Part shown: piece by piece, positions 1 through 53,126 of the stretch | Position numbering within the stretch: the first letter of the stretch is position 1 | How the letters are laid out: each line of letters opens with the position of its first letter | DNA from: Thermoplasmata archaeon | GTDB taxonomy: Archaea; Thermoplasmatota; Thermoplasmata; Methanomassiliicoccales; Methanomethylophilaceae | Length of the DNA: 53,126 nucleotides | Direction: 5' to 3' | Assembly: GCA_015063165.1 (NCBI GenBank) | Contig: SUSZ01000002.1 | Span: forward strand, 100,517 to 153,642 | Made by a program: the position numbers and the translations under genes | The notes under the pieces: model-generated | Told to the model about the DNA's origin: nothing | What the model saw: only the letters and a program-made list of their open reading frames with translations | The model's database searches: none

Positions 1-5
1 GAACG

Positions 6-44
6 AGAAGGGAATGGAAGGGCTGGTCTCCTCTCCCTGATTTG
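6..44. repeat. Left att-like repeat of the putative integrated element
   Basis: Two blocks seen here recur in the same order at the tRNA-Tyr 3' end: AGAAGGGAATGG (6-17, again 7719-7730) and CTCCCTGATTTG (33-44, again 7737-7748). Bases just before the second block also match imperfectly. The left copy carries about 8 extra bases between the blocks. The second block is the T-arm sequence of the tRNA. A copy of a tRNA 3' end beside an integrase remnant is the usual footprint of tRNA-targeted integration. That this is an att site is inference. Confidence 0.5.
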
Positions 45-80
45 TTGACGCGCTGGTCGTTGGGGAAGCGGGGACCATGG

Positions 81-488
81 TCACTTCCTCCTGGTGAGGT
101 CGTACTGGTAGGCGTACATCCTGGACAGCGCGGCGCCCATGTCGTCGAGGTCTATGCCCAGGTAGCGGATCGTCGTCTTGACGTCCTCGTGGCCGAGCAG
201 CTTCGCTATGGTCTCGATCGGTATGCCCGCGCGGTATGTGGTGCGGCCGAAGGTCCTGCGGAGGGTGTGGTTGGAGAAGCGGAACCCGAGGCGCTCGGAC
301 AGCTTGTGCATGACCGCGCGGTCGATGCTGTGCCCCCTGTCGGTGTAGGGCGCGGCCGTGGGGCTCTTGTTGTAGTGGCACCAGAACAGGAGCTCGTCTG
401 GATCCCTCCACGTGCAGCACGAGGACGTCCGAGGCCATCCTGTCGTCATTAGGCGATGTCTTGGGCATACATCCCCTTCATGTATCAA
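81..488 (-). pseudogene. Tyrosine recombinase/integrase, C-terminal remnant
   Basis: The frame holds the C-terminal catalytic half of a phage-type tyrosine recombinase. HTLRR supplies the His-x-x-Arg motif, LGHED the second conserved His, and TIRYLG the nucleophilic Tyr. The first catalytic Arg and the whole N-terminal and core-binding domains are missing; intact family members usually have 280-400 residues. The first 30 or so residues are not integrase-like. In a neighbouring frame an ATG near 474 begins MPKTSPNDDRMASDVLVLHVEG, which would join the conserved part after a one-base shift near 405-420. The gene is therefore truncated and probably frameshifted. Its stop lies 37 bases from the left att-like repeat, as expected for an element integrase. 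The recombinase identity is well supported; loss of function is inference. Confidence 0.7.
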
Positions 489-1491
489 AAAGGCGGGAAA
501 TTAAATGATCGCGTTTTCGTGAGAGGGGACGTCGTTGAAGAATCTTTACAAGGGCAAAGAAAAGCTTCCCTGACGTCTGGCCTTCCTGAATGACGCACCT
601 ACCTCGACTGGACCGTGTCCTCGCTTGCCTTCCAGCCGTCTCCTTCAACAGACGCTTGCACTCGCTGTAGATGGAGTCCACGGACTCCAAGGTGATGCAG
701 CCCTCGTCCGGGCGGATGGGAACGAGGCCCAGGCCGCCGGAGAGACATTCGAAGTCCGCATCGAAGGATTCTGCATCTACAAGTCCGACGTCCACCTTGA
801 GGGACGTCCGTATGCCGCCCGTCGCAAGCATCCAGCGGACTACATCCATCTCGTTACGGATCCCATGCTGCTCCCTTACGCCCTCCGGGACGTCGTCGAG
901 TGTGAACGACAACGCCCCGCTCCTCACGAAATCCACCAGGTGGTACGTGATGGCAGGGGTCAGATAGAACGCGTCGCCGTATCTCGCCCTGGCCTCCATA
1001 TATCTCCTGCAACTCCCGAAAGCCACGCATGCGCAGTCATGGCATACGGCCCCGTCGTCCCCCCTGTATACCGCGGCGGGCTTGAGCCCCATGTTCTTGC
1101 ACCATTCGGATACGTCCCAACCGGCGTTTCCGCACTGGCAGTAATACACGCCCAGGACGTCTACGAAGGGCTGCATGTCCGTTATCTCCTCCTCGATCTT
1201 TGCTTTGAGGACCGCGGGATTCCCGTGAAGGCCGAGATTGTTGGAGCGGACGACCACGGTCATGCCCTCTTCCCGCCTGCATGCGACGCCGGAATCGAAT
1301 TCCGATTCTGGCATGGACCTGAAGGGCAGGCCGGCACGGGACATCTTGTCGCACAGCTCCTGGGAATAATCGTTCGTCAGAATCAGGACATCATCGACCT
1401 CGCCGTCGCCCTTCAGATTGTGGACGAGCTCGTCGTTGAAAACGGGGCATACGATGATTCCTAAGACGGCGGCGCCGGTTTCGATCTTCAT
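478..1491 (-). CDS. DUF1638-like cysteine-rich protein
   Basis: A 337-residue protein of unknown function. The central part resembles the DUF1638 family: YYCQCGNAGWD, then a cysteine cluster (HDCACVAFGSCRRY) and a YLTPAI motif, with the Gly-Cys-His pattern that suggests metal or corrinoid binding. In methanogens this family often lies near corrinoid-dependent methyltransferase genes; none is seen here. I start it at the Met at 1491, behind GAGGTGAGAGC and about 39 bases below a TATA box at 1530-1538; the open frame extends upstream to 1554. The last 50 residues are basic and look unrelated to the family, so the 3' end may be altered. It lies between the integrase remnant and the metal importer. 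The family assignment is from motif memory and is moderately sure. Confidence 0.6.
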   Translation of the reverse strand: MKIETGAAVLGIIVCPVFNDELVHNLKGDGEVDDVLILTNDYSQELCDKMSRAGLPFRSMPESEFDSGVACRREEGMTVVVRSNNLGLHGNPAVLKAKIEEEITDMQPFVDVLGVYYCQCGNAGWDVSEWCKNMGLKPAAVYRGDDGAVCHDCACVAFGSCRRYMEARARYGDAFYLTPAITYHLVDFVRSGALSFTLDDVPEGVREQHGIRNEMDVVRWMLATGGIRTSLKVDVGLVDAESFDADFECLSGGLGLVPIRPDEGCITLESVDSIYSECKRLLKETAGRQARTRSSRGRCVIQEGQTSGKLFFALVKILQRRPLSRKRDHLISRLFDT

Positions 1492-1529
1492 GCTCTCACC
1501 TCGGAACGTTTCGGCGCTCTTCCAGCGGG

Positions 1530-1538
1530 TATATAAAA
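1530..1538 (-). promoter_or_regulatory. TATA box of the DUF1638-like gene
   Basis: Reads TTTTATATA on the minus strand, about 39 bases upstream of the chosen ATG at 1491, which gives a short leader containing GAGGTGAG. Confidence 0.45.
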
Positions 1539-1623
1539 CAGAACCGGCCGGCACGCAATTATGGGGCTAATGGCCGATTCCAGCCGTATATGAACGGAAC
1601 CATTATTGGCATATCAATCCAAA

Positions 1624-1633
1624 CTTTATAAAC
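1624..1633 (+). promoter_or_regulatory. TATA box of the metal-chelate ABC operon
   Basis: CTTTATAAAC lies about 35 bases before the TTG at 1666 and 75 before the ATG at 1705. Transcription would start near 1653. Confidence 0.45.
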
Positions 1634-1665
1634 GGGAAACCGAGAAGTCCTTTCAGGGATAGGCG

Positions 1666-2784
1666 TTGGTCGGGACTCCGCACGAGCTGACAGTCGAAGA
1701 GGCTATGGAGATATGGTCTTCGCCGTTGGAAGAGGGCAGAAGCCAAGCCGTCAAGGCGGGATACGCTCGCTCGGTCAGGACGAAGGTTCTCTTCATCTTC
1801 GCATGCATGTCAGCCCTGCTGGCGTCCCTGATATGTGCGGTCGGATTCGGTCCGGTCGACATCGGGCTGCTCGACTCTGTACGGATCCTGATCGATCACC
1901 TCACGGGAAACGTCCAGGACGAGATCTACGACCATTTCGTATGGGAGGGGCGCCTTCCCAGGGGGCTCCTGGGAGCTCTGACGGGGGCCGGCCTCGCGAT
2001 CGGCGGATGCGTAATGCAGAGCACGCTCAACAACGGCCTGGCGGACTCATACACGACCGGGATATCGGCCGGCGCTGGCTTCGGAGCGACGCTGGCCTTC
2101 ACGGTCGGCCTCACCTTGGCGACCGGGATGTACGCCATAGTGTTCAACGCCTTCGTGTTCTCGCTAGTCCCCACCATGGCGATCCTGCTGATATCCCGGC
2201 TCAAGGGCGGATCCCCCCTGGTCATGGTCATGTCCGGGATTGCGATGATGTATCTCTTCAACGCCATGTCCGCCATATTCAAGATCATGGCCGACCCCAA
2301 CGACCTGGCGGCGCTGTACGCCTGGCAGCTGGGATCCGTCAGCTCCTGCTCCTGGGAAGACATCGCCCTGGTGTTCGTCACAGTGACGCTATGTGGCTTC
2401 GCCCTCCAGGCCCTCGCATCACGCATCAACCTGCTGTCGGCAGGCGACGACTATGCCAGGTCCATGGGCGTCCGCGTGACAGCCCTCCGCAACGCATGCC
2501 TCATCATAGTGACCTTGATGACCGCGATCCTTGTGAGCTTCACCGGCCTCATCGGATTCGTGGGGCTGGTGGCCCCCCACATCTGCAGGATATTCATCGG
2601 CGCGGACAACAGGTACCTCCTCGCGGCATCGGCGGCAATGGGCGCGCTGGTCGTCGTGGCGGCGGATACCGCCGGCAAGGTGCTGTTCCAGCCCTACGAG
2701 CTCCAGGTGGGAATAATAACGGCGTTCCTAGGGGCGCCGCTGTTCCTCTATCTGATAGTCAAGACCAAGAAGACGTCGTGGTGA
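1666..2784 (+). CDS. FecCD/BtuC-type ABC permease (iron-siderophore, heme or cobalamin)
   Basis: A polytopic inner-membrane permease of the FecCD family, 372 residues with about nine to ten hydrophobic segments. Family signatures are LPRGLLGALTGAGLAIGG with VMQS, the DSYTTGIS segment, and the late GLIGFVGLVAPHICR loop that contacts the ATPase. It would import a ferric-siderophore, heme or cobalamin-like ligand with the ATPase at 2789 and the binding protein at 4634. The start is uncertain: TTG at 1666 follows the TATA box closely, while ATG at 1705 follows GAAGAGG. The gap to the ATPase is 4 bases, so they share a transcript. The substrate cannot be read from sequence; iron-chelate is favoured by the AraC-type neighbour. 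Confidence 0.9.
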   Translation: MVGTPHELTVEEAMEIWSSPLEEGRSQAVKAGYARSVRTKVLFIFACMSALLASLICAVGFGPVDIGLLDSVRILIDHLTGNVQDEIYDHFVWEGRLPRGLLGALTGAGLAIGGCVMQSTLNNGLADSYTTGISAGAGFGATLAFTVGLTLATGMYAIVFNAFVFSLVPTMAILLISRLKGGSPLVMVMSGIAMMYLFNAMSAIFKIMADPNDLAALYAWQLGSVSSCSWEDIALVFVTVTLCGFALQALASRINLLSAGDDYARSMGVRVTALRNACLIIVTLMTAILVSFTGLIGFVGLVAPHICRIFIGADNRYLLAASAAMGALVVVAADTAGKVLFQPYELQVGIITAFLGAPLFLYLIVKTKKTSW

Positions 2785-2788
2785 CCAG

Positions 2789-3568
2789 ATGAAGATAGCG
2801 ATAGACTCCCTGACGTGCGGTTACGACGAATCTCATCCGGTCCTTCGGGACATCAACCTCGAATTCGATTCGGACGACGGCCTGATATGCATAATCGGTC
2901 CGAACGGGGTCGGGAAGTCCACCTTGATTAGATGCATCGACGACCTGGTCCGTCCGACGAAGGGCAGAGTGACGCTGGACGGCAGGGACGTCAGGGAAAT
3001 GTCGAGGAGGGAGCTCGCCGAGAGGATAGGCTACGTCCAGGCCATTTCCGCATCCCATGGTTCCATGACGGTGTTCGAGACGGTATCCATGGGGAGGTAC
3101 AACAGGATGGGATGGAGGATGAGGGCCGAAGACCTTGACGTCATAGACAAGGCCATGTCCGTCATGGGACTAGGACCGCTGGGCGGAAGGCCGGCCGACG
3201 AGCTCTCCGCGGGGCAGTTCCAGAAGATGATGATAGCCAGGGGGCTGGCCCAATGCACGGACGTCCTGATACTCGACGAGCCGACGTCCAATCTGGACAT
3301 ACGGGCTCAGATGTTCGTGGCGTGCCTGCTGAGACGGCTCTGCAGGACGGACAAGAAGATCGTGCTGATGATCTGTCACGACGTGAACATAGCCGCCAAG
3401 GTGGCCGACAAGATACTGATCCTGTCCAAGCCAGGAAAGGTGCTCGCGTTCGGAACCCCTGGCGAGGTCGTGAACAAGGAGAACATCAGGGAGGCTTACG
3501 GCGTGGACTGCGACATAACGGAGCACGAGGGGAGGCCCGCCGTCCTCATCCGCTCCGATTCGGTGTGA
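2789..3568 (+). CDS. FecE/BtuD-type ABC transporter ATPase
   Basis: Cytoplasmic ATPase of the metal-chelate importer, 259 residues, normal for the family. Walker A is GPNGVGKST (about residue 37), the Q-loop region follows, the ABC signature is LSAGQFQ, Walker B is LILDEP with a D-loop SNLD, and the switch His lies in ICHDVN. It starts 4 bases after the permease. Its 3' end overlaps the convergent AraC-type gene by 23 bases. A close paralogue sits at 38589. Family is certain; substrate is inferred from the neighbouring genes. Confidence 0.93.
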   Translation: MKIAIDSLTCGYDESHPVLRDINLEFDSDDGLICIIGPNGVGKSTLIRCIDDLVRPTKGRVTLDGRDVREMSRRELAERIGYVQAISASHGSMTVFETVSMGRYNRMGWRMRAEDLDVIDKAMSVMGLGPLGGRPADELSAGQFQKMMIARGLAQCTDVLILDEPTSNLDIRAQMFVACLLRRLCRTDKKIVLMICHDVNIAAKVADKILILSKPGKVLAFGTPGEVVNKENIREAYGVDCDITEHEGRPAVLIRSDSV

Positions 3569-4511
3569 CCAGCGGATTTCCGAACTCCTTGTCGAAATGC
3601 TTTGGCCTGAAGCCGAACTCCTTCCTGAAGGCCGTGGCGAACTTGTTCTCCTTGCCGTACCCGGCTGATTCGGACACGGCTTTCATGCTCCTCTCGCCCA
3701 GAAGCATCCGGCTCCCTGCCGTTATGAGGCGGTAATGCCTCTGCAGGGAGTAGGGCGTATCGCCGTAGACCTTCTTGAATCCTCTGCTGATCCCGTACTT
3801 GTCCGCCCCTATCTCCTCGCAGATTCCGTTTATGCTGGGGACGACGCCGAGATCGAACATGATTCTGGAGTAAAGCTCGTCTTCGAGCCTCGTGTCTTCG
3901 GACCCGCGGATCTCAGAGAACCTCGGCCCGTCGCTTTCATACAGCCTGCGGACCAGGTCCGATACGAGAACGGCCACGACATCGTCATCCACGGAGTCGG
4001 GATCGTCGAGGAGGGACTTCAACGCATACAGCTCCATCATCATGTCGTTGTCCAGGATGAACGGATCCATGCTGTCCATACGGTATCTGGCGCATATGTT
4101 GTCGAGGACGACGGAGACGTCGGGAAGATCGTCCAGCCCGATTGGCCTGAACCCGTTCAGATCCAGGCCTATCGACAGGCCGATGTAGCGCATGGTCGGA
4201 ATGCGTATGTGCTCCCTCCGGCTAGACGGATGGTGGATGATGCCCATCCCTTGGATTCTGGATCTGATCGAGTTTTCCTGCCTGGCGACGTACCTCCCCA
4301 TCAGAGTCGCATTGATCATCAGGTAGTTCATGCTCCCGATGCGGTCCTGGTTCGTGAAGTAGGCGGTGCTCATATCGAAGAAGTTGATCACGAACCCCCT
4401 GTCGAATACGAAGTTGGTGACCCTGGCGCATCCGTCGTCCAGCTTCATCTCGTACACCCTGCCCCTGCCGATAGGCCTGCTGACGAAATCGTTGAAGACC
4501 CTGATTTCCAT
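3546..4511 (-). CDS. AraC-family transcriptional regulator
   Basis: The last 100 residues form an AraC-type double helix-turn-helix: a first helix pair around SINGICEEIGADKYGISRGFKKVYG, written here in parts (SINGICEEIGA and ISRGFKKVYG), and the conserved second half AVSESAGYGKENKFATAFRK, followed by GFRPKHF. The N-terminal 200 residues look like the ligand-sensing part of PchR-like regulators of siderophore or heme uptake. I use the Met at 4511 (321 residues); an upstream start at 4580 would add 23. It is divergent from the binding protein gene and converges on the ATPase gene, so control of this importer is the natural inference. AraC regulators are rare in archaea, which suggests acquisition from bacteria with the element. 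Confidence 0.8.
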   Translation of the reverse strand: MEIRVFNDFVSRPIGRGRVYEMKLDDGCARVTNFVFDRGFVINFFDMSTAYFTNQDRIGSMNYLMINATLMGRYVARQENSIRSRIQGMGIIHHPSSRREHIRIPTMRYIGLSIGLDLNGFRPIGLDDLPDVSVVLDNICARYRMDSMDPFILDNDMMMELYALKSLLDDPDSVDDDVVAVLVSDLVRRLYESDGPRFSEIRGSEDTRLEDELYSRIMFDLGVVPSINGICEEIGADKYGISRGFKKVYGDTPYSLQRHYRLITAGSRMLLGERSMKAVSESAGYGKENKFATAFRKEFGFRPKHFDKEFGNPLVTPNRSG

Positions 4512-4579
4512 GAGTTCGGCCGTCCGATATGGCATCCTGCAATAAAAACAGAACCATAATTGCGCATCTTTTGTCATCA

Positions 4580-4607
4580 TTAAATAATCAGACCGGCGGG
4601 TCGACCT
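4580..4607. promoter_or_regulatory. Divergent promoter/operator region between araC-type and binding protein genes
   Basis: ATTAAATAAT at 4580-4589 can serve as a TATA box in either direction. GACCGGCGGGTC (4591-4602) is an inverted repeat with GACC/GGTC arms, overlapped by the palindrome GGTCGACC (4599-4606). An AraC-type operator here is inference only. Confidence 0.3.
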
Positions 4608-4633
4608 ATAGGATGGAACATCCGAGTGATTGA

Positions 4634-5929
4634 ATGGACAAGAAGATAGTGATCGCTGCGATCGTCGTGATCGCATTGATAGCCGTGGCCGCGGCGGCGC
4701 TCCTGATGCTGCCGAAGGATTCCACCGACATGTCCTCCAAGACCGACGACATCCGCGTGACGATATTCGGCAACGCCAACGGAGACGATGTGATCGACGA
4801 GAAGGACAAGAAGATAATCGAGAAGATAGCGGCGGACGACATCAACGATTGGAAATCCAAATACATGTACGCCGATGCTAACCAGGACGGGAAGATCACA
4901 TCGGCAGATGCGGACGTCGTCCAGAAGTACATCGACAGGAAGCCGACGACCCTCTACTACAAGGATTACTTCGGGACCGTCGCCCACGTGCCGTACCCGA
5001 TAGGCAACAAAGTCGGGGTCGACCACCCGTATCCCGCCTTCATCATGGCCGCCGCAGGAGTCTACGACAGGCTCGTGGCCGTGGACGACGCCAGCCCGAT
5101 GTACTACGACGATTCCGTCCTTCCCGGGCTCAGCAAGATGAAGATCATCGGCAGCAGCACCAAGATCACGCTCGAACAGGTGGCCGCCGCAGGAGTCGAC
5201 GCGTTCATAATCTATTCCAACTGGTCGGGACACTGCTACCTCTACGACGAGGCGGAGAAATCTGGCCTGGCGAACAGGATCGCGTTCATCTCGGTCGATA
5301 TCCAGCAGCTGGACGGCGCCTCCGGAACCCTCATGGTAGGCGCCCTGTTCAACACGGGCGACTCGGTCAGCAAGTCCCTGGACTACGCGAGCAAGATAGA
5401 CAAGATAAAGGACAAGCTGGACGGAATGAACGTCGCCAAGAAGACGGTCATATTCGACTACATCGCGAAGTGGGGGTCGGACTACTACCAGTACATCGCC
5501 GGAGGGGCGGCCAACATCGTCTCCAAGAAGGCGGTGAAGTTCACTGCGGCATATGAGAACGCCGGAAACATAATGGTGGACGAGGAGACCCTGGTCGCCG
5601 CCAGCAAGGGCGTACCGATAATCATACAGTTCCAGACGCCCTCCGACGTCGAAAGGACGAGTATGGACGCCTACCTGAAAGAACGCATCCAGTCCATGCT
5701 CACCAAGACCGACGCCTATGCCGACAAGGAGATCTACGCCATAGACAGCGACATCATCAACGGGGTGTCGGGAGCCTATTTCGGAGCCTACCTGACCGCC
5801 GCCATGCTTTACGATTCCGTGGACTACGACGACGCCGTCAAGGATCTGGAATACTTCCTGAAGAACTTCCTCCCTTCGAAGGTGAACTCCAGCAAAGGCT
5901 ATGCGTACACGAACAAAGAGCTGTCATGA
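4634..5929 (+). CDS. Metal-chelate ABC substrate-binding protein with an N-terminal dockerin-like domain
   Basis: A 431-residue surface protein. Residues 4-28 are a hydrophobic signal/anchor segment. Residues about 45-105 hold two dockerin-type calcium-binding repeats, GNANGDDVIDEKD and ADANQDGKITSAD, each followed by a helix. The rest is a periplasmic-binding-protein type 2 fold (TroA/FepB class): LVAVDDA, then the VAAAGVDAFIIYS strand and loop, and a helical backbone linking two lobes. It should deliver its ligand to the permease at 1666. It is separated from that operon by the reversed AraC-type gene and has its own promoter. The Ca-binding repeats could attach it to a cohesin-like partner or simply act as a folded spacer. 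Binding-protein and dockerin calls are firm; the ligand is unknown. Confidence 0.85.
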   Translation: MDKKIVIAAIVVIALIAVAAAALLMLPKDSTDMSSKTDDIRVTIFGNANGDDVIDEKDKKIIEKIAADDINDWKSKYMYADANQDGKITSADADVVQKYIDRKPTTLYYKDYFGTVAHVPYPIGNKVGVDHPYPAFIMAAAGVYDRLVAVDDASPMYYDDSVLPGLSKMKIIGSSTKITLEQVAAAGVDAFIIYSNWSGHCYLYDEAEKSGLANRIAFISVDIQQLDGASGTLMVGALFNTGDSVSKSLDYASKIDKIKDKLDGMNVAKKTVIFDYIAKWGSDYYQYIAGGAANIVSKKAVKFTAAYENAGNIMVDEETLVAASKGVPIIIQFQTPSDVERTSMDAYLKERIQSMLTKTDAYADKEIYAIDSDIINGVSGAYFGAYLTAAMLYDSVDYDDAVKDLEYFLKNFLPSKVNSSKGYAYTNKELS

Positions 5930-5960
5930 CCGTTTTAGTCAAGACATGAAAAACGACTTA

Positions 5961-5978
5961 CCTCACCTACGGGTGAGG
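5961..5978 (+). terminator. Hairpin after the binding protein gene
   Basis: CCTCACC at 5961-5967 pairs with GGTGAGG at 5972-5978 across a 4-base loop, 32 bases after the TGA. There is no clean T run, so this is a likely 3'-end hairpin, not a proven terminator. Confidence 0.4.
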
Positions 5979-6083
5979 AACCCCCGCCATCGCGACATCG
6001 CAGGAAAGGGAACGGACTGAAAAATCGAGCCGGACAAGAGAAGGAAAGGCTTGGGGCGTTCGGCCCCGGAGTTTTGGAAAAGG

Positions 6084-6323
6084 TCATAAAGGCACCTCTT
6101 GAGACTTGCCCTCCCGACTCTTCAATTCCTCGGACACCTGGTCGACGTCGTACAGGTTGACCGCGATCACGTAGCTGACGCCTGCGCCCTGCTCCGCGCC
6201 CATGAACTCCTTCGTCTCCTTGTCGTAGAATCCGACATGGGTGGTGGAGGAGTGCCCTATGGTCTGTCCGAACGGCAGGGTGACCGCATCGACGGTGCAT
6301 TCCCCTCCGCCTGGGCCGCCCAT
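6084..6323 (-). CDS. Small hypothetical protein, possible gene fragment
   Basis: The part of this frame from the Met at 6323 encodes 79 residues with protein-like composition (VTLPFGQTIGHSSTTHVGFY, then YVIAVNLYDVDQ). The upstream extension to 6431 is Arg/Pro/Gly-rich and looks non-coding. I do not recognise the family, there is no ribosome-binding site, and it may be a remnant carried by the integrated element. It is followed downstream by the hairpin at 5961. The stretch from 5930 to 6518 otherwise shows nothing I can name. Confidence 0.3.
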   Translation of the reverse strand: MGGPGGGECTVDAVTLPFGQTIGHSSTTHVGFYDKETKEFMGAEQGAGVSYVIAVNLYDVDQVSEELKSREGKSQEVPL

Positions 6324-6518
6324 GGGCCATCGGATGGGATGGGAAAGCGCGTCCGCGCGCCGGCGCCCCTGGCCCTGCGGGCAGGCGGGGCTTCCTCCGC
6401 GCGTCCGCGATTGACAATTGCGAAAGGACATCGGTTATCCGCTGATGAAAATAGATGGCTGCAGCTAAGAGGGCAGAAAAAGGAATAGATGTTGAAAAGA
6501 AGAACGACAGGTCGAGCG

Positions 6519-7676
6519 TTAAGAGTTGGGTGTGTTGTCAACAAGCCCCAGTCTTATGCAGGCCTGGATGAGATTGAATTCCTGTTCGGTTATGGTTTTC
6601 ACGAGCTTCCATGGAGACTTCTCTTCCGATTTGGGTTCAGGTAGCAGACCTATCCGGTCCTTGAATCCCTTCCCGAAGGACACGTCCCTCGTCCTGAAGC
6701 ACTTGTTCCCGAGATGCGTGAAGAGCATCGTGCGGAGGCCCTTGTCCTTGACGGAAGAGATGTCTGGGAGGTCCTTGATGGCGCTCTTGCCGTTCTCGGT
6801 GAGGCACTTGACGAGGTACTTGAAAGCGTAGGAGACGGTGTCCTTCCCCGACCTGGATCCGTTGCCCTTGACGATGCCCTCGAAGTCGATGAAGCCATGT
6901 TTCCAGATCGGGTTCATCCGTATGGCTTTGCGGTGGTCTGTCCTGCAGAGCCTCCTCATGAGTGGCCCCTTCCCGATCCTGTCGAGGATGCGGGGGTCGC
7001 AGATCCTCCATGATTCCTTCTCTCCCCTTCCGCTGTGCCTCTCGACCATCACGGGCTCGTCCAGCAGGAAGATCAGGTGCGGGGCAGGGTAGCCGGAGGA
7101 CTGGGCCTCCTTGGATACGAGGGTCCCATGCTTGCCGAATATCTTGCTGATGTTGGCGTTCAGGTTGTTCAGGACGTTGTACTCGTATTCAGCCCCCTCG
7201 GTGGGGGTGGACCGGAGGGCTGCCCAGGCCTCCTCCGCCGCGTACTGCTCGCGGTCGAAGTTGACGGTGGTGAGCAGGAGCCTGGTGTACCTCCTGTTGC
7301 GGAAGCCCTTCACCGGTACGTCGAATTCCTTACCATCCAGCGCAGCTTCGATCTCGTTCCTCCTCTTGGACTTCCTAGTTGCGTAGACCTTGTTGCCCCT
7401 CTTGGCTGAAAGCGCATAGACAAACTCCCCCGTGTCCTGGTTGAGAAAAACGTTGCGGTCCTCGGATTCGATCCAATCCAGAAGGACCGCTTGGAGGTAA
7501 GGGTCGTCGAGGGTCATCCGTCCGGCCACCAGGTCGCGGATGAGCTCATTGGGGTCGAAGGGCCAGTCCCCGCCGTTGCAAGTGCGGCGGCGGATCTTCC
7601 TGACGCCCTCAAGGACCCCCTCGAAGAAGAGCTTTCCAAGGCTGTTGAGAGCACCATACGAAGTGGTACTCGTCAA
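6519..7676 (-). CDS. Putative rolling-circle (HUH-like) replication initiator
   Basis: A 385-residue protein with basic and aromatic composition. Two features resemble Rep endonucleases of small archaeal plasmids and viruses: GYPAPHLIFLLDEP matches the strand carrying motif 2, with only one of the two usual His, and YAFKYLVKCL matches the motif 3 Tyr-x-x-Lys helix. A CRTDH segment lies between them. No ATG is available: the frame begins at a TTG at 7676 and stays open upstream into the tRNA-Tyr 3' end, so the 5' end may have been cut by integration. It ends in TAA, unlike most genes here. A Rep at one end and an integrase at the other fits an integrated plasmid or virus. The assignment rests on weak motifs. 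Confidence 0.45.
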   Translation of the reverse strand: MTSTTSYGALNSLGKLFFEGVLEGVRKIRRRTCNGGDWPFDPNELIRDLVAGRMTLDDPYLQAVLLDWIESEDRNVFLNQDTGEFVYALSAKRGNKVYATRKSKRRNEIEAALDGKEFDVPVKGFRNRRYTRLLLTTVNFDREQYAAEEAWAALRSTPTEGAEYEYNVLNNLNANISKIFGKHGTLVSKEAQSSGYPAPHLIFLLDEPVMVERHSGRGEKESWRICDPRILDRIGKGPLMRRLCRTDHRKAIRMNPIWKHGFIDFEGIVKGNGSRSGKDTVSYAFKYLVKCLTENGKSAIKDLPDISSVKDKGLRTMLFTHLGNKCFRTRDVSFGKGFKDRIGLLPEPKSEEKSPWKLVKTITEQEFNLIQACIRLGLVDNTPNS

Positions 7677-7700
7677 ATCGGAGCCCGAAATGGTACTCGT
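7664..7700. repeat. Short direct repeat at the rep-like gene 5' end
   Basis: TGGTACTCGT occurs at 7664-7673 and again at 7691-7700, each preceded by GAAG/GAAA. Repeats next to a rep start can be initiator-binding sites; with only two copies this is weak. Confidence 0.3.
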
Positions 7701-7718
7701 GACGAAATCAGGGGAGCC

Positions 7719-7748
7719 AGAAGGGAATGGTCCCCACTCCCTGATTTG
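7719..7748. repeat. Right att-like repeat overlapping the tRNA-Tyr 3' end
   Basis: AGAAGGGAATGG (7719-7730) abuts the tRNA 3' terminus and CTCCCTGATTTG (7737-7748) is its T arm. Both blocks recur at 6-44. This would be the attachment site kept with the intact tRNA. Confidence 0.5.
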
Positions 7749-7841
7749 AACAGGGGGCCTGCTGATTTCAGCGGCTGTATCGGATTTTCTTCCGAAAACA
7801 CTCTACAGTCAGCCGCTCTGGCCAGTCTGAGCTAAGTGGGG
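7731..7841 (-). tRNA. tRNA-Tyr (GTA) with a 36-base intron
   Basis: Exon 1 is 7803-7841: acceptor CCCCACT, D arm GCTC/GAGC, anticodon stem GCTGA and loop CTGTAG. Exon 2 is 7731-7766: stem TCAGC, T arm CCCTG-TTCAAAT-CAGGG and acceptor AGTGGGG with discriminator A. Every acceptor, anticodon and T-stem pair matches. The intron (7767-7802) lies at the canonical 37/38 position. Its TACAGCCGC pairs with GCGGCTG and the anticodon CTGTA, giving a bulge-helix-bulge for the splicing endonuclease. CCA is not encoded. The element to the left appears to have integrated at its 3' end. Confidence 0.95.
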
Positions 7842-7862
7842 ATAGGGATGCATTAAGGATTT

Positions 7863-7873
7863 CTTATATAAAT
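7863..7873 (-). promoter_or_regulatory. TATA box of tRNA-Tyr
   Basis: ATTTATATAAG on the minus strand, 22-32 bases before the mature tRNA 5' end at 7841, the normal archaeal spacing. Confidence 0.6.
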
Positions 7874-7890
7874 GTGTCGTTAGCCAGACA

Positions 7891-8610
7891 TCATCCGAAA
7901 TAGGGCGGATCCTGCTCTTGGAAAGGCTCATCCTCAGGAGGTTCGTTGGTGCCTTCTGACAGGCAGGACGTGTCGATCTCGACCCCTAGGAGGCTAGAGA
8001 GGGCGTCCACGATGGCTTTCGCGCCCATGTTGTCCTCGAACATTCCGGAAGTCTCAGCGACGATGCAGAGGCCGTCCACGCCGTACGCGTCACATAATGC
8101 CATCAGTGCCCCTGCGACTCCTCCGATGCCCATCATAGGCTCTTTAGGAACGAAGTCTATCCCGTACAACTCGAATAATTGCTTCATGCCGGGTTCGGTC
8201 ACTGCCCCCAGAAGCCTCGGGCTCTTCTCCGAATCCTCTATGCAGCTTCCGCCCAGGGATATCACCAGCGATGGATCATGCTCCAGGACCAGCTCGAATG
8301 CCTTCTTGGCCAGGGAGATCTGCCCCTGTATGCTGGTGGCCTGGCAGTTTCCGCGGAGGAAAACGACGTCGGCATCCTTCAGACGCGCCAGCCACAGGCT
8401 GAAGCAGGGGGCCTCGATGCAGCAATCCTCGTCCACGTATACGGTGGCGGGAAGGTCGTCTGAGAATGTGCGGACAAAGCGCTCGGCATGGAGCTGGTCC
8501 GCGATGAGGTCGATGGCTATCTTGCCGATGTCGCCCACTCCGGGAAGCCCTGCGATGAGTATAGGGTCCTTCAATAATGGTCTGAAATCAAACCTTGCGA
8601 AGCTTGCCAT
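7891..8610 (-). CDS. PAC2-family protein (proteasome assembly chaperone 2-like)
   Basis: A 239-residue PAC2 fold protein. Markers are the N-terminal PILIAGLPGVGDIGKIA, the central LVISLGGS strand, the MGIGGVAGAL segment and the late IVAETSG strand. Family members act as assembly or ATP-grasp-associated factors; the exact role in archaea is not settled. I start it at the Met at 8610, preceded by GGAGAGA, which overlaps the end of nop10 by 23 bases; the frame extends 7 residues further. The order aIF2alpha-nop10-PAC2 is typical of Euryarchaeota. The C-terminal 20 residues are acidic and look disordered. Confidence 0.88.
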   Translation of the reverse strand: MASFARFDFRPLLKDPILIAGLPGVGDIGKIAIDLIADQLHAERFVRTFSDDLPATVYVDEDCCIEAPCFSLWLARLKDADVVFLRGNCQATSIQGQISLAKKAFELVLEHDPSLVISLGGSCIEDSEKSPRLLGAVTEPGMKQLFELYGIDFVPKEPMMGIGGVAGALMALCDAYGVDGLCIVAETSGMFEDNMGAKAIVDALSSLLGVEIDTSCLSEGTNEPPEDEPFQEQDPPYFG

Positions 8611-8776
8611 TCTCTCCGTACTCCTCGACAATGGCTCTTCTGCGGTATTCGCCCATCCTGTCCTCTGGAGAATATCTTGGAGGGACGGGGCATGATGAGG
8701 GGGAGCCGCAGACAGGGCATGACTGCTGCAGGGTGTACCTGCCGCACTCGCCGCATCTGCGGATCTCCGACCTCAT
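8588..8776 (-). CDS. nop10: Ribosome biogenesis protein Nop10
   Basis: A 62-residue zinc-ribbon protein of the H/ACA ribonucleoprotein, which guides pseudouridylation with Cbf5, Gar1 and L7Ae. The N-terminal ribbon is CGECGRYTLQQSCPVCG, followed by the linker PPRYSPEDRMGEYRR and a C-terminal helix, all as in the family. It begins 1 base after the aIF2alpha stop and overlaps the PAC2 gene, so the five genes from L44e onward form one operon. Confidence 0.96.
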   Translation of the reverse strand: MRSEIRRCGECGRYTLQQSCPVCGSPSSCPVPPRYSPEDRMGEYRRRAIVEEYGENGKLRKV

Positions 8777-8777
8777 A

Positions 8778-9560
8778 TCACTTGCTCTCGCGCTTGAGGA
8801 CAGCCGTTCCGCCGTTGGAAACCAGGTTCTTTATGGCGCTGTCGGAGACCCTTTTCATTGTCTCCTCGGCTTCCTTGTATTCGCTCGCAGTGACTACGAC
8901 TCTGTACTTGGGGCATCCGACGCAGGTGATCTCCACCTCGTCGCCGTCAGCCGCATCGATCCCGGCCAGGAGCGCGTTCTTGATCAGCTCCATGCCGTTG
9001 GGGGCGGGAGAGGTCATCTCCAGTATGGCGTCTATCTGGACGTTGGGCGGAGCGACGTTCTCCTTGGCGACCTCCATGAACGTGTCCGTCCACTCTCCGG
9101 TGAATTCCTCGAGGAACTCTTCGGGGTAGGAGACAGCGGACTCGAAGGCGCCGTACAGGGTCTCGTATTCTTCCAGCAGTTTGTTGCCGAACATGTCGTA
9201 GGCGTCGTCCATGGATATGTCCATCCTCTCGGCGACTATCTCCACGAGCTTCTCGGCCTTCTTCTCGTTCTTCCACTGCTGGATCTTCTCTCTTTTCTGG
9301 TGTTCGTTAACGGATTTTAAGGAAAGGTCGATGTGACCTTTGGATGAATCGACGCCCAGAACCTTGCAGACGGTCTTCTGACCTTCTCTGATGAAGTCTT
9401 TGATGTACTTGACCCAGCCGGGGGCCACATCCCTGACGTGGATGAAACCTTCCTTGTCATCGTACTCGTCGAGCGTGACGAAAGCACCGAAGTTCTTCAC
9501 GGTCTTGACAGTGCACACGACGAGCTCGCCGTTCTCGGGAAAGCCCCTGATTCTGGACAT
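8778..9560 (-). CDS. Translation initiation factor aIF2 subunit alpha
   Basis: A 260-residue subunit of the aIF2 heterotrimer, which brings initiator Met-tRNA to the ribosome. An S1/OB RNA-binding domain occupies about residues 10-85 (GELVVCTVKTVKNFGAFVTL, then GFIHVRDVAPGWVK). A helical domain and a C-terminal alpha-beta domain, which binds the gamma subunit, follow (EITCVGCPKYRVVV). The start at 9560 shares one base with the S27e stop in a TGATG overlap, so translation is probably coupled. Confidence 0.97.
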   Translation of the reverse strand: MSRIRGFPENGELVVCTVKTVKNFGAFVTLDEYDDKEGFIHVRDVAPGWVKYIKDFIREGQKTVCKVLGVDSSKGHIDLSLKSVNEHQKREKIQQWKNEKKAEKLVEIVAERMDISMDDAYDMFGNKLLEEYETLYGAFESAVSYPEEFLEEFTGEWTDTFMEVAKENVAPPNVQIDAILEMTSPAPNGMELIKNALLAGIDAADGDEVEITCVGCPKYRVVVTASEYKEAEETMKRVSDSAIKNLVSNGGTAVLKRESK

Positions 9561-9727
9561 CAGCCGACTACCTCGAGCACTTCGCCCTTGATGTCGCCGA
9601 CACCGCCCTTGGGGACGATGAGGGTGGAGCCGCACACGTTGCAGGTAACCTTGGTGGCGGCCTTTCTGAAAGCGATCTGCTCGTTCGCACAGTCCGGGCA
9701 TTTGATCTTGATGAAATCTCCGGTCAT
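9560..9727 (-). CDS. rps27e: Ribosomal protein S27e
   Basis: A 55-residue zinc-ribbon protein of the small subunit. It begins MTGDFIKIKCPDCANEQ and has the second half-ribbon VTCNVCGSTL, giving the C-x2-C...C-x2-C pattern, and ends GEVLEVVG. The ATG at 9727 lies 5 bases after the L44e stop. Length and motif are normal for archaea. Confidence 0.95.
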   Translation of the reverse strand: MTGDFIKIKCPDCANEQIAFRKAATKVTCNVCGSTLIVPKGGVGDIKGEVLEVVG

Positions 9728-9731
9728 GTGA

Positions 9732-10010
9732 TCACTCCGTAAGCTCGAACTTCTTCGCGCGGATGCAAGGGGAGATGTTGGCCTTCTTGCAGGTGGAGCA
9801 CCTGTATCTGAGGTTGATCCTCTTGGTGGGCTTCTCCCTCCCTTCAGGCTTAGGCCTGGGGAATCCTCCGTAACCAGCGGTCACTCTTCTGAATCTCCTC
9901 TGACCCCACTTGAGCTCGCTGGCCTTCTTCTTCTTGACCCTCTCGACCTCCTGGTTGGTGTGGGCCTTGCAGTAAGGACAGTATCTTTTAATCGTTCTGG
10001 GCATCTTCAT
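9732..10010 (-). CDS. rpl44e: Ribosomal protein L44e
   Basis: A 92-residue large-subunit zinc protein. It begins MKMPRTIKRYCPYCKAHT and contains the signature GQRRFRRVTAGYGGFPRPKP and the second Cys pair CSTCKKANISPC. The ATG at 10010 is preferred because GAGGTGA lies 5 bases before it; an in-frame GTG sits 3 codons upstream. It leads the operon with S27e, aIF2alpha, Nop10 and PAC2. Confidence 0.96.
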   Translation of the reverse strand: MKMPRTIKRYCPYCKAHTNQEVERVKKKKASELKWGQRRFRRVTAGYGGFPRPKPEGREKPTKRINLRYRCSTCKKANISPCIRAKKFELTE

Positions 10011-10055
10011 GATGTTCACCTCAACGAATGAATCGAAACGTGCTAATACTGAGGT

Positions 10056-10066
10056 GATATAAAAAA
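10056..10066 (-). promoter_or_regulatory. TATA box of the L44e-S27e-aIF2alpha operon
   Basis: TTTTTTATATC on the minus strand, about 50 bases upstream of the L44e ATG, with GAGGTGA in the resulting leader. Confidence 0.45.
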
Positions 10067-10122
10067 GGCACTGTCTCTGTTAATAATATTAAGCAGGGGG
10101 AATCCAGCTGGCTCGGACCCCT

Positions 10123-10872
10123 TCAGAATACCCTGATCTCCTTGCCTGCGAGCTTCTCGTTGACGGCTTCGGACATCGCGGAGATCTTTCCGTGCTTGTC
10201 GCAGACGAGGACCTCGTAAGCGGTGTTCAGGAAGAGGCCGTTCTCCACCACTCCGGTCGTGTTGTTGATGGCCATCTCGAGATAGTAGGGGCGGTCTATG
10301 CCCTCGAACTTGCAGTCGTAGATGCAGTTGCCGCTGTCGGTGATGAAAGGGACCTCTCCGGCCATTCTCAGAACTGGCTCGCATCCGAGCTTCTTCAGAG
10401 CGTGGCTGGTGTGCTCGTGCCCGAAAGGCAGGACCTCGACAGGAAGCGGGCAGGTGGTCCCGAGCTTGTCGACGATCTTGTTGCCGTCGACGACGATCAC
10501 CTCCTTGATCGTGGCCGCTGCGACGATCTTCTCCCTGAGGAGAGCTCCTCCCAGGCCCTTGATGAGCTGCATCTGGGGATCGACCTCGTCGGCTCCGTCT
10601 ATGGTGACGTCGATGCTGCCGACCTGGTCCAGGTCCATGACGGTTATTCCGCAGGACTTGGCGAGCTTCTCGCTCTGTATGGACGTGGCCACGCAGGTGA
10701 GGTCGTATCCGCTCGAAACCAGCTCGCCTATCTTCATTATGGCGAAATAAGACGTGGATCCGGTACCGAGGCCCACGACCATGCCATCCTTGATGAATCT
10801 GTTGACCGCTTCTTCAGCTATGGTCTTCTTCATATCTGCCGGACTCAGGATGGTATCGTCTGACGGTTGCAA
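10123..10872 (-). CDS. rpiA: Ribose-5-phosphate isomerase A
   Basis: A 249-residue enzyme that interconverts ribose 5-phosphate and ribulose 5-phosphate for nucleotide synthesis. Family motifs are GLGTGSTSYFAI (phosphate loop), TIDGADEVDP with the catalytic Asp residues, KGLGGALLREKI, and GNKIVDKLGT. The start is a TTG at 10872 behind GGAGG with 5-base spacing; the next in-frame ATG at 10833 would also leave a complete domain. It is divergent from dph6. Confidence 0.95.
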   Translation of the reverse strand: MQPSDDTILSPADMKKTIAEEAVNRFIKDGMVVGLGTGSTSYFAIMKIGELVSSGYDLTCVATSIQSEKLAKSCGITVMDLDQVGSIDVTIDGADEVDPQMQLIKGLGGALLREKIVAAATIKEVIVVDGNKIVDKLGTTCPLPVEVLPFGHEHTSHALKKLGCEPVLRMAGEVPFITDSGNCIYDCKFEGIDRPYYLEMAINNTTGVVENGLFLNTAYEVLVCDKHGKISAMSEAVNEKLAGKEIRVF

Positions 10873-10964
10873 GGTATCCTCCGATGGACATGATGCCCAA
10901 CATCATAAAAAACTTGGTGCATGGATGCAACATATTATTAGAATATCATGACCGATTATGCCCT

Positions 10965-11651
10965 ATGAAATTGGCTTCTCTGTACTCCGGCGGGAAGGAT
11001 TCGACGTTCGCTCTCTATCTGGCCGAACAGATGGGGCACGATGTGCCGTACCTCGTCAGCGTCATGCCGGAGGACGAAGCGTCGTGGATATTCCACACCC
11101 CCAACCTCAGGATAATCCCACTCATGGCCGAATCCATGAGAAAGAAGCTCATAACCGCCCCCAGCACAGGCACCGAGGAAGGCGACATGGAAGGCCTCCG
11201 CAAGGCTCTGGACGGCGTGGACGTGGACGGCGTGGTCACCGGCGCCCTGTGGTCAGACTACCAGTGGGACAGGATAAACCTGGTCTGCGGGGACCTTGGC
11301 CTGAAGGTGATGTCCCCTCTGTGGAGGAAGGACCAGGACCTCGTCATGGATGCCTTCCTCTCGTCCGGGATTCGCGCGGTCATCGTAGGATGCTATGCGG
11401 AAGGACTCGGCGAGGAGTGGCTGGGCCGCGAGATCGACGCCGATGCGGTGAAGGATCTCAAGAAGATACGCGAGAAGACGGGGATAAGCATAATGGGGGA
11501 AGGAGGAGAGTACGAGTCCATGACTCTGGACTCCCCTCTCCATTCCGTTCCGTTGAGGATAGACTCCTTCGACAAGGAGTGGTCCCGCACCGGCGGAACC
11601 CTGAAGGTCAAGACTGCCTCGCTTGGATCGAGGCCAGTGCCTTCGGCTTGA
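10965..11651 (+). CDS. dph6: Diphthine--ammonia ligase (Dph6-like PP-loop ATPase)
   Basis: A 228-residue N-type ATP pyrophosphatase that amidates diphthine in elongation factor 2. The PP-loop is [13 protein letters not shown] at the N-terminus. [17 protein letters not shown], then PLWRKDQ and the late GEGGEYES motif are typical of the archaeal Dph6/MJ0570 family. The ATG at 10965 has no ribosome-binding site and an AT-rich stretch lies 25-30 bases upstream, so the mRNA may be leaderless. Its 3' end overlaps the convergent copper ATPase gene by 44 bases. Confidence 0.9.
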
Positions 11652-13836
11652 ACCTGCGGAGCCTCAGCGTGTTCGTGACGACCGATATGGACGACAGGGA
11701 CATAGCGGCAGCGGACAGCATGGGCATCTGTTCCACCAGCCCGTCGTAACCGAACAGCACCGGGAGCCCGGCGGCTATCGGTATGCAGACCGCGTTGTAC
11801 CCGAACGCGAACACAAGGTTCTGCTTGACCGTCTTCATGACGGCCTTTCCGGTCTCCAGGGAAGCGGGTACGCTGCGGAGGTCGCTGTTCATCAGGACGA
11901 TGTCGGCGGATTCTATCGCCACGTCAGTCCCTGCCCCCACTGCCATTCCCACGTCCGCCTGGGACAGGGCGGGGGCGTCGTTTATCCCGTCCCCTATCAT
12001 GGCCACATGGTGCTGTGCGATCTGCATCTCTTTGATCAGCTTGAGCTTGCCGTCAGGCTTCATTCCCGAGCGGACCTCGTCTATCCCGAGCTCGGAGGCG
12101 ATCTTGTTGGCCGCGGCCTCCCCGTCTCCGGTGGCCATTATGACCTTCACGCCGTCCTCCCTCAGGTAGCGGATGGCTTCGGCGCTCTCCGGCCTCACAG
12201 GGTCGGATATGAGCACGGATCCAGCGAACTTGCCGTCCACGGAAGCCATGACGCAGGTCATCCCGAGAACCTCGTCGTGGCCTTCAGGTATCTCGATCCC
12301 GCGGTCGGCCATGAGCCCGGCGTTTCCTATGAGCACCTTCTTCCCGTTGCAGACGCACTCGATCCCGTTTCCGGAGATGCTGTTGAACTCCTCGTGGGGA
12401 GGAACAGCCACTCCCTTCTCGGCGGCGTAAGCGCAGATGGCCTTGCCCAGAGGATGCTCCGAATCGGATTCCGCGGAAGCCATCATGCTCAGCAGCTCGC
12501 CCTCTCCGATGTACGGCCTCACCTGGTTCACAGACGGGGTGCCCATGGTGCAGGTTCCGGTCTTGTCGAGGACGATGACGTCTGTCTTCGAAGACGATTC
12601 CACCGCGGTGGCGGTCTTGAACAGTATCCCGTATTCCGAGCCTTTCCAGGTCCCGACCACCATGGCCAGAGGCGTGGCGAGGCCCAGCGCGCAGGGACAG
12701 GAGATGACCAGAACGGATATCGCTATGGTGAGGGAGAACTGAAGGTCCCTTCCGGCGAGCATCCATCCGGCGAAGCTCAGGACGGCTATCCCGATGACGA
12801 CAGGGACGAACACGGATGCGACCTTGTCTGCCATGCTGGCGACCGGCGCCTTGGTGCTGCGGGCCATCTCCATCATGCGGGCGATCTGGAACAGGACGGT
12901 GTCCTCCCCGGTCTTCTCGGCCCTCACCTGGAGGCTCCCCCCGCCGTTGACGGTGGCGCCGTACACGAGGTCCCCCTCCTTCTTGTCCACGGGCATGCTC
13001 TCCCCCGTGAGCATGGATTCGTTGACGGTGGAGCTTCCGGAGACGACGGTACCGTCGGTGGGGATGCGCTCTCCGGGGCGGACGAGCATTATGTCCCCAG
13101 CCACGAGGTCCGAGGACTTCACCTTGATCTCCACGCCGTCCCTTATGACGCTGGCTTCGTCGGGAGCGGTGTCGAGCAGCTTCCTGACGGAGTCGTCGGT
13201 CTTGAATCTGGAACGTGCCTCGACGTACTTTCCGACGCTGACAAGGGCGATGATCATTGCCGCCGAGTCGAAGCACACCATGTGCAAGGCGTGCATGTCG
13301 CCGGTGTACACCAGATAGGTGTTGTAGGTTCCGAGGATGACTGAAGCCGTGGCTCCCAGAGCGATCAGGGAGTCCATCGTAGGGTGACCGGAGAACAGGG
13401 CAGGGAATCCCTTGAGGAAGAAGCGCCTGCCTGCGATCAGAACGGGGATGCATAGCAGCCCTTGGACGGCCGCGTACGGGAACGGGTCCAGGAACCTGTC
13501 GAACAGCCCGAACATCGGTCCCATCGCCATGATGCACAGGGGTATGGCGAATACTATCGCTATGATCAGGTCCCTGTACTGCACTTTGAGAGCCTTGAGA
13601 CCCTCCTCGGCGGCTTTTTCGCGGTCGTCGCTGACCACGGAGTATCCTGCCGCGGTCACAGCCTTTGCTATGGCGGCCTCGGTCTCGGGCGTGCCGTCGT
13701 AGGTGACGGATGCGGTGCAGCTGCCGATGTTGGCCTCTGCGGCGGTCACTCCTTTGACGGATCTGATCGCGCTCTCCACCCTTCCCACGCACGCGGCGCA
13801 GGTCATGCCGCCTATGCGGAACACCTTGGTCTTCAT
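11608..13836 (-). CDS. copA: Copper-translocating P1B-type ATPase
   Basis: A 742-residue membrane pump exporting Cu(I). One N-terminal heavy-metal domain carries [15 protein letters not shown] is in the actuator domain, the transmembrane metal site is SCPCALG, the phosphorylated Asp is in DKTGT, and [10 protein letters not shown] closes the nucleotide site. The last membrane helices hold FGYN and MSLSS, the pattern of Cu(I) pumps (P1B-1). The ATG overlaps the stop of the copper chaperone gene by 4 bases, so the two form an operon. Confidence 0.96.
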
Positions 13837-14054
13837 GAGAAGAGGCCTTTTTTGACGGAAGCCCTGAAGCCGGCATCCACCACGGCTCCGATGAGCTTCT
13901 CGTTCGGGACCCCGTCATGCATCACGACGGCGGTGCCTTTCCTGAGGTCGACCGACGCCGACTCGACGCCGTCCAATCCTTCGAGCGCTTTGGTCACGTT
14001 CTCAACGCAACCTTCGCACATCATGCCCTCTATCTTAAGAGTGGTCTTGGTCAT
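13833..14054 (-). CDS. Heavy-metal-associated domain protein (CopZ-like copper chaperone)
   Basis: A 73-residue single HMA domain with [11 protein letters not shown] in loop 1 and a ferredoxin-like betaalphabeta pattern. It is expected to hand Cu(I) to the ATPase whose gene it overlaps by 4 bases (ATGA). A second Cys in the MCEGC site is present, so it should bind metal. Confidence 0.92.
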
Positions 14055-14075
14055 GATTGTGCATCGGCGAGACGG

Positions 14076-17000
14076 TTAATTAGGTTTTCTTAAATTACAG
14101 GATCTGGCATCCATGTCGCCTATCTTGGCGTTTAATAGCCTGGATGCTTCAGTGGACGGATCCCTCCATACCATCGGCGTCCATAAGCGTACTATGTCCC
14201 AACCTCTGGCTCTGAGGAACCTGCGCCTGAGACAGTCTCTGGACCTGGAGTCCTCCCCTGCGCCGTACACGGACGAGTCGAGCTCGATGCCGAGCGGCCT
14301 CCCGTTCCTGCATCTGACGACGAGGTCGACTCCGCATCCGTCGATCCCAACATCGCTGGAGACGTCCGACCCCATGGCTCTCAGCCTGTCTTCGATGATC
14401 CTGACCGCAGTAGCCTTGGGTCCGGGACGTCTTTCCCTGTTGCCGAAGCACGAGAGGACGGCCTCCGCCTTGGCAAGGTCTCTCGAGCTGACGGCGTCCG
14501 CGTACATCATGAACCTCTTGAACACCTCCGGCCCTCCGAAGGTCCCGTCGGAGCGTATGTCCTCGGGATCGAACGACCTGATGATGACCATCCTTTCCTT
14601 AGCGCGGGTGATGGCCACGTTCAGGCGGTTCTCACCCCCGCGGGAGCTGAGCCATCCGAACCTCTGCATGAACTTTCCTTCGCGGTTCTTCCCGTAGCCC
14701 ACGGAGAACAGGATGATGTCCCTCTCGTCCCCTTGGACGCTCTCTATGTTCTTTATGAAGAGCCCGACGTCCTCGCCGTTCTCCGTTCTGAGCATCTCCT
14801 CCGCGACCATCCTGCCGAAGGCCGGATCCGATGCGCACTCGTCGTCCAGCATGTCGTTGACCAGGTCCCTCTGGGCGGAGTTGAACGTTATCACCCCGAC
14901 GGTCTCGCCGTTTCTGCGGCCGTTCAGGATCTCTTTCAGCATCCTCACGACCTCTTCGGCCTCCGTCCTGTTGCATCTGTCCTCCCATATCCCGTCGGTG
15001 ACGCGGACCTCTATCGGAGGGGTGTCCGGAACCGTCGCATCGGGTGCCATGCGGAGCTTTCCGCCGTAGAAGGCGCGGTCGGAGAAGGCTATGAGCGCCT
15101 GGTAGCGGGAGCGGTAGTGATGGTCCAGAAGGAACGTCCCGAACCTGGAGCATGCCATGTCCAGCAGGCTCTCGGCTCCGTCGGGGTCCGCGCCGTATCT
15201 GCCTGTTCCCAGGCTGGACGGACGGAGCTGCTTCGGATCGCCTGCTACCGCCACCCTCTTGGCGCGGAACATGGACGGGACGCCCTTCTCCACGTACATC
15301 TGGGAGGCCTCGTCGAATATCAGCAGATCGAACAGTCCCATCTCCAGCGGGAGCATCTCGGAGACGGCTTCGGGGGTCATTAGCCAGATGCGGATGCCTC
15401 CGAGGAGCTCGTAGCCGAAGCGTCCTACGAACCTTCCGGGGCTCCATCTCCTCCTGGAGCCGGATATCCTTGAAATGTCGCTGAAACGTCTGGATTCTTT
15501 GATGACGGACAGGCGGTCGTACAGGATGTTCTCGGCTTCCAGCCTCACAATTCCGCGCTTCTCCGCCATCAGGGATTCCGCCTCTTCCGCCGATTGGTCG
15601 AACGAGAGCATCTCCGACGGGTCGAACGAGGAGTCGAAGCGCTCGGTCTGAGCGGATTCCACGACCTCGAACATCCTCATCTCGCAGTCGCGCATGCTCT
15701 GCCCTGTGGCGGAGGACAGCTCGAGGATCCCGTTGCCGTAGGATTTCCAAGGCCAGTCCAGGTTTCCGAACGCCGCGGTTCCCGCAACGTACGTCCAGTA
15801 GTCGTCCAGAGCGGAGATGGCATCATCCGGGGAGCGAAGGACGGCATCCGAGATGTCGCGGTTGTATCTCGAGAAGTACTTGCTTATGACAGATGCGGCC
15901 GCGTTCTTTTCCTTGGCCTTTTCCGATGCTCTTCTCAGGGCCTTGTCGTACTCCGTGTGCTGCTTCGACAGGGAGACGATGTCCTTGGCCATCTGGGCCA
16001 GCTCCTCCTTGGTGAGGTTCTCCCTCATCCCCAGGAGGATCGGATGCCGCATGGCGATCTCCTTGTACCTCCTGTAGAGGTCCATCTTCGCAGGATTGGA
16101 GAACAGCGCATGCATCTCCGCCACCTCGGAATAGTCCATCACCCCGGTCTTCGAGGACACGTTCTCCCTCACCAGAGGGTCGAACTCCTTTCCCGAGGCT
16201 TTGCGCTCCAGGTCCTCCTCGTAGAGCCTGGACGGCTCCAATCCCGATTCCTGGCGTCTGTAGAACTTCCTGTCTATGGCATCAAGCTTTCCTAGGGCCC
16301 TCTCTATGGACGAGTTGACCTCTTCCAGGTCGGGAGCGGGCTCGGGACGTTCCAGCGAGAGCATGCGGTTGAGCTGGCTGTAGAACGCGTCCTTGTCGCT
16401 GGCGTCGTCGACCATTATGCTGTAATCGGAGAGTACGCCGAGACGCGAATACACCACGTCCAGAGCCGTCTTCTTCTCGGAGACGAGCAGAACGTTCCTC
16501 CCCTTTATCGCGGCGGACACCATCGTCTCCGCTATCACCTGGGACTTGCCGGTTCCCGGGGGTCCGTGGATCACCAGCCCGTCGACGGTGTCCAGCATGG
16601 CGATTATCCTCTCCTGGGCGGAATCCAGCGGTCCGGCGAAGGCCACATCGCTCTCGCGGATCTCCGGGCATTCCCTCGTCTCTATGGCGCGAGGACGGGA
16701 CACGAACGTATCGAGTATGCCGCTGACGGCGTTCCCTGCGATGATGGAGGCGAAATCCTTCTGGACGGAGCCCGAATAGAGCGGATACCTTCCGAGGACG
16801 GCGAATGGCACGACTTCGAGCTCTCCGTCGGCGTACGGGCGCATCCTCTCCGGCTCTCCTCCCCTGAACCTGGCAGGCTCCCGATCGGACCATCCGAGGT
16901 CCATGCCCACGCTCCTGTAGAACTCGAGCATGCAGTCTCCGAATCCTTCCTCCGAGGCGTCCTCTACGGTGCATTCCGGCAGAGGTCCATCCGTCGAAGA

Positions 17001-17741
17001 GGCCCTCATGTGGGCCAGGACAAGAGTTCCGTTGAATATGGGCTCCTTCGAGGGATCCAGAGACACCGTGGTGATCCCTTTCTCCCTCTGGACCGAAACC
17101 GGGAACAGGGCCAATGGCGCCCTTACAGAGAATCCGTCCTTCAGCTTCCCCTCCACGAACGGGTAGGCCACGTACAGGTCGAAGCGCCCCTTGTCGCGGA
17201 GCTCCCTGCTGGCTTCGCGGACTATCTCGACCGCATGCCGGCGGACCTGGTCGTCCGAGCCTTCCGTGCTCACGGTCCCGTTCCTGAACAGCAGCTCGGG
17301 GACATCGGCTTCTGCGACCTCTGTCAGGTCAAGGCTTCCGTTGGCGTACATGCGGGACTGGAACAGCATCCTGTTGCCTCTGCCCAGGTCAGTGAGGTTC
17401 TTCTCCAGGTCCCTGAGCATGGCCGCCGTCTCGCATCTGATCTCGGTGCCTCCCGCGGCTATCGCAGAGTATCTCCTGGACACTTCCAGGAATGCTTCCC
17501 CGTACTGCTCCGTGAAGCGCTGGCCTACGCCGGGTATGGCAGCGAGGTCCTCCATCCTCACCGGAAGGCGGCGGGCGATCTCCTCCAGGACGTCGTCCGT
17601 GCAGACGGAGCGCCTTCCCTCGCCGTCGCGAAGGGAGTCCCTGACCTCCGTCAGCTCCGCCAATATATCGGCTATGGATGCATCTGCACCTTCCACGCGA
17701 ACAGAGCAGGTCTCCCCGTATCCAGAATCAGCAGCGTCCAT
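14076..17741 (-). CDS. HRDC-domain superfamily 1 helicase with C-terminal nuclease-like domain
   Basis: A 1,221-residue multidomain protein. An HRDC-like nucleic-acid-binding domain lies near residues 45-95 (RMEDLAAIPGVGQRF). The Upf1/Dna2-class helicase core has Walker A HGPPGTGKS (about 390), Walker B LIFDEASQM, motif III GDPKQLRPS, DHHYRSR, and motifs V/VI VQGDERD and NVAITRAKER. The C-terminal 120 residues hold GVDLVVRCRNGRPLGIELD, a PD-(D/E)xK-like nuclease core. Such helicase-nuclease fusions are often defence or repair proteins; no partner genes lie beside it, so the role is open. It ends in TAA and has its own promoter (TATA near 17817-17825). Confidence 0.85.
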   Translation of the reverse strand: MDAADSGYGETCSVRVEGADASIADILAELTEVRDSLRDGEGRRSVCTDDVLEEIARRLPVRMEDLAAIPGVGQRFTEQYGEAFLEVSRRYSAIAAGGTEIRCETAAMLRDLEKNLTDLGRGNRMLFQSRMYANGSLDLTEVAEADVPELLFRNGTVSTEGSDDQVRRHAVEIVREASRELRDKGRFDLYVAYPFVEGKLKDGFSVRAPLALFPVSVQREKGITTVSLDPSKEPIFNGTLVLAHMRASSTDGPLPECTVEDASEEGFGDCMLEFYRSVGMDLGWSDREPARFRGGEPERMRPYADGELEVVPFAVLGRYPLYSGSVQKDFASIIAGNAVSGILDTFVSRPRAIETRECPEIRESDVAFAGPLDSAQERIIAMLDTVDGLVIHGPPGTGKSQVIAETMVSAAIKGRNVLLVSEKKTALDVVYSRLGVLSDYSIMVDDASDKDAFYSQLNRMLSLERPEPAPDLEEVNSSIERALGKLDAIDRKFYRRQESGLEPSRLYEEDLERKASGKEFDPLVRENVSSKTGVMDYSEVAEMHALFSNPAKMDLYRRYKEIAMRHPILLGMRENLTKEELAQMAKDIVSLSKQHTEYDKALRRASEKAKEKNAAASVISKYFSRYNRDISDAVLRSPDDAISALDDYWTYVAGTAAFGNLDWPWKSYGNGILELSSATGQSMRDCEMRMFEVVESAQTERFDSSFDPSEMLSFDQSAEEAESLMAEKRGIVRLEAENILYDRLSVIKESRRFSDISRISGSRRRWSPGRFVGRFGYELLGGIRIWLMTPEAVSEMLPLEMGLFDLLIFDEASQMYVEKGVPSMFRAKRVAVAGDPKQLRPSSLGTGRYGADPDGAESLLDMACSRFGTFLLDHHYRSRYQALIAFSDRAFYGGKLRMAPDATVPDTPPIEVRVTDGIWEDRCNRTEAEEVVRMLKEILNGRRNGETVGVITFNSAQRDLVNDMLDDECASDPAFGRMVAEEMLRTENGEDVGLFIKNIESVQGDERDIILFSVGYGKNREGKFMQRFGWLSSRGGENRLNVAITRAKERMVIIRSFDPEDIRSDGTFGGPEVFKRFMMYADAVSSRDLAKAEAVLSCFGNRERRPGPKATAVRIIEDRLRAMGSDVSSDVGIDGCGVDLVVRCRNGRPLGIELDSSVYGAGEDSRSRDCLRRRFLRARGWDIVRLWTPMVWRDPSTEASRLLNAKIGDMDARSCNLRKPN

Positions 17742-17970
17742 GCTTCACCTCCTCGAGGGGCCGAGACGGACATCTGCAGCCGACACGGCGCCCTCATGAT
17801 GTACTCTACCGCGGTTCTATATTTGAATCTAAGAACGGGGTGTCCGAAAGTGCGTTTTCGAGAATTGTCAGGCTTTTTCGAACAGCCTCCGAACATGGAA
17901 AGCGGTGGGGACAGCCTCCTAATCCGGTCGGACGAGATGCATCATATATCCCTCCATCTTTGTACCAGAC

Positions 17971-18368
17971 ATGCTCGAGACAGGCATCAAAGGCTGCAAG
18001 GCCGTCAAGGTGACGCAAGAGAACACCGCAGAAGCCATGGGCAGCGGTACGCTCCCGGTTTTCGCCACCCCTGCGATGATCGCCCTTATCGAGGCTGCGG
18101 CCTCCGAGAGCGTGGCGTCTTCGCTAGCAGATGGCCAGAGCACCGTCGGGACCCGTCTGGACATAGCTCATTCCGCTCCCTCCCCCATAGGGGCGGAGGT
18201 CGTGTGCTAGACGGAGCTCGTCGAGGTCGACAGGAGGAGGCTGGTCTTCAAGGCCTTCGTCAGGGACGGATCGGGGGAGATCGGCTCCGGAACCCACGAG
18301 CGTTTTGTGGTGGACGATGCGAAGTTCATGTCCAAGGCTTCTTCCAGGCTCCGATCGGAACTGCATGA
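17971..18368 (+). CDS. Hotdog-fold thioesterase (FlK-like) with in-frame TAG and 3' frameshift
   Basis: From the ATG at 17971 the frame encodes an FlK/hotdog thioesterase: GSGTLPVFATPAMIALIEAA with the helix motif, TVGTRLDIAHSAPSPIGAEV, then after a TAG at 18208-18210, TELVEVDRRRLVFKAF and GSGTHERFVVDDAKF. Both halves are conserved and in the same frame, so only the one codon is interrupted. It aligns to a variable position (often Glu) in the family. In a pyrrolysine-decoding archaeon TAG could be read as pyrrolysine. Without a frameshift there is no stop for a further 1.2 kb. One extra G at 18357-18358 would end the protein at a TGA (18366-18368). A TATA-like ATATAT lies about 25 bases before the ATG, so the mRNA may be leaderless. 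Active product or pseudogene is undecided. Confidence 0.7.
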
Positions 18369-19632
18369 GGATGACCGGGAGCAGGAGGCATCCGCTCAGG
18401 ATGGTCCTGTCGGTTCCGAAAGCACCCGGGAGGAATCCCACCAGGGTCGAGACGAACAGCATCATCAATCCGAACGGTCCCGTGAGGACGATCACAAGGA
18501 CTATGGTCAGAGCCAAGACCCATCTGCTGAGCCTCTTCTGGTCCACGCGTTCGGCCAGCACGGAGAAGACCTCTCCAGCCTTTATCGTCAGCAGGTATCC
18601 TCCCAGCGAGCCCAGGGCTGCCGCCATCAGAAGGAGCAGGAACGCCTCCGAAGCTACCCCCGAGACGGATTCTCCCGCTATCTCCCCTATGACCAGGACG
18701 GTGCCCGACCTTCCGCTTCCGGAGATAGACAGAGTGACCAGGGAGAGGACTGCCGTCACCGAGCCTATCGAAGCCACGGCGGCTATGAACCTCTCGGGGC
18801 GGTTCTCCGGCATGAAGCAGGCCGATATGGACGCCCCGACCGTGGACGTTATCCCCGGGAACCATCCTGCGACGCACCCCATCACCACCCCTCTGAGGCC
18901 GGAGCAAGCCACTTCCGGGTCCTTGTAGCACCCCTTCTGGGCGGGGACCTTCCCCTCTTCTGCTGCCAGCAGGACGGGAATCCCGAACAGCCCCGACAGC
19001 ATAGGGAACATCAGCGTGCCTTCTCCGGCTATCCCGTCCGAGGGTATAGGAAGGTACATCACCGCCAGCCCTACTGCGCCGGAGAGCAGGAAGCATATCA
19101 CGCCAGCCACCCCGGAGCCCTTGCGGAACTGCGTCATTATCAGAATGACGGCGGCTCCTATTACCACATACGGGGTCATCCTGTCCAAGACGCCCTCCAT
19201 CCCCCAGGTCATGGCGTATTGCATCGGCACGGAGAGGAGGATCGCGGCCGAAGTCCCCACCAGGCTACCGATGGCTGCCGCCCTGACGGCTTCCATCCCT
19301 CTGCCTTCCAGAAGCAGCCGATGCCCTGGGAGGACCGACATGCAGTCCTCGGAGTCCGGGGCCCCTATGAAAACCGACGGCACGAAATCCAGGAACGAAT
19401 GGGTCACCGAAGCGGACATGATGCAGCAGCAGACGGCCACGGCGGCTTCGTAGGGTCCGGCCACTGGCGACAGGGCCGACTCTATGGCGGGATAGGTGGC
19501 CAGAAGCACGGACGCCAGCGTGTTCACGTGGATCCCCGGGACGATCCCGGTGAAGGTTCCCATGCACGCACCTGCCAACGAAAGAATGGCGCATAACAGA
19601 ATCAGCCCCGGGTCCACGGAGCCGTTTCGCAT
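18124..19632 (-). CDS. TctA-family integral membrane permease (C-terminus altered)
   Basis: A polytopic membrane protein of the archaeal TctA/DUF112 family, related to the large permease of tripartite tricarboxylate transporters. Motifs are GTFTGIVPGIHVNTLA near residue 24, the repeated GWFPGITSTVGAS loop, and about ten hydrophobic segments. The family domain ends near LLLPVILMQF (about 18365). The last 80 residues of the open frame are antisense to the thioesterase and finish at a TAG, the only TAG that closes a named gene here. With one extra base at 18357-18358 the protein would end ...IGAWKKPWT at a TGA (18326-18328). No small TctB or binding protein gene is nearby. The transported substrate is unknown. 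Confidence 0.8.
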   Translation of the reverse strand: MRNGSVDPGLILLCAILSLAGACMGTFTGIVPGIHVNTLASVLLATYPAIESALSPVAGPYEAAVAVCCCIMSASVTHSFLDFVPSVFIGAPDSEDCMSVLPGHRLLLEGRGMEAVRAAAIGSLVGTSAAILLSVPMQYAMTWGMEGVLDRMTPYVVIGAAVILIMTQFRKGSGVAGVICFLLSGAVGLAVMYLPIPSDGIAGEGTLMFPMLSGLFGIPVLLAAEEGKVPAQKGCYKDPEVACSGLRGVVMGCVAGWFPGITSTVGASISACFMPENRPERFIAAVASIGSVTAVLSLVTLSISGSGRSGTVLVIGEIAGESVSGVASEAFLLLLMAAALGSLGGYLLTIKAGEVFSVLAERVDQKRLSRWVLALTIVLVIVLTGPFGLMMLFVSTLVGFLPGAFGTDRTILSGCLLLPVILMQFRSEPGRSLGHELRIVHHKTLVGSGADLPRSVPDEGLEDQPPPVDLDELRLAHDLRPYGGGSGMSYVQTGPDGALAIC

Positions 19633-19641
19633 AACGGGGTC

Positions 19642-20223
19642 TTAACGGGTCGCTGTGCGCGCACGTCGCCTGAGGAACGGACGAGGCCCGTCCATGCCTA
19701 TGCGGACCAGGCACTCTATGGGAGCGCCCAGCTTCTCCGACATGGCGTCGAGGTCCTCGCACATCGAGTAGACGACCATGATTTTGACCAGGTCCGCCCC
19801 GGTGCTCTTCACGGCGTCGGATATGGCTCTCAGGGTGCCACCGGTGTCCAGGACGTCGTCCACGATGACCACTCTCATCCCTTTTCTTACGCCGTTCACG
19901 AACATGCGCGATTTGGAATAGCCAGTCTTCTGGAGGACTTCGATCTCCCCCGGGAGCCCGTAGGATTTCTTCCTGACGACCACATAAGGTATCCTGGTCT
20001 TCAGGGAGAGCCCGGCGCCCAGCGGTATCCCCATGGCTTCGGGGGCCAGTATGAGGTCTATGTCCTCGGGGAGGATTCCTGCGAGACCCCCTATGGCCTC
20101 CTCCAGGATCTCGGGGTCCACCTTGGGAACGCCGTCGCTTATGGGGTTCTGGAAGTAGCTGTAGCCGTTCACGTCCTTCACGGTGCTCTCTAGGAAGCAT
20201 CTCTCCAGGCGCGGGTACGTCAT
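19642..20223 (-). CDS. Purine phosphoribosyltransferase (archaeal HPRT/APRT-like)
   Basis: A 193-residue type I phosphoribosyltransferase for purine salvage. The PRPP-binding motif is VVIVDDVLDTGGTLRA; LILAPEAMGIPLGAGLS and VVVRKKSYGLPGE are the substrate-side signatures of the archaeal hypoxanthine/adenine enzymes. The ATG at 20223 overlaps the TGA of the DHH gene by one base. The true base specificity cannot be read from sequence. It ends in TAA, 10 bases before the TctA-family gene on the same strand. Confidence 0.9.
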   Translation of the reverse strand: MTYPRLERCFLESTVKDVNGYSYFQNPISDGVPKVDPEILEEAIGGLAGILPEDIDLILAPEAMGIPLGAGLSLKTRIPYVVVRKKSYGLPGEIEVLQKTGYSKSRMFVNGVRKGMRVVIVDDVLDTGGTLRAISDAVKSTGADLVKIMVVYSMCEDLDAMSEKLGAPIECLVRIGMDGPRPFLRRRARTATR

Positions 20224-21200
20224 CAGGCGGCATCCTCCTTCTGTGCGGTCTCGCGCATCTTGATGTCCCTGAGCACCTCCATGGTCCTGCAGGTGCACAT
20301 GTGGAGCATCGCCTCGGCATCTCCTATCCCGGAGATTCCGGCGGCTCCATCGTGGCCTCCTCCGGCTGTGGAGGTCTCGTCCCCTATTCCCTTGAGGATG
20401 GAGCCGAGGTTCACTCCCCTCCTGACGGCGTTCTGTGTGGCGCGGGAGCTCATGCGGAACATGTCGTCCCTCTGGGAAGCCACGAACGCGACGTCCGCTC
20501 CTGCGCATAGGAGGGCTTTGCATACCGACGACTCGAAGCTCCCAGCCACCGCGGTGGCCACTATGAGCGTCCCCACGCGGTCGAACTTGGTGCGTTCAAG
20601 AGCCTTGATGGTGGCGACCCTCTCCGAGATGCTGTCTGGGGCGCGGGTGAGCTCCAGCGCCTCGTCCATCGGTATGTCGCATCTCTCCATGATGCTGGCG
20701 AACGCGCGGAGAAGACGGGGGTCCGCGAACTGGAAGGTCCCGCCGTCGGTTATCATCCCTCCGAGGAGCATCAGCCCGGTGTCGCGGTCGAGCTCCGCTC
20801 CTTCCTCGTCGAACATGTCCAGCACGATCTCGCAGCACGACGTGCGGGAGGAGTCGATGAACGAAGGATGGCCGTTCCAGTCCCCGGACTCCATGTGATG
20901 GTCTATCACTATCGCGTCCGCAGGCACGTCCTGCTCGGTCTCAAGCTGCAGCGGGGTGGAGGAGTCCACGACAACCACGAGCTCGTACGAAGAGAGGTCG
21001 CAGTCGTCCAGAACGGTCGCGCCCATCTTCTCGGCGACCATCCCGGCGACCCTGTCCATCCCGTTGGGGGCGAAGACGTCCGCCGAAGGGTACAGCTTCG
21101 ACAGCGCATAGGCCGACCCGAGGGCGTCCATGTCGGCGTTGCCGTGCATGACGATGACCTTTCTCTTCCCTCTCATGAGGCGGGCTATGCTCTCGAACAT
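20223..21200 (-). CDS. DHH/DHHA1-family phosphoesterase
   Basis: A 325-residue cytoplasmic phosphoesterase. Motif I is GNADMDALGSA, motif III is IDHHMESGDW, and the C-terminal DHHA1 motif is GGGHDGAAG. Archaeal members degrade short oligonucleotides, cyclic dinucleotides or nanoRNA, or resemble RecJ; no extra DNA-binding domain is present here. It is followed directly by the phosphoribosyltransferase gene, suggesting a link to nucleotide salvage. Confidence 0.9.
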   Translation of the reverse strand: MFESIARLMRGKRKVIVMHGNADMDALGSAYALSKLYPSADVFAPNGMDRVAGMVAEKMGATVLDDCDLSSYELVVVVDSSTPLQLETEQDVPADAIVIDHHMESGDWNGHPSFIDSSRTSCCEIVLDMFDEEGAELDRDTGLMLLGGMITDGGTFQFADPRLLRAFASIMERCDIPMDEALELTRAPDSISERVATIKALERTKFDRVGTLIVATAVAGSFESSVCKALLCAGADVAFVASQRDDMFRMSSRATQNAVRRGVNLGSILKGIGDETSTAGGGHDGAAGISGIGDAEAMLHMCTCRTMEVLRDIKMRETAQKEDAA

Positions 21201-21272
21201 GCCGGATTATAGGCGGGTGCGTATTTTATCTTTGAGAAAGAACGGAAAGGGTTTGGAGCTGGCCGGAAGGTC

Positions 21273-22628
21273 TCACTTCTTTCCGGTCAGCTTCATGAAG
21301 GTCTTGTTCTGGCCCAGCCCGGTTATCAGGATGTCGGAGCTGTACAGCCTGACGGTGATCGCTATGGTGATCACGGCGAAGACGGTCATGTACGCTATTC
21401 CGGATAGCACCAAGGCGTAGTCGTTGTACATCAGCGCCTGCATCGCTATCATCGGGTGCGAGAACGGGATGACGAACAGGACCCCTTGGATGATCGGCGC
21501 GGATCCGTACCATCCGGAGAACATGATGACGAACGCAGGGATCATGGCCAGTATGCTCAGGGGCATGGTCATGGTCTGGGCGGACTTGTAGTTCTTCGCG
21601 AAGGCTCCGAGGATCATGCAGATCCCGAGCGCGCACACTATGGACAGGAACATCGAGACCAGCAGGAAGATGTAATCCGTTCCCTTGAACCCGAGCCCGA
21701 TGTCGCTGAGGTTCACTCCGGAGGTGATCTCCGAGGTCAGCGCGTTCATGTAGAAGCTCATCCCTACCATGTAGGCGAGCCCGTAGACCAGTCCCACGAT
21801 GGCCGCAGCGATGATCTTTCCTGTGACTATGGTCGTCCTCTTGATCGGGAGGGTCAGCAGGGTCTCCAGGGTCTTGTTCTCCTTCTCGGAGCCCATGGAG
21901 CTGATGACGATGCTTCCGACCATCATTATTATGATCATGATCACCAGGGGCACCATCATGGTCTGGCTGGACACCTGGCTGGAGATCGCCGACGGAGTGA
22001 CGTTCTCCACGTAGTTCCCGTTGACCATGGTCCCGGTGCTCGTCTTTATGGGGCTGTTGTAGAATCCGTACTGATCGGTTCCGACCACTCCGGATAGCAG
22101 GGTGTAGGACAGGCTGCTGTTCAGGGAAGACACCACCGTCGAGGCGACCATAGATGGGGACGATCCGAACATGCCTTCGGCCGCGTATATGTACATCTGC
22201 TCTAGGCTGGCCTGCTTCTTGTTAGCTATGGATTCGGCGAAGGTTTCAGGCACTATTATCGCGCTCGTCACGCCGGCATCCCGCATCTTGGATTGAAGGT
22301 CCTCGTGATCCAAGTTGCCGTCCGCAGTTGTCGTGGACGACAGCCTAACGATGTAGTCGTCTATGTTCTTGCCCTCGGGTATGCTGGAGGAGTAGATCCT
22401 CGCGGTCGTGTCGTAGAGGCTCCAATTGGACCCGTCTGGAAGGGTGGCCTCCCCGTTGCCGTCGTCCACCAGGGCTATAGCGGGAAGGACTTTGGCCTTC
22501 TCGACCTCGCCGCCTATGAGCCCGCCGAGCATGGCGAACAGGACTACCATGGCCAGCACCGACGCGACCGATCCCGGGGTGAGGAGCTCCTTCAGCTCCT
22601 TCTTGATAATGTTGGTCAGATGGCTCAT
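21273..22628 (-). CDS. ABC-2 type transporter permease (NatB-like)
   Basis: A 451-residue membrane protein. One helix near residues 18-40, a large extracellular domain, then five to six helices after residue 225 are the layout of ABC-2/NatB exporters. SMGSEKENKTLETLLTLPI is the conserved cytoplasmic loop after the second helix. The ATG overlaps the stop of the ATPase gene by 4 bases. The pair probably exports an ion, lipid or antimicrobial compound; the cargo is unknown. Confidence 0.9.
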   Translation of the reverse strand: MSHLTNIIKKELKELLTPGSVASVLAMVVLFAMLGGLIGGEVEKAKVLPAIALVDDGNGEATLPDGSNWSLYDTTARIYSSSIPEGKNIDDYIVRLSSTTTADGNLDHEDLQSKMRDAGVTSAIIVPETFAESIANKKQASLEQMYIYAAEGMFGSSPSMVASTVVSSLNSSLSYTLLSGVVGTDQYGFYNSPIKTSTGTMVNGNYVENVTPSAISSQVSSQTMMVPLVIMIIIMMVGSIVISSMGSEKENKTLETLLTLPIKRTTIVTGKIIAAAIVGLVYGLAYMVGMSFYMNALTSEITSGVNLSDIGLGFKGTDYIFLLVSMFLSIVCALGICMILGAFAKNYKSAQTMTMPLSILAMIPAFVIMFSGWYGSAPIIQGVLFVIPFSHPMIAMQALMYNDYALVLSGIAYMTVFAVITIAITVRLYSSDILITGLGQNKTFMKLTGKK

Positions 22629-23350
22629 ATCCCTTTCACCGCCCTTACGAACACCTCTTCGAGGTTCTTGGCTCCGAACTTTTCCTTGAGCTCGTCCGGG
22701 GTTCCGAGGAGGATGAGGTTGCCGTGGTCGATCATCCCGACCCTGTCGCAGAGCATCTCGACCTCGAACATGTTATGGGACGACATTATCACGGTCACTC
22801 CGTTCCTGGCGATCTCGCGGATGACCTCTCTGATCTCGTACGCGTTGATGACATCCAGGCCAGACGTGATCTCGTCCATGATGGCTATCCTGGGGGAGGG
22901 CATGACGGCCCTGGCTATGAGGAGGCGGCGCATCATCCCCTTGCTGTAGGTGTCGACCTTGGAATCGATCCTGTCGCTGAGGTCGGCCAGCTCGATTCCT
23001 CTGCGGACCATCTCCTTCTGGGCCTCGCCGGTCGTATAGAATCTGGATATGAACTCGAGGTAGGCGCGTCCGGTGAGGTCCTTGTATGCTCCGGCGTCTT
23101 CCGGGAGGTAGCTTATGACCTCCCTGACTTTCTCGGGCTGCGTGGCCACATCGTATCCGCACACCTGGATGGAGCCGGACGTGATGCGGAGGAGCGTCGA
23201 TATCATCCTCAGGGTGGTGGTCTTCCCTGCGCCGTTGTGGCCCAGGAGCCCGAATATCTCGCCTTCCTTTACGTTCAAGGATATCCCATGGACCGCCTCT
23301 CTGTTCCCGTACGATTTGTGGACATTGTTCAGAACGAGGGCGTCTGTCAT
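22625..23350 (-). CDS. ABC exporter ATPase (NatA-like)
   Basis: A 241-residue ATPase. Walker A is GHNGAGKTT, the ABC signature is YSKGMMRRL (a variant of LSGGQ), Walker B is IAIMDEI, and the switch His is in SSHNM. MDEITSGLD replaces the usual LDEPTSGLD, a small deviation that keeps the catalytic Glu. It lies 4 bases into the permease gene, as a two-gene exporter operon. Confidence 0.92.
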   Translation of the reverse strand: MTDALVLNNVHKSYGNREAVHGISLNVKEGEIFGLLGHNGAGKTTTLRMISTLLRITSGSIQVCGYDVATQPEKVREVISYLPEDAGAYKDLTGRAYLEFISRFYTTGEAQKEMVRRGIELADLSDRIDSKVDTYSKGMMRRLLIARAVMPSPRIAIMDEITSGLDVINAYEIREVIREIARNGVTVIMSSHNMFEVEMLCDRVGMIDHGNLILLGTPDELKEKFGAKNLEEVFVRAVKGI

Positions 23351-23443
23351 GCGTGATGATTCTTGGATACGTGTATTATTGTTGCGGTCGGACGCAGCGG
23401 TACCGGACAGAGCAATCTGTTCTAAAGGATGTAGAAGAAGAGG

Positions 23444-23468
23444 ATGCCCCCGTTGTCGCAGGGGGCAT
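23444..23468 (-). terminator. Terminator hairpin of the exosome-prefoldin superoperon
   Basis: ATGCCCCC (23444-23451) pairs perfectly with GGGGGCAT (23461-23468) over a 9-base loop, 11 bases after the prefoldin stop, followed on the minus strand by a pyrimidine-rich CCTCTTCTTCT. Confidence 0.6.
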
Positions 23469-23479
23469 GCGAAACCTGT

Positions 23480-23827
23480 TTACTGCTGGCCCCTTCCCAT
23501 CGCCTCGTTGATGGACTCCTGGAGGGTCTGGAACCTCTCCTTGAGCCCGCTCTCCTGGCGAGAGAGGGATCCGATCCTAACGTCCATGAGTTCGATGGAC
23601 TCCTGTATGTCCATCTTGAGCGCTTCGACGTCGTCGACCTTGATCATGAGGGATCCGGCCGACTTGTACACCGCTCCGGTGCTCTTGTTGAGCTCCTCGA
23701 GGGTCCTCTCGAGCTCGCGCTTCTGGGAATCCATCTGCGCCTTCTGGCTGGAAACCGCCTGAAGCTGTTGCTGGACCTGCTGGAACTGGGTTATCTGGTT
23801 CTGCAACTGGGGGCTAATTCCGTTCAT
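23480..23827 (-). CDS. pfdB: Prefoldin subunit beta
   Basis: A 115-residue coiled-coil chaperone subunit. N- and C-terminal helices are heptad-rich (LQNQITQFQQVQQQLQAV; LKERFQTLQESINEA) around a beta hairpin with STGAVYKSAGSLMI. With alpha subunits it forms the hexamer that passes unfolded proteins to the thermosome. Its start overlaps the Pcc1-like stop by 4 bases. It is the last gene of the superoperon. Confidence 0.95.
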   Translation of the reverse strand: MNGISPQLQNQITQFQQVQQQLQAVSSQKAQMDSQKRELERTLEELNKSTGAVYKSAGSLMIKVDDVEALKMDIQESIELMDVRIGSLSRQESGLKERFQTLQESINEAMGRGQQ

Positions 23828-24060
23828 GGCCTGACCTCCGCGACTCTATGTATGTCCTCGATTATCCTGATGCACTCCAGATAGGAGTTGAGAGCGGCTC
23901 TCATGGAGGAGGAGTCGGCGGCATGGATCTCCACGACCGTCGCGTCCCCCTCCCTTCTGACCGTCGTACGGGTGCGGGGGAGCTCCCTTCCCGCCTCCGG
24001 TCCGATGGAATCGGAGATCACTTCGGGATCCCCGTCCACCCAGAGGGTCGCGCTGAGCAT
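23824..24060 (-). CDS. KEOPS complex subunit Pcc1
   Basis: A 78-residue protein starting at the Met at 24060, 2 bases after the rpoP stop. It has the Pcc1 betaalphabeta pattern with LNSYLECIRIIEDI as the last helix. Pcc1 is the dimerisation subunit of KEOPS, which makes the t6A modification at position 37 of tRNAs. Its position between RpoP and prefoldin beta is the usual archaeal order. The kinase partner Bud32 is at 45672. Confidence 0.85.
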   Translation of the reverse strand: MLSATLWVDGDPEVISDSIGPEAGRELPRTRTTVRREGDATVVEIHAADSSSMRAALNSYLECIRIIEDIHRVAEVRP

Positions 24061-24062
24061 GC

Positions 24063-24206
24063 TCAGTCGGAGTAGAGGGTCTTCTTCGTGGACGGCCTGT
24101 CCTTGAAGAAGATCTTCGATCCGCACTTCTCGCACTGGAGGCCGAGGGACTTAGGGTCGTTCCTCACGGGCTCCTTGCACTTCGCGCATCTGTACAATCG
24201 GACCAC
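24063..24206 (-). CDS. rpoP: RNA polymerase subunit P (Rpb12-like)
   Basis: A 47-residue zinc-ribbon subunit too short for routine calling. From a GTG at 24206 it reads VVRLYRCAKCKEPV, then QCEKCGSKIFF and ends KKTLYSD, giving the C-x2-C...C-x2-C ribbon. It begins 4 bases after the L37Ae stop, within the superoperon. GTG is the only plausible start; GAGCTGG lies just upstream. Confidence 0.93.
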   Translation of the reverse strand: MVRLYRCAKCKEPVRNDPKSLGLQCEKCGSKIFFKDRPSTKKTLYSD

Positions 24207-24210
24207 CAGC

Positions 24211-24462
24211 TCACTGCTCGGAGACCTGGGACAGCTCCTTCTTGGGAACGGGGCTGTAGGCTTCCGCGGCGAATTTCGTCCCGCAGCGCTTGCAGTACCA
24301 GATGCCGGAGCTGACTCTCTTCACGGAATCGTGGTGGCAGACGGGGCACTCGTGCTTTCCCTTCTGCTGGGCTTCGATGGTCTTGATCCTGTTGCGTACG
24401 ATGACACCGTACCTGGCGCCGAACCTTCCAGCGCTTCCTACTTTGACTGTTCTCTTGGACAT
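24211..24462 (-). CDS. rpl37ae: Ribosomal protein L37Ae
   Basis: An 83-residue large-subunit zinc-ribbon protein beginning MSKRTVKVGSAGRFGARYG, with CPVCHHDSVKRVSSGIWYC and a second Cys pair KRCGTKF. The ATG at 24462 follows GGGTGATC, a complement of the 16S rRNA end, so it is preferred to the GTG three codons upstream. Confidence 0.96.
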   Translation of the reverse strand: MSKRTVKVGSAGRFGARYGVIVRNRIKTIEAQQKGKHECPVCHHDSVKRVSSGIWYCKRCGTKFAAEAYSPVPKKELSQVSEQ

Positions 24463-24467
24463 CGTGA

Positions 24468-25241
24468 TCACCCGATGATTTTCCTGATTTCCGCGCCTTT
24501 CTCCACGGCCCTGTCCAGGCAGGTGCTGAGCTCGTCAAGGGTGATCGAGCCGCGGCCTCCCTTCTGCATGGCCCTGAAGTTGCCGTTGTCATCGGTGGTG
24601 ACCGTCAGGCGGGCGGATGAAATCTGTTCTTCGTCGAAATTTGGGTCTACTATTAAAGTATTTCCTACTTTGACCTCGGTCACCGAGATGGGGACGCAGG
24701 TTATGGGCAGGGGCTTGTTCTCTCCCTTTCCGTACTGCTCTCCAGGGATGGTGGCCGATTTGAGCGCGCATACCGCCGCGAGATTGGCGGCATCGAACAG
24801 GTTGCCGTCGTAGTCGAGGGCGTAGATGTCGATGAAGCACATCCAGACCTCTGCTCCGGGGGTGATGCAGAGGGCCTCCACATCGACCATCCCGGACTCG
24901 CGGATTCCACGGTCGACCACACGGGCCAGCTCGATGGCGTCCTCTCCGGGGGGTCCGGACTCGAACGAGGCGTGGGCCATGGGGATGAGCTCGGCTCCGG
25001 TGGTGAGCACTCCGATGTTGGGGGTGTCCGCGAACGGGGTCCCGGGGATGATCTTGACTCCCGCGATGACCTCGGTCTTTCCGAGCTTGACCCTCGCGGA
25101 TCCGTCCGCGCTCTCGATGCAGTTGGTCTCGACCTGAATCTTTCTGAAGTCCTGGATGCCGCGTCCGTCTTCCCTCTGTCCGTTCTCCAGGAGCTTGAGG
25201 ATGTGGTCGCGCTTGATGTCGGACATTATCTCACTGCTCAT
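24468..25241 (-). CDS. rrp42: Exosome complex subunit Rrp42
   Basis: A 257-residue RNase PH-fold subunit, the non-catalytic partner of Rrp41 in the archaeal exosome ring. [23 protein letters not shown] and [20 protein letters not shown] are family signatures. The start at 25241 overlaps the Rrp41 gene by 11 bases behind GGAGG; a second Met lies 5 codons later. It lacks the phosphate-binding catalytic residues found in Rrp41, as expected. Confidence 0.96.
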
Positions 25242-25980
25242 CGTTCTCAGCCTCCTTGGCGGGTTTGGAATAGCGCCTCTTGAGGGCGTCCTTCTGGATG
25301 TCGTACACCTCGTGGCATGCGTTGACGGCCAGCTCGATGGCGTGGTCGAACTCCTCGCGGGTCATGTTCCCGTCCATCTGGAGCAGGACGATCTCGTCGG
25401 TGGAGGGCACGATGGCGATGGGCACATCGGCCTGTCCGTAGTTGTCCTCCTCCTTGTTGAGGTCCAGGAGGACGTGGCCGTCGGCCTTTCCTGCCGCGAT
25501 GGCGGGAACGATGTCCCTCATGGGGATTCCCGCATCGGCGAGGGCGACGGAGGCGGCGGTCAGACCGGCGCACCTGGTTCCCGCGTTCGCCTGCAGGATC
25601 TCGATATAGACATCGATGGAAGCGCGGGGGTAGAGCTCGGTGAGGACGACCTTCTCCAGCGCTTCGGATATTATTTTAGAGATTTCTATGGACCTTCTGT
25701 CGGGTCCGGGCCTCTTTCTGTCGCTGACGGAGAAGGCCTGCATGTTGTACTTGCACTGGATGATGGCCTTGGTGGGGTCCTGGAGATGCCTGGGGTGGCA
25801 CTCCCTGGGTCCGTAGACGGCCGCAAGGACCTTGTTCTTTCCGATCTCGACGTACGCGGATCCGTCGGCGTTGTTCAGGACGCCGGCCTCGATCTTGATG
25901 GGCCTGTGCTGCTCCGCGGTCCTCCCGTCGATCCTCATGCCATTCTCGTCAACCAGTACCATGTCAGTATGTCCGCTCAT
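25231..25980 (-). CDS. rrp41: Exosome complex exonuclease Rrp41
   Basis: A 249-residue catalytic RNase PH-fold subunit that degrades RNA 3' to 5' with phosphate. Signatures are [34 protein letters not shown], and [21 protein letters not shown]. The ATG at 25980 lies 2 bases after the Rrp4 stop. The last 20 residues are charged. Confidence 0.97.
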
Positions 25981-25982
25981 AG

Positions 25983-26696
25983 TCACTCCTCCTCCTCTTC
26001 GTAGTCTTCCTCCTCTTGGGGGAGCCTTTTCTCGATGAATGCCCTGACCCTGTCGGTCAGGTTGCCAGACTGCGCCTGGGCCTCTATCATCTTCACCGCC
26101 TCGGTAGCGACGTCGGCGTTCTCGTCCTCGCCGTCTATCCATATCATGCCGTTCTGCCCGACGGTGATGCGGCAGTCGGTCATGTTCTTCAGCATCGAGA
26201 TCATAGATCCGCTCTTTCCAATAATCCTGGAGACCTTGGAGTGGGAGATCTTCACGAGCCTTCCGCCTTCTATCCTTCTCAGGCCGGAATCCTTCATCGT
26301 GACGTTGATCTTCTTGCTCTCGTCCACGGACAGGACCTTCAGAAGGACGACCTGTCCCATGTTCAGGTATCTGGAGGTGTCTCCGAACTCGACTTTCCAA
26401 GGGACCTCGTTGACATGCAGGGGCGCAGGATAGGGCGCTCCGATGTCGACGAGCCAGTTGGAAGGCCCGATGTCGACGATCACTCCGATGACGGTGTCTC
26501 CGGAGGTCGGCATGTAGCATCCCCTAAGAGGGATGACTCCGACCGTGTTCTGGAAGACGTTCCTGACGCCCATAACGGAGGCGCGGACTTTGCCGTCCAT
26601 AACATACGCGTTCTCTCCGGGCTTCATTCCAGACCCGTCGAGGACGTCGCCGGGGACGACGATCTCGCGCGTCTGCCTGGCGTTTCTTCTTTCCAT
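25983..26696 (-). CDS. rrp4: Exosome complex RNA-binding subunit Rrp4
   Basis: A 237-residue cap protein of the exosome ring. An N-terminal domain ([18 protein letters not shown]) is followed by an S1 domain ([21 protein letters not shown]) and a KH domain ([16 protein letters not shown]). It ends in an acidic tail of Glu, Asp and Tyr residues, longer than needed for the fold. Confidence 0.97.
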
Positions 26697-26715
26697 CTTT
26701 TATCACTCTCTAATG

Positions 26716-27411
26716 TCATTTAATAAGCTTCACGGACGCTGTGCCTTTCGTCTTGTGCTTCAGCTTGTCCGTTATCTCGTTTATCATGCCGCCTGGAATC
26801 TCCATGAGCCCTATCCATGAGCCGTCGGCGGTCCATTCCTCCCTTTCGACCATCCCGTAGCGGACGAGCTCGTCGTAGCAGCGTCCGTAGTCGGAGCCGT
26901 TCAGCTTGATGGCGATGCGGCTCTTCTCGAACCTGATGGGGAGAAGGGGCCTGAGCAGCTTCATCGCCTCGTCTATCTCCTTCTGCAGGGGCTTGAACGG
27001 ATCCACATGGAATTTGGCCTCCTCTAGGGCCAGCTGTATCCTCAAGGGAGGGTGCGGGGTGTGAGTCTGGGGGTTGATGGCGTTGGCCGCGATGTACGCG
27101 ATCACCTGCTGCTTCTTCGCCTCCAGCATCTCCTTGCGCTGTTCTGCGGTTATCTGTATCTCGCCTTTCTCGGCGATCTTCCTGGCGATCTCTCCGATGT
27201 CTTCAATTCCGAAGGCCTCTCTGATCTTGTCCTCGGCGGGCTTGGTGCCTTTGCTGGCGTTCTTGAAGACGTCCTCTACCGCCATGTACTCGACGATGTC
27301 GAACTCCTTCCCCTGCTTGATCAGTTCCACTACCTTGGGGTCGAGGAGTATCTCGAACGTCTCGCCATGGGATTCCAGTTTGGCGGTTATCGCGTCATCC
27401 AGACTTACCAT
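26716..27411 (-). CDS. SBDS-family ribosome maturation protein
   Basis: A 231-residue three-domain protein that helps release the anti-association factor from 60S-type subunits. Signatures are the N-terminal VSLDDAITAKLESHGETFEILLDP, the AFG-IEDIGEIARKI region, and NPQTHTPHPPLRI in the central domain. It sits between psmA and rrp4, its normal place in archaea. Confidence 0.96.
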   Translation of the reverse strand: MVSLDDAITAKLESHGETFEILLDPKVVELIKQGKEFDIVEYMAVEDVFKNASKGTKPAEDKIREAFGIEDIGEIARKIAEKGEIQITAEQRKEMLEAKKQQVIAYIAANAINPQTHTPHPPLRIQLALEEAKFHVDPFKPLQKEIDEAMKLLRPLLPIRFEKSRIAIKLNGSDYGRCYDELVRYGMVEREEWTADGSWIGLMEIPGGMINEITDKLKHKTKGTASVKLIK

Positions 27412-27421
27412 CTGCAGACCT

Positions 27422-28132
27422 TCAGTCGCTGCCCATGAGGTCGGCGATCTCCTTTTCGGAGAGCCTCCTGAACTTCTTGCCTTCCTCGGCGACTCCGATC
27501 TCGACGCATTCGGCCTTGGGCTCCTCCTCGATGGCTGCCTCGAGAGTCTTGAGGCCGAGCTTCATGGCCTCTTTGTACTCCATGTCGTCCTCGTAGTCCT
27601 TCTCGAGGACCTCGATGGCTGCGTTGCGGCCGATTCCGATGCAGGTAGCCTTGAACGCGATGAGGGCTCCCGAGGGGTCGGTCTCGAAAAGGTGAACTCC
27701 GAGGTCGTCGGATCCAGCGACGAGAAGGGCGGTTCCGAACGGGCGGGCTCCTCCGTACTGGGTGTAGTTCTGCTTGTGGTCGCAGACCTTCTTCACGAGC
27801 ATCTCGACGGAAATGTTCTCTCCGTAGTTGACTTTGTGGACCTGCGCCGCTTTCCTGGCTTCGTCCACGAGGACCCTGGCGTCCGCGACGAGTCCGGACG
27901 TCGCGCATCCGATGTAGTCGTCGATCTGATGAATCTTCTCGGTAGACTTGGGCTCGATGAGCTTGTTCATGGACCTCCTGTCTACGATGAGGGCGACTCC
28001 GCCCTTGTACTTCACACCGATGGTAGTGGATCCCTTCTTAACGGCCTCGCGGGCGTACTCCACCTGGAAAAGTCTTCCATCAGGGGAGAAGACGCTTATT
28101 CCCTTATCATATGCCATCTGTCCGGGTTGCAT
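27422..28132 (-). CDS. psmA: Proteasome subunit alpha
   Basis: A 236-residue alpha subunit that forms the outer rings of the 20S proteasome. YDKGISVFSPDGRLFQVEYA is the family signature at the N-terminus, with GSTTIGVKYKGGV next; ARPFGTALLVAG marks the core. The start at 28132 follows AAAGGAGCAG. A TATA box is at 28176-28183, so the superoperon can be transcribed from here without Pop5. Confidence 0.97.
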   Translation of the reverse strand: MQPGQMAYDKGISVFSPDGRLFQVEYAREAVKKGSTTIGVKYKGGVALIVDRRSMNKLIEPKSTEKIHQIDDYIGCATSGLVADARVLVDEARKAAQVHKVNYGENISVEMLVKKVCDHKQNYTQYGGARPFGTALLVAGSDDLGVHLFETDPSGALIAFKATCIGIGRNAAIEVLEKDYEDDMEYKEAMKLGLKTLEAAIEEEPKAECVEIGVAEEGKKFRRLSEKEIADLMGSD

Positions 28133-28175
28133 TTTCTCTGCTCCTTTATTTTACGTGTGTGGTTAAGTGGGAGCA

Positions 28176-28183
28176 GTATAAAG
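28176..28183 (-). promoter_or_regulatory. TATA box before psmA
   Basis: CTTTATAC on the minus strand, about 47 bases upstream of the psmA ATG and 19 bases after the Pop5-like stop. Confidence 0.45.
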
Positions 28184-28201
28184 ACGTTTAGCACGGGATG
28201 T

Positions 28202-28504
28202 TCAGCGTTTCTTTTTCTGTGGCACCCTGAGGTCCGGGTCGGCGTCGCGCAGCGTGCGGAGAGTGCCTGAAGTGCGCAGGGAACGGGTCTCGGGGTCCAT
28301 GGAGCAGACGATCGCGGTGACCGCCTCCCTGTCGGCCGGAGAGCATCTGACGACGGCTTTCCCTTTGGCGCAGGTTATAGCCTTGAAGCTCTCGGGACGG
28401 GGGTCCGCGGATTCCACAGCCTCGATTATCGATTCGCGGGTGGTGCTAGGGGGCACGGCGAACGAGATGTAGCGGCGCCTTCCGCGGACTGATTTGACTA
28501 CCAT
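28202..28504 (-). CDS. rnp2: RNase P protein component 2 (Pop5-like)
   Basis: A 100-residue protein with the Pop5 ferredoxin-like pattern: RRRYISFAVP at the N-terminus, GKAVVRC as a central strand and RTSGTLRTLR at the C-terminus, matching the SGT signature. It is a protein subunit of archaeal RNase P, which trims tRNA 5' ends. Placement just before psmA is typical. The sequence is divergent, so I hold it slightly below certainty. Confidence 0.8.
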   Translation of the reverse strand: MVVKSVRGRRRYISFAVPPSTTRESIIEAVESADPRPESFKAITCAKGKAVVRCSPADREAVTAIVCSMDPETRSLRTSGTLRTLRDADPDLRVPQKKKR

Positions 28505-28995
28505 GACGGCCGTTCAGCCTTTCATCGGTTATAACCGTTGCCCGGAGCCGTCAGGCTAGTTTTCGGGTAGGTTTCGGGAAATCGACGAAAAGTCGGGATT
28601 TCAGACTATAATATTACGAAAAATGGATTTGTGTTACTAAAAGTCTGGATGGGCATTCATCCATCATGACCTATAGCCAGAAAGAAAAAATCAATGCAAA
28701 TTTGGATTTTCTGTTATTTAAAAATACGGTTTAGGAAATCCGAAATCATCCAAAAAATGCTGTATTGTTGATGTTTAGACAAGTGCTATTTTTCTACAAA
28801 AAATTGAGTAGCATTATCGTTTAGTATATTACAACAAAAATTGTTAGATAAAACGTCTGGCTATATCCTATTTTTAGTCAAACCTAAATAAAATTTTAAT
28901 GGTTGCAGAAAAAATCTGTAAGTGCCTCTATATAAATTTGATTGCATAGCCCTTATTAGGTTGTATCCATTACTCCCAATTGTTCCAAACACCAG
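28505..28995. other. AT-rich intergenic region before hdrA
   Basis: About 490 bases with much lower GC than the surrounding genes and no convincing open frame on either strand. It contains a short inverted repeat TGGATG...CATCCA (28646-28663), several AT runs and the hdrA TATA box near its end. No tRNA, rRNA or CRISPR pattern is visible. It probably serves as the regulatory region between two divergent operons. Confidence 0.6.
28929..28937 (+). promoter_or_regulatory. TATA box of the hdrA-mvhDGA operon
   Basis: TATATAAAT lies about 80 bases before the hdrA start and gives a leader of roughly 55 bases that ends with GGAGG. Confidence 0.55.
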
Positions 28996-29004
28996 TTGGT
29001 ATAC

Positions 29005-29009
29005 GGAGG
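29005..29009 (+). promoter_or_regulatory. Ribosome-binding site deciding the hdrA TTG start
   Basis: GGAGG is followed by CAATGATTTGAGC. The ATG at 29012 is out of frame and opens a two-codon frame ATG-ATT-TGA, whose stop overlaps the TTG at 29017-29019. Spacing (7 bases) and the protein N-terminus favour the TTG. Confidence 0.6.
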
Positions 29010-29016
29010 CAATGAT

Positions 29017-32000
29017 TTGAGCAAATCGGCATTGGTTATCGGTGGAGGAATCGCTGGAATCCAGGCTTCGTTGGATCTTGCAGACCGCGGCATTCACGTC
29101 TACTTGGTAGAGAGAGATCCTACCATTGGAGGAGTGATGTGCCGTCTGGACAAGACCTTCCCTACGAACGACTGTTCCGCGTGTATCCTTTCGCCTAAGA
29201 TGGCGGATTGTAACGGACACCCTAACATCGATGTTCTGACCTATCACGAGGTTCTGAAAGTCGATGGAGAGGCGGGAGACTTCAAGGTCACCGTCCTCAA
29301 GAAAGCAAGGTACGTCAACCCCAGCGAGTGTACTGGATGCGGTGACTGTATCGCCAAGTGTCCTGTCAAGAACATCCCCGACAAGTACGAGTTCGGACTT
29401 GTCAACAGGAAAGCAATCTACATACCCCACGCACAGGCTGTTCCCCGTGTCGCAGTTATTGACAAGGACAAGTGCATGAAGCTTACCAAAGACAAGTGCG
29501 GTAACTGCTTCAAGACTTGCGGAAAGGGAGCCATCCACTACGATGACAAGGATGAGGAGAAGGTCCTCGAGGTCGGATCCATCATCGCTGCGCCCGGATT
29601 CAAGGTCTGGGACGCACATGTTGCCACCGAGTACGGATACGGCAGATACAAGAACGTCGTCACCGCCATCGAGTACGAGAGGATGATGTGCGCTTCTGGA
29701 CCTGACAAGGGACACATCACTATTCCTTATTATAAGGTAGACAACAACACCAAAGCCCACCCCACCAAGGTCGCTTTCATCCAGTGCTGCGGATCCAGGT
29801 CCGAGAAGAAGGGCTGGAAGAAGTACTGCTCGTCCGTGTGCTGCATGTACGCGACCAAGCAGGCCATGATCACCAAGGAGCATGGAGACGTCCAGGAGGA
29901 CATCTTCTTCATGGATATCAGGTCCTACGGAAAAGAGTTCGAGGCCTACATCCACAGGGGAGAGAATGAGTACGGGATCAAGATGCACAGGGGAGCACGC
30001 GTCTCCAACATCGAGGAGGACCCCGTCACCCATGCGCTCACCATCAACTACACCGACGACCAGAACAACGGTGTCTCCGACACTTTCGACATCGTCGTCC
30101 TTTCCATCGGACTCGCACCCCCCGAGGGAGCAGAGGAGTTCGCCAAGACCCTTGGAATCGAGCTCAACCAGTACGGATTCTGCAAGACCTCCGTCTACAA
30201 GCCCCTCGAGACCACCAGGCCCGGTATCTTCGTCACTGGAGCCTTCGCCGCTCCTAAGGACATCCCCACCTCCGTCGCAGAGGCTTGCGGATCCTCCGCC
30301 AAGGCCGGAGCATGGATCGTCAAGAAGGACTTCGAGCCCTGCGCTCCCAAGAAGTACCCTGCAGAGAAGGACGTCTACGGAAAAGAGCCCCGTATCGGAG
30401 TCTGGGTCTGCCACTGCGGTATCAACATCGGATCCGTGGTCAGGGTTCCTGAGGTCGTCGAGTACGCCAAGACCCTGCCCAACGTCGTCATCGCGAACGA
30501 GTCCCAGTACGCATGCGCCCAGGACTGCCTTGAGTCGATCTCCAAGGCGATTACCGAGTACGACCTCAACCGTGTCGTCGTCGCCTCATGCACCCCCAGG
30601 ACCCACGAGCCCCTCTTCAGAGAGGCATGCAGGGACGGAGGACTGAACAAATACCTGTTCAACATGGCCAACATCCGTGACCAGTGCTCTTGGATCCACA
30701 TGCACGAGCCCGACGCGGCCACCAACAAGGCGAAGGACCTCCTCAGGATGGCTCTCGCAAAGGCTGCCCTGCTCGAGCCCCTCGTCGGTTCCGAGATTCC
30801 CGTCACCAACGCCGCCGCCGTCATCGGTGGAGGTATCACCGGAATGAACGCCGCTCTGGACATCGCCGCCCAGGGATTCCCCGTCCACCTCGTCGAGAAG
30901 GAGAAGGAGCTCGGAGGATTCGCACGCAACTTCCGCTTCAAAGAGGACGGAGTCGCTGTGCAGGACTACCTGAAGGGACTCATCGCCAAGGTCGAGAAGT
31001 GCCCCCTCATCACCGTCCACACCGGCGTCACTGTGAAAGACATCCCCGGATTCGTCGGAAACTTCACTCTGAGGCTCTCTGACGGACACGACTACCCTGT
31101 CGGAGGAGTCCTGTTCGCAGTCGGTGCGACCCCCTACAAGCCCACCGAGTACAACTACGGCAACGACCCCAAGGTCATGACCCAGATCGAGGCCGAGGGC
31201 AAAGTCGACGACGGATCCTTCAAGGCGCAGAACATCGCGTTCATCCAGTGCGTCGGATCCAGGAACAACGACGTCCACTACTGCTCTCGTGTGTGCTGCG
31301 CCTCTTCGCTGCGCATCGCGATCAAGATCAAGCTCGCCAACCCCATGGCCAACGTCACGATCTTCCACAAGGACATCAGGACCTACGGATTCCGCGAGGA
31401 GCTCTACCAGAAGGCTTGCTGCCTCGGCGTCAGGTTCCTCAGGTATCCCGTCAACGACGACCTTCCCGCATACGACGGAAAGTGCGTCAAGGCCTTCGAC
31501 TGCACTCTCGGAGAGACCGTCGGAGTCCCCGTCGACGCCGTCGTCCTCGCCACCGGAATCTCCCCTGACAGAGAGAACAAGGAGAACCTCGCCAAGATGG
31601 TCAAGGTCCCCATCTCCAAGGACGGATTCTACTTCGAGGCCCACCAGAAGCTCAGGCCTGTCGACTTCGCTACCGAGGGAGTCTACGTGGCTGGAGCCGC
31701 ACACTGGCCCAAGTTCATGGACGAGTGCATCGCCCAGGCGTCCGGAGCCGCTTCCAGGATGCTGACCGTCATCTCCAAGGACAAGCTGATCTCCGAGGGT
31801 ATCGTCGCCGGAGTCAACGCCAACCTCTGCGACGGATGCGGAGTCTGCGTCGGATGCTGCGACTACAACGCTGTCAACCTGGTCCTCCAGGAGGACGGAT
31901 CGCTGAAGAGCGAGGTCAACGCCGGTCTGTGCAAGGGATGCGGATGCTGTGTCGCGTCCTGCCCGTCTGGAGCTCTCGAGCAGAGAGGATTCAGGAGCAA

Positions 32001-32055
32001 GCAGATCATCGCCGAGATCGACGCGTGTCTCGACTACCCTGTGGGAGGAGAGTGA
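29017..32055 (+). CDS. hdrA: CoB-CoM heterodisulfide reductase iron-sulfur subunit A (double-FAD form)
   Basis: A 1,012-residue flavin and iron-sulfur subunit, longer than the usual 650. Residues 5-40 bind FAD (VIGGGIAGIQA), and FPTNDCSACILSP follows. A [4Fe-4S] site CTGCGDCIAKCP is near residue 106 and a second Cys group CGNCFKTCGKGA near 165. VWVCHCG begins the inter-domain region. A second FAD motif VIGGGITGMNA lies near residue 601, so the reductase module appears twice. Two C-terminal ferredoxin sites, CDGCGVCVGCC and CKGCGCCVASCPSGA, are near 940 and 975. HdrA bifurcates electrons from the hydrogenase to ferredoxin and to HdrBC. It leads the operon; the translation start is a TTG. Confidence 0.95.
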   Translation: MSKSALVIGGGIAGIQASLDLADRGIHVYLVERDPTIGGVMCRLDKTFPTNDCSACILSPKMADCNGHPNIDVLTYHEVLKVDGEAGDFKVTVLKKARYVNPSECTGCGDCIAKCPVKNIPDKYEFGLVNRKAIYIPHAQAVPRVAVIDKDKCMKLTKDKCGNCFKTCGKGAIHYDDKDEEKVLEVGSIIAAPGFKVWDAHVATEYGYGRYKNVVTAIEYERMMCASGPDKGHITIPYYKVDNNTKAHPTKVAFIQCCGSRSEKKGWKKYCSSVCCMYATKQAMITKEHGDVQEDIFFMDIRSYGKEFEAYIHRGENEYGIKMHRGARVSNIEEDPVTHALTINYTDDQNNGVSDTFDIVVLSIGLAPPEGAEEFAKTLGIELNQYGFCKTSVYKPLETTRPGIFVTGAFAAPKDIPTSVAEACGSSAKAGAWIVKKDFEPCAPKKYPAEKDVYGKEPRIGVWVCHCGINIGSVVRVPEVVEYAKTLPNVVIANESQYACAQDCLESISKAITEYDLNRVVVASCTPRTHEPLFREACRDGGLNKYLFNMANIRDQCSWIHMHEPDAATNKAKDLLRMALAKAALLEPLVGSEIPVTNAAAVIGGGITGMNAALDIAAQGFPVHLVEKEKELGGFARNFRFKEDGVAVQDYLKGLIAKVEKCPLITVHTGVTVKDIPGFVGNFTLRLSDGHDYPVGGVLFAVGATPYKPTEYNYGNDPKVMTQIEAEGKVDDGSFKAQNIAFIQCVGSRNNDVHYCSRVCCASSLRIAIKIKLANPMANVTIFHKDIRTYGFREELYQKACCLGVRFLRYPVNDDLPAYDGKCVKAFDCTLGETVGVPVDAVVLATGISPDRENKENLAKMVKVPISKDGFYFEAHQKLRPVDFATEGVYVAGAAHWPKFMDECIAQASGAASRMLTVISKDKLISEGIVAGVNANLCDGCGVCVGCCDYNAVNLVLQEDGSLKSEVNAGLCKGCGCCVASCPSGALEQRGFRSKQIIAEIDACLDYPVGGE

Positions 32056-32060
32056 TTACG

Positions 32061-32480
32061 ATGGCAGATTTCGAACCCAGGATCGTTACCTTCTGCTGCA
32101 ACTGGTGCTCGTACGCGGGTGCCGACGGAGCAGGAGTCGCTAGGCTTCAGATGCCCACCAACTTCCGTATCATCAGGACCATGTGCTCCGCTCGTGTGGA
32201 CCCCGAGTTCATCCTCAGGGCCTTCTCCAAAGGAGCCGACGGCGTCATGGTTCTCGGATGCCACCCCGGAGACTGCCACTACATCGGCGGAAACTACAGG
32301 GCCAGAAGGAGGATCGCCCTCCTCAGGCTCGTTCTCGAGCAGTACGGATTCGACCCCAAGAGGCTCAAGCTCGAGTGGGTCTCCGCATCTGAGGGAGAGA
32401 AGTTCCAGAAGACCGTGACCGATTTCGTCGACGTCATCAAGGCGCTCGGACCCACCCCTCTCCAGAAGGAGGCAAACTGA
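32061..32480 (+). CDS. mvhD: F420-non-reducing hydrogenase iron-sulfur subunit D
   Basis: A 139-residue [2Fe-2S] protein that links the hydrogenase to HdrA. Cys residues in FCCNWCSYAGADGAG, in MCSARV, and in GCHPGDCHY are the conserved cluster ligands. The ATG at 32061 lies 5 bases after the hdrA stop; the mvhG ATG follows its stop by 1 base, so all four genes form one operon. Confidence 0.96.
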   Translation: MADFEPRIVTFCCNWCSYAGADGAGVARLQMPTNFRIIRTMCSARVDPEFILRAFSKGADGVMVLGCHPGDCHYIGGNYRARRRIALLRLVLEQYGFDPKRLKLEWVSASEGEKFQKTVTDFVDVIKALGPTPLQKEAN

Positions 32481-32481
32481 C

Positions 32482-33777
32482 ATGAGTTTCTTAGACAAGC
32501 TGTTCAAGAAGAAGGAAAGCGTCGAGAACAAGGCTAAGGACGCTGCCAACAAGGCTGAGAACGCAGCCAAAGACGCCGCCGCGAAGGTCGACAACGCCGC
32601 AAAGAACGTTGCGGCCAAGGTCGACAGCGCGGTCAAAGGAGCCGCCGAGGATGCCAAGCAGACCGTCGCTCCCGGAACCGTGGAGAAAGTCATCCACGAG
32701 CCCAAGTTCGCCGACCTCGGAGAGCTCCTCCCCGGAGCACCCGCCGGCGGAAAGATCAACCTCGCCATCTACTGGGCCGCGGCCTGCGGAGGATGCGACG
32801 TGTCCGTCCTCGACGTCAACGAGAGGATCCTGACCATCGGAGACATGGCCAACATCGTCATGTGGCCTGTCGCAGCCGATGGAAAGGAGAAGGACATCGC
32901 CGCCATGGAGGACGGAGAGATCACCCTCACCCTCATCTCCGGAGCGGTCAGGAACAGCGAGAACGAGCACATGGTCAGGCTGCTCAGGCAGAAGTCCAAG
33001 ATCCTCGTCGCCTACGGAACCTGCGCCTGCTTCGGCGGAAGCCCCGCTCTGGCGAACCTGGTCGTCGAAGGAAAGGATGAGATCCTGAACTACGTCTACA
33101 CCAAGACCCCGACCAGCGCCGACTTCCAGCAGACCTACCACAAGGACAAGCCCGTCATCCCCCAGACCTCCTACAAGGCGCCCGAGGGAGAGCTGACCCT
33201 GCCTGTCCTCTACGATACTGTCAAGACCGTCGACCAGGTCGTCGACGTCGACTACTACGTTCCCGGATGCCCTCCCCAGCAGGAGACCATCAGCCAGATG
33301 CTGAAGGCTGTCGTCGACTTCGTTTACGCCGGAGTCGCTCTGCCTCCCAAGGGAACCACCATCGGTATCACCACCAAGACCATGTGCGACGAATGCCCCA
33401 GGAAGAAGTCCAACGCCAGGATCACCGAATTCCTCGAGCCCTACCAGGTCAACGTCAAAGAAGGCATCTGCCTGATGGACCAGGGAATCCTCTGCCTCGG
33501 ACCTTCGACCATCGGAGGCTGCGGAGCAAAATGTACCAGGGCTGGCCAGCCCTGCCGCGGATGCTACGGACCTACCGCGGATGTTCAGGAGCAGGGAGCC
33601 AGTATGTTCACTGCAGTTGCGTCTCTCCTGCCCATCCTCGACGATGATCCCATCTGCGACGAGGAGAAGATCATCAAGATCGTGAGCGAGATCAGGGATC
33701 CCCTCGGGTACTTCTACGCGTTCACGCTTGGAAAGTCGCTCATCAAGAAGGCCGTCAAGGAGACTGGAGGTCAGTAA
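32482..33777 (+). CDS. mvhG: [NiFe]-hydrogenase small subunit with LEA-like N-terminal extension
   Basis: A 431-residue small subunit carrying iron-sulfur clusters. The core begins near residue 88 with NLAIYWAAACGGCDVSVLD, continues with GTCACFGG, YVPGCPPQ, and a C-terminal CGAKCTRAGQPCRGC cluster. The first 80 residues are unusual: they are Ala-, Lys- and Asp-rich and repeat with an 11-residue period (NKAENAAKDAA, AKVDNAAKNVA, AKVDSAVKGAA), as in LEA-type or membrane-lying amphipathic helices. AGGAGG precedes the ATG. The extension has no counterpart in typical MvhG. It ends in TAA directly before mvhA. Confidence 0.95.
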   Translation: MSFLDKLFKKKESVENKAKDAANKAENAAKDAAAKVDNAAKNVAAKVDSAVKGAAEDAKQTVAPGTVEKVIHEPKFADLGELLPGAPAGGKINLAIYWAAACGGCDVSVLDVNERILTIGDMANIVMWPVAADGKEKDIAAMEDGEITLTLISGAVRNSENEHMVRLLRQKSKILVAYGTCACFGGSPALANLVVEGKDEILNYVYTKTPTSADFQQTYHKDKPVIPQTSYKAPEGELTLPVLYDTVKTVDQVVDVDYYVPGCPPQQETISQMLKAVVDFVYAGVALPPKGTTIGITTKTMCDECPRKKSNARITEFLEPYQVNVKEGICLMDQGILCLGPSTIGGCGAKCTRAGQPCRGCYGPTADVQEQGASMFTAVASLLPILDDDPICDEEKIIKIVSEIRDPLGYFYAFTLGKSLIKKAVKETGGQ

Positions 33778-35295
33778 ATGGCAGCACCTATCATTTGGGA
33801 TGACAAGAAGAAAGTCAATGGAAACCGTGTAACTGTAGACCCTATCACTCGTCTCGAGGGACACGGAAAGATCGAGATCTTCCTTGACGACAAGGGAGAC
33901 GTTACCAACGCATACTGGCAGGTCCCCGAGCTCAGAGGGTTCGAGAGGTTCTGCATCGGAAGGAGAGTCACCGAGCTCAACCAGATCACCGCAAGGCTTT
34001 GCGGTGTGTGCCCTGGAGCCCACCACCTCGCTTCCACCAAAGCAATCGACGGATGCTACAGCGCGAAGCCCACCGAGACCGCGTACCACATCAGGGACAC
34101 GTTCTACAACGCTCACTTCGTGCACAGCCACATCGCGCACTTCTACGCCCTCGCCGCGCCCGACTTCGTGTGCGGACCCGCCGCCCCTGCAGCGGAGAGG
34201 AACGTCCTGGGAGTCGTAGGACGCGTCGGACTCGAGCTCGGAGGAGCAGTCCTCAAAGCCCGTGCCGAGGCTCAGCAGATCCAGGCGATCATCGGAGGAA
34301 AAGCCACCCACCCCGTCATGGGAGTCCCCGGAGGAGTCACCAAATCCGTCACCGAGGAGGAGAGGCAGATCATGGTCAAGAACGCTGAGGACATGCTCGC
34401 GTTCGCGAAGACCTCTGTCCAGGTGTTCAAGGATGTCGTCTACGCCAACAAGGAGTACATGGACATCGTCCTCAACCCCGACCTCTACTACCACGAGACC
34501 TACCACATGGGACTCGTCAACAGCAAAGGTGAGTTCGAGATCCACGACGGAAAGGTCAGGGTCGTCGGGCTCAAGGGAGAGGAGCACGACCTCTACGACC
34601 CCAACGAGTACTACAACCACATCGGAGAGGCTGTAGAACCTTGGTCCTACGAGAAATTCCCCTACCTCAGGAACCCCGGATACAAAGGGCTCGTGGACGG
34701 TGCCGACAGCGGACTGTACAGGGCTTCCCCTCTGTCCAGGCTGAACACCGCGAAAGCGATGCCCACGCCTCTGGCCCAGGACGCTCTCGTCGAGTACCGC
34801 GGAATCCTCAAGGATGCCGGAGTCGAAGGACCCTGCCAGCACACCCTGGTCACCCACTGGGCAAGGATTATCGAGCTCCTGTGCTGCGCTGAGAAGTGCC
34901 TGCAGGACTGCGAGGACAAGGATGCCTTCAAGGGAGACATCAAGCAGACCGACCTCGTCCCCGGAGGACGCGGAATCGGATGCGTCGAGGCTCCCCGTGG
35001 AACCCTTACCCACGACTACACCTGCGACGAGAACGGAATCGTCACCGCATGCAACCTCGTTGTCGGAACCACCAACAACAACGGACCCATCTGCATGGAC
35101 GTCGCGAAGGTCGCGAAAGCGCTCATCCACAACTTCGAGGTCTCCCCCGGACTCCTCAACATGTGCGAGATGGCGTTCAGGGCATACGACCCCTGCAACT
35201 CCTGCGCTACCCACAGCCTTCCCGGACAGATGCCTCTGACCGCGGTCATCAAGAACGCGGACGGATCTGTCTACGACACCATCAGCCGCAACTGA
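33778..35295 (+). CDS. mvhA: [NiFe]-hydrogenase large subunit
   Basis: A 505-residue catalytic subunit. The proximal Ni ligands are in RLCGVCPGAHH (L1) and DPCNSCATHSLPG (L2). Sequence after the last His is retained and would be removed by a maturation protease. It oxidises H2 and passes electrons through MvhG and MvhD to HdrA. No maturation protease gene lies in the window. The ATG follows the mvhG stop with no gap. Confidence 0.97.
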   Translation: MAAPIIWDDKKKVNGNRVTVDPITRLEGHGKIEIFLDDKGDVTNAYWQVPELRGFERFCIGRRVTELNQITARLCGVCPGAHHLASTKAIDGCYSAKPTETAYHIRDTFYNAHFVHSHIAHFYALAAPDFVCGPAAPAAERNVLGVVGRVGLELGGAVLKARAEAQQIQAIIGGKATHPVMGVPGGVTKSVTEEERQIMVKNAEDMLAFAKTSVQVFKDVVYANKEYMDIVLNPDLYYHETYHMGLVNSKGEFEIHDGKVRVVGLKGEEHDLYDPNEYYNHIGEAVEPWSYEKFPYLRNPGYKGLVDGADSGLYRASPLSRLNTAKAMPTPLAQDALVEYRGILKDAGVEGPCQHTLVTHWARIIELLCCAEKCLQDCEDKDAFKGDIKQTDLVPGGRGIGCVEAPRGTLTHDYTCDENGIVTACNLVVGTTNNNGPICMDVAKVAKALIHNFEVSPGLLNMCEMAFRAYDPCNSCATHSLPGQMPLTAVIKNADGSVYDTISRN

Positions 35296-35305
35296 TCGGA
35301 AAAAC

Positions 35306-35323
35306 GAGGGGGTCTTCCCCCTC
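35306..35323 (+). terminator. Terminator of the hdrA-mvh operon
   Basis: GAGGGGG (35306-35312) pairs with CCCCCTC (35317-35323) across TCTT, 11 bases after the stop, followed within 20 bases by T-rich sequence. Confidence 0.65.
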
Positions 35324-35456
35324 ACCTTCATTCAAACCTTTTCATTTTTGAAAAATTGTCGGAATCGATGTGAAATCGATTCTGACAGAATCTTTTGTAT
35401 CGTCGGCAACCGTAACATCTTGTACAGACGGTTTCCAGTGGAAATGGAGGGGTGGG

Positions 35457-36227
35457 TCAAGGCTTGGGGATCTTTCTGCGAGTCTTCCTCACCATCAGGT
35501 CGGAGCGCTTCCCCAGGTCCACGCCATCCAGGAGATACAGGTGCGATCCGTCGAAATCGACCAGGCCGCTCCCGAGCACGGGGCCTATGGGCTCGATCTC
35601 CTCGGAGTTCATGGGCGAGCCTCCGAGCATCCTGTTAAACGCGGGGATGACTATGAATCTCTCCGGCAGGACGGGGTACGCCTCGCTGGATCCGACGGCG
35701 AACCTGCCCCTGATCCAGCAGGGCTCCGTCATTATCTTCCCGACGCCATCGACGAACATCACAGCGGGGTGGTTGTGGGCCATCACGAGCGTCCTGCAGC
35801 TCATCACGTCGGCGGAGGGCCATCTGTGCCCGTGGGCCAGTCCAACGTCGTCCAGGCGCATCCCTGTGGCCGGGTGGACCTTCACCCTTCCGGGAAGGAA
35901 CTCCTCTATGCTGGTGTCGTGGTTCCCTCTGACAACGTCGATGATGTCGAAGCGTTCGAACAGCTTCTCGAAGAAATCCGGGATCTCCCTGTACTCCTGC
36001 TTGGTCGATCCTGGAACGGAATCCTTCACGTCCCCGAGGACTATCAGACGGTTGACGCAGTCGTCGGCGGCCTTGTAGATCTCCTTCAGCATCTCGTTGG
36101 TGCGGGATACCAAATGGAATCCTTTCGCGCGCATGTGTGACTCCACGCCTATGTGTAGGTCCCCGATAACCAGGGCGCTGCCGACCGTTAGCGCAGGGAT
36201 GTTGTACACCGGCTGGATCTCGGTCAT
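35457..36227 (-). CDS. Metallophosphoesterase (phosphohydrolase, SbcD/Mre11-like superfamily)
   Basis: A 256-residue calcineurin-like phosphoesterase. Metal-binding motifs are GDLHIG, LGDVKDS, RGNHD, and AHGHRWP; AHNHPAV is the last. The family (UPF-type, DNA ligase-associated or YkuE-like) is broad, so the substrate is unknown. The start at 36227 overlaps the stop of the NAD(P)HX repair gene by 4 bases. The C-terminal 30 residues are basic. Confidence 0.88.
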   Translation of the reverse strand: MTEIQPVYNIPALTVGSALVIGDLHIGVESHMRAKGFHLVSRTNEMLKEIYKAADDCVNRLIVLGDVKDSVPGSTKQEYREIPDFFEKLFERFDIIDVVRGNHDTSIEEFLPGRVKVHPATGMRLDDVGLAHGHRWPSADVMSCRTLVMAHNHPAVMFVDGVGKIMTEPCWIRGRFAVGSSEAYPVLPERFIVIPAFNRMLGGSPMNSEEIEPIGPVLGSGLVDFDGSHLYLLDGVDLGKRSDLMVRKTRRKIPKP

Positions 36228-37609
36228 GGGCGCAGTTCCTTGCAGAGAACCTCGGATATGCCGTCGATGACATCTGTGGCTATGAGGCCGTAGGACCTCT
36301 TCTCGAAGGCATATTCTCCGGCTTTTCCGCAGATGTATGCGCCCACGCATGCTGCGTCGAAGGCTGACATGCTCTTGGAGAGGAGCGCAGCGACTGAACC
36401 GGCCAGCACGTCGCCGGTGCCGGCCCCGGTCATCGCAGGGGTTCCTGTGACGTTTATGCGGGTCTTGGAGCCGTCTGTGATGACGTCCTCGGCGCCTTTC
36501 TTGAGAATCACGGCGTTCATATCTGTGGCGACCTCCTCGGGGCTTCTGCCGTCGGAAAGCCTGGCGAACTCCCCTCTGTGAGGTGTCAGGACGCACTGCG
36601 TCTTCATGCGGATGTCCTTTGCAGCGGATATCGCGTCGGCATCTATCACCATGGGAACCTCGCAGGTGCGGATGAAGGCCATGGCGGTCTTGATGGAGAC
36701 CTCGTCGGTTCCCAGTCCAGGACCTATGAGGACGGCATCGAATTTTTTCGATTCCTCCAGCAGGAGCTCGAGGGATTCGTAGTCGAGATGGCTGCCGGGA
36801 AGCTTGGTCACCATTAGCACTGGAGAGGCTCCAGCGACCTCGTGATAGGATGACTCGGGGGTGAACACCCTTACGCTGTCCGCGCCCATCCTGAGGGCGC
36901 TCATGGCGCTCATGGAGGGCGCTCCGAAGTACGGGCCCCCTCCTATGATCATAAGCCTGCCGTTCTGCCCCTTGTGGCTGTCCCTGGCAGGGATGGGGTA
37001 GCGTAGCATGTCTCCCGGGCCGACCTTCCTGAAGGCGTCCTCGGGGATGCCTATGTCGGCTATGACGATCTCTCCCGAGTTCTCCTGGGTCATCCCGTCC
37101 TTGGAGTCGTGGAACGTGACAGTGGCTTTCGGCTTTATGCAGTTGGATGTTCCGAATCCAGAGGGGACGTCTGCGGAGACTATAGTGATACCAGACGAGT
37201 TGGCATCGATGATGAACTGAAGATACGGATCGCGCACCTCTCCGGATATCCCGGTTCCCAGCGCGCAGTCCACTATGACGTCGTACCCCTCGAACGAAGC
37301 AGGTCCGGCATATGCCTCGATAGGACATTCCAGAAGGGAGTACCTCTCGCGAGCTATGTCGGAATGGATGGAAGAGGGCTTCTTCAGAAGTGACACCTTG
37401 GTCTTGTCCGGGTTCCTTCTGAGGGCTGCAGCGAAGCCGTCGCCCCCGTTGTTGCCAGGGCCGCATACGAACACGGCCTTCGAGCCCGGGAAGCGGTCCT
37501 CCAGAAACTTGTCGAGCGCCGCTCCCGCGTTGTCCATCAGCTCGGCCACCGGGACGCCCAAAGCCTCCGCATTGGCGTCGAGGGTGCGAGCGTCCGTCGG
37601 CGATATCAA
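36224..37609 (-). CDS. nnrDE: Bifunctional NAD(P)HX epimerase/ADP-dependent dehydratase
   Basis: A 461-residue repair enzyme. The N-terminal epimerase (YjeF_N) holds FVCGPGNNGGDGFAAAL and VDCALGTGISG. The C-terminal ribokinase-like dehydratase (YjeF_C) has GQNGRLMIIGGGP, VLIGPGLG, and AMTGAGTGDVLAG. Together they restore damaged NADH and NADPH hydrates. The start is a TTG at 37609, behind GTGATC, which lies across the SRP19 stop. Confidence 0.95.
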   Translation of the reverse strand: MISPTDARTLDANAEALGVPVAELMDNAGAALDKFLEDRFPGSKAVFVCGPGNNGGDGFAAALRRNPDKTKVSLLKKPSSIHSDIARERYSLLECPIEAYAGPASFEGYDVIVDCALGTGISGEVRDPYLQFIIDANSSGITIVSADVPSGFGTSNCIKPKATVTFHDSKDGMTQENSGEIVIADIGIPEDAFRKVGPGDMLRYPIPARDSHKGQNGRLMIIGGGPYFGAPSMSAMSALRMGADSVRVFTPESSYHEVAGASPVLMVTKLPGSHLDYESLELLLEESKKFDAVLIGPGLGTDEVSIKTAMAFIRTCEVPMVIDADAISAAKDIRMKTQCVLTPHRGEFARLSDGRSPEEVATDMNAVILKKGAEDVITDGSKTRINVTGTPAMTGAGTGDVLAGSVAALLSKSMSAFDAACVGAYICGKAGEYAFEKRSYGLIATDVIDGISEVLCKELRP

Positions 37610-37613
37610 GCGA

Positions 37614-37910
37614 TCACTTCTTCTGGTTCTTTACCAGCGTGTTGCCGACTTCGCGGAGCAGGGCGGTCTTTCCGATCTTTCCCTTCTCCACCTTGACGCA
37701 TCCGTGGCCTGCACGGGGGGCCTTGGGATAGCACATGTCCTCCCTGACCTCGTACTCGAGGTCGAGGATCATCGCCGCTTTCGCTATGATGTCGAGGCTA
37801 GGGTTCTCGACACAGAGCGAAACGGGAAGCCTTCTGCCTTCGGACCTGGTGCGCTTGGCGTCGAAGTATTCGGGCCAAAGGGTTATAGCGACGTCTGCAT
37901 CGTAAGCCAT
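37614..37910 (-). CDS. srp19: Signal recognition particle protein SRP19
   Basis: A 98-residue RNA-binding protein that prepares the SRP RNA for SRP54. ITLWPEYFDAKRTRSEGRR and RVP-like LPVSLCVENPSLDII are the signatures; HGCVKV follows. It is upstream of the NAD(P)HX repair gene and probably in one transcript with it and the phosphoesterase. Confidence 0.94.
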   Translation of the reverse strand: MAYDADVAITLWPEYFDAKRTRSEGRRLPVSLCVENPSLDIIAKAAMILDLEYEVREDMCYPKAPRAGHGCVKVEKGKIGKTALLREVGNTLVKNQKK

Positions 37911-37998
37911 GCGTTGCCGAATCGGTCACATCGTAATAAGGGTTTCCCGAACGTGCAACAACCACGAAGGAATCGATGGATGAAAAAATAGGAAATCG

Positions 37999-38014
37999 CC
38001 ATCCCGAAGGATGG
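37999..38014 (-). terminator. Hairpin after the S8e gene
   Basis: CCATCC and GGATGG form a 6-base stem with the tetraloop CGAA, about 32 bases after the S8e stop on the minus strand. Confidence 0.45.
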
Positions 38015-38045
38015 AAATAGGTTTGGTCAATTGGATTACTCAAGC

Positions 38046-38423
38046 TCAAAGCAGTACTGCGTTGATGGCGCCGTCCTGTCCGGGCCTGGATGTAACAATA
38101 GCGTCGCCAGCCTCGGTGGAGATGGTAGCGCCCTTGTTGATGATGTTACGCTGGACGTAGTTAGGATCGGCAGGATTGGATTTGACGGTCAGGATCTTGA
38201 CTTTCTTGACGGTCTTGGTTCCCTTGTCGACGACATTCGCATACTCTGCGCTGAGCATTCCAACCTTGACGCTGCCGCCGGCTCCGCGATACTGCTTGAG
38301 GCTCTGTGCACCGATCTTGGTGAACTGCTTCTCTCTGCCGATCTCGAACTTCCTCTTGCCCTGGGAAGCGACGAGCCTTCCACCGGTGGGCTTTCTGTTG
38401 GATTTACCCTGCCAAAGTGCCAT
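38046..38423 (-). CDS. rps8e: Ribosomal protein S8e
   Basis: A 125-residue small-subunit protein beginning MALWQGKSNRKPTGGRLV, followed by GKRKFEIGRE, VKILTVKSNPADPNYVQRN and IVTSRPGQDG, all family signatures. It stands alone with a TATA-like ATTAAATAT (38452-38460) upstream and a hairpin downstream. Confidence 0.97.
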   Translation of the reverse strand: MALWQGKSNRKPTGGRLVASQGKRKFEIGREKQFTKIGAQSLKQYRGAGGSVKVGMLSAEYANVVDKGTKTVKKVKILTVKSNPADPNYVQRNIINKGATISTEAGDAIVTSRPGQDGAINAVLL

Positions 38424-38451
38424 TGTAATCGGTCACGCTAAACATGGTGTC

Positions 38452-38460
38452 ATATTTAAT
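38452..38460 (-). promoter_or_regulatory. TATA box of rps8e
   Basis: ATTAAATAT on the minus strand, about 33 bases before the ATG. Confidence 0.45.
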
Positions 38461-38588
38461 CCTAACCCTTGGACCAAGCCCAGTTCTGTCCTTAACAGAG
38501 GCGTGTCCGCTATACTTCGATGATGCTGTTGACGGGGCGATAGTTATTGTATAGTACATTGGCGTTATCATCCGACAGGTAATCAGAG

Positions 38589-39407
38589 ATGGAAATCAGG
38601 ATTGAAGACATGGTGTTCAGCTATTCTTCGACGCCCGTTCTCGATGACATTTGCTTGGACATCAAGGAGGCCCAGTTCGTCTCGATCCTAGGTCCCAATG
38701 GTGTAGGCAAATCCACGCTGATCCATTGCATCAACAAGATCCTGGATCCGACGTCAGGCAAGGTGTTCCTCGATGGCAAAAACGTCAAAGAGTATTCGTT
38801 GAAGGAGATGGCCCAAAAGGTTGGATACGTCCCGTACGTGTCGTCGGACACGTTCCCGCTCAGCGTGGTGGACACAATACTGCTGGGCAGGCACCCCCAT
38901 GCCGGGTGGAAGACCTCGGACGAGGACCTTGAGATTGTCTATGACACGATGACGAAGCTGGGCATTGAAGACCTGGCTATGCGTCCGTTCAACGAGCTCT
39001 CCGCGGGACAGCATCAGAAGGTCATGCTGGCCAGAGGACTGGTCCAGAGGCCCAAGGTCCTTCTCCTGGACGAGCCCACGTCGAACCTGGATATCAAGCA
39101 CCAGCTTGGGATATCCCGTCTTCTCAAGCATCTGTCGCACGAGGAGGGCATACTCGTCATCATGATCAGCCACGACCTGAACATCGCGTCGAAGTACTCC
39201 GACAGCATCATCCTGATGTACGAAGGCTCCATCTACGCCGTCGGAACCCCGGCGGAGGTCCTGACCAAAGAGAACATACGCACGGTCTACGGCGTCGACT
39301 CCGACATCATAGACGACGAAGGAAGGCCGCATCTGGTCCTGAAGGACATGGAGTGCGACGAGTGCCCGCCGATGCCGGAAGGCGCCGTCTGCACCTCCAA
39401 CCTGTGA
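38589..39407 (+). CDS. FecE/BtuD-type ABC ATPase with Cys-rich tail
   Basis: A 272-residue ATPase paralogous to the one at 2789. Walker A is GPNGVGKST, signature LSAGQHQ, Walker B LLLDEP, with SHDLN for the switch His. The C-terminal tail is distinctive: ECDECPPMPEGAVC holds three Cys residues and could bind a metal or sense redox; the element paralogue lacks it. It is the first gene of a three-gene importer operon. Confidence 0.93.
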   Translation: MEIRIEDMVFSYSSTPVLDDICLDIKEAQFVSILGPNGVGKSTLIHCINKILDPTSGKVFLDGKNVKEYSLKEMAQKVGYVPYVSSDTFPLSVVDTILLGRHPHAGWKTSDEDLEIVYDTMTKLGIEDLAMRPFNELSAGQHQKVMLARGLVQRPKVLLLDEPTSNLDIKHQLGISRLLKHLSHEEGILVIMISHDLNIASKYSDSIILMYEGSIYAVGTPAEVLTKENIRTVYGVDSDIIDDEGRPHLVLKDMECDECPPMPEGAVCTSNL

Positions 39408-39415
39408 GTGTTACC

Positions 39416-40501
39416 ATGTCGGAACAGGCAACCGGCGGCGATTTCAAGAAGGAATACAGCCGCTACGTATGGTTCAAGGTGCTCTTCATCGTCACCTTCG
39501 CGGTCCTGACATTCCTCGTGTTCTGGGTGTCGCTCTGCGTGGGTACCCGCGAGCTGAGCGTCGCCGAGGTCTTCGACTATTTCATCAAGCATGTGCAGGG
39601 GGTCACCTACGAGCCCCGTACGCAGGAATACTTCGACGACAAGATCGTCTGGGACTACCGTGTTCCCAGGGCGCTGTTCGGGATAATCGCCGGAGCGGGG
39701 CTGTCCATCGCTGGAGCCATCATGCAGAGCGTCATGAAGAACCCCCTGGCCGATCCGTATACCACGGGAGTGTCATCCGGAGCGCTGTTCGGAGTGGCCA
39801 TAGCCATGACATTGGGATTCAGCTTCGGAGCCACAGGTATCGCGGGGCTGGGAACCGTCACCAATGCGATACTGATGTCGATGGTCCCGGTGGTCGTGAT
39901 AATATTCTTCTCGCCGTTCTTCCGGAAATCGCCGTCGACGCTGATCTTGGCAGGAGTGGCGGTTTCGTATCTGTTCAACGCTCTGACGTCCATCCTGCTG
40001 GTTACCACGGACGAGGAGAACCTCGCCACAGTCTACCGCTGGCAGGTGGGTTCGTTCACAGATCTCAGCTGGGGGTCCCTTCCCCTCATGACCATAGCTG
40101 TCGTGGTCGGCATAGCGATCATCCTTCCGCTTTCCAACAAGCTCAACCTGATGTCCCTCGACGACAAGGACGCCAAATCCCTGGGATTGAACAGCGAGAA
40201 GCTGAGGATCCTCTGTCTGGTCATCCTGTCTTTCATAGCCGCGACCATCGTCAGCTACGTCGGTATCATCGGGTTCGTCGGACTGGTCATCCCCCATATG
40301 GTGAGGATGGTCATAGGCTCCGATAACCGCTATCTGATTCCAGGGTCGGTCGTCCTGGGGGCGTTCTTCCTGACGGCGTGCGACATCATAAGCCGGGCTA
40401 TCGACGTGCAGGCGGAGGTCCCGGTAGGAGTGGTGACGTCGTTCATCGGCGCTCCGATCTTCCTATATCTGATTGTCAGGCAGAAGAGCGGGGTGTGGTG
40501 A
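39416..40501 (+). CDS. FecCD/BtuC-type ABC permease (first of pair)
   Basis: A 361-residue permease with VPRALFGIIAGAGLSIAGA, then IMQSVMKNPLADPYTTGVSSG and the ATPase-contacting GIIGFVGLVIPHMVR. About ten hydrophobic segments are present. I start at the Met at 39416, 8 bases after the ATPase stop; the open frame extends upstream into that gene. With the following permease it would form a heterodimer. Confidence 0.93.
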   Translation: MSEQATGGDFKKEYSRYVWFKVLFIVTFAVLTFLVFWVSLCVGTRELSVAEVFDYFIKHVQGVTYEPRTQEYFDDKIVWDYRVPRALFGIIAGAGLSIAGAIMQSVMKNPLADPYTTGVSSGALFGVAIAMTLGFSFGATGIAGLGTVTNAILMSMVPVVVIIFFSPFFRKSPSTLILAGVAVSYLFNALTSILLVTTDEENLATVYRWQVGSFTDLSWGSLPLMTIAVVVGIAIILPLSNKLNLMSLDDKDAKSLGLNSEKLRILCLVILSFIAATIVSYVGIIGFVGLVIPHMVRMVIGSDNRYLIPGSVVLGAFFLTACDIISRAIDVQAEVPVGVVTSFIGAPIFLYLIVRQKSGVW

Positions 40502-40502
40502 C

Positions 40503-41582
40503 ATGAGGTCCGAGAAGGTCGCAGAGTACCGCAGGAAGGAGCACCGCCGCTTTGTCTACATCGCGGTGTTCATCGTCATCTGCGTGGTCCTGGCGTTCTA
40601 TTCGCTCTCCGTAAGCAAGTTCGGCGTCTCTATGGAGGACGTGTTCAACAGCATCGTCAACCATCTCACCGGTAACGTCCCCGAGAGGGGGATCGGAGAG
40701 CAGTACTACATCTGGATGCTGGACAAGGTCATCATGGAGGACAACCTTCCTAGAGCCGTCGGCGGAATAGCCGTCGGAGCCACCTTGGCGATATGCGGTG
40801 CCATGATGCAGTCCATCACCAGGAACCCCCTGACCGATCCTTATACCATCGGGATATCGTCCGCCGCTCTGTTCGGAATCGCGCTCTCGCTGTGCTACGG
40901 GGTGTGCATCATACCCGTATTCACAGGGGACGTGGCTTCCATCGTCAACGCGTTCGTGTTCTCGCTGATACCCGCCACCGTGATCATCTTCGTCTCGACT
41001 TTCAAGAAGATGAGCTCCACGATGATGGTCCTGATCGGAATCGGCATGATGTACATGTTCTCGGCGTTCACGACGTTCATGAAGTTCAACGCCGAGGCTG
41101 AGACCCTCCACGAGATCTACGAATGGAGCCTCGGAACGTTGTCCAAGACGAGCTCCGAGACGACCCTGCCCCTTATCGTGGCGACTGTTCTCATGCTGGT
41201 ATTCGCGATGATGGTGGCGAACAAGATCAATGTCATGTCCACAGGCGACAACATGTCCAAGAGCCTGGGGGTCAATCCCGTCAGGCTCAGGATCTTCTGC
41301 TTCCTGATCATGTCCGTGGCCACCGCTGTCTGCGTCTGCTACACCGGCTCCATCGGATTCGTCGGTCTGGTGGCCCCTCACATCGCGAGGCTGTTCGTGG
41401 GCAGCGACAACAAGATACTCGTGCCGACGTCCGCCGTCTTGGGCGCACTGATGGTCGTCGTCTCAGACGTGATAGTCCGTCTCCTTCCGGGAGGACTCCC
41501 TGTAGGAACGATAACCGCTCTCATCGGAAGCCCGCTGTTCATCTACTTCCTGTACAGGCAGAGGAAGAACGCGGCATTCTGA
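40503..41582 (+). CDS. FecCD/BtuC-type ABC permease (second of pair)
   Basis: A 359-residue permease with NLPRAVGGIAVGATLAICGA, MMQSITRNPLTDPYTIGIS, and GSIGFVGLVAPHIAR. Its DSV-like region HLTGNVPERG resembles the permease at 1666 (HLTGNVQDE), so the two importers are related. The ATG is 1 base after the previous stop. No binding protein gene is adjacent. Confidence 0.93.
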   Translation: MRSEKVAEYRRKEHRRFVYIAVFIVICVVLAFYSLSVSKFGVSMEDVFNSIVNHLTGNVPERGIGEQYYIWMLDKVIMEDNLPRAVGGIAVGATLAICGAMMQSITRNPLTDPYTIGISSAALFGIALSLCYGVCIIPVFTGDVASIVNAFVFSLIPATVIIFVSTFKKMSSTMMVLIGIGMMYMFSAFTTFMKFNAEAETLHEIYEWSLGTLSKTSSETTLPLIVATVLMLVFAMMVANKINVMSTGDNMSKSLGVNPVRLRIFCFLIMSVATAVCVCYTGSIGFVGLVAPHIARLFVGSDNKILVPTSAVLGALMVVVSDVIVRLLPGGLPVGTITALIGSPLFIYFLYRQRKNAAF

Positions 41583-41593
41583 AGACCGAAGAT

Positions 41594-41621
41594 GGGCCCG
41601 GGCAGAACGAAGCCCGGACCC
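41594..41621. terminator. Terminator between convergent genes
   Basis: GGGCCCGGGC pairs with GCCCGGACCC (one mismatch) around AGAACGAA, in the 49 bases between the importer operon and the phosphodiesterase gene. It can serve both strands. Confidence 0.5.
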
Positions 41622-41631
41622 TGTTTCCCTT

Positions 41632-42267
41632 TCAGTGTCTGAATATCTCGGCCTTCACCTTGCCGTCGACTATCTCGATGACACCGAAGCGGCCGTCCTT
41701 GGCGGGGCCGGGGTTGACGAAGGTGGTGCCGTTCTGCTCGACCACTCCCATGGCCTCGTGGATGTGGCCGGATAGGGCGAGGATCGGGTGGTACTTGTCC
41801 ACGATCTCCTTGACGGCGGGGCTTCCCACGCTCAGGCCGGAGGGGATCTGGTCGAGGATCCCGTAGGAGGGTGCGTGGGTCATTAGGATCATACCTTCCG
41901 AGGCGTTCTTCTCGAGGCCGTCGCGGAGGGCGTCCTCGTCGAGCTCGAACGGGGTGTGGAAGATGGTGATGTTGGATCCTCCGAGCCCGACGAGCCTGTA
42001 CCCTCCGACCTCGGCCGCCTTTCCGTGCATGTCGACGGCGACCTTGGAGACGCCCTCCGGAAGGTCCAGTGGGTCGCAGTTGCCGGGTATCACGTACACC
42101 TTCGAATCGATGGCCGAGACTATCGCAGCCGCGGTCTCCTTCGAGCCGAAGTCCGTGACGTCTCCCAGGAAGAGGACGAATTCGGCCCCGTGCTTCTTGA
42201 TCTCCTCGTTGATCCAGCCGACGTTCGGCTTGTTCTGGTGGAGATCCGTGATTACTAGAAATCTCAT
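41632..42267 (-). CDS. MJ0936/YfcE-type phosphodiesterase
   Basis: A 211-residue metallophosphoesterase. Motifs DLHQNKPN, LGDVTDFG, PGNCD, THAPSYG, and SGHIHEA bind two metals. The small size and lack of accessory domains match the archaeal YfcE-like group. A TATA-like CTTTAAGTA lies upstream. Substrate unknown. Confidence 0.9.
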   Translation of the reverse strand: MRFLVITDLHQNKPNVGWINEEIKKHGAEFVLFLGDVTDFGSKETAAAIVSAIDSKVYVIPGNCDPLDLPEGVSKVAVDMHGKAAEVGGYRLVGLGGSNITIFHTPFELDEDALRDGLEKNASEGMILMTHAPSYGILDQIPSGLSVGSPAVKEIVDKYHPILALSGHIHEAMGVVEQNGTTFVNPGPAKDGRFGVIEIVDGKVKAEIFRH

Positions 42268-42374
42268 GAGCGAGTTATCCTTTCTAGCCTACTTAAAGTT
42301 TAGATGGCTCTGACGCCTCCGTCGCTCAATACCTTTTTTTAATGTCACCTTATTAGCGTATACCAGGTATTAAC

Positions 42375-43394
42375 ATGGCGAAGATCAGGGTAGGAGTCAA
42401 CGGATACGGAACCATCGGAAAAAGAGTGGCATCTGCCGTTGCAGCGCAGGACGACATGGAGCTTGTCGGGATAACCAAGACGAGGCCCTCGTTCGAGGCG
42501 CTGACAGCCTTGAGAAAGGGTTATGACATCTATGTCCCGGACGAGAGCGTCCAGGCCTTCGAGAAAGCCGGCGTCAAGATCGCCGGAACCCTGAAGGACA
42601 TGTACGCCAAGGTGGACATCGTCGTGGACTGCACCCCTGGGAATGTCGGAGAGATGTACAGGGACCAGTACAAGGCCGCTGGTGTCAAGGCCATATTCCA
42701 GGGCGGAGAGGACCACAGCCTCACCGGAATCTCTTTCAATTCCACAGCCAACTATTCCGAATCCTGGGGAGCCCAGCTGTCCCGTGTCGTCTCTTGCAAC
42801 ACCACAGGTCTGCTGAGGACGCTCAACCCCCTCGACAAGGCGTTCAAGGTCGAGAAGGCGTTCGTCACCATCGTGAGGCGCGCGGCCGATCCCGGCGACA
42901 GCAAGAACGGACCCATCAACGGTCTCGAGCCCTCCGTCAGCCTTCCCACCCATCACGGACCCGATGTCCAGAGCATCATGCCCTGGCTCGACATCAACAC
43001 CATGGCGATCAAGGCGTCCACCACCCTCATGCACGTCCATACCGTCGTCGCCCAGCTCAAGACCGAGACCACCACGGAGGAGGTCATCGGAGTCCTGAGG
43101 AAGGCGCCCCGTGTCAGGCTCGTGAGGTCCAAGGACGGGATCAAGACCACCGCCCAGATCATGGAGCTCGCCAGGGACCTCGGACGCGACAGGTCCGACA
43201 TGTACGAGATCGTCGTCTGGGAGGACGGGATCAAGGTCGTCGGCAACACGCTGTACTACTATCAGGCGGTCCACCAGGAGTCCGACGTCATCCCCGAGAA
43301 CATAGACTGCATCAGGTCCATGTGCAAGATGGAGCAGGATCCCTGCGCTTCCATCAGGAAGACCAACGCTGCTCTAGGCATAAGCAAGAACTGA
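42375..43394 (+). CDS. gap: Glyceraldehyde-3-phosphate dehydrogenase, archaeal type
   Basis: A 339-residue enzyme of the archaeal class II GAPDH. NGYGTIGKRVASAV binds NAD(P), DCTPGNVGE follows, and the catalytic Cys is in SCNTTGLLR. It interconverts glyceraldehyde 3-phosphate and 1,3-bisphosphoglycerate in gluconeogenesis/glycolysis. The pgk start is one base after its stop. Confidence 0.97.
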   Translation: MAKIRVGVNGYGTIGKRVASAVAAQDDMELVGITKTRPSFEALTALRKGYDIYVPDESVQAFEKAGVKIAGTLKDMYAKVDIVVDCTPGNVGEMYRDQYKAAGVKAIFQGGEDHSLTGISFNSTANYSESWGAQLSRVVSCNTTGLLRTLNPLDKAFKVEKAFVTIVRRAADPGDSKNGPINGLEPSVSLPTHHGPDVQSIMPWLDINTMAIKASTTLMHVHTVVAQLKTETTTEEVIGVLRKAPRVRLVRSKDGIKTTAQIMELARDLGRDRSDMYEIVVWEDGIKVVGNTLYYYQAVHQESDVIPENIDCIRSMCKMEQDPCASIRKTNAALGISKN

Positions 43395-43395
43395 G

Positions 43396-44634
43396 GTGTT
43401 CCACACGGCCAAAGACTTCAACACGCTGGAAGATTTCGACTACAGGGGGAAGACCGTCCTTCTCAGGGTGGATATAAACTGCCCCCTCTCCAAGGACACC
43501 TTGAAGATAGTCAACGATTCGAGGATAAGGAGGGTCGTCCCCACCGTGAGGGAGCTGATGGGAAAGGATGCCAAGCTGGTCATCCTGGCTCATCAGAGCA
43601 GGAAGGGCAAATGGGATTTCATCGATCTCAGCCAGCACGCGGTCTGCCTTTCCCGCCACATCAACGCTCCTGTGAAGTACGTCGACGACGTCGTCGGCGA
43701 GAAGGCCGTGGAAGCCATCAAAGCCCTGCAGCCTGGGGAGGTGCTCCTTCTCGGCAACGTCAGGGCGCTAGACTCCGAGACGGCCAAGGGAGACATGGAA
43801 GCTCATGCCAAGGGGGAGATCGTCACCACCCTCGCTCCCCTCATCGATTATTACGTGTGCGACGCGTTCGGGGCCTCCCACAGGTCCCAGTGCTCCCTCG
43901 TAGGGTTCTCTCCCAAGGTCCCTTCCGCTTCCGGAAGGCTGATGGCCAAGGAGATGTTCGCGCTGAACGCCATATTCTCCGAGCCCCGCAGGCCCTCGGT
44001 GTTCATCCTCGGAGGAGCCAAGTTCGGAGATGTGTCTGAGATGATCGACCGCGTTCTGGGCAACGGGACCGCTGACACGATCATCCTGGTCGGCCTCGCA
44101 GGCAACGCTTATCTCCTCGCGAGGGGGGTGGACATCGGCGAAGCCAGCACCAAGGTCCTCCAGGAGGAGCTCACCCCCGAGAACCTCCAGGCCGCCAAGG
44201 ACATACTGGAGAGGTACGGCCAGAAGGTCCTTCTCCCCGTGGATGTGGCTGTCGAGAGGGACGGCAAGAGGGTCTCCGTGAACATCGGGGACATGCCCAC
44301 CGCCGAGCCTGCGCTCGACATAGGGGACGCCACCGCGGAGAAGTTCGCGAAGGTCATCCGCTCGTCCAAGACCTGCTTCATGTCCGGTCCCGCCGGAATG
44401 ATCGAGAAGGAGGGATTCGAGATCGGAACCAGGATCCTCATGGAGGCCATGGTCGATTCCGGCGGACAGTCCGTCATCGGAGGAGGACACACAGGAGGAG
44501 CCGCGGAGAGGTTCGACCTAGCCGACCGCTTCTCGTACGTGAGCACCGGAGGGGGAGCCTTAGAGACATTCCTTCTCGGTCAGCCTCTGCCCGTGATCGA
44601 GGCTCTGAAGTACTCCAAAGAGAAATTCGCCTGA
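43396..44634 (+). CDS. pgk: Phosphoglycerate kinase
   Basis: A 412-residue kinase. VLLRVDINCPL begins the N-domain, LILAHQSRKGKWDF and LLLGNVRALDSET follow, and FILGGAKFGDVSEMIDRVL with GGGHTGGA mark the ATP-binding C-domain. It starts at GTG, one base after gap, so the two are translated together. Confidence 0.97.
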   Translation: MFHTAKDFNTLEDFDYRGKTVLLRVDINCPLSKDTLKIVNDSRIRRVVPTVRELMGKDAKLVILAHQSRKGKWDFIDLSQHAVCLSRHINAPVKYVDDVVGEKAVEAIKALQPGEVLLLGNVRALDSETAKGDMEAHAKGEIVTTLAPLIDYYVCDAFGASHRSQCSLVGFSPKVPSASGRLMAKEMFALNAIFSEPRRPSVFILGGAKFGDVSEMIDRVLGNGTADTIILVGLAGNAYLLARGVDIGEASTKVLQEELTPENLQAAKDILERYGQKVLLPVDVAVERDGKRVSVNIGDMPTAEPALDIGDATAEKFAKVIRSSKTCFMSGPAGMIEKEGFEIGTRILMEAMVDSGGQSVIGGGHTGGAAERFDLADRFSYVSTGGGALETFLLGQPLPVIEALKYSKEKFA

Positions 44635-44659
44635 AAATCATCGCAGGGCATCACAATAA

Positions 44660-44668
44660 TTATATAAA
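44660..44668 (+). promoter_or_regulatory. TATA box of the 44691 gene
   Basis: TTATATAAA lies 27 bases before the ATG at 44691, so the transcript should be leaderless or nearly so. Confidence 0.5.
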
Positions 44669-44690
44669 CAAACTCTAGGATGCGGACGCA

Positions 44691-45083
44691 ATGGCAAAGA
44701 AAAGAAGACTGATCGTCGAAGAACCCGAGGAGAGCTACGAGTTCACTCCTACCGAGTTCAATGAGAGGGAGTTCATCCTGAAGGACATCTACGGGACGAA
44801 GATCTGCCTCGTCGTTCTGGCTCTCGGATTGGTTGTAGGTGTCGTCGGCGGGCTTCTCTGCGGATACGGGTTCAGTCATGGGATGACCGAATACATGTGG
44901 GTGATCGCAACGGCCATCTCCTTCGGAGTTATGGCCCTCATGCCCAAGATCCTCGGGCTCATGGGATTCCGCACCGATATGATCGAGGGCAAGTCCATGA
45001 TCGGTAACTACCTGATCTACCTGGCTCTCGGTCTCGGAGTCTGCATCATAATCGCTAACCCCCCGATAACCCCTCTCATCTGA
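44691..45083 (+). CDS. Small integral membrane protein of unknown function
   Basis: A 130-residue protein. The first 40 residues are charged and cytoplasmic (KKRR, then an acidic stretch); three to four hydrophobic segments follow (LVVLALGLVVGVVGGLLCGY, WVIATAISFGVMALMPKILG, YLIYLALGLGVCIII). I do not recognise the family. It sits between pgk and the convergent rdgB gene, with its own promoter and a hairpin after it. Confidence 0.75.
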   Translation: MAKKRRLIVEEPEESYEFTPTEFNEREFILKDIYGTKICLVVLALGLVVGVVGGLLCGYGFSHGMTEYMWVIATAISFGVMALMPKILGLMGFRTDMIEGKSMIGNYLIYLALGLGVCIIIANPPITPLI

Positions 45084-45090
45084 GGTCGTT

Positions 45091-45111
45091 CACAAGGGGG
45101 AAAACCTTGTG
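45091..45111. terminator. Terminator between convergent genes
   Basis: CACAAGG (45091-45097) pairs with CCTTGTG (45105-45111) around GGGAAAA, in the gap between the membrane protein gene and rdgB. Works in either direction. Confidence 0.5.
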
Positions 45112-45114
45112 GGC

Positions 45115-45675
45115 TCATCCCACAAGGCCTTTCTTCTTCAGCTCTTCTATCAGAAGCTTGACGGCGTTCCCTCTGTGGGACACCTCGTTCTTCTCCTCGA
45201 TGGGTATCTCCGCGAAGGTCCTCTTTCCGTCGTGGGTGAATATGGGGTCGAACCCGAATCCCTCGCTGCCGGACTCCGCTTTGGTTATGGAGCCTTTGCA
45301 TACGCCTGTGACGATGATCCGCTGTCCCTCGATGTCGCACCCGATGCAGCACCTGAACTCGGCTCCGCGGTCCTTAACGCCCTCCATGAGCTTGAGCACG
45401 CCCTTGTTGCCTATGGTCTTCTGAGCGTAGGCCGACCAGACTCCGGGGAATCCCTTCAGGGCGTCCACGAAAAGGCCCGAATCGTCGACTATGAAGTTCC
45501 TGACGCCTTTGGCGACGATCTCGTCCATGCCCTTGTCGACGACTTCCTCCAGGTCGGAGGTCTGGACCTCGTCGTAGGGCAGCCTGAGATGCTCCATTTC
45601 GATTCCGAGGTCCGAGAACGACCTCCTGTATTCGGCGACCTTTCCCGGGTTCGAGGTGATGACCTTGAGCTTCAT
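45115..45675 (-). CDS. rdgB: XTP/dITP diphosphatase (RdgB/HAM1)
   Basis: A 186-residue nucleotide-pool sanitising enzyme. It begins ITSNPGKVAEYRR, with VDDSGLFVDAL and GSEGFGFDPIF, then SHRGNA near the end, all family signatures. The ATG at 45675 overlaps the Bud32 stop by 4 bases; this Bud32-RdgB pairing is common in archaea. Confidence 0.95.
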   Translation of the reverse strand: MKLKVITSNPGKVAEYRRSFSDLGIEMEHLRLPYDEVQTSDLEEVVDKGMDEIVAKGVRNFIVDDSGLFVDALKGFPGVWSAYAQKTIGNKGVLKLMEGVKDRGAEFRCCIGCDIEGQRIIVTGVCKGSITKAESGSEGFGFDPIFTHDGKRTFAEIPIEEKNEVSHRGNAVKLLIEELKKKGLVG

Positions 45676-46292
45676 GTGTACCTTCCCCTGTTCTTGATGT
45701 CCTCGAGCTTTTTCCTGACCGCATCCGCGTCCGGGACGTTGGCGAAGTAGGCCGACATCATGGCGTCCATGGCCTCGTCCATTCCAGCATGAGCGGATCC
45801 GAACGCCCTTTCCAGGAGCCTGACATCCACTCCGATGTCCTCCAGGGTCGCTTTGGAGCATCCCATGGAGAAGTCTATGAGGCATATATCGCCGTCCGGA
45901 AGGACGATCATGTTGGATGTCGTTAGGTCGCCGTGGCAGATCTTGGCCGAGTGGATCTTCGCCACGGTCTCGCCGATCTTCCTGGCTATGGCCGGAGCCC
46001 CTTCTGGGTCCGACATCATGGCCTCCTTGGCAGTAGGGCCCGAGACGCGCTCCATCACTATGGAGCACTCGGAGAGGTCTATGTCGTACACGCAGGGCGT
46101 ACGGACCCCTGCCCTCCTCGCTTCGCGCATCAGCCTGGCCTCGTTCCTGGTGCGGATCGAGCGGATGTGACGGTCGAGCTCAGGAAGCCTGTAGGTCTTG
46201 GGAGGTCTCGATTTCATGACCGCTTCGCGTCCCAGAAACACGACGTTCGACACGGTGGCTTCTGCACCTACTGCAAAACCGTTCGATGACAT
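45672..46292 (-). CDS. bud32: KEOPS kinase Bud32 (stand-alone)
   Basis: A 206-residue small atypical kinase/ATPase of the KEOPS tRNA t6A complex. GAEATVSNV is the short nucleotide loop, MKSRPPKTYR the Lys region, CHGDLTTSNMI the catalytic loop, and IDFSMG the DFG equivalent. Many euryarchaea carry Kae1-Bud32 as one fused protein; here the kinase is separate, and Kae1 is not in the window. Confidence 0.94.
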   Translation of the reverse strand: MSSNGFAVGAEATVSNVVFLGREAVMKSRPPKTYRLPELDRHIRSIRTRNEARLMREARRAGVRTPCVYDIDLSECSIVMERVSGPTAKEAMMSDPEGAPAIARKIGETVAKIHSAKICHGDLTTSNMIVLPDGDICLIDFSMGCSKATLEDIGVDVRLLERAFGSAHAGMDEAMDAMMSAYFANVPDADAVRKKLEDIKNRGRYT

Positions 46293-46336
46293 TCGATTGC
46301 AGGTAATTATTTCAAGATAAAGAATGATTGCTCCTC

Positions 46337-47014
46337 ATGAAATACTCAATTACTGGTAGCAATCTGCAGATTGCAAACGTCGAGATTGGTTCCGGTGAGG
46401 AGCTGGTCACGAATGCCGGCGCCATGGTCTACACGTCCGGCAACGTGCAGATGGAATCCAAGATGGAAGGCGGGTTCATGTCAGGACTCAAGCGTTCCTT
46501 CTCCGGCTCCAGTATGTTCCTCGTCAAGTTCAGGACCACTTCCGGAAGTGGGACCGTGGGGATCGCGGGCAGGGCTCCCGGAAAGATCATCGATCTGAAC
46601 ATCGGCGACGGGTCCTGGATCTGTCAGAAGTCCTCGTTCCTCGGTTCCGAGAACACTGTGAACATCGACATCGCTTTCCAGAAGAAGCTCGGCTCCATGG
46701 TCTTCGGCGGAGAGGGCCTCATACTCCAGAAGCTGTCCGGAAACGGACTGGCCTTCGCCCACGCATGCGGAGACCTAGTGCAGATGGACCTGAAAGCCGG
46801 CGAGATGGTGAAGGTCTCGACCTCCCATGTGGTCGCCTGGCAGGAGGGAGTCAAGTACGACATCAGCAGCAGCGGCGGAGTCAAGAACGCGCTGTTCAGC
46901 GGAGAGGGCCTGTTCGTCACCACTCTGACCGGTCCCGGACGCGTGATACTGCAGTCCATGACCCTCGGAGACCTCGCGATGTCCCTGTACCCCTACATGC
47001 CTTCCAGCAGCTGA
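46337..47014 (+). CDS. AIM24-family protein (TIGR00266)
   Basis: A 225-residue beta-rich protein. VTNAGAMVYTSGNVQMESKM, GLKRSFSG, and LQKLSGNGLAFAHACGD are family signatures. No membrane segment is evident. Function is unknown. The start at 46337 lies 44 bases after the divergent Bud32 gene. It is followed after 9 bases by a small membrane protein gene, so they may act together. Confidence 0.88.
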   Translation: MKYSITGSNLQIANVEIGSGEELVTNAGAMVYTSGNVQMESKMEGGFMSGLKRSFSGSSMFLVKFRTTSGSGTVGIAGRAPGKIIDLNIGDGSWICQKSSFLGSENTVNIDIAFQKKLGSMVFGGEGLILQKLSGNGLAFAHACGDLVQMDLKAGEMVKVSTSHVVAWQEGVKYDISSSGGVKNALFSGEGLFVTTLTGPGRVILQSMTLGDLAMSLYPYMPSSS

Positions 47015-47023
47015 GGCGATCGT

Positions 47024-47350
47024 ATGGCAGAGGCAGCAGGTCTGAAAAAAAGAAGCACGGTGAAGTCCGGATTGGGATTGCTCCTTATCGTCGTCGCGGC
47101 GGTAATCGCGATCGCTCTGATCGTGTACGCCCTGATGATCCCCGGAGTGTTCGAGTCCGTGGTCACCGTAATCATCTACATCGTGGCCGCGATAGCCATC
47201 ATAGCCCTGGTCTGGTACGCGTTCACGATAATCATCGCAGTGCCCATGTACATGGCGAAAGGCGAGCAGGTCCAGGAAGGGGTCGAGTACAGTCTGGACG
47301 ACGTCAAGTCCGTCGAGAACTCCTCCTCCGACGATCCCAAGAACAACTGA
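47024..47350 (+). CDS. Small two-helix membrane protein
   Basis: A 108-residue protein with two hydrophobic segments (LLLIVVAAVIAIALIVYALM and VIIYIVAAIAIIALVWYAFT) and an acidic C-terminal tail. Family not recognised. It is in the same transcript as the AIM24-family gene. Confidence 0.75.
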   Translation: MAEAAGLKKRSTVKSGLGLLLIVVAAVIAIALIVYALMIPGVFESVVTVIIYIVAAIAIIALVWYAFTIIIAVPMYMAKGEQVQEGVEYSLDDVKSVENSSSDDPKNN

Positions 47351-47355
47351 AAACC

Positions 47356-47371
47356 GAGGGGATTCCCCCTC
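47356..47371 (+). terminator. Hairpin after the small membrane protein gene
   Basis: GAGGGG and CCCCTC form a 6-base stem with a 4-base loop, 5 bases after the stop, then CTCCTTTTC. Confidence 0.5.
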
Positions 47372-47416
47372 CTCCTTTTCCATACTTCTTTATTTGCATT
47401 GACTGTTGAGGGTGCC

Positions 47417-48124
47417 GTGAAGAGGATTCCTTTGGGCTGCCAGAAATTCGATCGCCTTCTAGGCGGAGGCGTCGAGGGCGGTAGCGTCACCCTGATCTAC
47501 GGCGAAGCGGGCGCGGGAAAGACCAACGTCTGCCTGCAGCTTGCCCGCAGCGTGATCCAGGGCGGAGACAAGGTGGCTTATATCGACTCCGAAGGCCTTT
47601 CCACCGACCGTATATTCCAGGTATTCTCAGGGATGGAGGAGTCCGTGAAGAACCTCCTGGTATTCCAGGTCCACAGCTTCGAGGAGCAGTCCGACCGTGT
47701 CGACAAGGTCGCAAGGCTGGCTTCCACCGGGACGGTCTCCGCCGTGATAATCGACTCCCTCACGATGTACTACCGTCTGAGATACGACGAGAGCGCCGTG
47801 AGGAACGACTTCATACGCCAGACCGAGGTCCTTCTCAATCTGGCGAGGCAGAACGAGGTCGCCGTCCTCGTGACCTCGCAGGTCTACAGCAACCTCACCA
47901 ACGGCGGCGTGGAGTTCCTGGGCGGGCACGCGCTGCATCACAACGCCAAGACCATAGTCCGTCTGGATAAAGGGGTCGACGGCCGTCGTGCAGCCGTCAT
48001 CATAAAGCACCGGAGCCTCCCCGAAGGGAGGTCGGCATTGTACAGGATCACCGAGACCGGGATAGAGGACCTCCGAGGCCTCAGACTTCCCTCTCGATGG
48101 AGTATCTCGCGAGAGCGATCATGA
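47417..48124 (+). CDS. radB: DNA repair and recombination protein RadB
   Basis: A 235-residue RecA-fold ATPase, the archaeal RadA paralogue. Walker A is GEAGAGKTN, Walker B is AVIIDS, followed by a QVYSN loop. It lacks the N-terminal DNA-binding domain, as RadB does. I start at GTG 47417 (behind GAGGGTG), though an in-frame TTG at 47399 is possible. Its 3' end overlaps the convergent idsA by 44 bases. Confidence 0.94.
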   Translation: MKRIPLGCQKFDRLLGGGVEGGSVTLIYGEAGAGKTNVCLQLARSVIQGGDKVAYIDSEGLSTDRIFQVFSGMEESVKNLLVFQVHSFEEQSDRVDKVARLASTGTVSAVIIDSLTMYYRLRYDESAVRNDFIRQTEVLLNLARQNEVAVLVTSQVYSNLTNGGVEFLGGHALHHNAKTIVRLDKGVDGRRAAVIIKHRSLPEGRSALYRITETGIEDLRGLRLPSRWSISRERS

Positions 48125-49067
48125 ACTCCTTGTCCTCGCTCTCGGGAAGGAATCCGATCCTCTCTATGGCGGACTCCACCCTCTTCTTGGCGAGGTCCTT
48201 GGCGTATGCGATGGAGCCTGCGTCCTCGAGGATCTGCTTCGCGCGTGCGCACTCGGCGTCGGTGGCGTCGATCTTTCCGAGGATGCTCTTGAACTCCTCC
48301 AGAATCTTGGGGTCCTTGATGGTCCTCATGGCGTGAGTGACCATGCAGGTGCATTTGCCCTTGCGTATGTCGTTCCCGACGGATTTTCCGGTCTTGGCGG
48401 GGTCTCCGGCCACCCCGAGGTAGTCGTCGTGCATCTGGAATCCGAGTCCGAGATCGATGGCGTAGTCGTAGATGGTCTCGGCGGTGCGGTCATCCGCTCC
48501 TCCGATGATTGCCCCTCCCGCGGCGGCGGCAGCGAACAGGACGCTGGTCTTTAGCTTGATGGTCTCGACGTAGTAGTCCTCGGAGACGATCTTGCCCTCG
48601 TTGTTGACATCCATCTGCTGTCCGCGTCCGAGGTCGCAGACCGCTTTGGTGATGTACTTCAGGACCTTGACCACCTTCTCAGGGGGTATGTCCATGTTGG
48701 ATATGATCTCGCAGGCCCTGGAGAAGAGCCAGTCTCCCGCGAGGACGGAGGTGGGCATGCCGTATCCCACATGGATGGTCCTCATCCCTCTGCGAACCTC
48801 GTCCCCGTCCATGAGGTCGTCATGGATCAGGGTGAAGTTGTGTATGTATTCGACGGCCACGGCCAGAGGCATGGCGTCGGAAGGGTTCCCGCCTACAGCA
48901 CCGCAGCTGGCCAGCACCATGGCGGGGCGCATCCTCTTCCCGCCTGCATAGGGGTACTGCCTGGAAGCCTCTATGAGGTTTGCGGGCTCGTCATCCACGA
49001 TGAATTTTTTGATAGGTCCGTCGAGCTCGGCGGACTTCTTCTTCAGATATTCTTTAGCGTCTATCAT
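48081..49067 (-). CDS. idsA: Polyprenyl (geranylgeranyl/farnesyl) diphosphate synthase
   Basis: A 328-residue prenyltransferase making the C15/C20 precursors of archaeal lipids. The first Asp-rich motif is DDLMDGDEVRRG and the second is DDYLGV, both flanked by typical helices. It starts at the Met at 49067, overlapping the Fni stop by 4 bases. Chain length cannot be decided from the motif alone. Confidence 0.94.
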   Translation of the reverse strand: MIDAKEYLKKKSAELDGPIKKFIVDDEPANLIEASRQYPYAGGKRMRPAMVLASCGAVGGNPSDAMPLAVAVEYIHNFTLIHDDLMDGDEVRRGMRTIHVGYGMPTSVLAGDWLFSRACEIISNMDIPPEKVVKVLKYITKAVCDLGRGQQMDVNNEGKIVSEDYYVETIKLKTSVLFAAAAAGGAIIGGADDRTAETIYDYAIDLGLGFQMHDDYLGVAGDPAKTGKSVGNDIRKGKCTCMVTHAMRTIKDPKILEEFKSILGKIDATDAECARAKQILEDAGSIAYAKDLAKKRVESAIERIGFLPESEDKEFMIALARYSIEREV

Positions 49068-50119
49068 ATCGATTCCATCCATGCTCTGCTCTCCCCGAGC
49101 ACCACATGCTTGGCCTTGGAGAGCGCTTTGATGTCTTTGGAGCCGGTGAGCAGCATCGCTGCCTTGAGCTCCTCCTTGATGATCGTGAGTTTCTCTTTGA
49201 CGGCGTCAGCGGATTCGCACGCTTCTCTCAGAATGGCGTTGGCCATGCCGGCGCAGGATGCCCCCATGGCGATCGCGGACGCCACATGTATCCCGTCAAG
49301 GATGCCTCCGGAAGCTATCAGCGGAAGGCCGCTGCATCCTGCCTCCACGAGCGACACAGGCGCAGGGATGCCCCAGTCGAGGAAGGTGTCCCCGATGTTG
49401 GACCTGACGTTGTCGCCGGCCTCCATGGCCCTGTGCAGCTCCACCGCGGCGAAGCTGGTTCCGCCCATGCCTGCGATGTCGATGCCTTGAACGCCGATGC
49501 CCTTGAGCCTCATGGCGACGTCCTTGGAGATGCCTGCTCCGGTCTCCTTCGCCAGTATGGGAAGGTCCCTCGCTAGCGAGCGTATGGCATCGCGGCACCC
49601 TGCCGCGTTCATGTCCCCTTCGGGCTGGACGACCTCCTGCAGGAAGTTCAGGTGGACGGCCATGATGTCGGCGTCTATGAGCTCCATCGCCGCGACGACG
49701 TCGTCCCTGCTGAACGGCTCCTTGTCCTTCTGGCGGACCAGCTGGGGCGCCCCTACGTTGCCGATGACGAGTGGCACGTCGTAGTCCTTGATGACCGAAT
49801 AGCTCTCGGGGCATACTCCGGTGATCCCGGCCCTCTCGCTCCCAACGCCCATGCCTATCCCTAGGTCGGCGCAGGCGCTGGCGATGTTGGCGTTGATCTT
49901 CTTCGCTCCCTCGAACCCGCCGGTTATGGCGGTCACTACGAGCGGGAACTCGAGCTTCTCCCCGAAGAGGCGGCATGACATGTCTATGTCGTCGTAGTCT
50001 ATCTCGGGGAGAGCGTTGTGGACGAGCCTGACGTCGTTCCAGTAGCAGTACCCTGGGGCGGTCCGCTCGTTCTTGCATATCTCTATGTGGTCTGCTTTTC
50101 TGCTCTTGATCGTCATCAT
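49064..50119 (-). CDS. fni: Isopentenyl-diphosphate delta-isomerase type 2
   Basis: A 351-residue FMN-dependent enzyme. [11 protein letters not shown] starts the protein; [30 protein letters not shown], and the FMN/phosphate loops GMGGTSFA and [10 protein letters not shown] are family signatures. It makes DMAPP from IPP. The ATG at 50119 overlaps the IPK stop in ATGA. Confidence 0.96.
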
Positions 50120-50889
50120 ATCGCCCTCGCGACGGTGCACTTGACTTCTTTTCCTTCCAGCAGGTTCTGGAGGTTGCCAGGTATGGTCCCGTTGATCAGG
50201 ACGCACTCCATGCCGTTCCCACACATGTCCAGCATCTCCTTCATCTTTCCTGCCACCCCTCCGGTCACGTCGTCCACGCTCTGCTCTGTGGACACCTTCT
50301 TCAGGACCTCCTCCGTGACCTCGGGTATGAGCTTCGCGTCCGGGTCCTTCTTGGGGTCGGACGTGTAGAGCCCGTCAATGTCGGAGACGAATACGGCCTT
50401 CTCCGGCTTCAGCATCTCAGCGAGAGCCTCCATGGCCTGGTCTCCGGAACATATTCCGAACCCTTTCTTGCGGTCCATGACGACGTCCCCGAAGAGGACT
50501 GGCATGATGCCCATGGCCAGAAGGGACCTGATGGGCTCCTCGTCTCCTATGACGAGCTTTCCGTCGTCCATGACGAAGCATGACCCGGGAGGGACCGACA
50601 CCGCGGGGATCCCGGCTTCCAGGAGCTCCGCGACGACCATCGAGCTCAGCTCTCTGACATCGTGCTGGACCATGGCGACCGCAGGTATCTGCTCCTTGCT
50701 GGAATAGCCGTCCTGAAGGGAGTATCTCTTCGCCAGTATGTGTCCGAAGGATCCCGCGCCGTGGACGACCACCGCCTGCTTCCCGGATTCGGCTATCTCC
50801 CTGCAAAGACGGGAGACCGCATCCTTGTCGAACCTGCGGTATTGAGACTTGTCGGTAATCACGCTACCTCCAAGCTTTATCAACATCAT
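50116..50889 (-). CDS. ipk: Isopentenyl phosphate kinase
   Basis: A 257-residue amino-acid-kinase-fold enzyme that phosphorylates isopentenyl phosphate to IPP in the archaeal mevalonate pathway. [12 protein letters not shown] begins it, [10 protein letters not shown] contains the catalytic His, and [13 protein letters not shown], then [10 protein letters not shown] follow. The ATG at 50889 is about 25 bases downstream of a TATA box, so the operon IPK-Fni-IdsA is probably leaderless. Confidence 0.95.
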
Positions 50890-50909
50890 CGCGTGACCAT
50901 TATGCTCTA

Positions 50910-50919
50910 GATATAAAAG
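50910..50919 (-). promoter_or_regulatory. TATA box of the isoprenoid operon
   Basis: CTTTTATATC on the minus strand, about 26 bases before the IPK ATG at 50889. Confidence 0.5.
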
Positions 50920-50966
50920 TTGATGCGAACGCGGAGTCCGTCGAATGACGAACCCATGCTGTCCGC

Positions 50967-52646
50967 TCAAGCGTAGTCGCGTATGACCTTTCCTACATTG
51001 ACGAAGTGGTCGGCGATCCTCTCGGTGTCCGAAGCGAGGGAGAGGTACTCCGCTCCGACGTCGGGCTTGCAGGTTCCGTCGTTGAGCCTCTTGATGTGCT
51101 CTTCGGCCATCCTGTCGGTGAGGTCGTCGATCTGGTTCTCGATCTTCATGGCCTCTTTCAGGGTGTCCTTGTCGACGTCGGCGTAGGCCTTCATGATGAG
51201 CTCGTAGAGCTGCTGTATCAGGTTCCTCACCTCGATGATCTCCTGCTTCGCGTAGTCGGAGAACCCTTCCTCTATCGCCTGCAGCCTCTCGGCGTACTCC
51301 ACTATGTTCTCGGCGTAGTCCCCCACCCTCTCCAGGTCGGTGACCGTGCGGAAGGCGGCGGAGACGTAGGCGTTATCCTTGTCGATGAGCTGGAGGTTGG
51401 ACAGCTTCACGAGGAACTTGGTGATGTTCTTCTTCAGGTAGTTGAGCTCCTTCTCGTTCGCCCTGAACTTCTCTATGTCGGTGAAGTCCAGCGTCCGCAC
51501 TATGTAGCACGCCTCCGTCACATTGGCCATGGCTATCTTCGCCATGTTCATGATCTCGTTCTTGACCTCGAGGACGGCGATAGGCGGAGTCTTCAGCATG
51601 TAGTCGTTGATGTAGTAGAGATGCGGAGCGTGCTTGTCCGCAGGCTCGCCCTTGTCGGGGATGACCTTGCACACGAACGACACCAGCTTCGACGTCAGCG
51701 GCAGCATGATGATGACGGTGATGACGTTGAACACCGTGTGGAACATGGCGAGCTGGGTCTGGGGCACGTCGGGGAACAGCGAGGAGAAGATGTTGGCGTA
51801 GGTGAACGTGCCTCCCGATGCGAAATCCATTATATATCCCGCAGACACGAACAGGATGACGCCTATCACATTAAACGTCAGGTGCATCAGGGCGGTCCTC
51901 TTCGCGTTCAGTCCGCTGGACATCCCTGCGAGTATGGAGACGATACAGGAACCGATGTTGGATCCCAACGTGAGGTAGATTCCCTGCTCCAGGTCTATGA
52001 GCCCCGCGACAAGCATGGTGATAGCGACGGAGGTCATGACCGAAGAGCTCTGGATGATGGCGGTGAGGAGCGCTCCGATGAGCACCAGGAGAACCAGGTT
52101 CTCTATGCTGGCCAAGAAATTCTTGACCTCGTCCATCTGGGCGAAGGATTCCATGGAGCCGCTCATCATCGAAAGACCTACGAACAGCATCCCGAATCCG
52201 GCTAGGATCCCTCCCCATTTCTTCATGGAGTCCTTCTTGGCGAAGACGCTCATGAACGCGCCGATTCCGGTGAGCGCGGCGAATATGACAGTCAGCGATA
52301 TTGTGTCGCCGCCCATCATACCGAACGCCACGATCTGCGCGGTGATGGTGGTACCGATGTTGGCACCGTATATGATGGCCGCGGCCAGCGTCAGGGACAT
52401 GATCCCGGCGTTGACGAATCCTATGACCAGGACGGTCATGGCTCCGGAGCTCTGGATGGCGGCCGTTCCCAGCGCACCGATTCCGACGCCCAGAAGCTTC
52501 TTGTCGGAAGCCTTCGAGAACAGCTTCTTCAGCCTGTTGCTGCAGATGGATTCGAGATTCGTGCTCATCATCGTGCACGCGATGAGGAATACGCCTATTC
52601 CAGCGACCAGAGTAAGAATTGCCGTTCCCGACGTTACCATATCCAT
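50967..52646 (-). CDS. Na/phosphate cotransporter with C-terminal PhoU-like domain
   Basis: A 559-residue membrane protein of the NptA/PNaS family. Two inverted repeats carry [20 protein letters not shown] and [17 protein letters not shown], the QSS motifs that bind substrate and sodium. The last 200 residues form a PhoU-like helical bundle ([16 protein letters not shown] and [13 protein letters not shown]). It imports inorganic phosphate or a related anion. I use the ATG at 52646; a GTG lies three codons upstream. Confidence 0.93.
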
Positions 52647-53126
52647 TGTGGGCACCGTACTATAGTATTCGAGTTATCGAGTTATCGGTAATAAGGCTAT
52701 CTGATGTTGAGAACAAATGTAGAACTATAGTCTATCTTTCTATAGTGCTGATATGTTTTGTTTCATATTTCTCGATTCATTTGTTTAAAGGAATCTTTGA
52801 AAAGCAACCGTCCGCATGTTTGTCCGATGCGATGATAAAAGAATCGGAGGTTGCAGAGACGAGAGACGAAGGGGTCCGACAGGCCTTATTTTCGAATAGG
52901 ATCTTTTTATCTTAAGTTGTAATACAGAAATATACTGAAACTCCAACAATCGCAGGCAGATTTTAAAAATGAACCCATGGATGGAAACGTATGGGCTTAT
53001 TGGTGATGTTATACTTTTTAGTTGATATTTTATATTTATACTCCCATCTCATTCTAGTGGTTAAATGGGAGAACGGGGCCCAAAGCAAAAGTATACGGAT
53101 GTATCCTGTCCCAACGAAGAATGCGA
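52647..53126. other. AT-rich right-hand end without a supported gene
   Basis: The stretch has lower GC than the genes. It contains GAGTTATC twice in tandem (52669-52684), three ACTATAG/CTATAGT-type palindromes (52660-52750), and the inverted repeat CTCCCAT...ATGGGAG (53041-53071, 17-base loop). A 98-codon open frame at 52619-52915 has one hydrophobic segment but no start signal and overlaps the cotransporter gene. Confidence 0.4.

What the first reader, a model, noticed from the sequence alone, without database searches (positions are those of the whole stretch)
1..7750. Decayed 7.7 kb element integrated at tRNA-Tyr
Two 12-base blocks in the same order (6-17 and 33-44; 7719-7730 and 7737-7748) flank an integrase remnant on the left and a Rep-like gene on the right. 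The right copy is the tRNA-Tyr 3' end. Two matched blocks are very unlikely by chance. Inside lie a metal-chelate importer, an AraC regulator and a DUF1638-like gene, so the element may have brought iron acquisition into this methanogen.
Basis: partly seen in the sequence, partly recalled or inferred. Interest (0 to 1): 0.7.

Follow-up and report, generated by a model that had tools for sequence, protein, structure and literature searches.

The report
Mosaic integrated element at tRNA-Tyr
A small plasmid-like element once inserted itself into a tyrosine tRNA gene of a gut methanogen, and its middle has since been replaced by a 5.9-kb piece of another species' chromosome carrying a nutrient-uptake system; this is an ordinary kind of mobile DNA, but its patchwork can be read to the base.

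Summary
A tRNA-Tyr gene with a 36-nt intron lies at 7728-7841 (minus strand). Its 3' end is repeated, decayed, at 24-44, and an integrase remnant and a Rep gene lie just inside the two repeats. Relatives in the genus show int-to-rep elements between the same repeats at the same tRNA, and at least one shows an empty site. Rep is a rolling-circle-type HUH protein by Pfam and by a good structural model.

The cargo story needs correcting. Window 404-6311 (DUF1638 gene, FecCD/ABC importer, AraC regulator, dockerin-bearing lipoprotein, stump of an S41 peptidase) is not the normal interior of these elements. It is 97% identical to a relative's contig (G001:C2) that lacks int and rep and keeps the S41 gene whole, while the two genomes' backbones are only about 71-78% identical. 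The left junction is an 11-bp sequence shared by the integrase gene and the foreign segment. So 1-7750 is a mosaic: integrase end, recently transferred chromosomal segment, Rep end. It is probably fixed, because the integrase has lost its N-terminal two thirds. "Brought iron acquisition" is unsupported: the substrate is unknown and paralogous importers are many. Whether the segment moved with the element or was spliced in locally is open.

The parts
24..44 (+). decayed distal att copy (tRNA-Tyr 3' end; relatives read TGGTCCCCACTCCCTGATTTG); outer block 6-17 matches 7719-7730
   Evidence: G026 carries the undecayed version before the same int end (95% over 18-414)
81..410 (-). integrase remnant: C-terminal 109 aa of a tyrosine recombinase of about 320 aa, keeping HxxR, GH and Tyr, lacking the N-terminal domain and first catalytic Arg
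404..414 (.). left junction: 11-bp sequence CCCTCCACGTG shared by the integrase gene (G026) and the foreign segment (G001)
404..6311 (.). transferred chromosomal segment, 97% identical to G001:C2:5685-11587
   Evidence: backbone identity only about 71-78%
478..1491 (-). DUF1638 gene
   Evidence: PF07796, 2.3e-14; 95% aa in G001
1666..2784 (+). FecCD/BtuC-type ABC permease
   Evidence: PF01032, 9.2e-81; dN 0.006, dS 0.092 against G001
2789..3568 (+). ABC ATPase of the same importer
3546..4580 (-). AraC-type regulator (HTH_18)
   Evidence: 344-aa orthologue in G001
4634..5929 (+). putative substrate-binding lipoprotein with a dockerin-like stretch; binding-protein role inferred from position beside the importer
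   Evidence: 98% in G001, 90% in G011
6084..6311 (-). stump (C-terminal end) of an S41-family peptidase gene that is 658 codons long in G001
6312..7730 (.). Rep module: 93% to G000:C48, 89% to G026:C9; truncated by some tens of bp at its inner end relative to those copies
6330..6440 (.). non-coding patch downstream of rep, 97% conserved between copies whose Rep modules are 89-93% identical; candidate replication origin (inferred)
   Evidence: predicted fold no stronger than shuffles
6519..7676 (-). rep: rolling-circle-type HUH replication protein, 385 aa, intact
7728..7748 (-). tRNA-proximal att core = last 21 nt of tRNA-Tyr including CCA
7728..7841 (-). tRNA-Tyr(GTA) with 36-nt intron (about 7769-7804), intact

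Best explanation
Region 1-7750 is an integrated, now probably immobile, plasmid-like element at the 3' end of tRNA-Tyr whose interior has been swapped for foreign chromosomal DNA. The parent element was a small int...rep element of a family found in this genus (7.3 kb in the complete copy at G000:C48). Its tyrosine recombinase joined an attP matching the last 21 nt of tRNA-Tyr to the tRNA, leaving a whole tRNA on one side and a copy of its 3' end on the other. An HUH Rep presumably replicated the excised circle by rolling circle. Later, illegitimate recombination at a short shared sequence on the left, and an untidy join in the Rep module's non-coding end on the right, replaced the element's middle (integrase N-terminus and usual cargo) by 5.9 kb from a G001-like lineage. 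That segment carries an ABC importer that has been under purifying selection since the two copies split. Shown: repeats, tRNA, family of intact relatives, empty site, block boundaries, identity contrast. Inferred: order of events, rolling-circle replication, loss of mobility, importer function.
For: tRNA-Tyr 3' end repeated. Same layout core-int-...-rep-core-tRNA in G026, G024, G013 and G014, and a complete copy with intact int and rep between direct repeats at G000:C48. G005 has tRNA-Tyr beside the antiporter with one core and no int or rep. Window 18-414 is 95% identical to the G026 int end; 404-6311 is 97% identical to G001:C2; 6315-7750 is 93% identical to C48. G001 keeps the S41 gene whole, without int or rep. 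Backbone identity G000-G001 is about 71-78% against 97% in the segment; dS 0.055-0.092, dN 0.003-0.010. No other genus member searched has the composite. Rep: 19 of 26 family members hit PF23343, 5 hit RepSA of pSAM2; a model with pLDDT 86 matches HUH Reps.
Against: The two element ends have different nearest relatives (int end G026; rep end C48, then G026), so they may come from two elements. The place of G001:C2 in its genome is unknown: G001's tRNA-Tyr was not found in its contigs, and one gene at the end of that contig (EamA) lies about 8.5 kb from tRNA-Tyr in G006, so the segment could be an old tRNA-Tyr neighbour in other species. G001 is a draft genome, and a misbinned contig is possible. 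DNA on the far side of the left core is also absent from G005, so 7.7 kb is only part of a roughly 15-kb variable zone. No reads were available to confirm the junctions.
Confidence: 0.66

Rival explanations
1. The foreign segment was already part of a variable island downstream of tRNA-Tyr. A Rep element inserted at the tRNA and a second element further out; two ordinary deletions then fused the rep end to the S41 gene and the int end to the DUF1638 side. The two ends never belonged to one element.
For: The zone next to tRNA-Tyr is variable among the genomes seen and holds tandem elements or several cores (G014, G013, G007, G006). EamA, next to S41 in G001, lies about 8.5 kb from tRNA-Tyr in G006. 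The nearest relatives of the two ends differ.
Against: Needs two elements and two deletions instead of one element and one replacement; G026 holds both ends in one element at the same place and in the same order. No relative shows the segment beside tRNA-Tyr.
Confidence: 0.22
2. One reading: the importer genes are the element's own cargo and the element carried them into this methanogen as a mobile unit.
For: They lie between the two att copies; the segment is recently transferred; importer genes are intact and under purifying selection.
Against: The segment's limits cut through the integrase gene and an S41 gene; no other element of the family examined carries the importer; the G001 copy has no element ends; the integrase is truncated.
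Confidence: 0.08
3. An assembly chimera: the contig joins unrelated pieces at 404-414 and 6311-6315.
For: G000 is a draft of 67 contigs; element parts are repeated in the genome (C32, C48, C6).
Against: 11 bp is shorter than any usual assembly overlap; the segment differs by 3% from G001 and the Rep module by 7% from C48, so neither is a plain copy of those sequences; the region lies well inside a 153-kb contig.
Confidence: 0.04

Closest known systems
Archaeal integrated elements with classical (type II) tyrosine recombinases at tRNA 3' ends (reviewed in PMC8371274; thaumarchaeal cryptic integrated elements, PMC6563490)
   Same: att = tRNA 3' end, tRNA left intact, integrase gene at one end and whole in the integrated state (in intact relatives), tandem arrays, restriction-modification cargo, intron-bearing tRNA targets
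   Different: HUH Rep family with no match in the plasmid and phage collections searched; here the interior is replaced by chromosomal DNA and the integrase is truncated; hosts are Methanomethylophilaceae
32-kb excising mobile element of ISO4-H5 (Methanomassiliicoccales; PMC5011839)
   Same: integrase, cytosine methyltransferases and a DNA mismatch endonuclease, as in the intact tRNA-Tyr elements seen here
   Different: about four times larger; whether it carries this Rep or uses tRNA-Tyr was not checked
pSAM2-type actinomycete integrative elements (RepSA, PF20199)
   Same: integration at a tRNA plus a rolling-circle Rep (from general knowledge of pSAM2); 5 of 26 Rep relatives hit PF20199 weakly
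   Different: no conjugation gene recognised among the ORFs seen; archaeal; shorter
SNJ2 / Rep-Arvir elements (PMC13107129)
   Same: archaeal, integrative, conserved non-coding element just downstream of rep proposed as origin
   Different: Rep-Arvir has a Rep_trans-like fold (DUF7845); this Rep matches HUH folds and no member hit that family

Membership tests
tRNA-integrated archaeal element, classical tyrosine recombinase | direct repeat of the tRNA 3' end bounding the element, tRNA left whole | tested here: met
tRNA-integrated archaeal element, classical tyrosine recombinase | integrase gene next to one repeat and intact in the integrated state | tested here: inconclusive
   met in intact relatives (C48, G024, G013, G014); in the window only the last 109 aa remain
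tRNA-integrated archaeal element, classical tyrosine recombinase | empty site in a relative | tested here: met
   G005
tRNA-integrated archaeal element, classical tyrosine recombinase | excision or integration activity | not testable with these tools
   needs PCR across the joined site or reads
SSV-type (suicidal) integrative element | integrase gene split by the att site, halves at both ends | tested here: not met
   complete integrase gene ends at one core in C48; window breakpoint is a junction with foreign DNA, not att
HUH rolling-circle Rep | HUH fold | tested here: met
   model pLDDT 86.1; most of the leading PDB matches are HUH Reps or nucleases, best Z 7.4 (2x3g), 6.9 (7vg8), 6.6 (7lcc); 27 viral matches at E below 0.001; Z alone is middling
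HUH rolling-circle Rep | His-x-His metal motif and Tyr motif | tested here: inconclusive
   invariant GYPxxH and YxxKYxxK; the first His of the pair is Ala in most members (GYPAPH) but His in a distant member (GYPHIH, L070)
HUH rolling-circle Rep | nicking activity at an origin | not testable with these tools
   biochemistry needed
Rep-Arvir (SNJ2) | DUF7845 / PF25227 domain | tested here: not met
   none of 26 members hit it at E up to 1
iron-chelate importer | substrate specificity for iron chelates | tested here: inconclusive
   best NCBIfam matches are F420-0, BtuC and FhuB/FecC families, all far below cut-off

The most novel reading that the evidence does not exclude
These small HUH-Rep elements at tRNA-Tyr pick up chromosomal segments by short-homology recombination and carry them between species of gut methanogens, so that the 97%-identical importer reached this genome as element cargo and not by a separate route.
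Probability: 0.15. Interest if true: 0.6.

Novelty: new member of a known kind. Interest (0 to 1): 0.4.

Why it matters
It shows at base-pair level how an integrated archaeal element can be taken apart and refilled with another species' chromosomal DNA, and it points to a family of small integrative Rep elements in Methanomethylophilaceae (gut and rumen methanogens) that I did not find described in the papers searched. Intact members could be tried as integration vectors at tRNA-Tyr.

Tried and rejected
GC and GC3 as signs of foreign origin: flat (0.58), no use. Default ARAGORN and Rfam gathering scans: no tRNA found, presumably because of the intron. Structure of Rep from 11 close sequences: pLDDT 45, discarded; 26 diverse sequences gave 86. 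Rep relatives in viral contigs, plasmids and phages: none found. Left-junction DNA in viral contigs: none. Idea that cargo exchange happens at one fixed seam downstream of rep: rejected, since C48, G026 and C6 share some tens of bp more than the window copy. Hairpin in the conserved patch: fold no better than shuffles (z 0.04). Idea that the left junction cuts a known gene: the G001 frame there stops after 39 codons, so only the right-hand truncation (S41) is claimed. Remains of int or rep in the 36 kb left of the window: none convincing.

Full report
What is there. The window is G000:C32:100517-153642 of a draft genome of 67 contigs. The relatives that could be named are Candidatus Methanomethylophilaceae and other Methanomassiliicoccales drafts, among them sheep-rumen RGIG6908 (G026). 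The right-hand pair belongs to tRNA-Tyr(GTA), which has a 36-nt intron and lies at c7728-7841; it is seen only when introns are allowed. The repeat equals the last 21 nt of the tRNA, CCA included. The left copy matches it at 19 of 21 positions, and the score of the repeat was not reached in 2,000 simulations.

A family of elements. The same 20-21 bp core occurs at tRNA-Tyr and again some kilobases away in several relatives, and between the two cores lie, in constant order from the tRNA, a rep gene, variable cargo and an integrase gene reading into the distal core. G026 has int (frameshifted), a small AbrB-like gene (named from its sequence, no family model match), a MutH-type gene, a C5 methyltransferase and rep; G014 and G024 add Vsr-type genes; G014 and G013 hold tandem arrays. 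G000 itself holds a complete 7.3-kb copy on another contig (C48; L030:4608-11909) with a 385-aa Rep and a 330-aa integrase, between direct cores but not beside a tRNA. In G005, tRNA-Tyr lies about 0.8 kb from an antiporter gene with a single core and no int or rep; in G000 the same two features are about 15 kb apart. So 7.7 kb of that difference is the region in question, and the rest is further variable DNA left of the window. Relatives of the Rep also sit near tRNA-Lys, tRNA-Ser, tRNA-Met, tRNA-Leu and tRNA-Gly genes.

The Rep. The window protein alone hits no curated family at the usual cut-off. Scanning 26 relatives one by one gave PF23343 (REP_ORF2-G2P) for 19 of them, best 3.3e-7, and RepSA of pSAM2 for 5. 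A model from these sequences has pLDDT 86 and pTM 0.84. The leading PDB matches are mostly HUH replication nucleases: SIRV1 ORF119, begomovirus Rep, Helitron, AAV Rep, RepB of pMV158. Twenty-seven viral models match at E below 0.001, several of them named replication proteins. Conserved GYPxxH and YxxKYxxK motifs fit, though the first histidine of the pair is alanine in most members and histidine in a distant one. I take it as an HUH Rep; activity is not shown.

The mosaic. Aligning the window with each relative gave three blocks that abut. Window 18-414 is 95% identical to the int end of the G026 element. Window 404-6311 is 97% identical to G001:C2:5685-11587. Window 6315-7750 is 93% identical to C48 and, over 6315-7597, 89% identical to G026. 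The first two blocks overlap by 11 bp, CCCTCCACGTG. In G001 there is no int or rep, and the gene at the right-hand limit is a whole S41-type peptidase of 658 codons, of which the window keeps only the end (6084-6311). The integrase keeps its last 109 residues with HxxR, GH and Tyr and lacks the rest. G000 and G001 are otherwise only about 71-78% identical over the long matches in the 20 kb compared, apart from one 0.5-kb match at 90%. In the segment dS is 0.055-0.092 and dN 0.003-0.010 for the importer, regulator and lipoprotein genes. The segment is therefore a recent transfer whose genes have been under purifying selection, and its ends do not coincide with element ends. The importer genes also occur at 84% in G011 and 72% in G019, without the DUF1638 or S41 genes in the same short contigs.

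How it most likely works. An int...rep element entered the tRNA-Tyr site by site-specific recombination, leaving a whole tRNA. Its middle was later replaced by foreign chromosomal DNA through illegitimate recombination, with short shared sequence on the left. The truncated integrase and decayed left core suggest that it can no longer excise by itself; help from another integrase, such as that of C48 (46% identical over the shared part), cannot be excluded. The chief rival is that two elements and two deletions enclosed a segment that already lay in the variable zone; EamA, next to S41 in G001 and about 8.5 kb from tRNA-Tyr in G006, keeps it alive.

Comparison with what is known. Integration at tRNA 3' ends, intron-bearing targets, tandem arrays, module exchange and capture of elements by att or integrase decay are all described for archaea (PMC8371274, PMC6563490). 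A 32-kb element with integrase, methyltransferases and mismatch endonuclease was seen to excise in ISO4-H5 (PMC5011839). So the kind is known; this is a new member with a well-resolved history. The iron-acquisition claim fails: matches are to F420-0, cobalamin and siderophore permeases alike, all far below cut-off, and paralogues are numerous.

Noticed in passing
L030:4608-11909 (G000:C48): Complete 7.3-kb element with intact int and rep between direct cores, not beside a tRNA, so perhaps a secondary site; a second, decayed element (L030:12019-15534) follows directly.
   Followed up: partly
L033, L036, L042, L048: Cargo of the intact tRNA-Tyr elements is mostly DNA methyltransferase, MutH-type or other restriction-like genes and Vsr.
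   Followed up: partly
L113-L117, L120, L136-L139, L147, L148: Relatives of the Rep lie near tRNA-Lys(CTT), tRNA-Ser, tRNA-Met, tRNA-Leu and tRNA-Gly genes, often with an integrase gene beside the tRNA: one Rep family, several target sites.
   Followed up: partly
window 6330-6440: Non-coding patch downstream of rep more conserved (97%) than the Rep module as a whole (89-93%); possible origin, but its predicted fold is no stronger than shuffles.
   Followed up: partly
alignment A2; L070:1525-2847: Most Reps of this family have Ala for the first His of the HUH pair (GYPAPH), while the distant L070 has GYPHIH; whether the former still bind metal is open.
   Followed up: no
L149:10894-12742 (G006) and L034 (G007): An AAA/DUF4143-like ATPase gene sits between two cores at tRNA-Tyr in G006; three cores occur in G007 around similar genes without a recognised integrase.
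   Followed up: no
L109:1-186: A stretch of about 165 bp at the end of the G001 contig recurs at 97-99% at the starts of other G001 contigs and at 79-92% in relatives: an unidentified repeat.
   Followed up: no
window 4634-5929: The importer-linked lipoprotein carries a dockerin-like stretch (residues 49-100); this genome has 17 matches to the protein.
   Followed up: no

What the first reader, a model, noticed from the sequence alone, without database searches (positions are those of the whole stretch)
18208..18210. In-frame TAG inside a conserved thioesterase: candidate pyrrolysine codon
Both sides of the TAG belong to one FlK/hotdog thioesterase in the same frame, with no loss or gain of bases at the site. 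The TAG falls at a variable position where relatives often have Glu. Stop codons I read in this window are almost all TGA, some TAA, with no clean gene ending in TAG. Methanomassiliicoccales are known to decode TAG as pyrrolysine, mostly in methylamine methyltransferases; a thioesterase carrying it would be a new type of target. A simple nonsense mutation is the main alternative.
Basis: partly seen in the sequence, partly recalled or inferred. Interest (0 to 1): 0.85.

Follow-up and report, generated by a model that had tools for sequence, protein, structure and literature searches.

The report
Thioesterase gene with pyrrolysine-type TAG codon
A gut methanogen carries an in-frame TAG "stop" codon in a working-looking thioesterase gene, and the rest of its genome, including its RNA polymerase, shows that it reads TAG as an amino acid (almost certainly pyrrolysine), so the gene is probably not broken but one of many with this codon.

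Summary
TAG 18208-18210 is codon 80 of an FlK-type thioesterase (start 17971), with ungapped homology on both sides and intact catalytic residues. The genome has the whole pyrrolysine cassette (pylT with CTA anticodon, pylS, pylB, pylC, pylD) and TAG-containing mtmB and mttB genes. In about 746 kb sampled, 34 of 572 coding segments end at TAG, and 18 of those continue as coding sequence in the same frame. The affected genes include single-copy essential ones: CCA tRNA nucleotidyltransferase and RNA polymerase subunit H. The TAGs in rpoH and in a PHP-domain phosphatase recur in 6 species each despite heavy synonymous divergence, so TAG has long been a sense codon here. The thioesterase TAG itself is private to this genome: 25 of 29 genus relatives have Glu (mostly GAG, one base away), the rest Val or Thr. 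The part after the TAG shows no decay. Best reading: a recent, near-neutral Glu-to-Pyl change in a lineage that reads TAG routinely. That is a known kind of event (Borrel 2014), not a new class of dedicated Pyl target. The conserved TAGs in rpoH and the PHP enzyme are more surprising. Unexplained: no TAA or TGA ends the thioesterase near its normal end.

The parts
17971..18207 (+). FlK-type thioesterase, codons 1-79, upstream of the TAG; holds the catalytic Thr33, Glu41, His67 (aligned to FlK Thr42, Glu50, His76)
   Evidence: catalytic role of the FlK residues is from established knowledge
18208..18210 (+). in-frame TAG, codon 80, read as pyrrolysine (inferred); GAG/GAA Glu in 25 of 29 genus relatives
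18211..18354 (+). rest of the conserved thioesterase, codons 81-128, still under purifying selection
18355..19596 (+). run-on of the thioesterase frame to the next TAA; not constrained as sense beyond about codon 140; lies antisense to tctA
18124..19632 (-). convergent TctA-family transporter gene; constrained down to about 18,390, then an unconstrained run-on that ends in TAG at 18124-18126

Best explanation
The organism is a gut-type methanogen of the Methanomethylophilaceae that charges tRNA-Pyl (CUA) with pyrrolysine and reads UAG as a sense codon routinely, not only in methylamine methyltransferases. In this lineage a single G-to-T change turned the Glu80 GAG codon of the FlK-type thioesterase into TAG. 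The ribosome inserts pyrrolysine there and makes a full thioesterase domain. The site tolerates several residues in relatives (Glu, Val, Thr; Lys and Arg in the wider family), so the change is probably near-neutral rather than a catalytic use of pyrrolysine. Shown: gene, frame, pyl cassette, in-frame TAGs genome-wide, TAGs conserved between species in other genes, lack of decay. Inferred: that the residue is pyrrolysine, that read-through here is efficient, and that the change is neutral.
For: Cassette pylT-pylS-pylB-pylC-pylD with above-cutoff family scores. MtmB x2 and MttB x2 carry in-frame TAG. 18 of 34 TAG-ended coding segments in 746 kb continue in frame, including the CCA-adding enzyme (407.6 bits vs cutoff 281.3), RNA polymerase subunit H (Pfam), methanogenesis marker 8 and a PHP phosphatase. 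RpoH and CCA are single-copy in this genome. The rpoH TAG is identical in 6 species and absent from the other 21 genus members found; pairwise synonymous difference 0.25-0.72. One TAG in the PHP gene in 6 species where others have Ala GCC/GCA (position checked in five). Thioesterase: downstream of the TAG the G000-private changes are 4 synonymous and 1 conservative nonsynonymous (R118K); differences to G069 fall mostly at codon position 3. The CCA-adding enzyme shows the same kind of change, GAG in its nearest sister to TAG here.
Against: The TAG is not conserved in any relative, so for this one gene a very recent nonsense mutation or an assembly error cannot be excluded. No reads, peptides or second genome of the species were available. 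About 15 coding segments still seem to end at TAG, so termination at TAG may compete. With TAG as sense the frame runs to 541 codons, far beyond the domain. The only full-length release factor found (aRF1) shows no change fixed across the clade.
Confidence: 0.8

Rival explanations
1. Recent nonsense mutation: the TAG stops translation at residue 79 and the thioesterase is a young pseudogene.
For: TAG is private to this genome and one base from the common GAG; the frame also lacks a TAA/TGA at its normal end; about 15 other segments may end at TAG.
Against: The organism must translate TAG in rpoH and cca, both single-copy; no other disabling change; downstream part conserved. The missing end stop is shared by sisters with GAG, so it is not decay of this copy.
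Confidence: 0.1
2. Sequencing or assembly error in a metagenome-type assembly.
For: Single genome of 67 contigs; no reads available.
Against: Many in-frame TAGs in the same genome, two of them conserved in separately assembled sister genomes, so TAG here needs no special excuse.
Confidence: 0.05
3. Pyrrolysine at position 80 has a specific selected function (catalysis or regulation by Pyl supply).
For: Pyrrolysine is catalytic in MtmB/MtbB/MttB (established knowledge).
Against: Private to one species; site accepts Glu, Val, Thr in the genus; catalytic Thr/Glu/His are elsewhere.
Confidence: 0.05

Closest known systems
Putative Pyl-containing proteins of 'Ca. Methanomethylophilus alvus' (Borrel et al. 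2014, PMC4153887, Table 7)
   Same: Same order and family; in-frame TAG in 16 non-methyltransferase genes, TAG rare as stop (1.6%), homologues in relatives without TAG; authors propose stable in-frame amber mutations under efficient Pyl insertion
   Different: No thioesterase, RNA polymerase subunit, CCA enzyme or PHP phosphatase named in their Table 7; here some TAGs are conserved across species
Archaeal code with all TAG as pyrrolysine ('Pyl code', reported 2025; from memory, paper not in the held library)
   Same: TAG used as sense across many genes, rare as stop
   Different: Not shown here that every TAG is sense; about 15 apparent terminal TAGs remain
[quoted passage not shown] 2009, cited in PMC4153887; details from memory)
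   Same: Non-methyltransferase gene acquiring TAG in a Pyl-decoding archaeon, thought neutral
   Different: Other gene and order; experimental work exists there, none here
Fluoroacetyl-CoA thioesterase FlK (PDB 3kv7, 3p3f)
   Same: Same hotdog family; catalytic Thr, Glu, His aligned and kept
   Different: Substrate here unknown; residue 80 aligns to FlK residue 89 (Thr)

Membership tests
Pyl-decoded in-frame TAG gene | Genome encodes tRNA-Pyl, PylS and PylBCD | tested here: met
Pyl-decoded in-frame TAG gene | One protein family spans both sides of the TAG in one frame | tested here: met
   Pfam FlK 14-116 across residue 80
Pyl-decoded in-frame TAG gene | Sequence after the TAG under purifying selection | tested here: met
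Dedicated Pyl enzyme (as MtmB/MtbB/MttB) | TAG conserved at this site in relatives | tested here: not met
   0 of 29 genus relatives
Pyl-decoded in-frame TAG gene | Peptide with pyrrolysine at the site | not testable with these tools
   no proteomics
Pyl code (all TAG sense) | TAG absent as terminator | tested here: inconclusive
   about 15 of about 554 segments (under 3%) still seem to end at TAG, some of them likely spurious ORFs
Pyl code (all TAG sense) | TAG in essential, single-copy genes | tested here: met
   rpoH, cca
FlK thioesterase | Family profile score and catalytic Thr/Glu/His | tested here: met
   121.8 bits vs cutoff 27; alignment

The most novel reading that the evidence does not exclude
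A clade of at least 6-7 gut methanogen species has made UAG a permanent sense codon, so that even RNA polymerase subunit H and a PHP phosphatase need pyrrolysine. The TAGs there are kept by selection, either for pyrrolysine chemistry (next to the conserved EPV-x-PGTN motif) or as a check that couples transcription to pyrrolysine supply. The thioesterase TAG is a young by-product of this code.
Probability: 0.35. Interest if true: 0.8.

Novelty: new member of a known kind. Interest (0 to 1): 0.52.

Why it matters
It shows that an apparent broken gene in this genome is most likely whole, and that gene callers using the standard code will truncate many real proteins here, essential ones included. 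TAGs conserved in rpoH and a PHP phosphatase make it directly testable whether pyrrolysine outside methyltransferases is ever selected for rather than merely tolerated.

Tried and rejected
Conserved TAG in other thioesterases: none; the TAG flagged in G099 lies after its TGA stop. A recoding hairpin after the TAG: fold of 123 nt gives z = 0.08, no signal. TAG as neutral only because tctA is the real gene there: rejected, since differences up to codon 118 fall mostly at thioesterase codon position 3 and shift to position 1 (tctA position 3) only beyond about codon 140. Release-factor change that would explain TAG reassignment: no clade-wide difference. Closer next stop after apparent terminal TAGs than after TGA/TAA: not significant (p = 0.14). 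One family scan failed on wrong coordinates and two scripts failed on a search pattern; all were redone.

Full report
The finding. TAG at 18208-18210 is codon 80 of a reading frame that starts with ATG at 17971. Read through, the protein matches Pfam FlK at E = 1.6e-35 over residues 14-116 and FlK crystal structures without gaps over residues 29-124. Thr33, Glu41 and His67 align with FlK Thr42, Glu50 and His76, which I know as its catalytic residues. The gene is single-copy in its genome.

Relatives. The gene was found in 71 of 102 genomes of the family. In the 30 best loci, all of the same genus and including the window's own, the codon is GAG 21 times, GAA 4, GTC 3, ACG 1, and TAG only here. 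By a rough pattern count in wider relatives, Glu dominates with a few Lys, Val, Thr and Arg. So the TAG is private and one base from GAG. The TAG listed in G099 lies after that gene's TGA.

Is the gene decayed? No. Comparing this genome with G069, taking G068 as outgroup, codons 81-128 carry on this lineage 4 synonymous changes and one conservative nonsynonymous change (R118K); the sister G069 has 4 and 5. dN/dS to G069 is 0.085/0.438 after the TAG and 0.170/1.096 before it. The numbers are small, so a very recent loss of function would not show.

The genome reads TAG. It has tRNA-Pyl with a CTA anticodon next to pylS and PylB, PylC, PylD and PylS above their curated cutoffs. Both MtmB and both MttB copies carry in-frame TAG. 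I took 746 kb of the genome, one third of it, and scored coding potential around each stop: 572 coding segments end in TGA 479, TAA 59, TAG 34, and 18 of the 34 TAGs are followed by coding sequence in the same frame. The genes include CCA tRNA nucleotidyltransferase, RNA polymerase subunit H, a PHP-domain phosphatase, a nitroreductase-like protein, a GTPase-associated protein, a transposase and methanogenesis marker 8. Marker 8 has a second copy without TAG; RpoH and CCA do not. A cell is not expected to live on truncated versions of these two, so TAG must be translated. As a contrast, 160 kb of G053, a member of the genus outside this clade, gave 3 TAG in 122 segments, 1 of them with coding continuation.

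Conserved TAGs. In rpoH the same TAG sits in a clade-specific insertion in six species (G000, G069, G061, G070, G067, G068) and in none of the other family members found. Pairwise synonymous difference there is 0.25-0.72 and only 13 of 63 codons are identical in all six, the TAG among them. The PHP gene has one TAG in six species (G000, G069, G067, G061, G060, G068). In the five whose position I read out it falls in EPV-TAG-PGTN, where the four outgroups checked have Ala; G069 was counted but its position was not read out. These two sites date TAG decoding to the ancestor of the clade. The CCA TAG is private and replaces GAG or GAA of its clade sisters, as in the thioesterase.

The overlap. 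The minus-strand gene 18124-19632 is a TctA-family transporter, convergent with the thioesterase, and the codons of the two frames are in register, so the TAG reads as Leu CTA on the other strand, where GAG relatives would read Leu CTC. Differences between species fall mainly at thioesterase position 3 up to codon 118 and at position 1 (tctA position 3) beyond about codon 140, so the thioesterase is the selected frame at the TAG. Beyond the domain neither gene has its usual stop in this genome: the thioesterase frame runs to a TAA at codon 542 and tctA to a TAG at 18124. G069, G068 and G060 also lack the usual TGA near codon 129, so this is a clade feature, not decay of this copy. Where translation ends I cannot say. 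In G069 a TAG falls at codon 137, close to the end of the constrained part, which hints that TAG may still end some genes.

Verdict. It is not a new class of dedicated Pyl enzyme: TAG-bearing genes of many functions are already reported in this order (PMC4153887, read), and a code in which archaea read all TAG as pyrrolysine was, as I recall, published in 2025 (not in the held library, so not checked; searches). The novelty lies in the other genes, rpoH and the PHP phosphatase, where the TAG is conserved between species; I found no report of either in the held library, but the searches were few.

Noticed in passing
L066:17806-18108 (G000:C30), and L160-L164: RNA polymerase subunit H has an in-frame TAG in a clade-specific insertion, conserved in six species with diverged flanks.
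   Followed up: yes
L059:12830-13597 minus (G000:C17), L249-L253: PHP-domain phosphatase gene has one TAG in six species; in the five read out it replaces a conserved Ala in EPV-x-PGTN.
   Followed up: yes
L056:18718-19998 minus (G000:C54): Single-copy CCA tRNA nucleotidyltransferase with a TAG private to this genome, GAG or GAA in the clade sisters.
   Followed up: yes
window 18124-19596: Convergent thioesterase and tctA genes both lack their usual stops here and run on antisense through each other in codon register; sister species lack the thioesterase stop too.
   Followed up: partly
L225 (G067), L237 (G061): Release factor aRF1 has NIRS instead of NIKS in two species of the TAG-reading clade.
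   Followed up: no
L058:4981-7977 minus (G000:C17): 998-residue protein frame without known family and with two in-frame TAGs.
   Followed up: no
L045 (G000:C3:12443-13909): MttB-family gene with two TAGs rather than one in the matched region.
   Followed up: no
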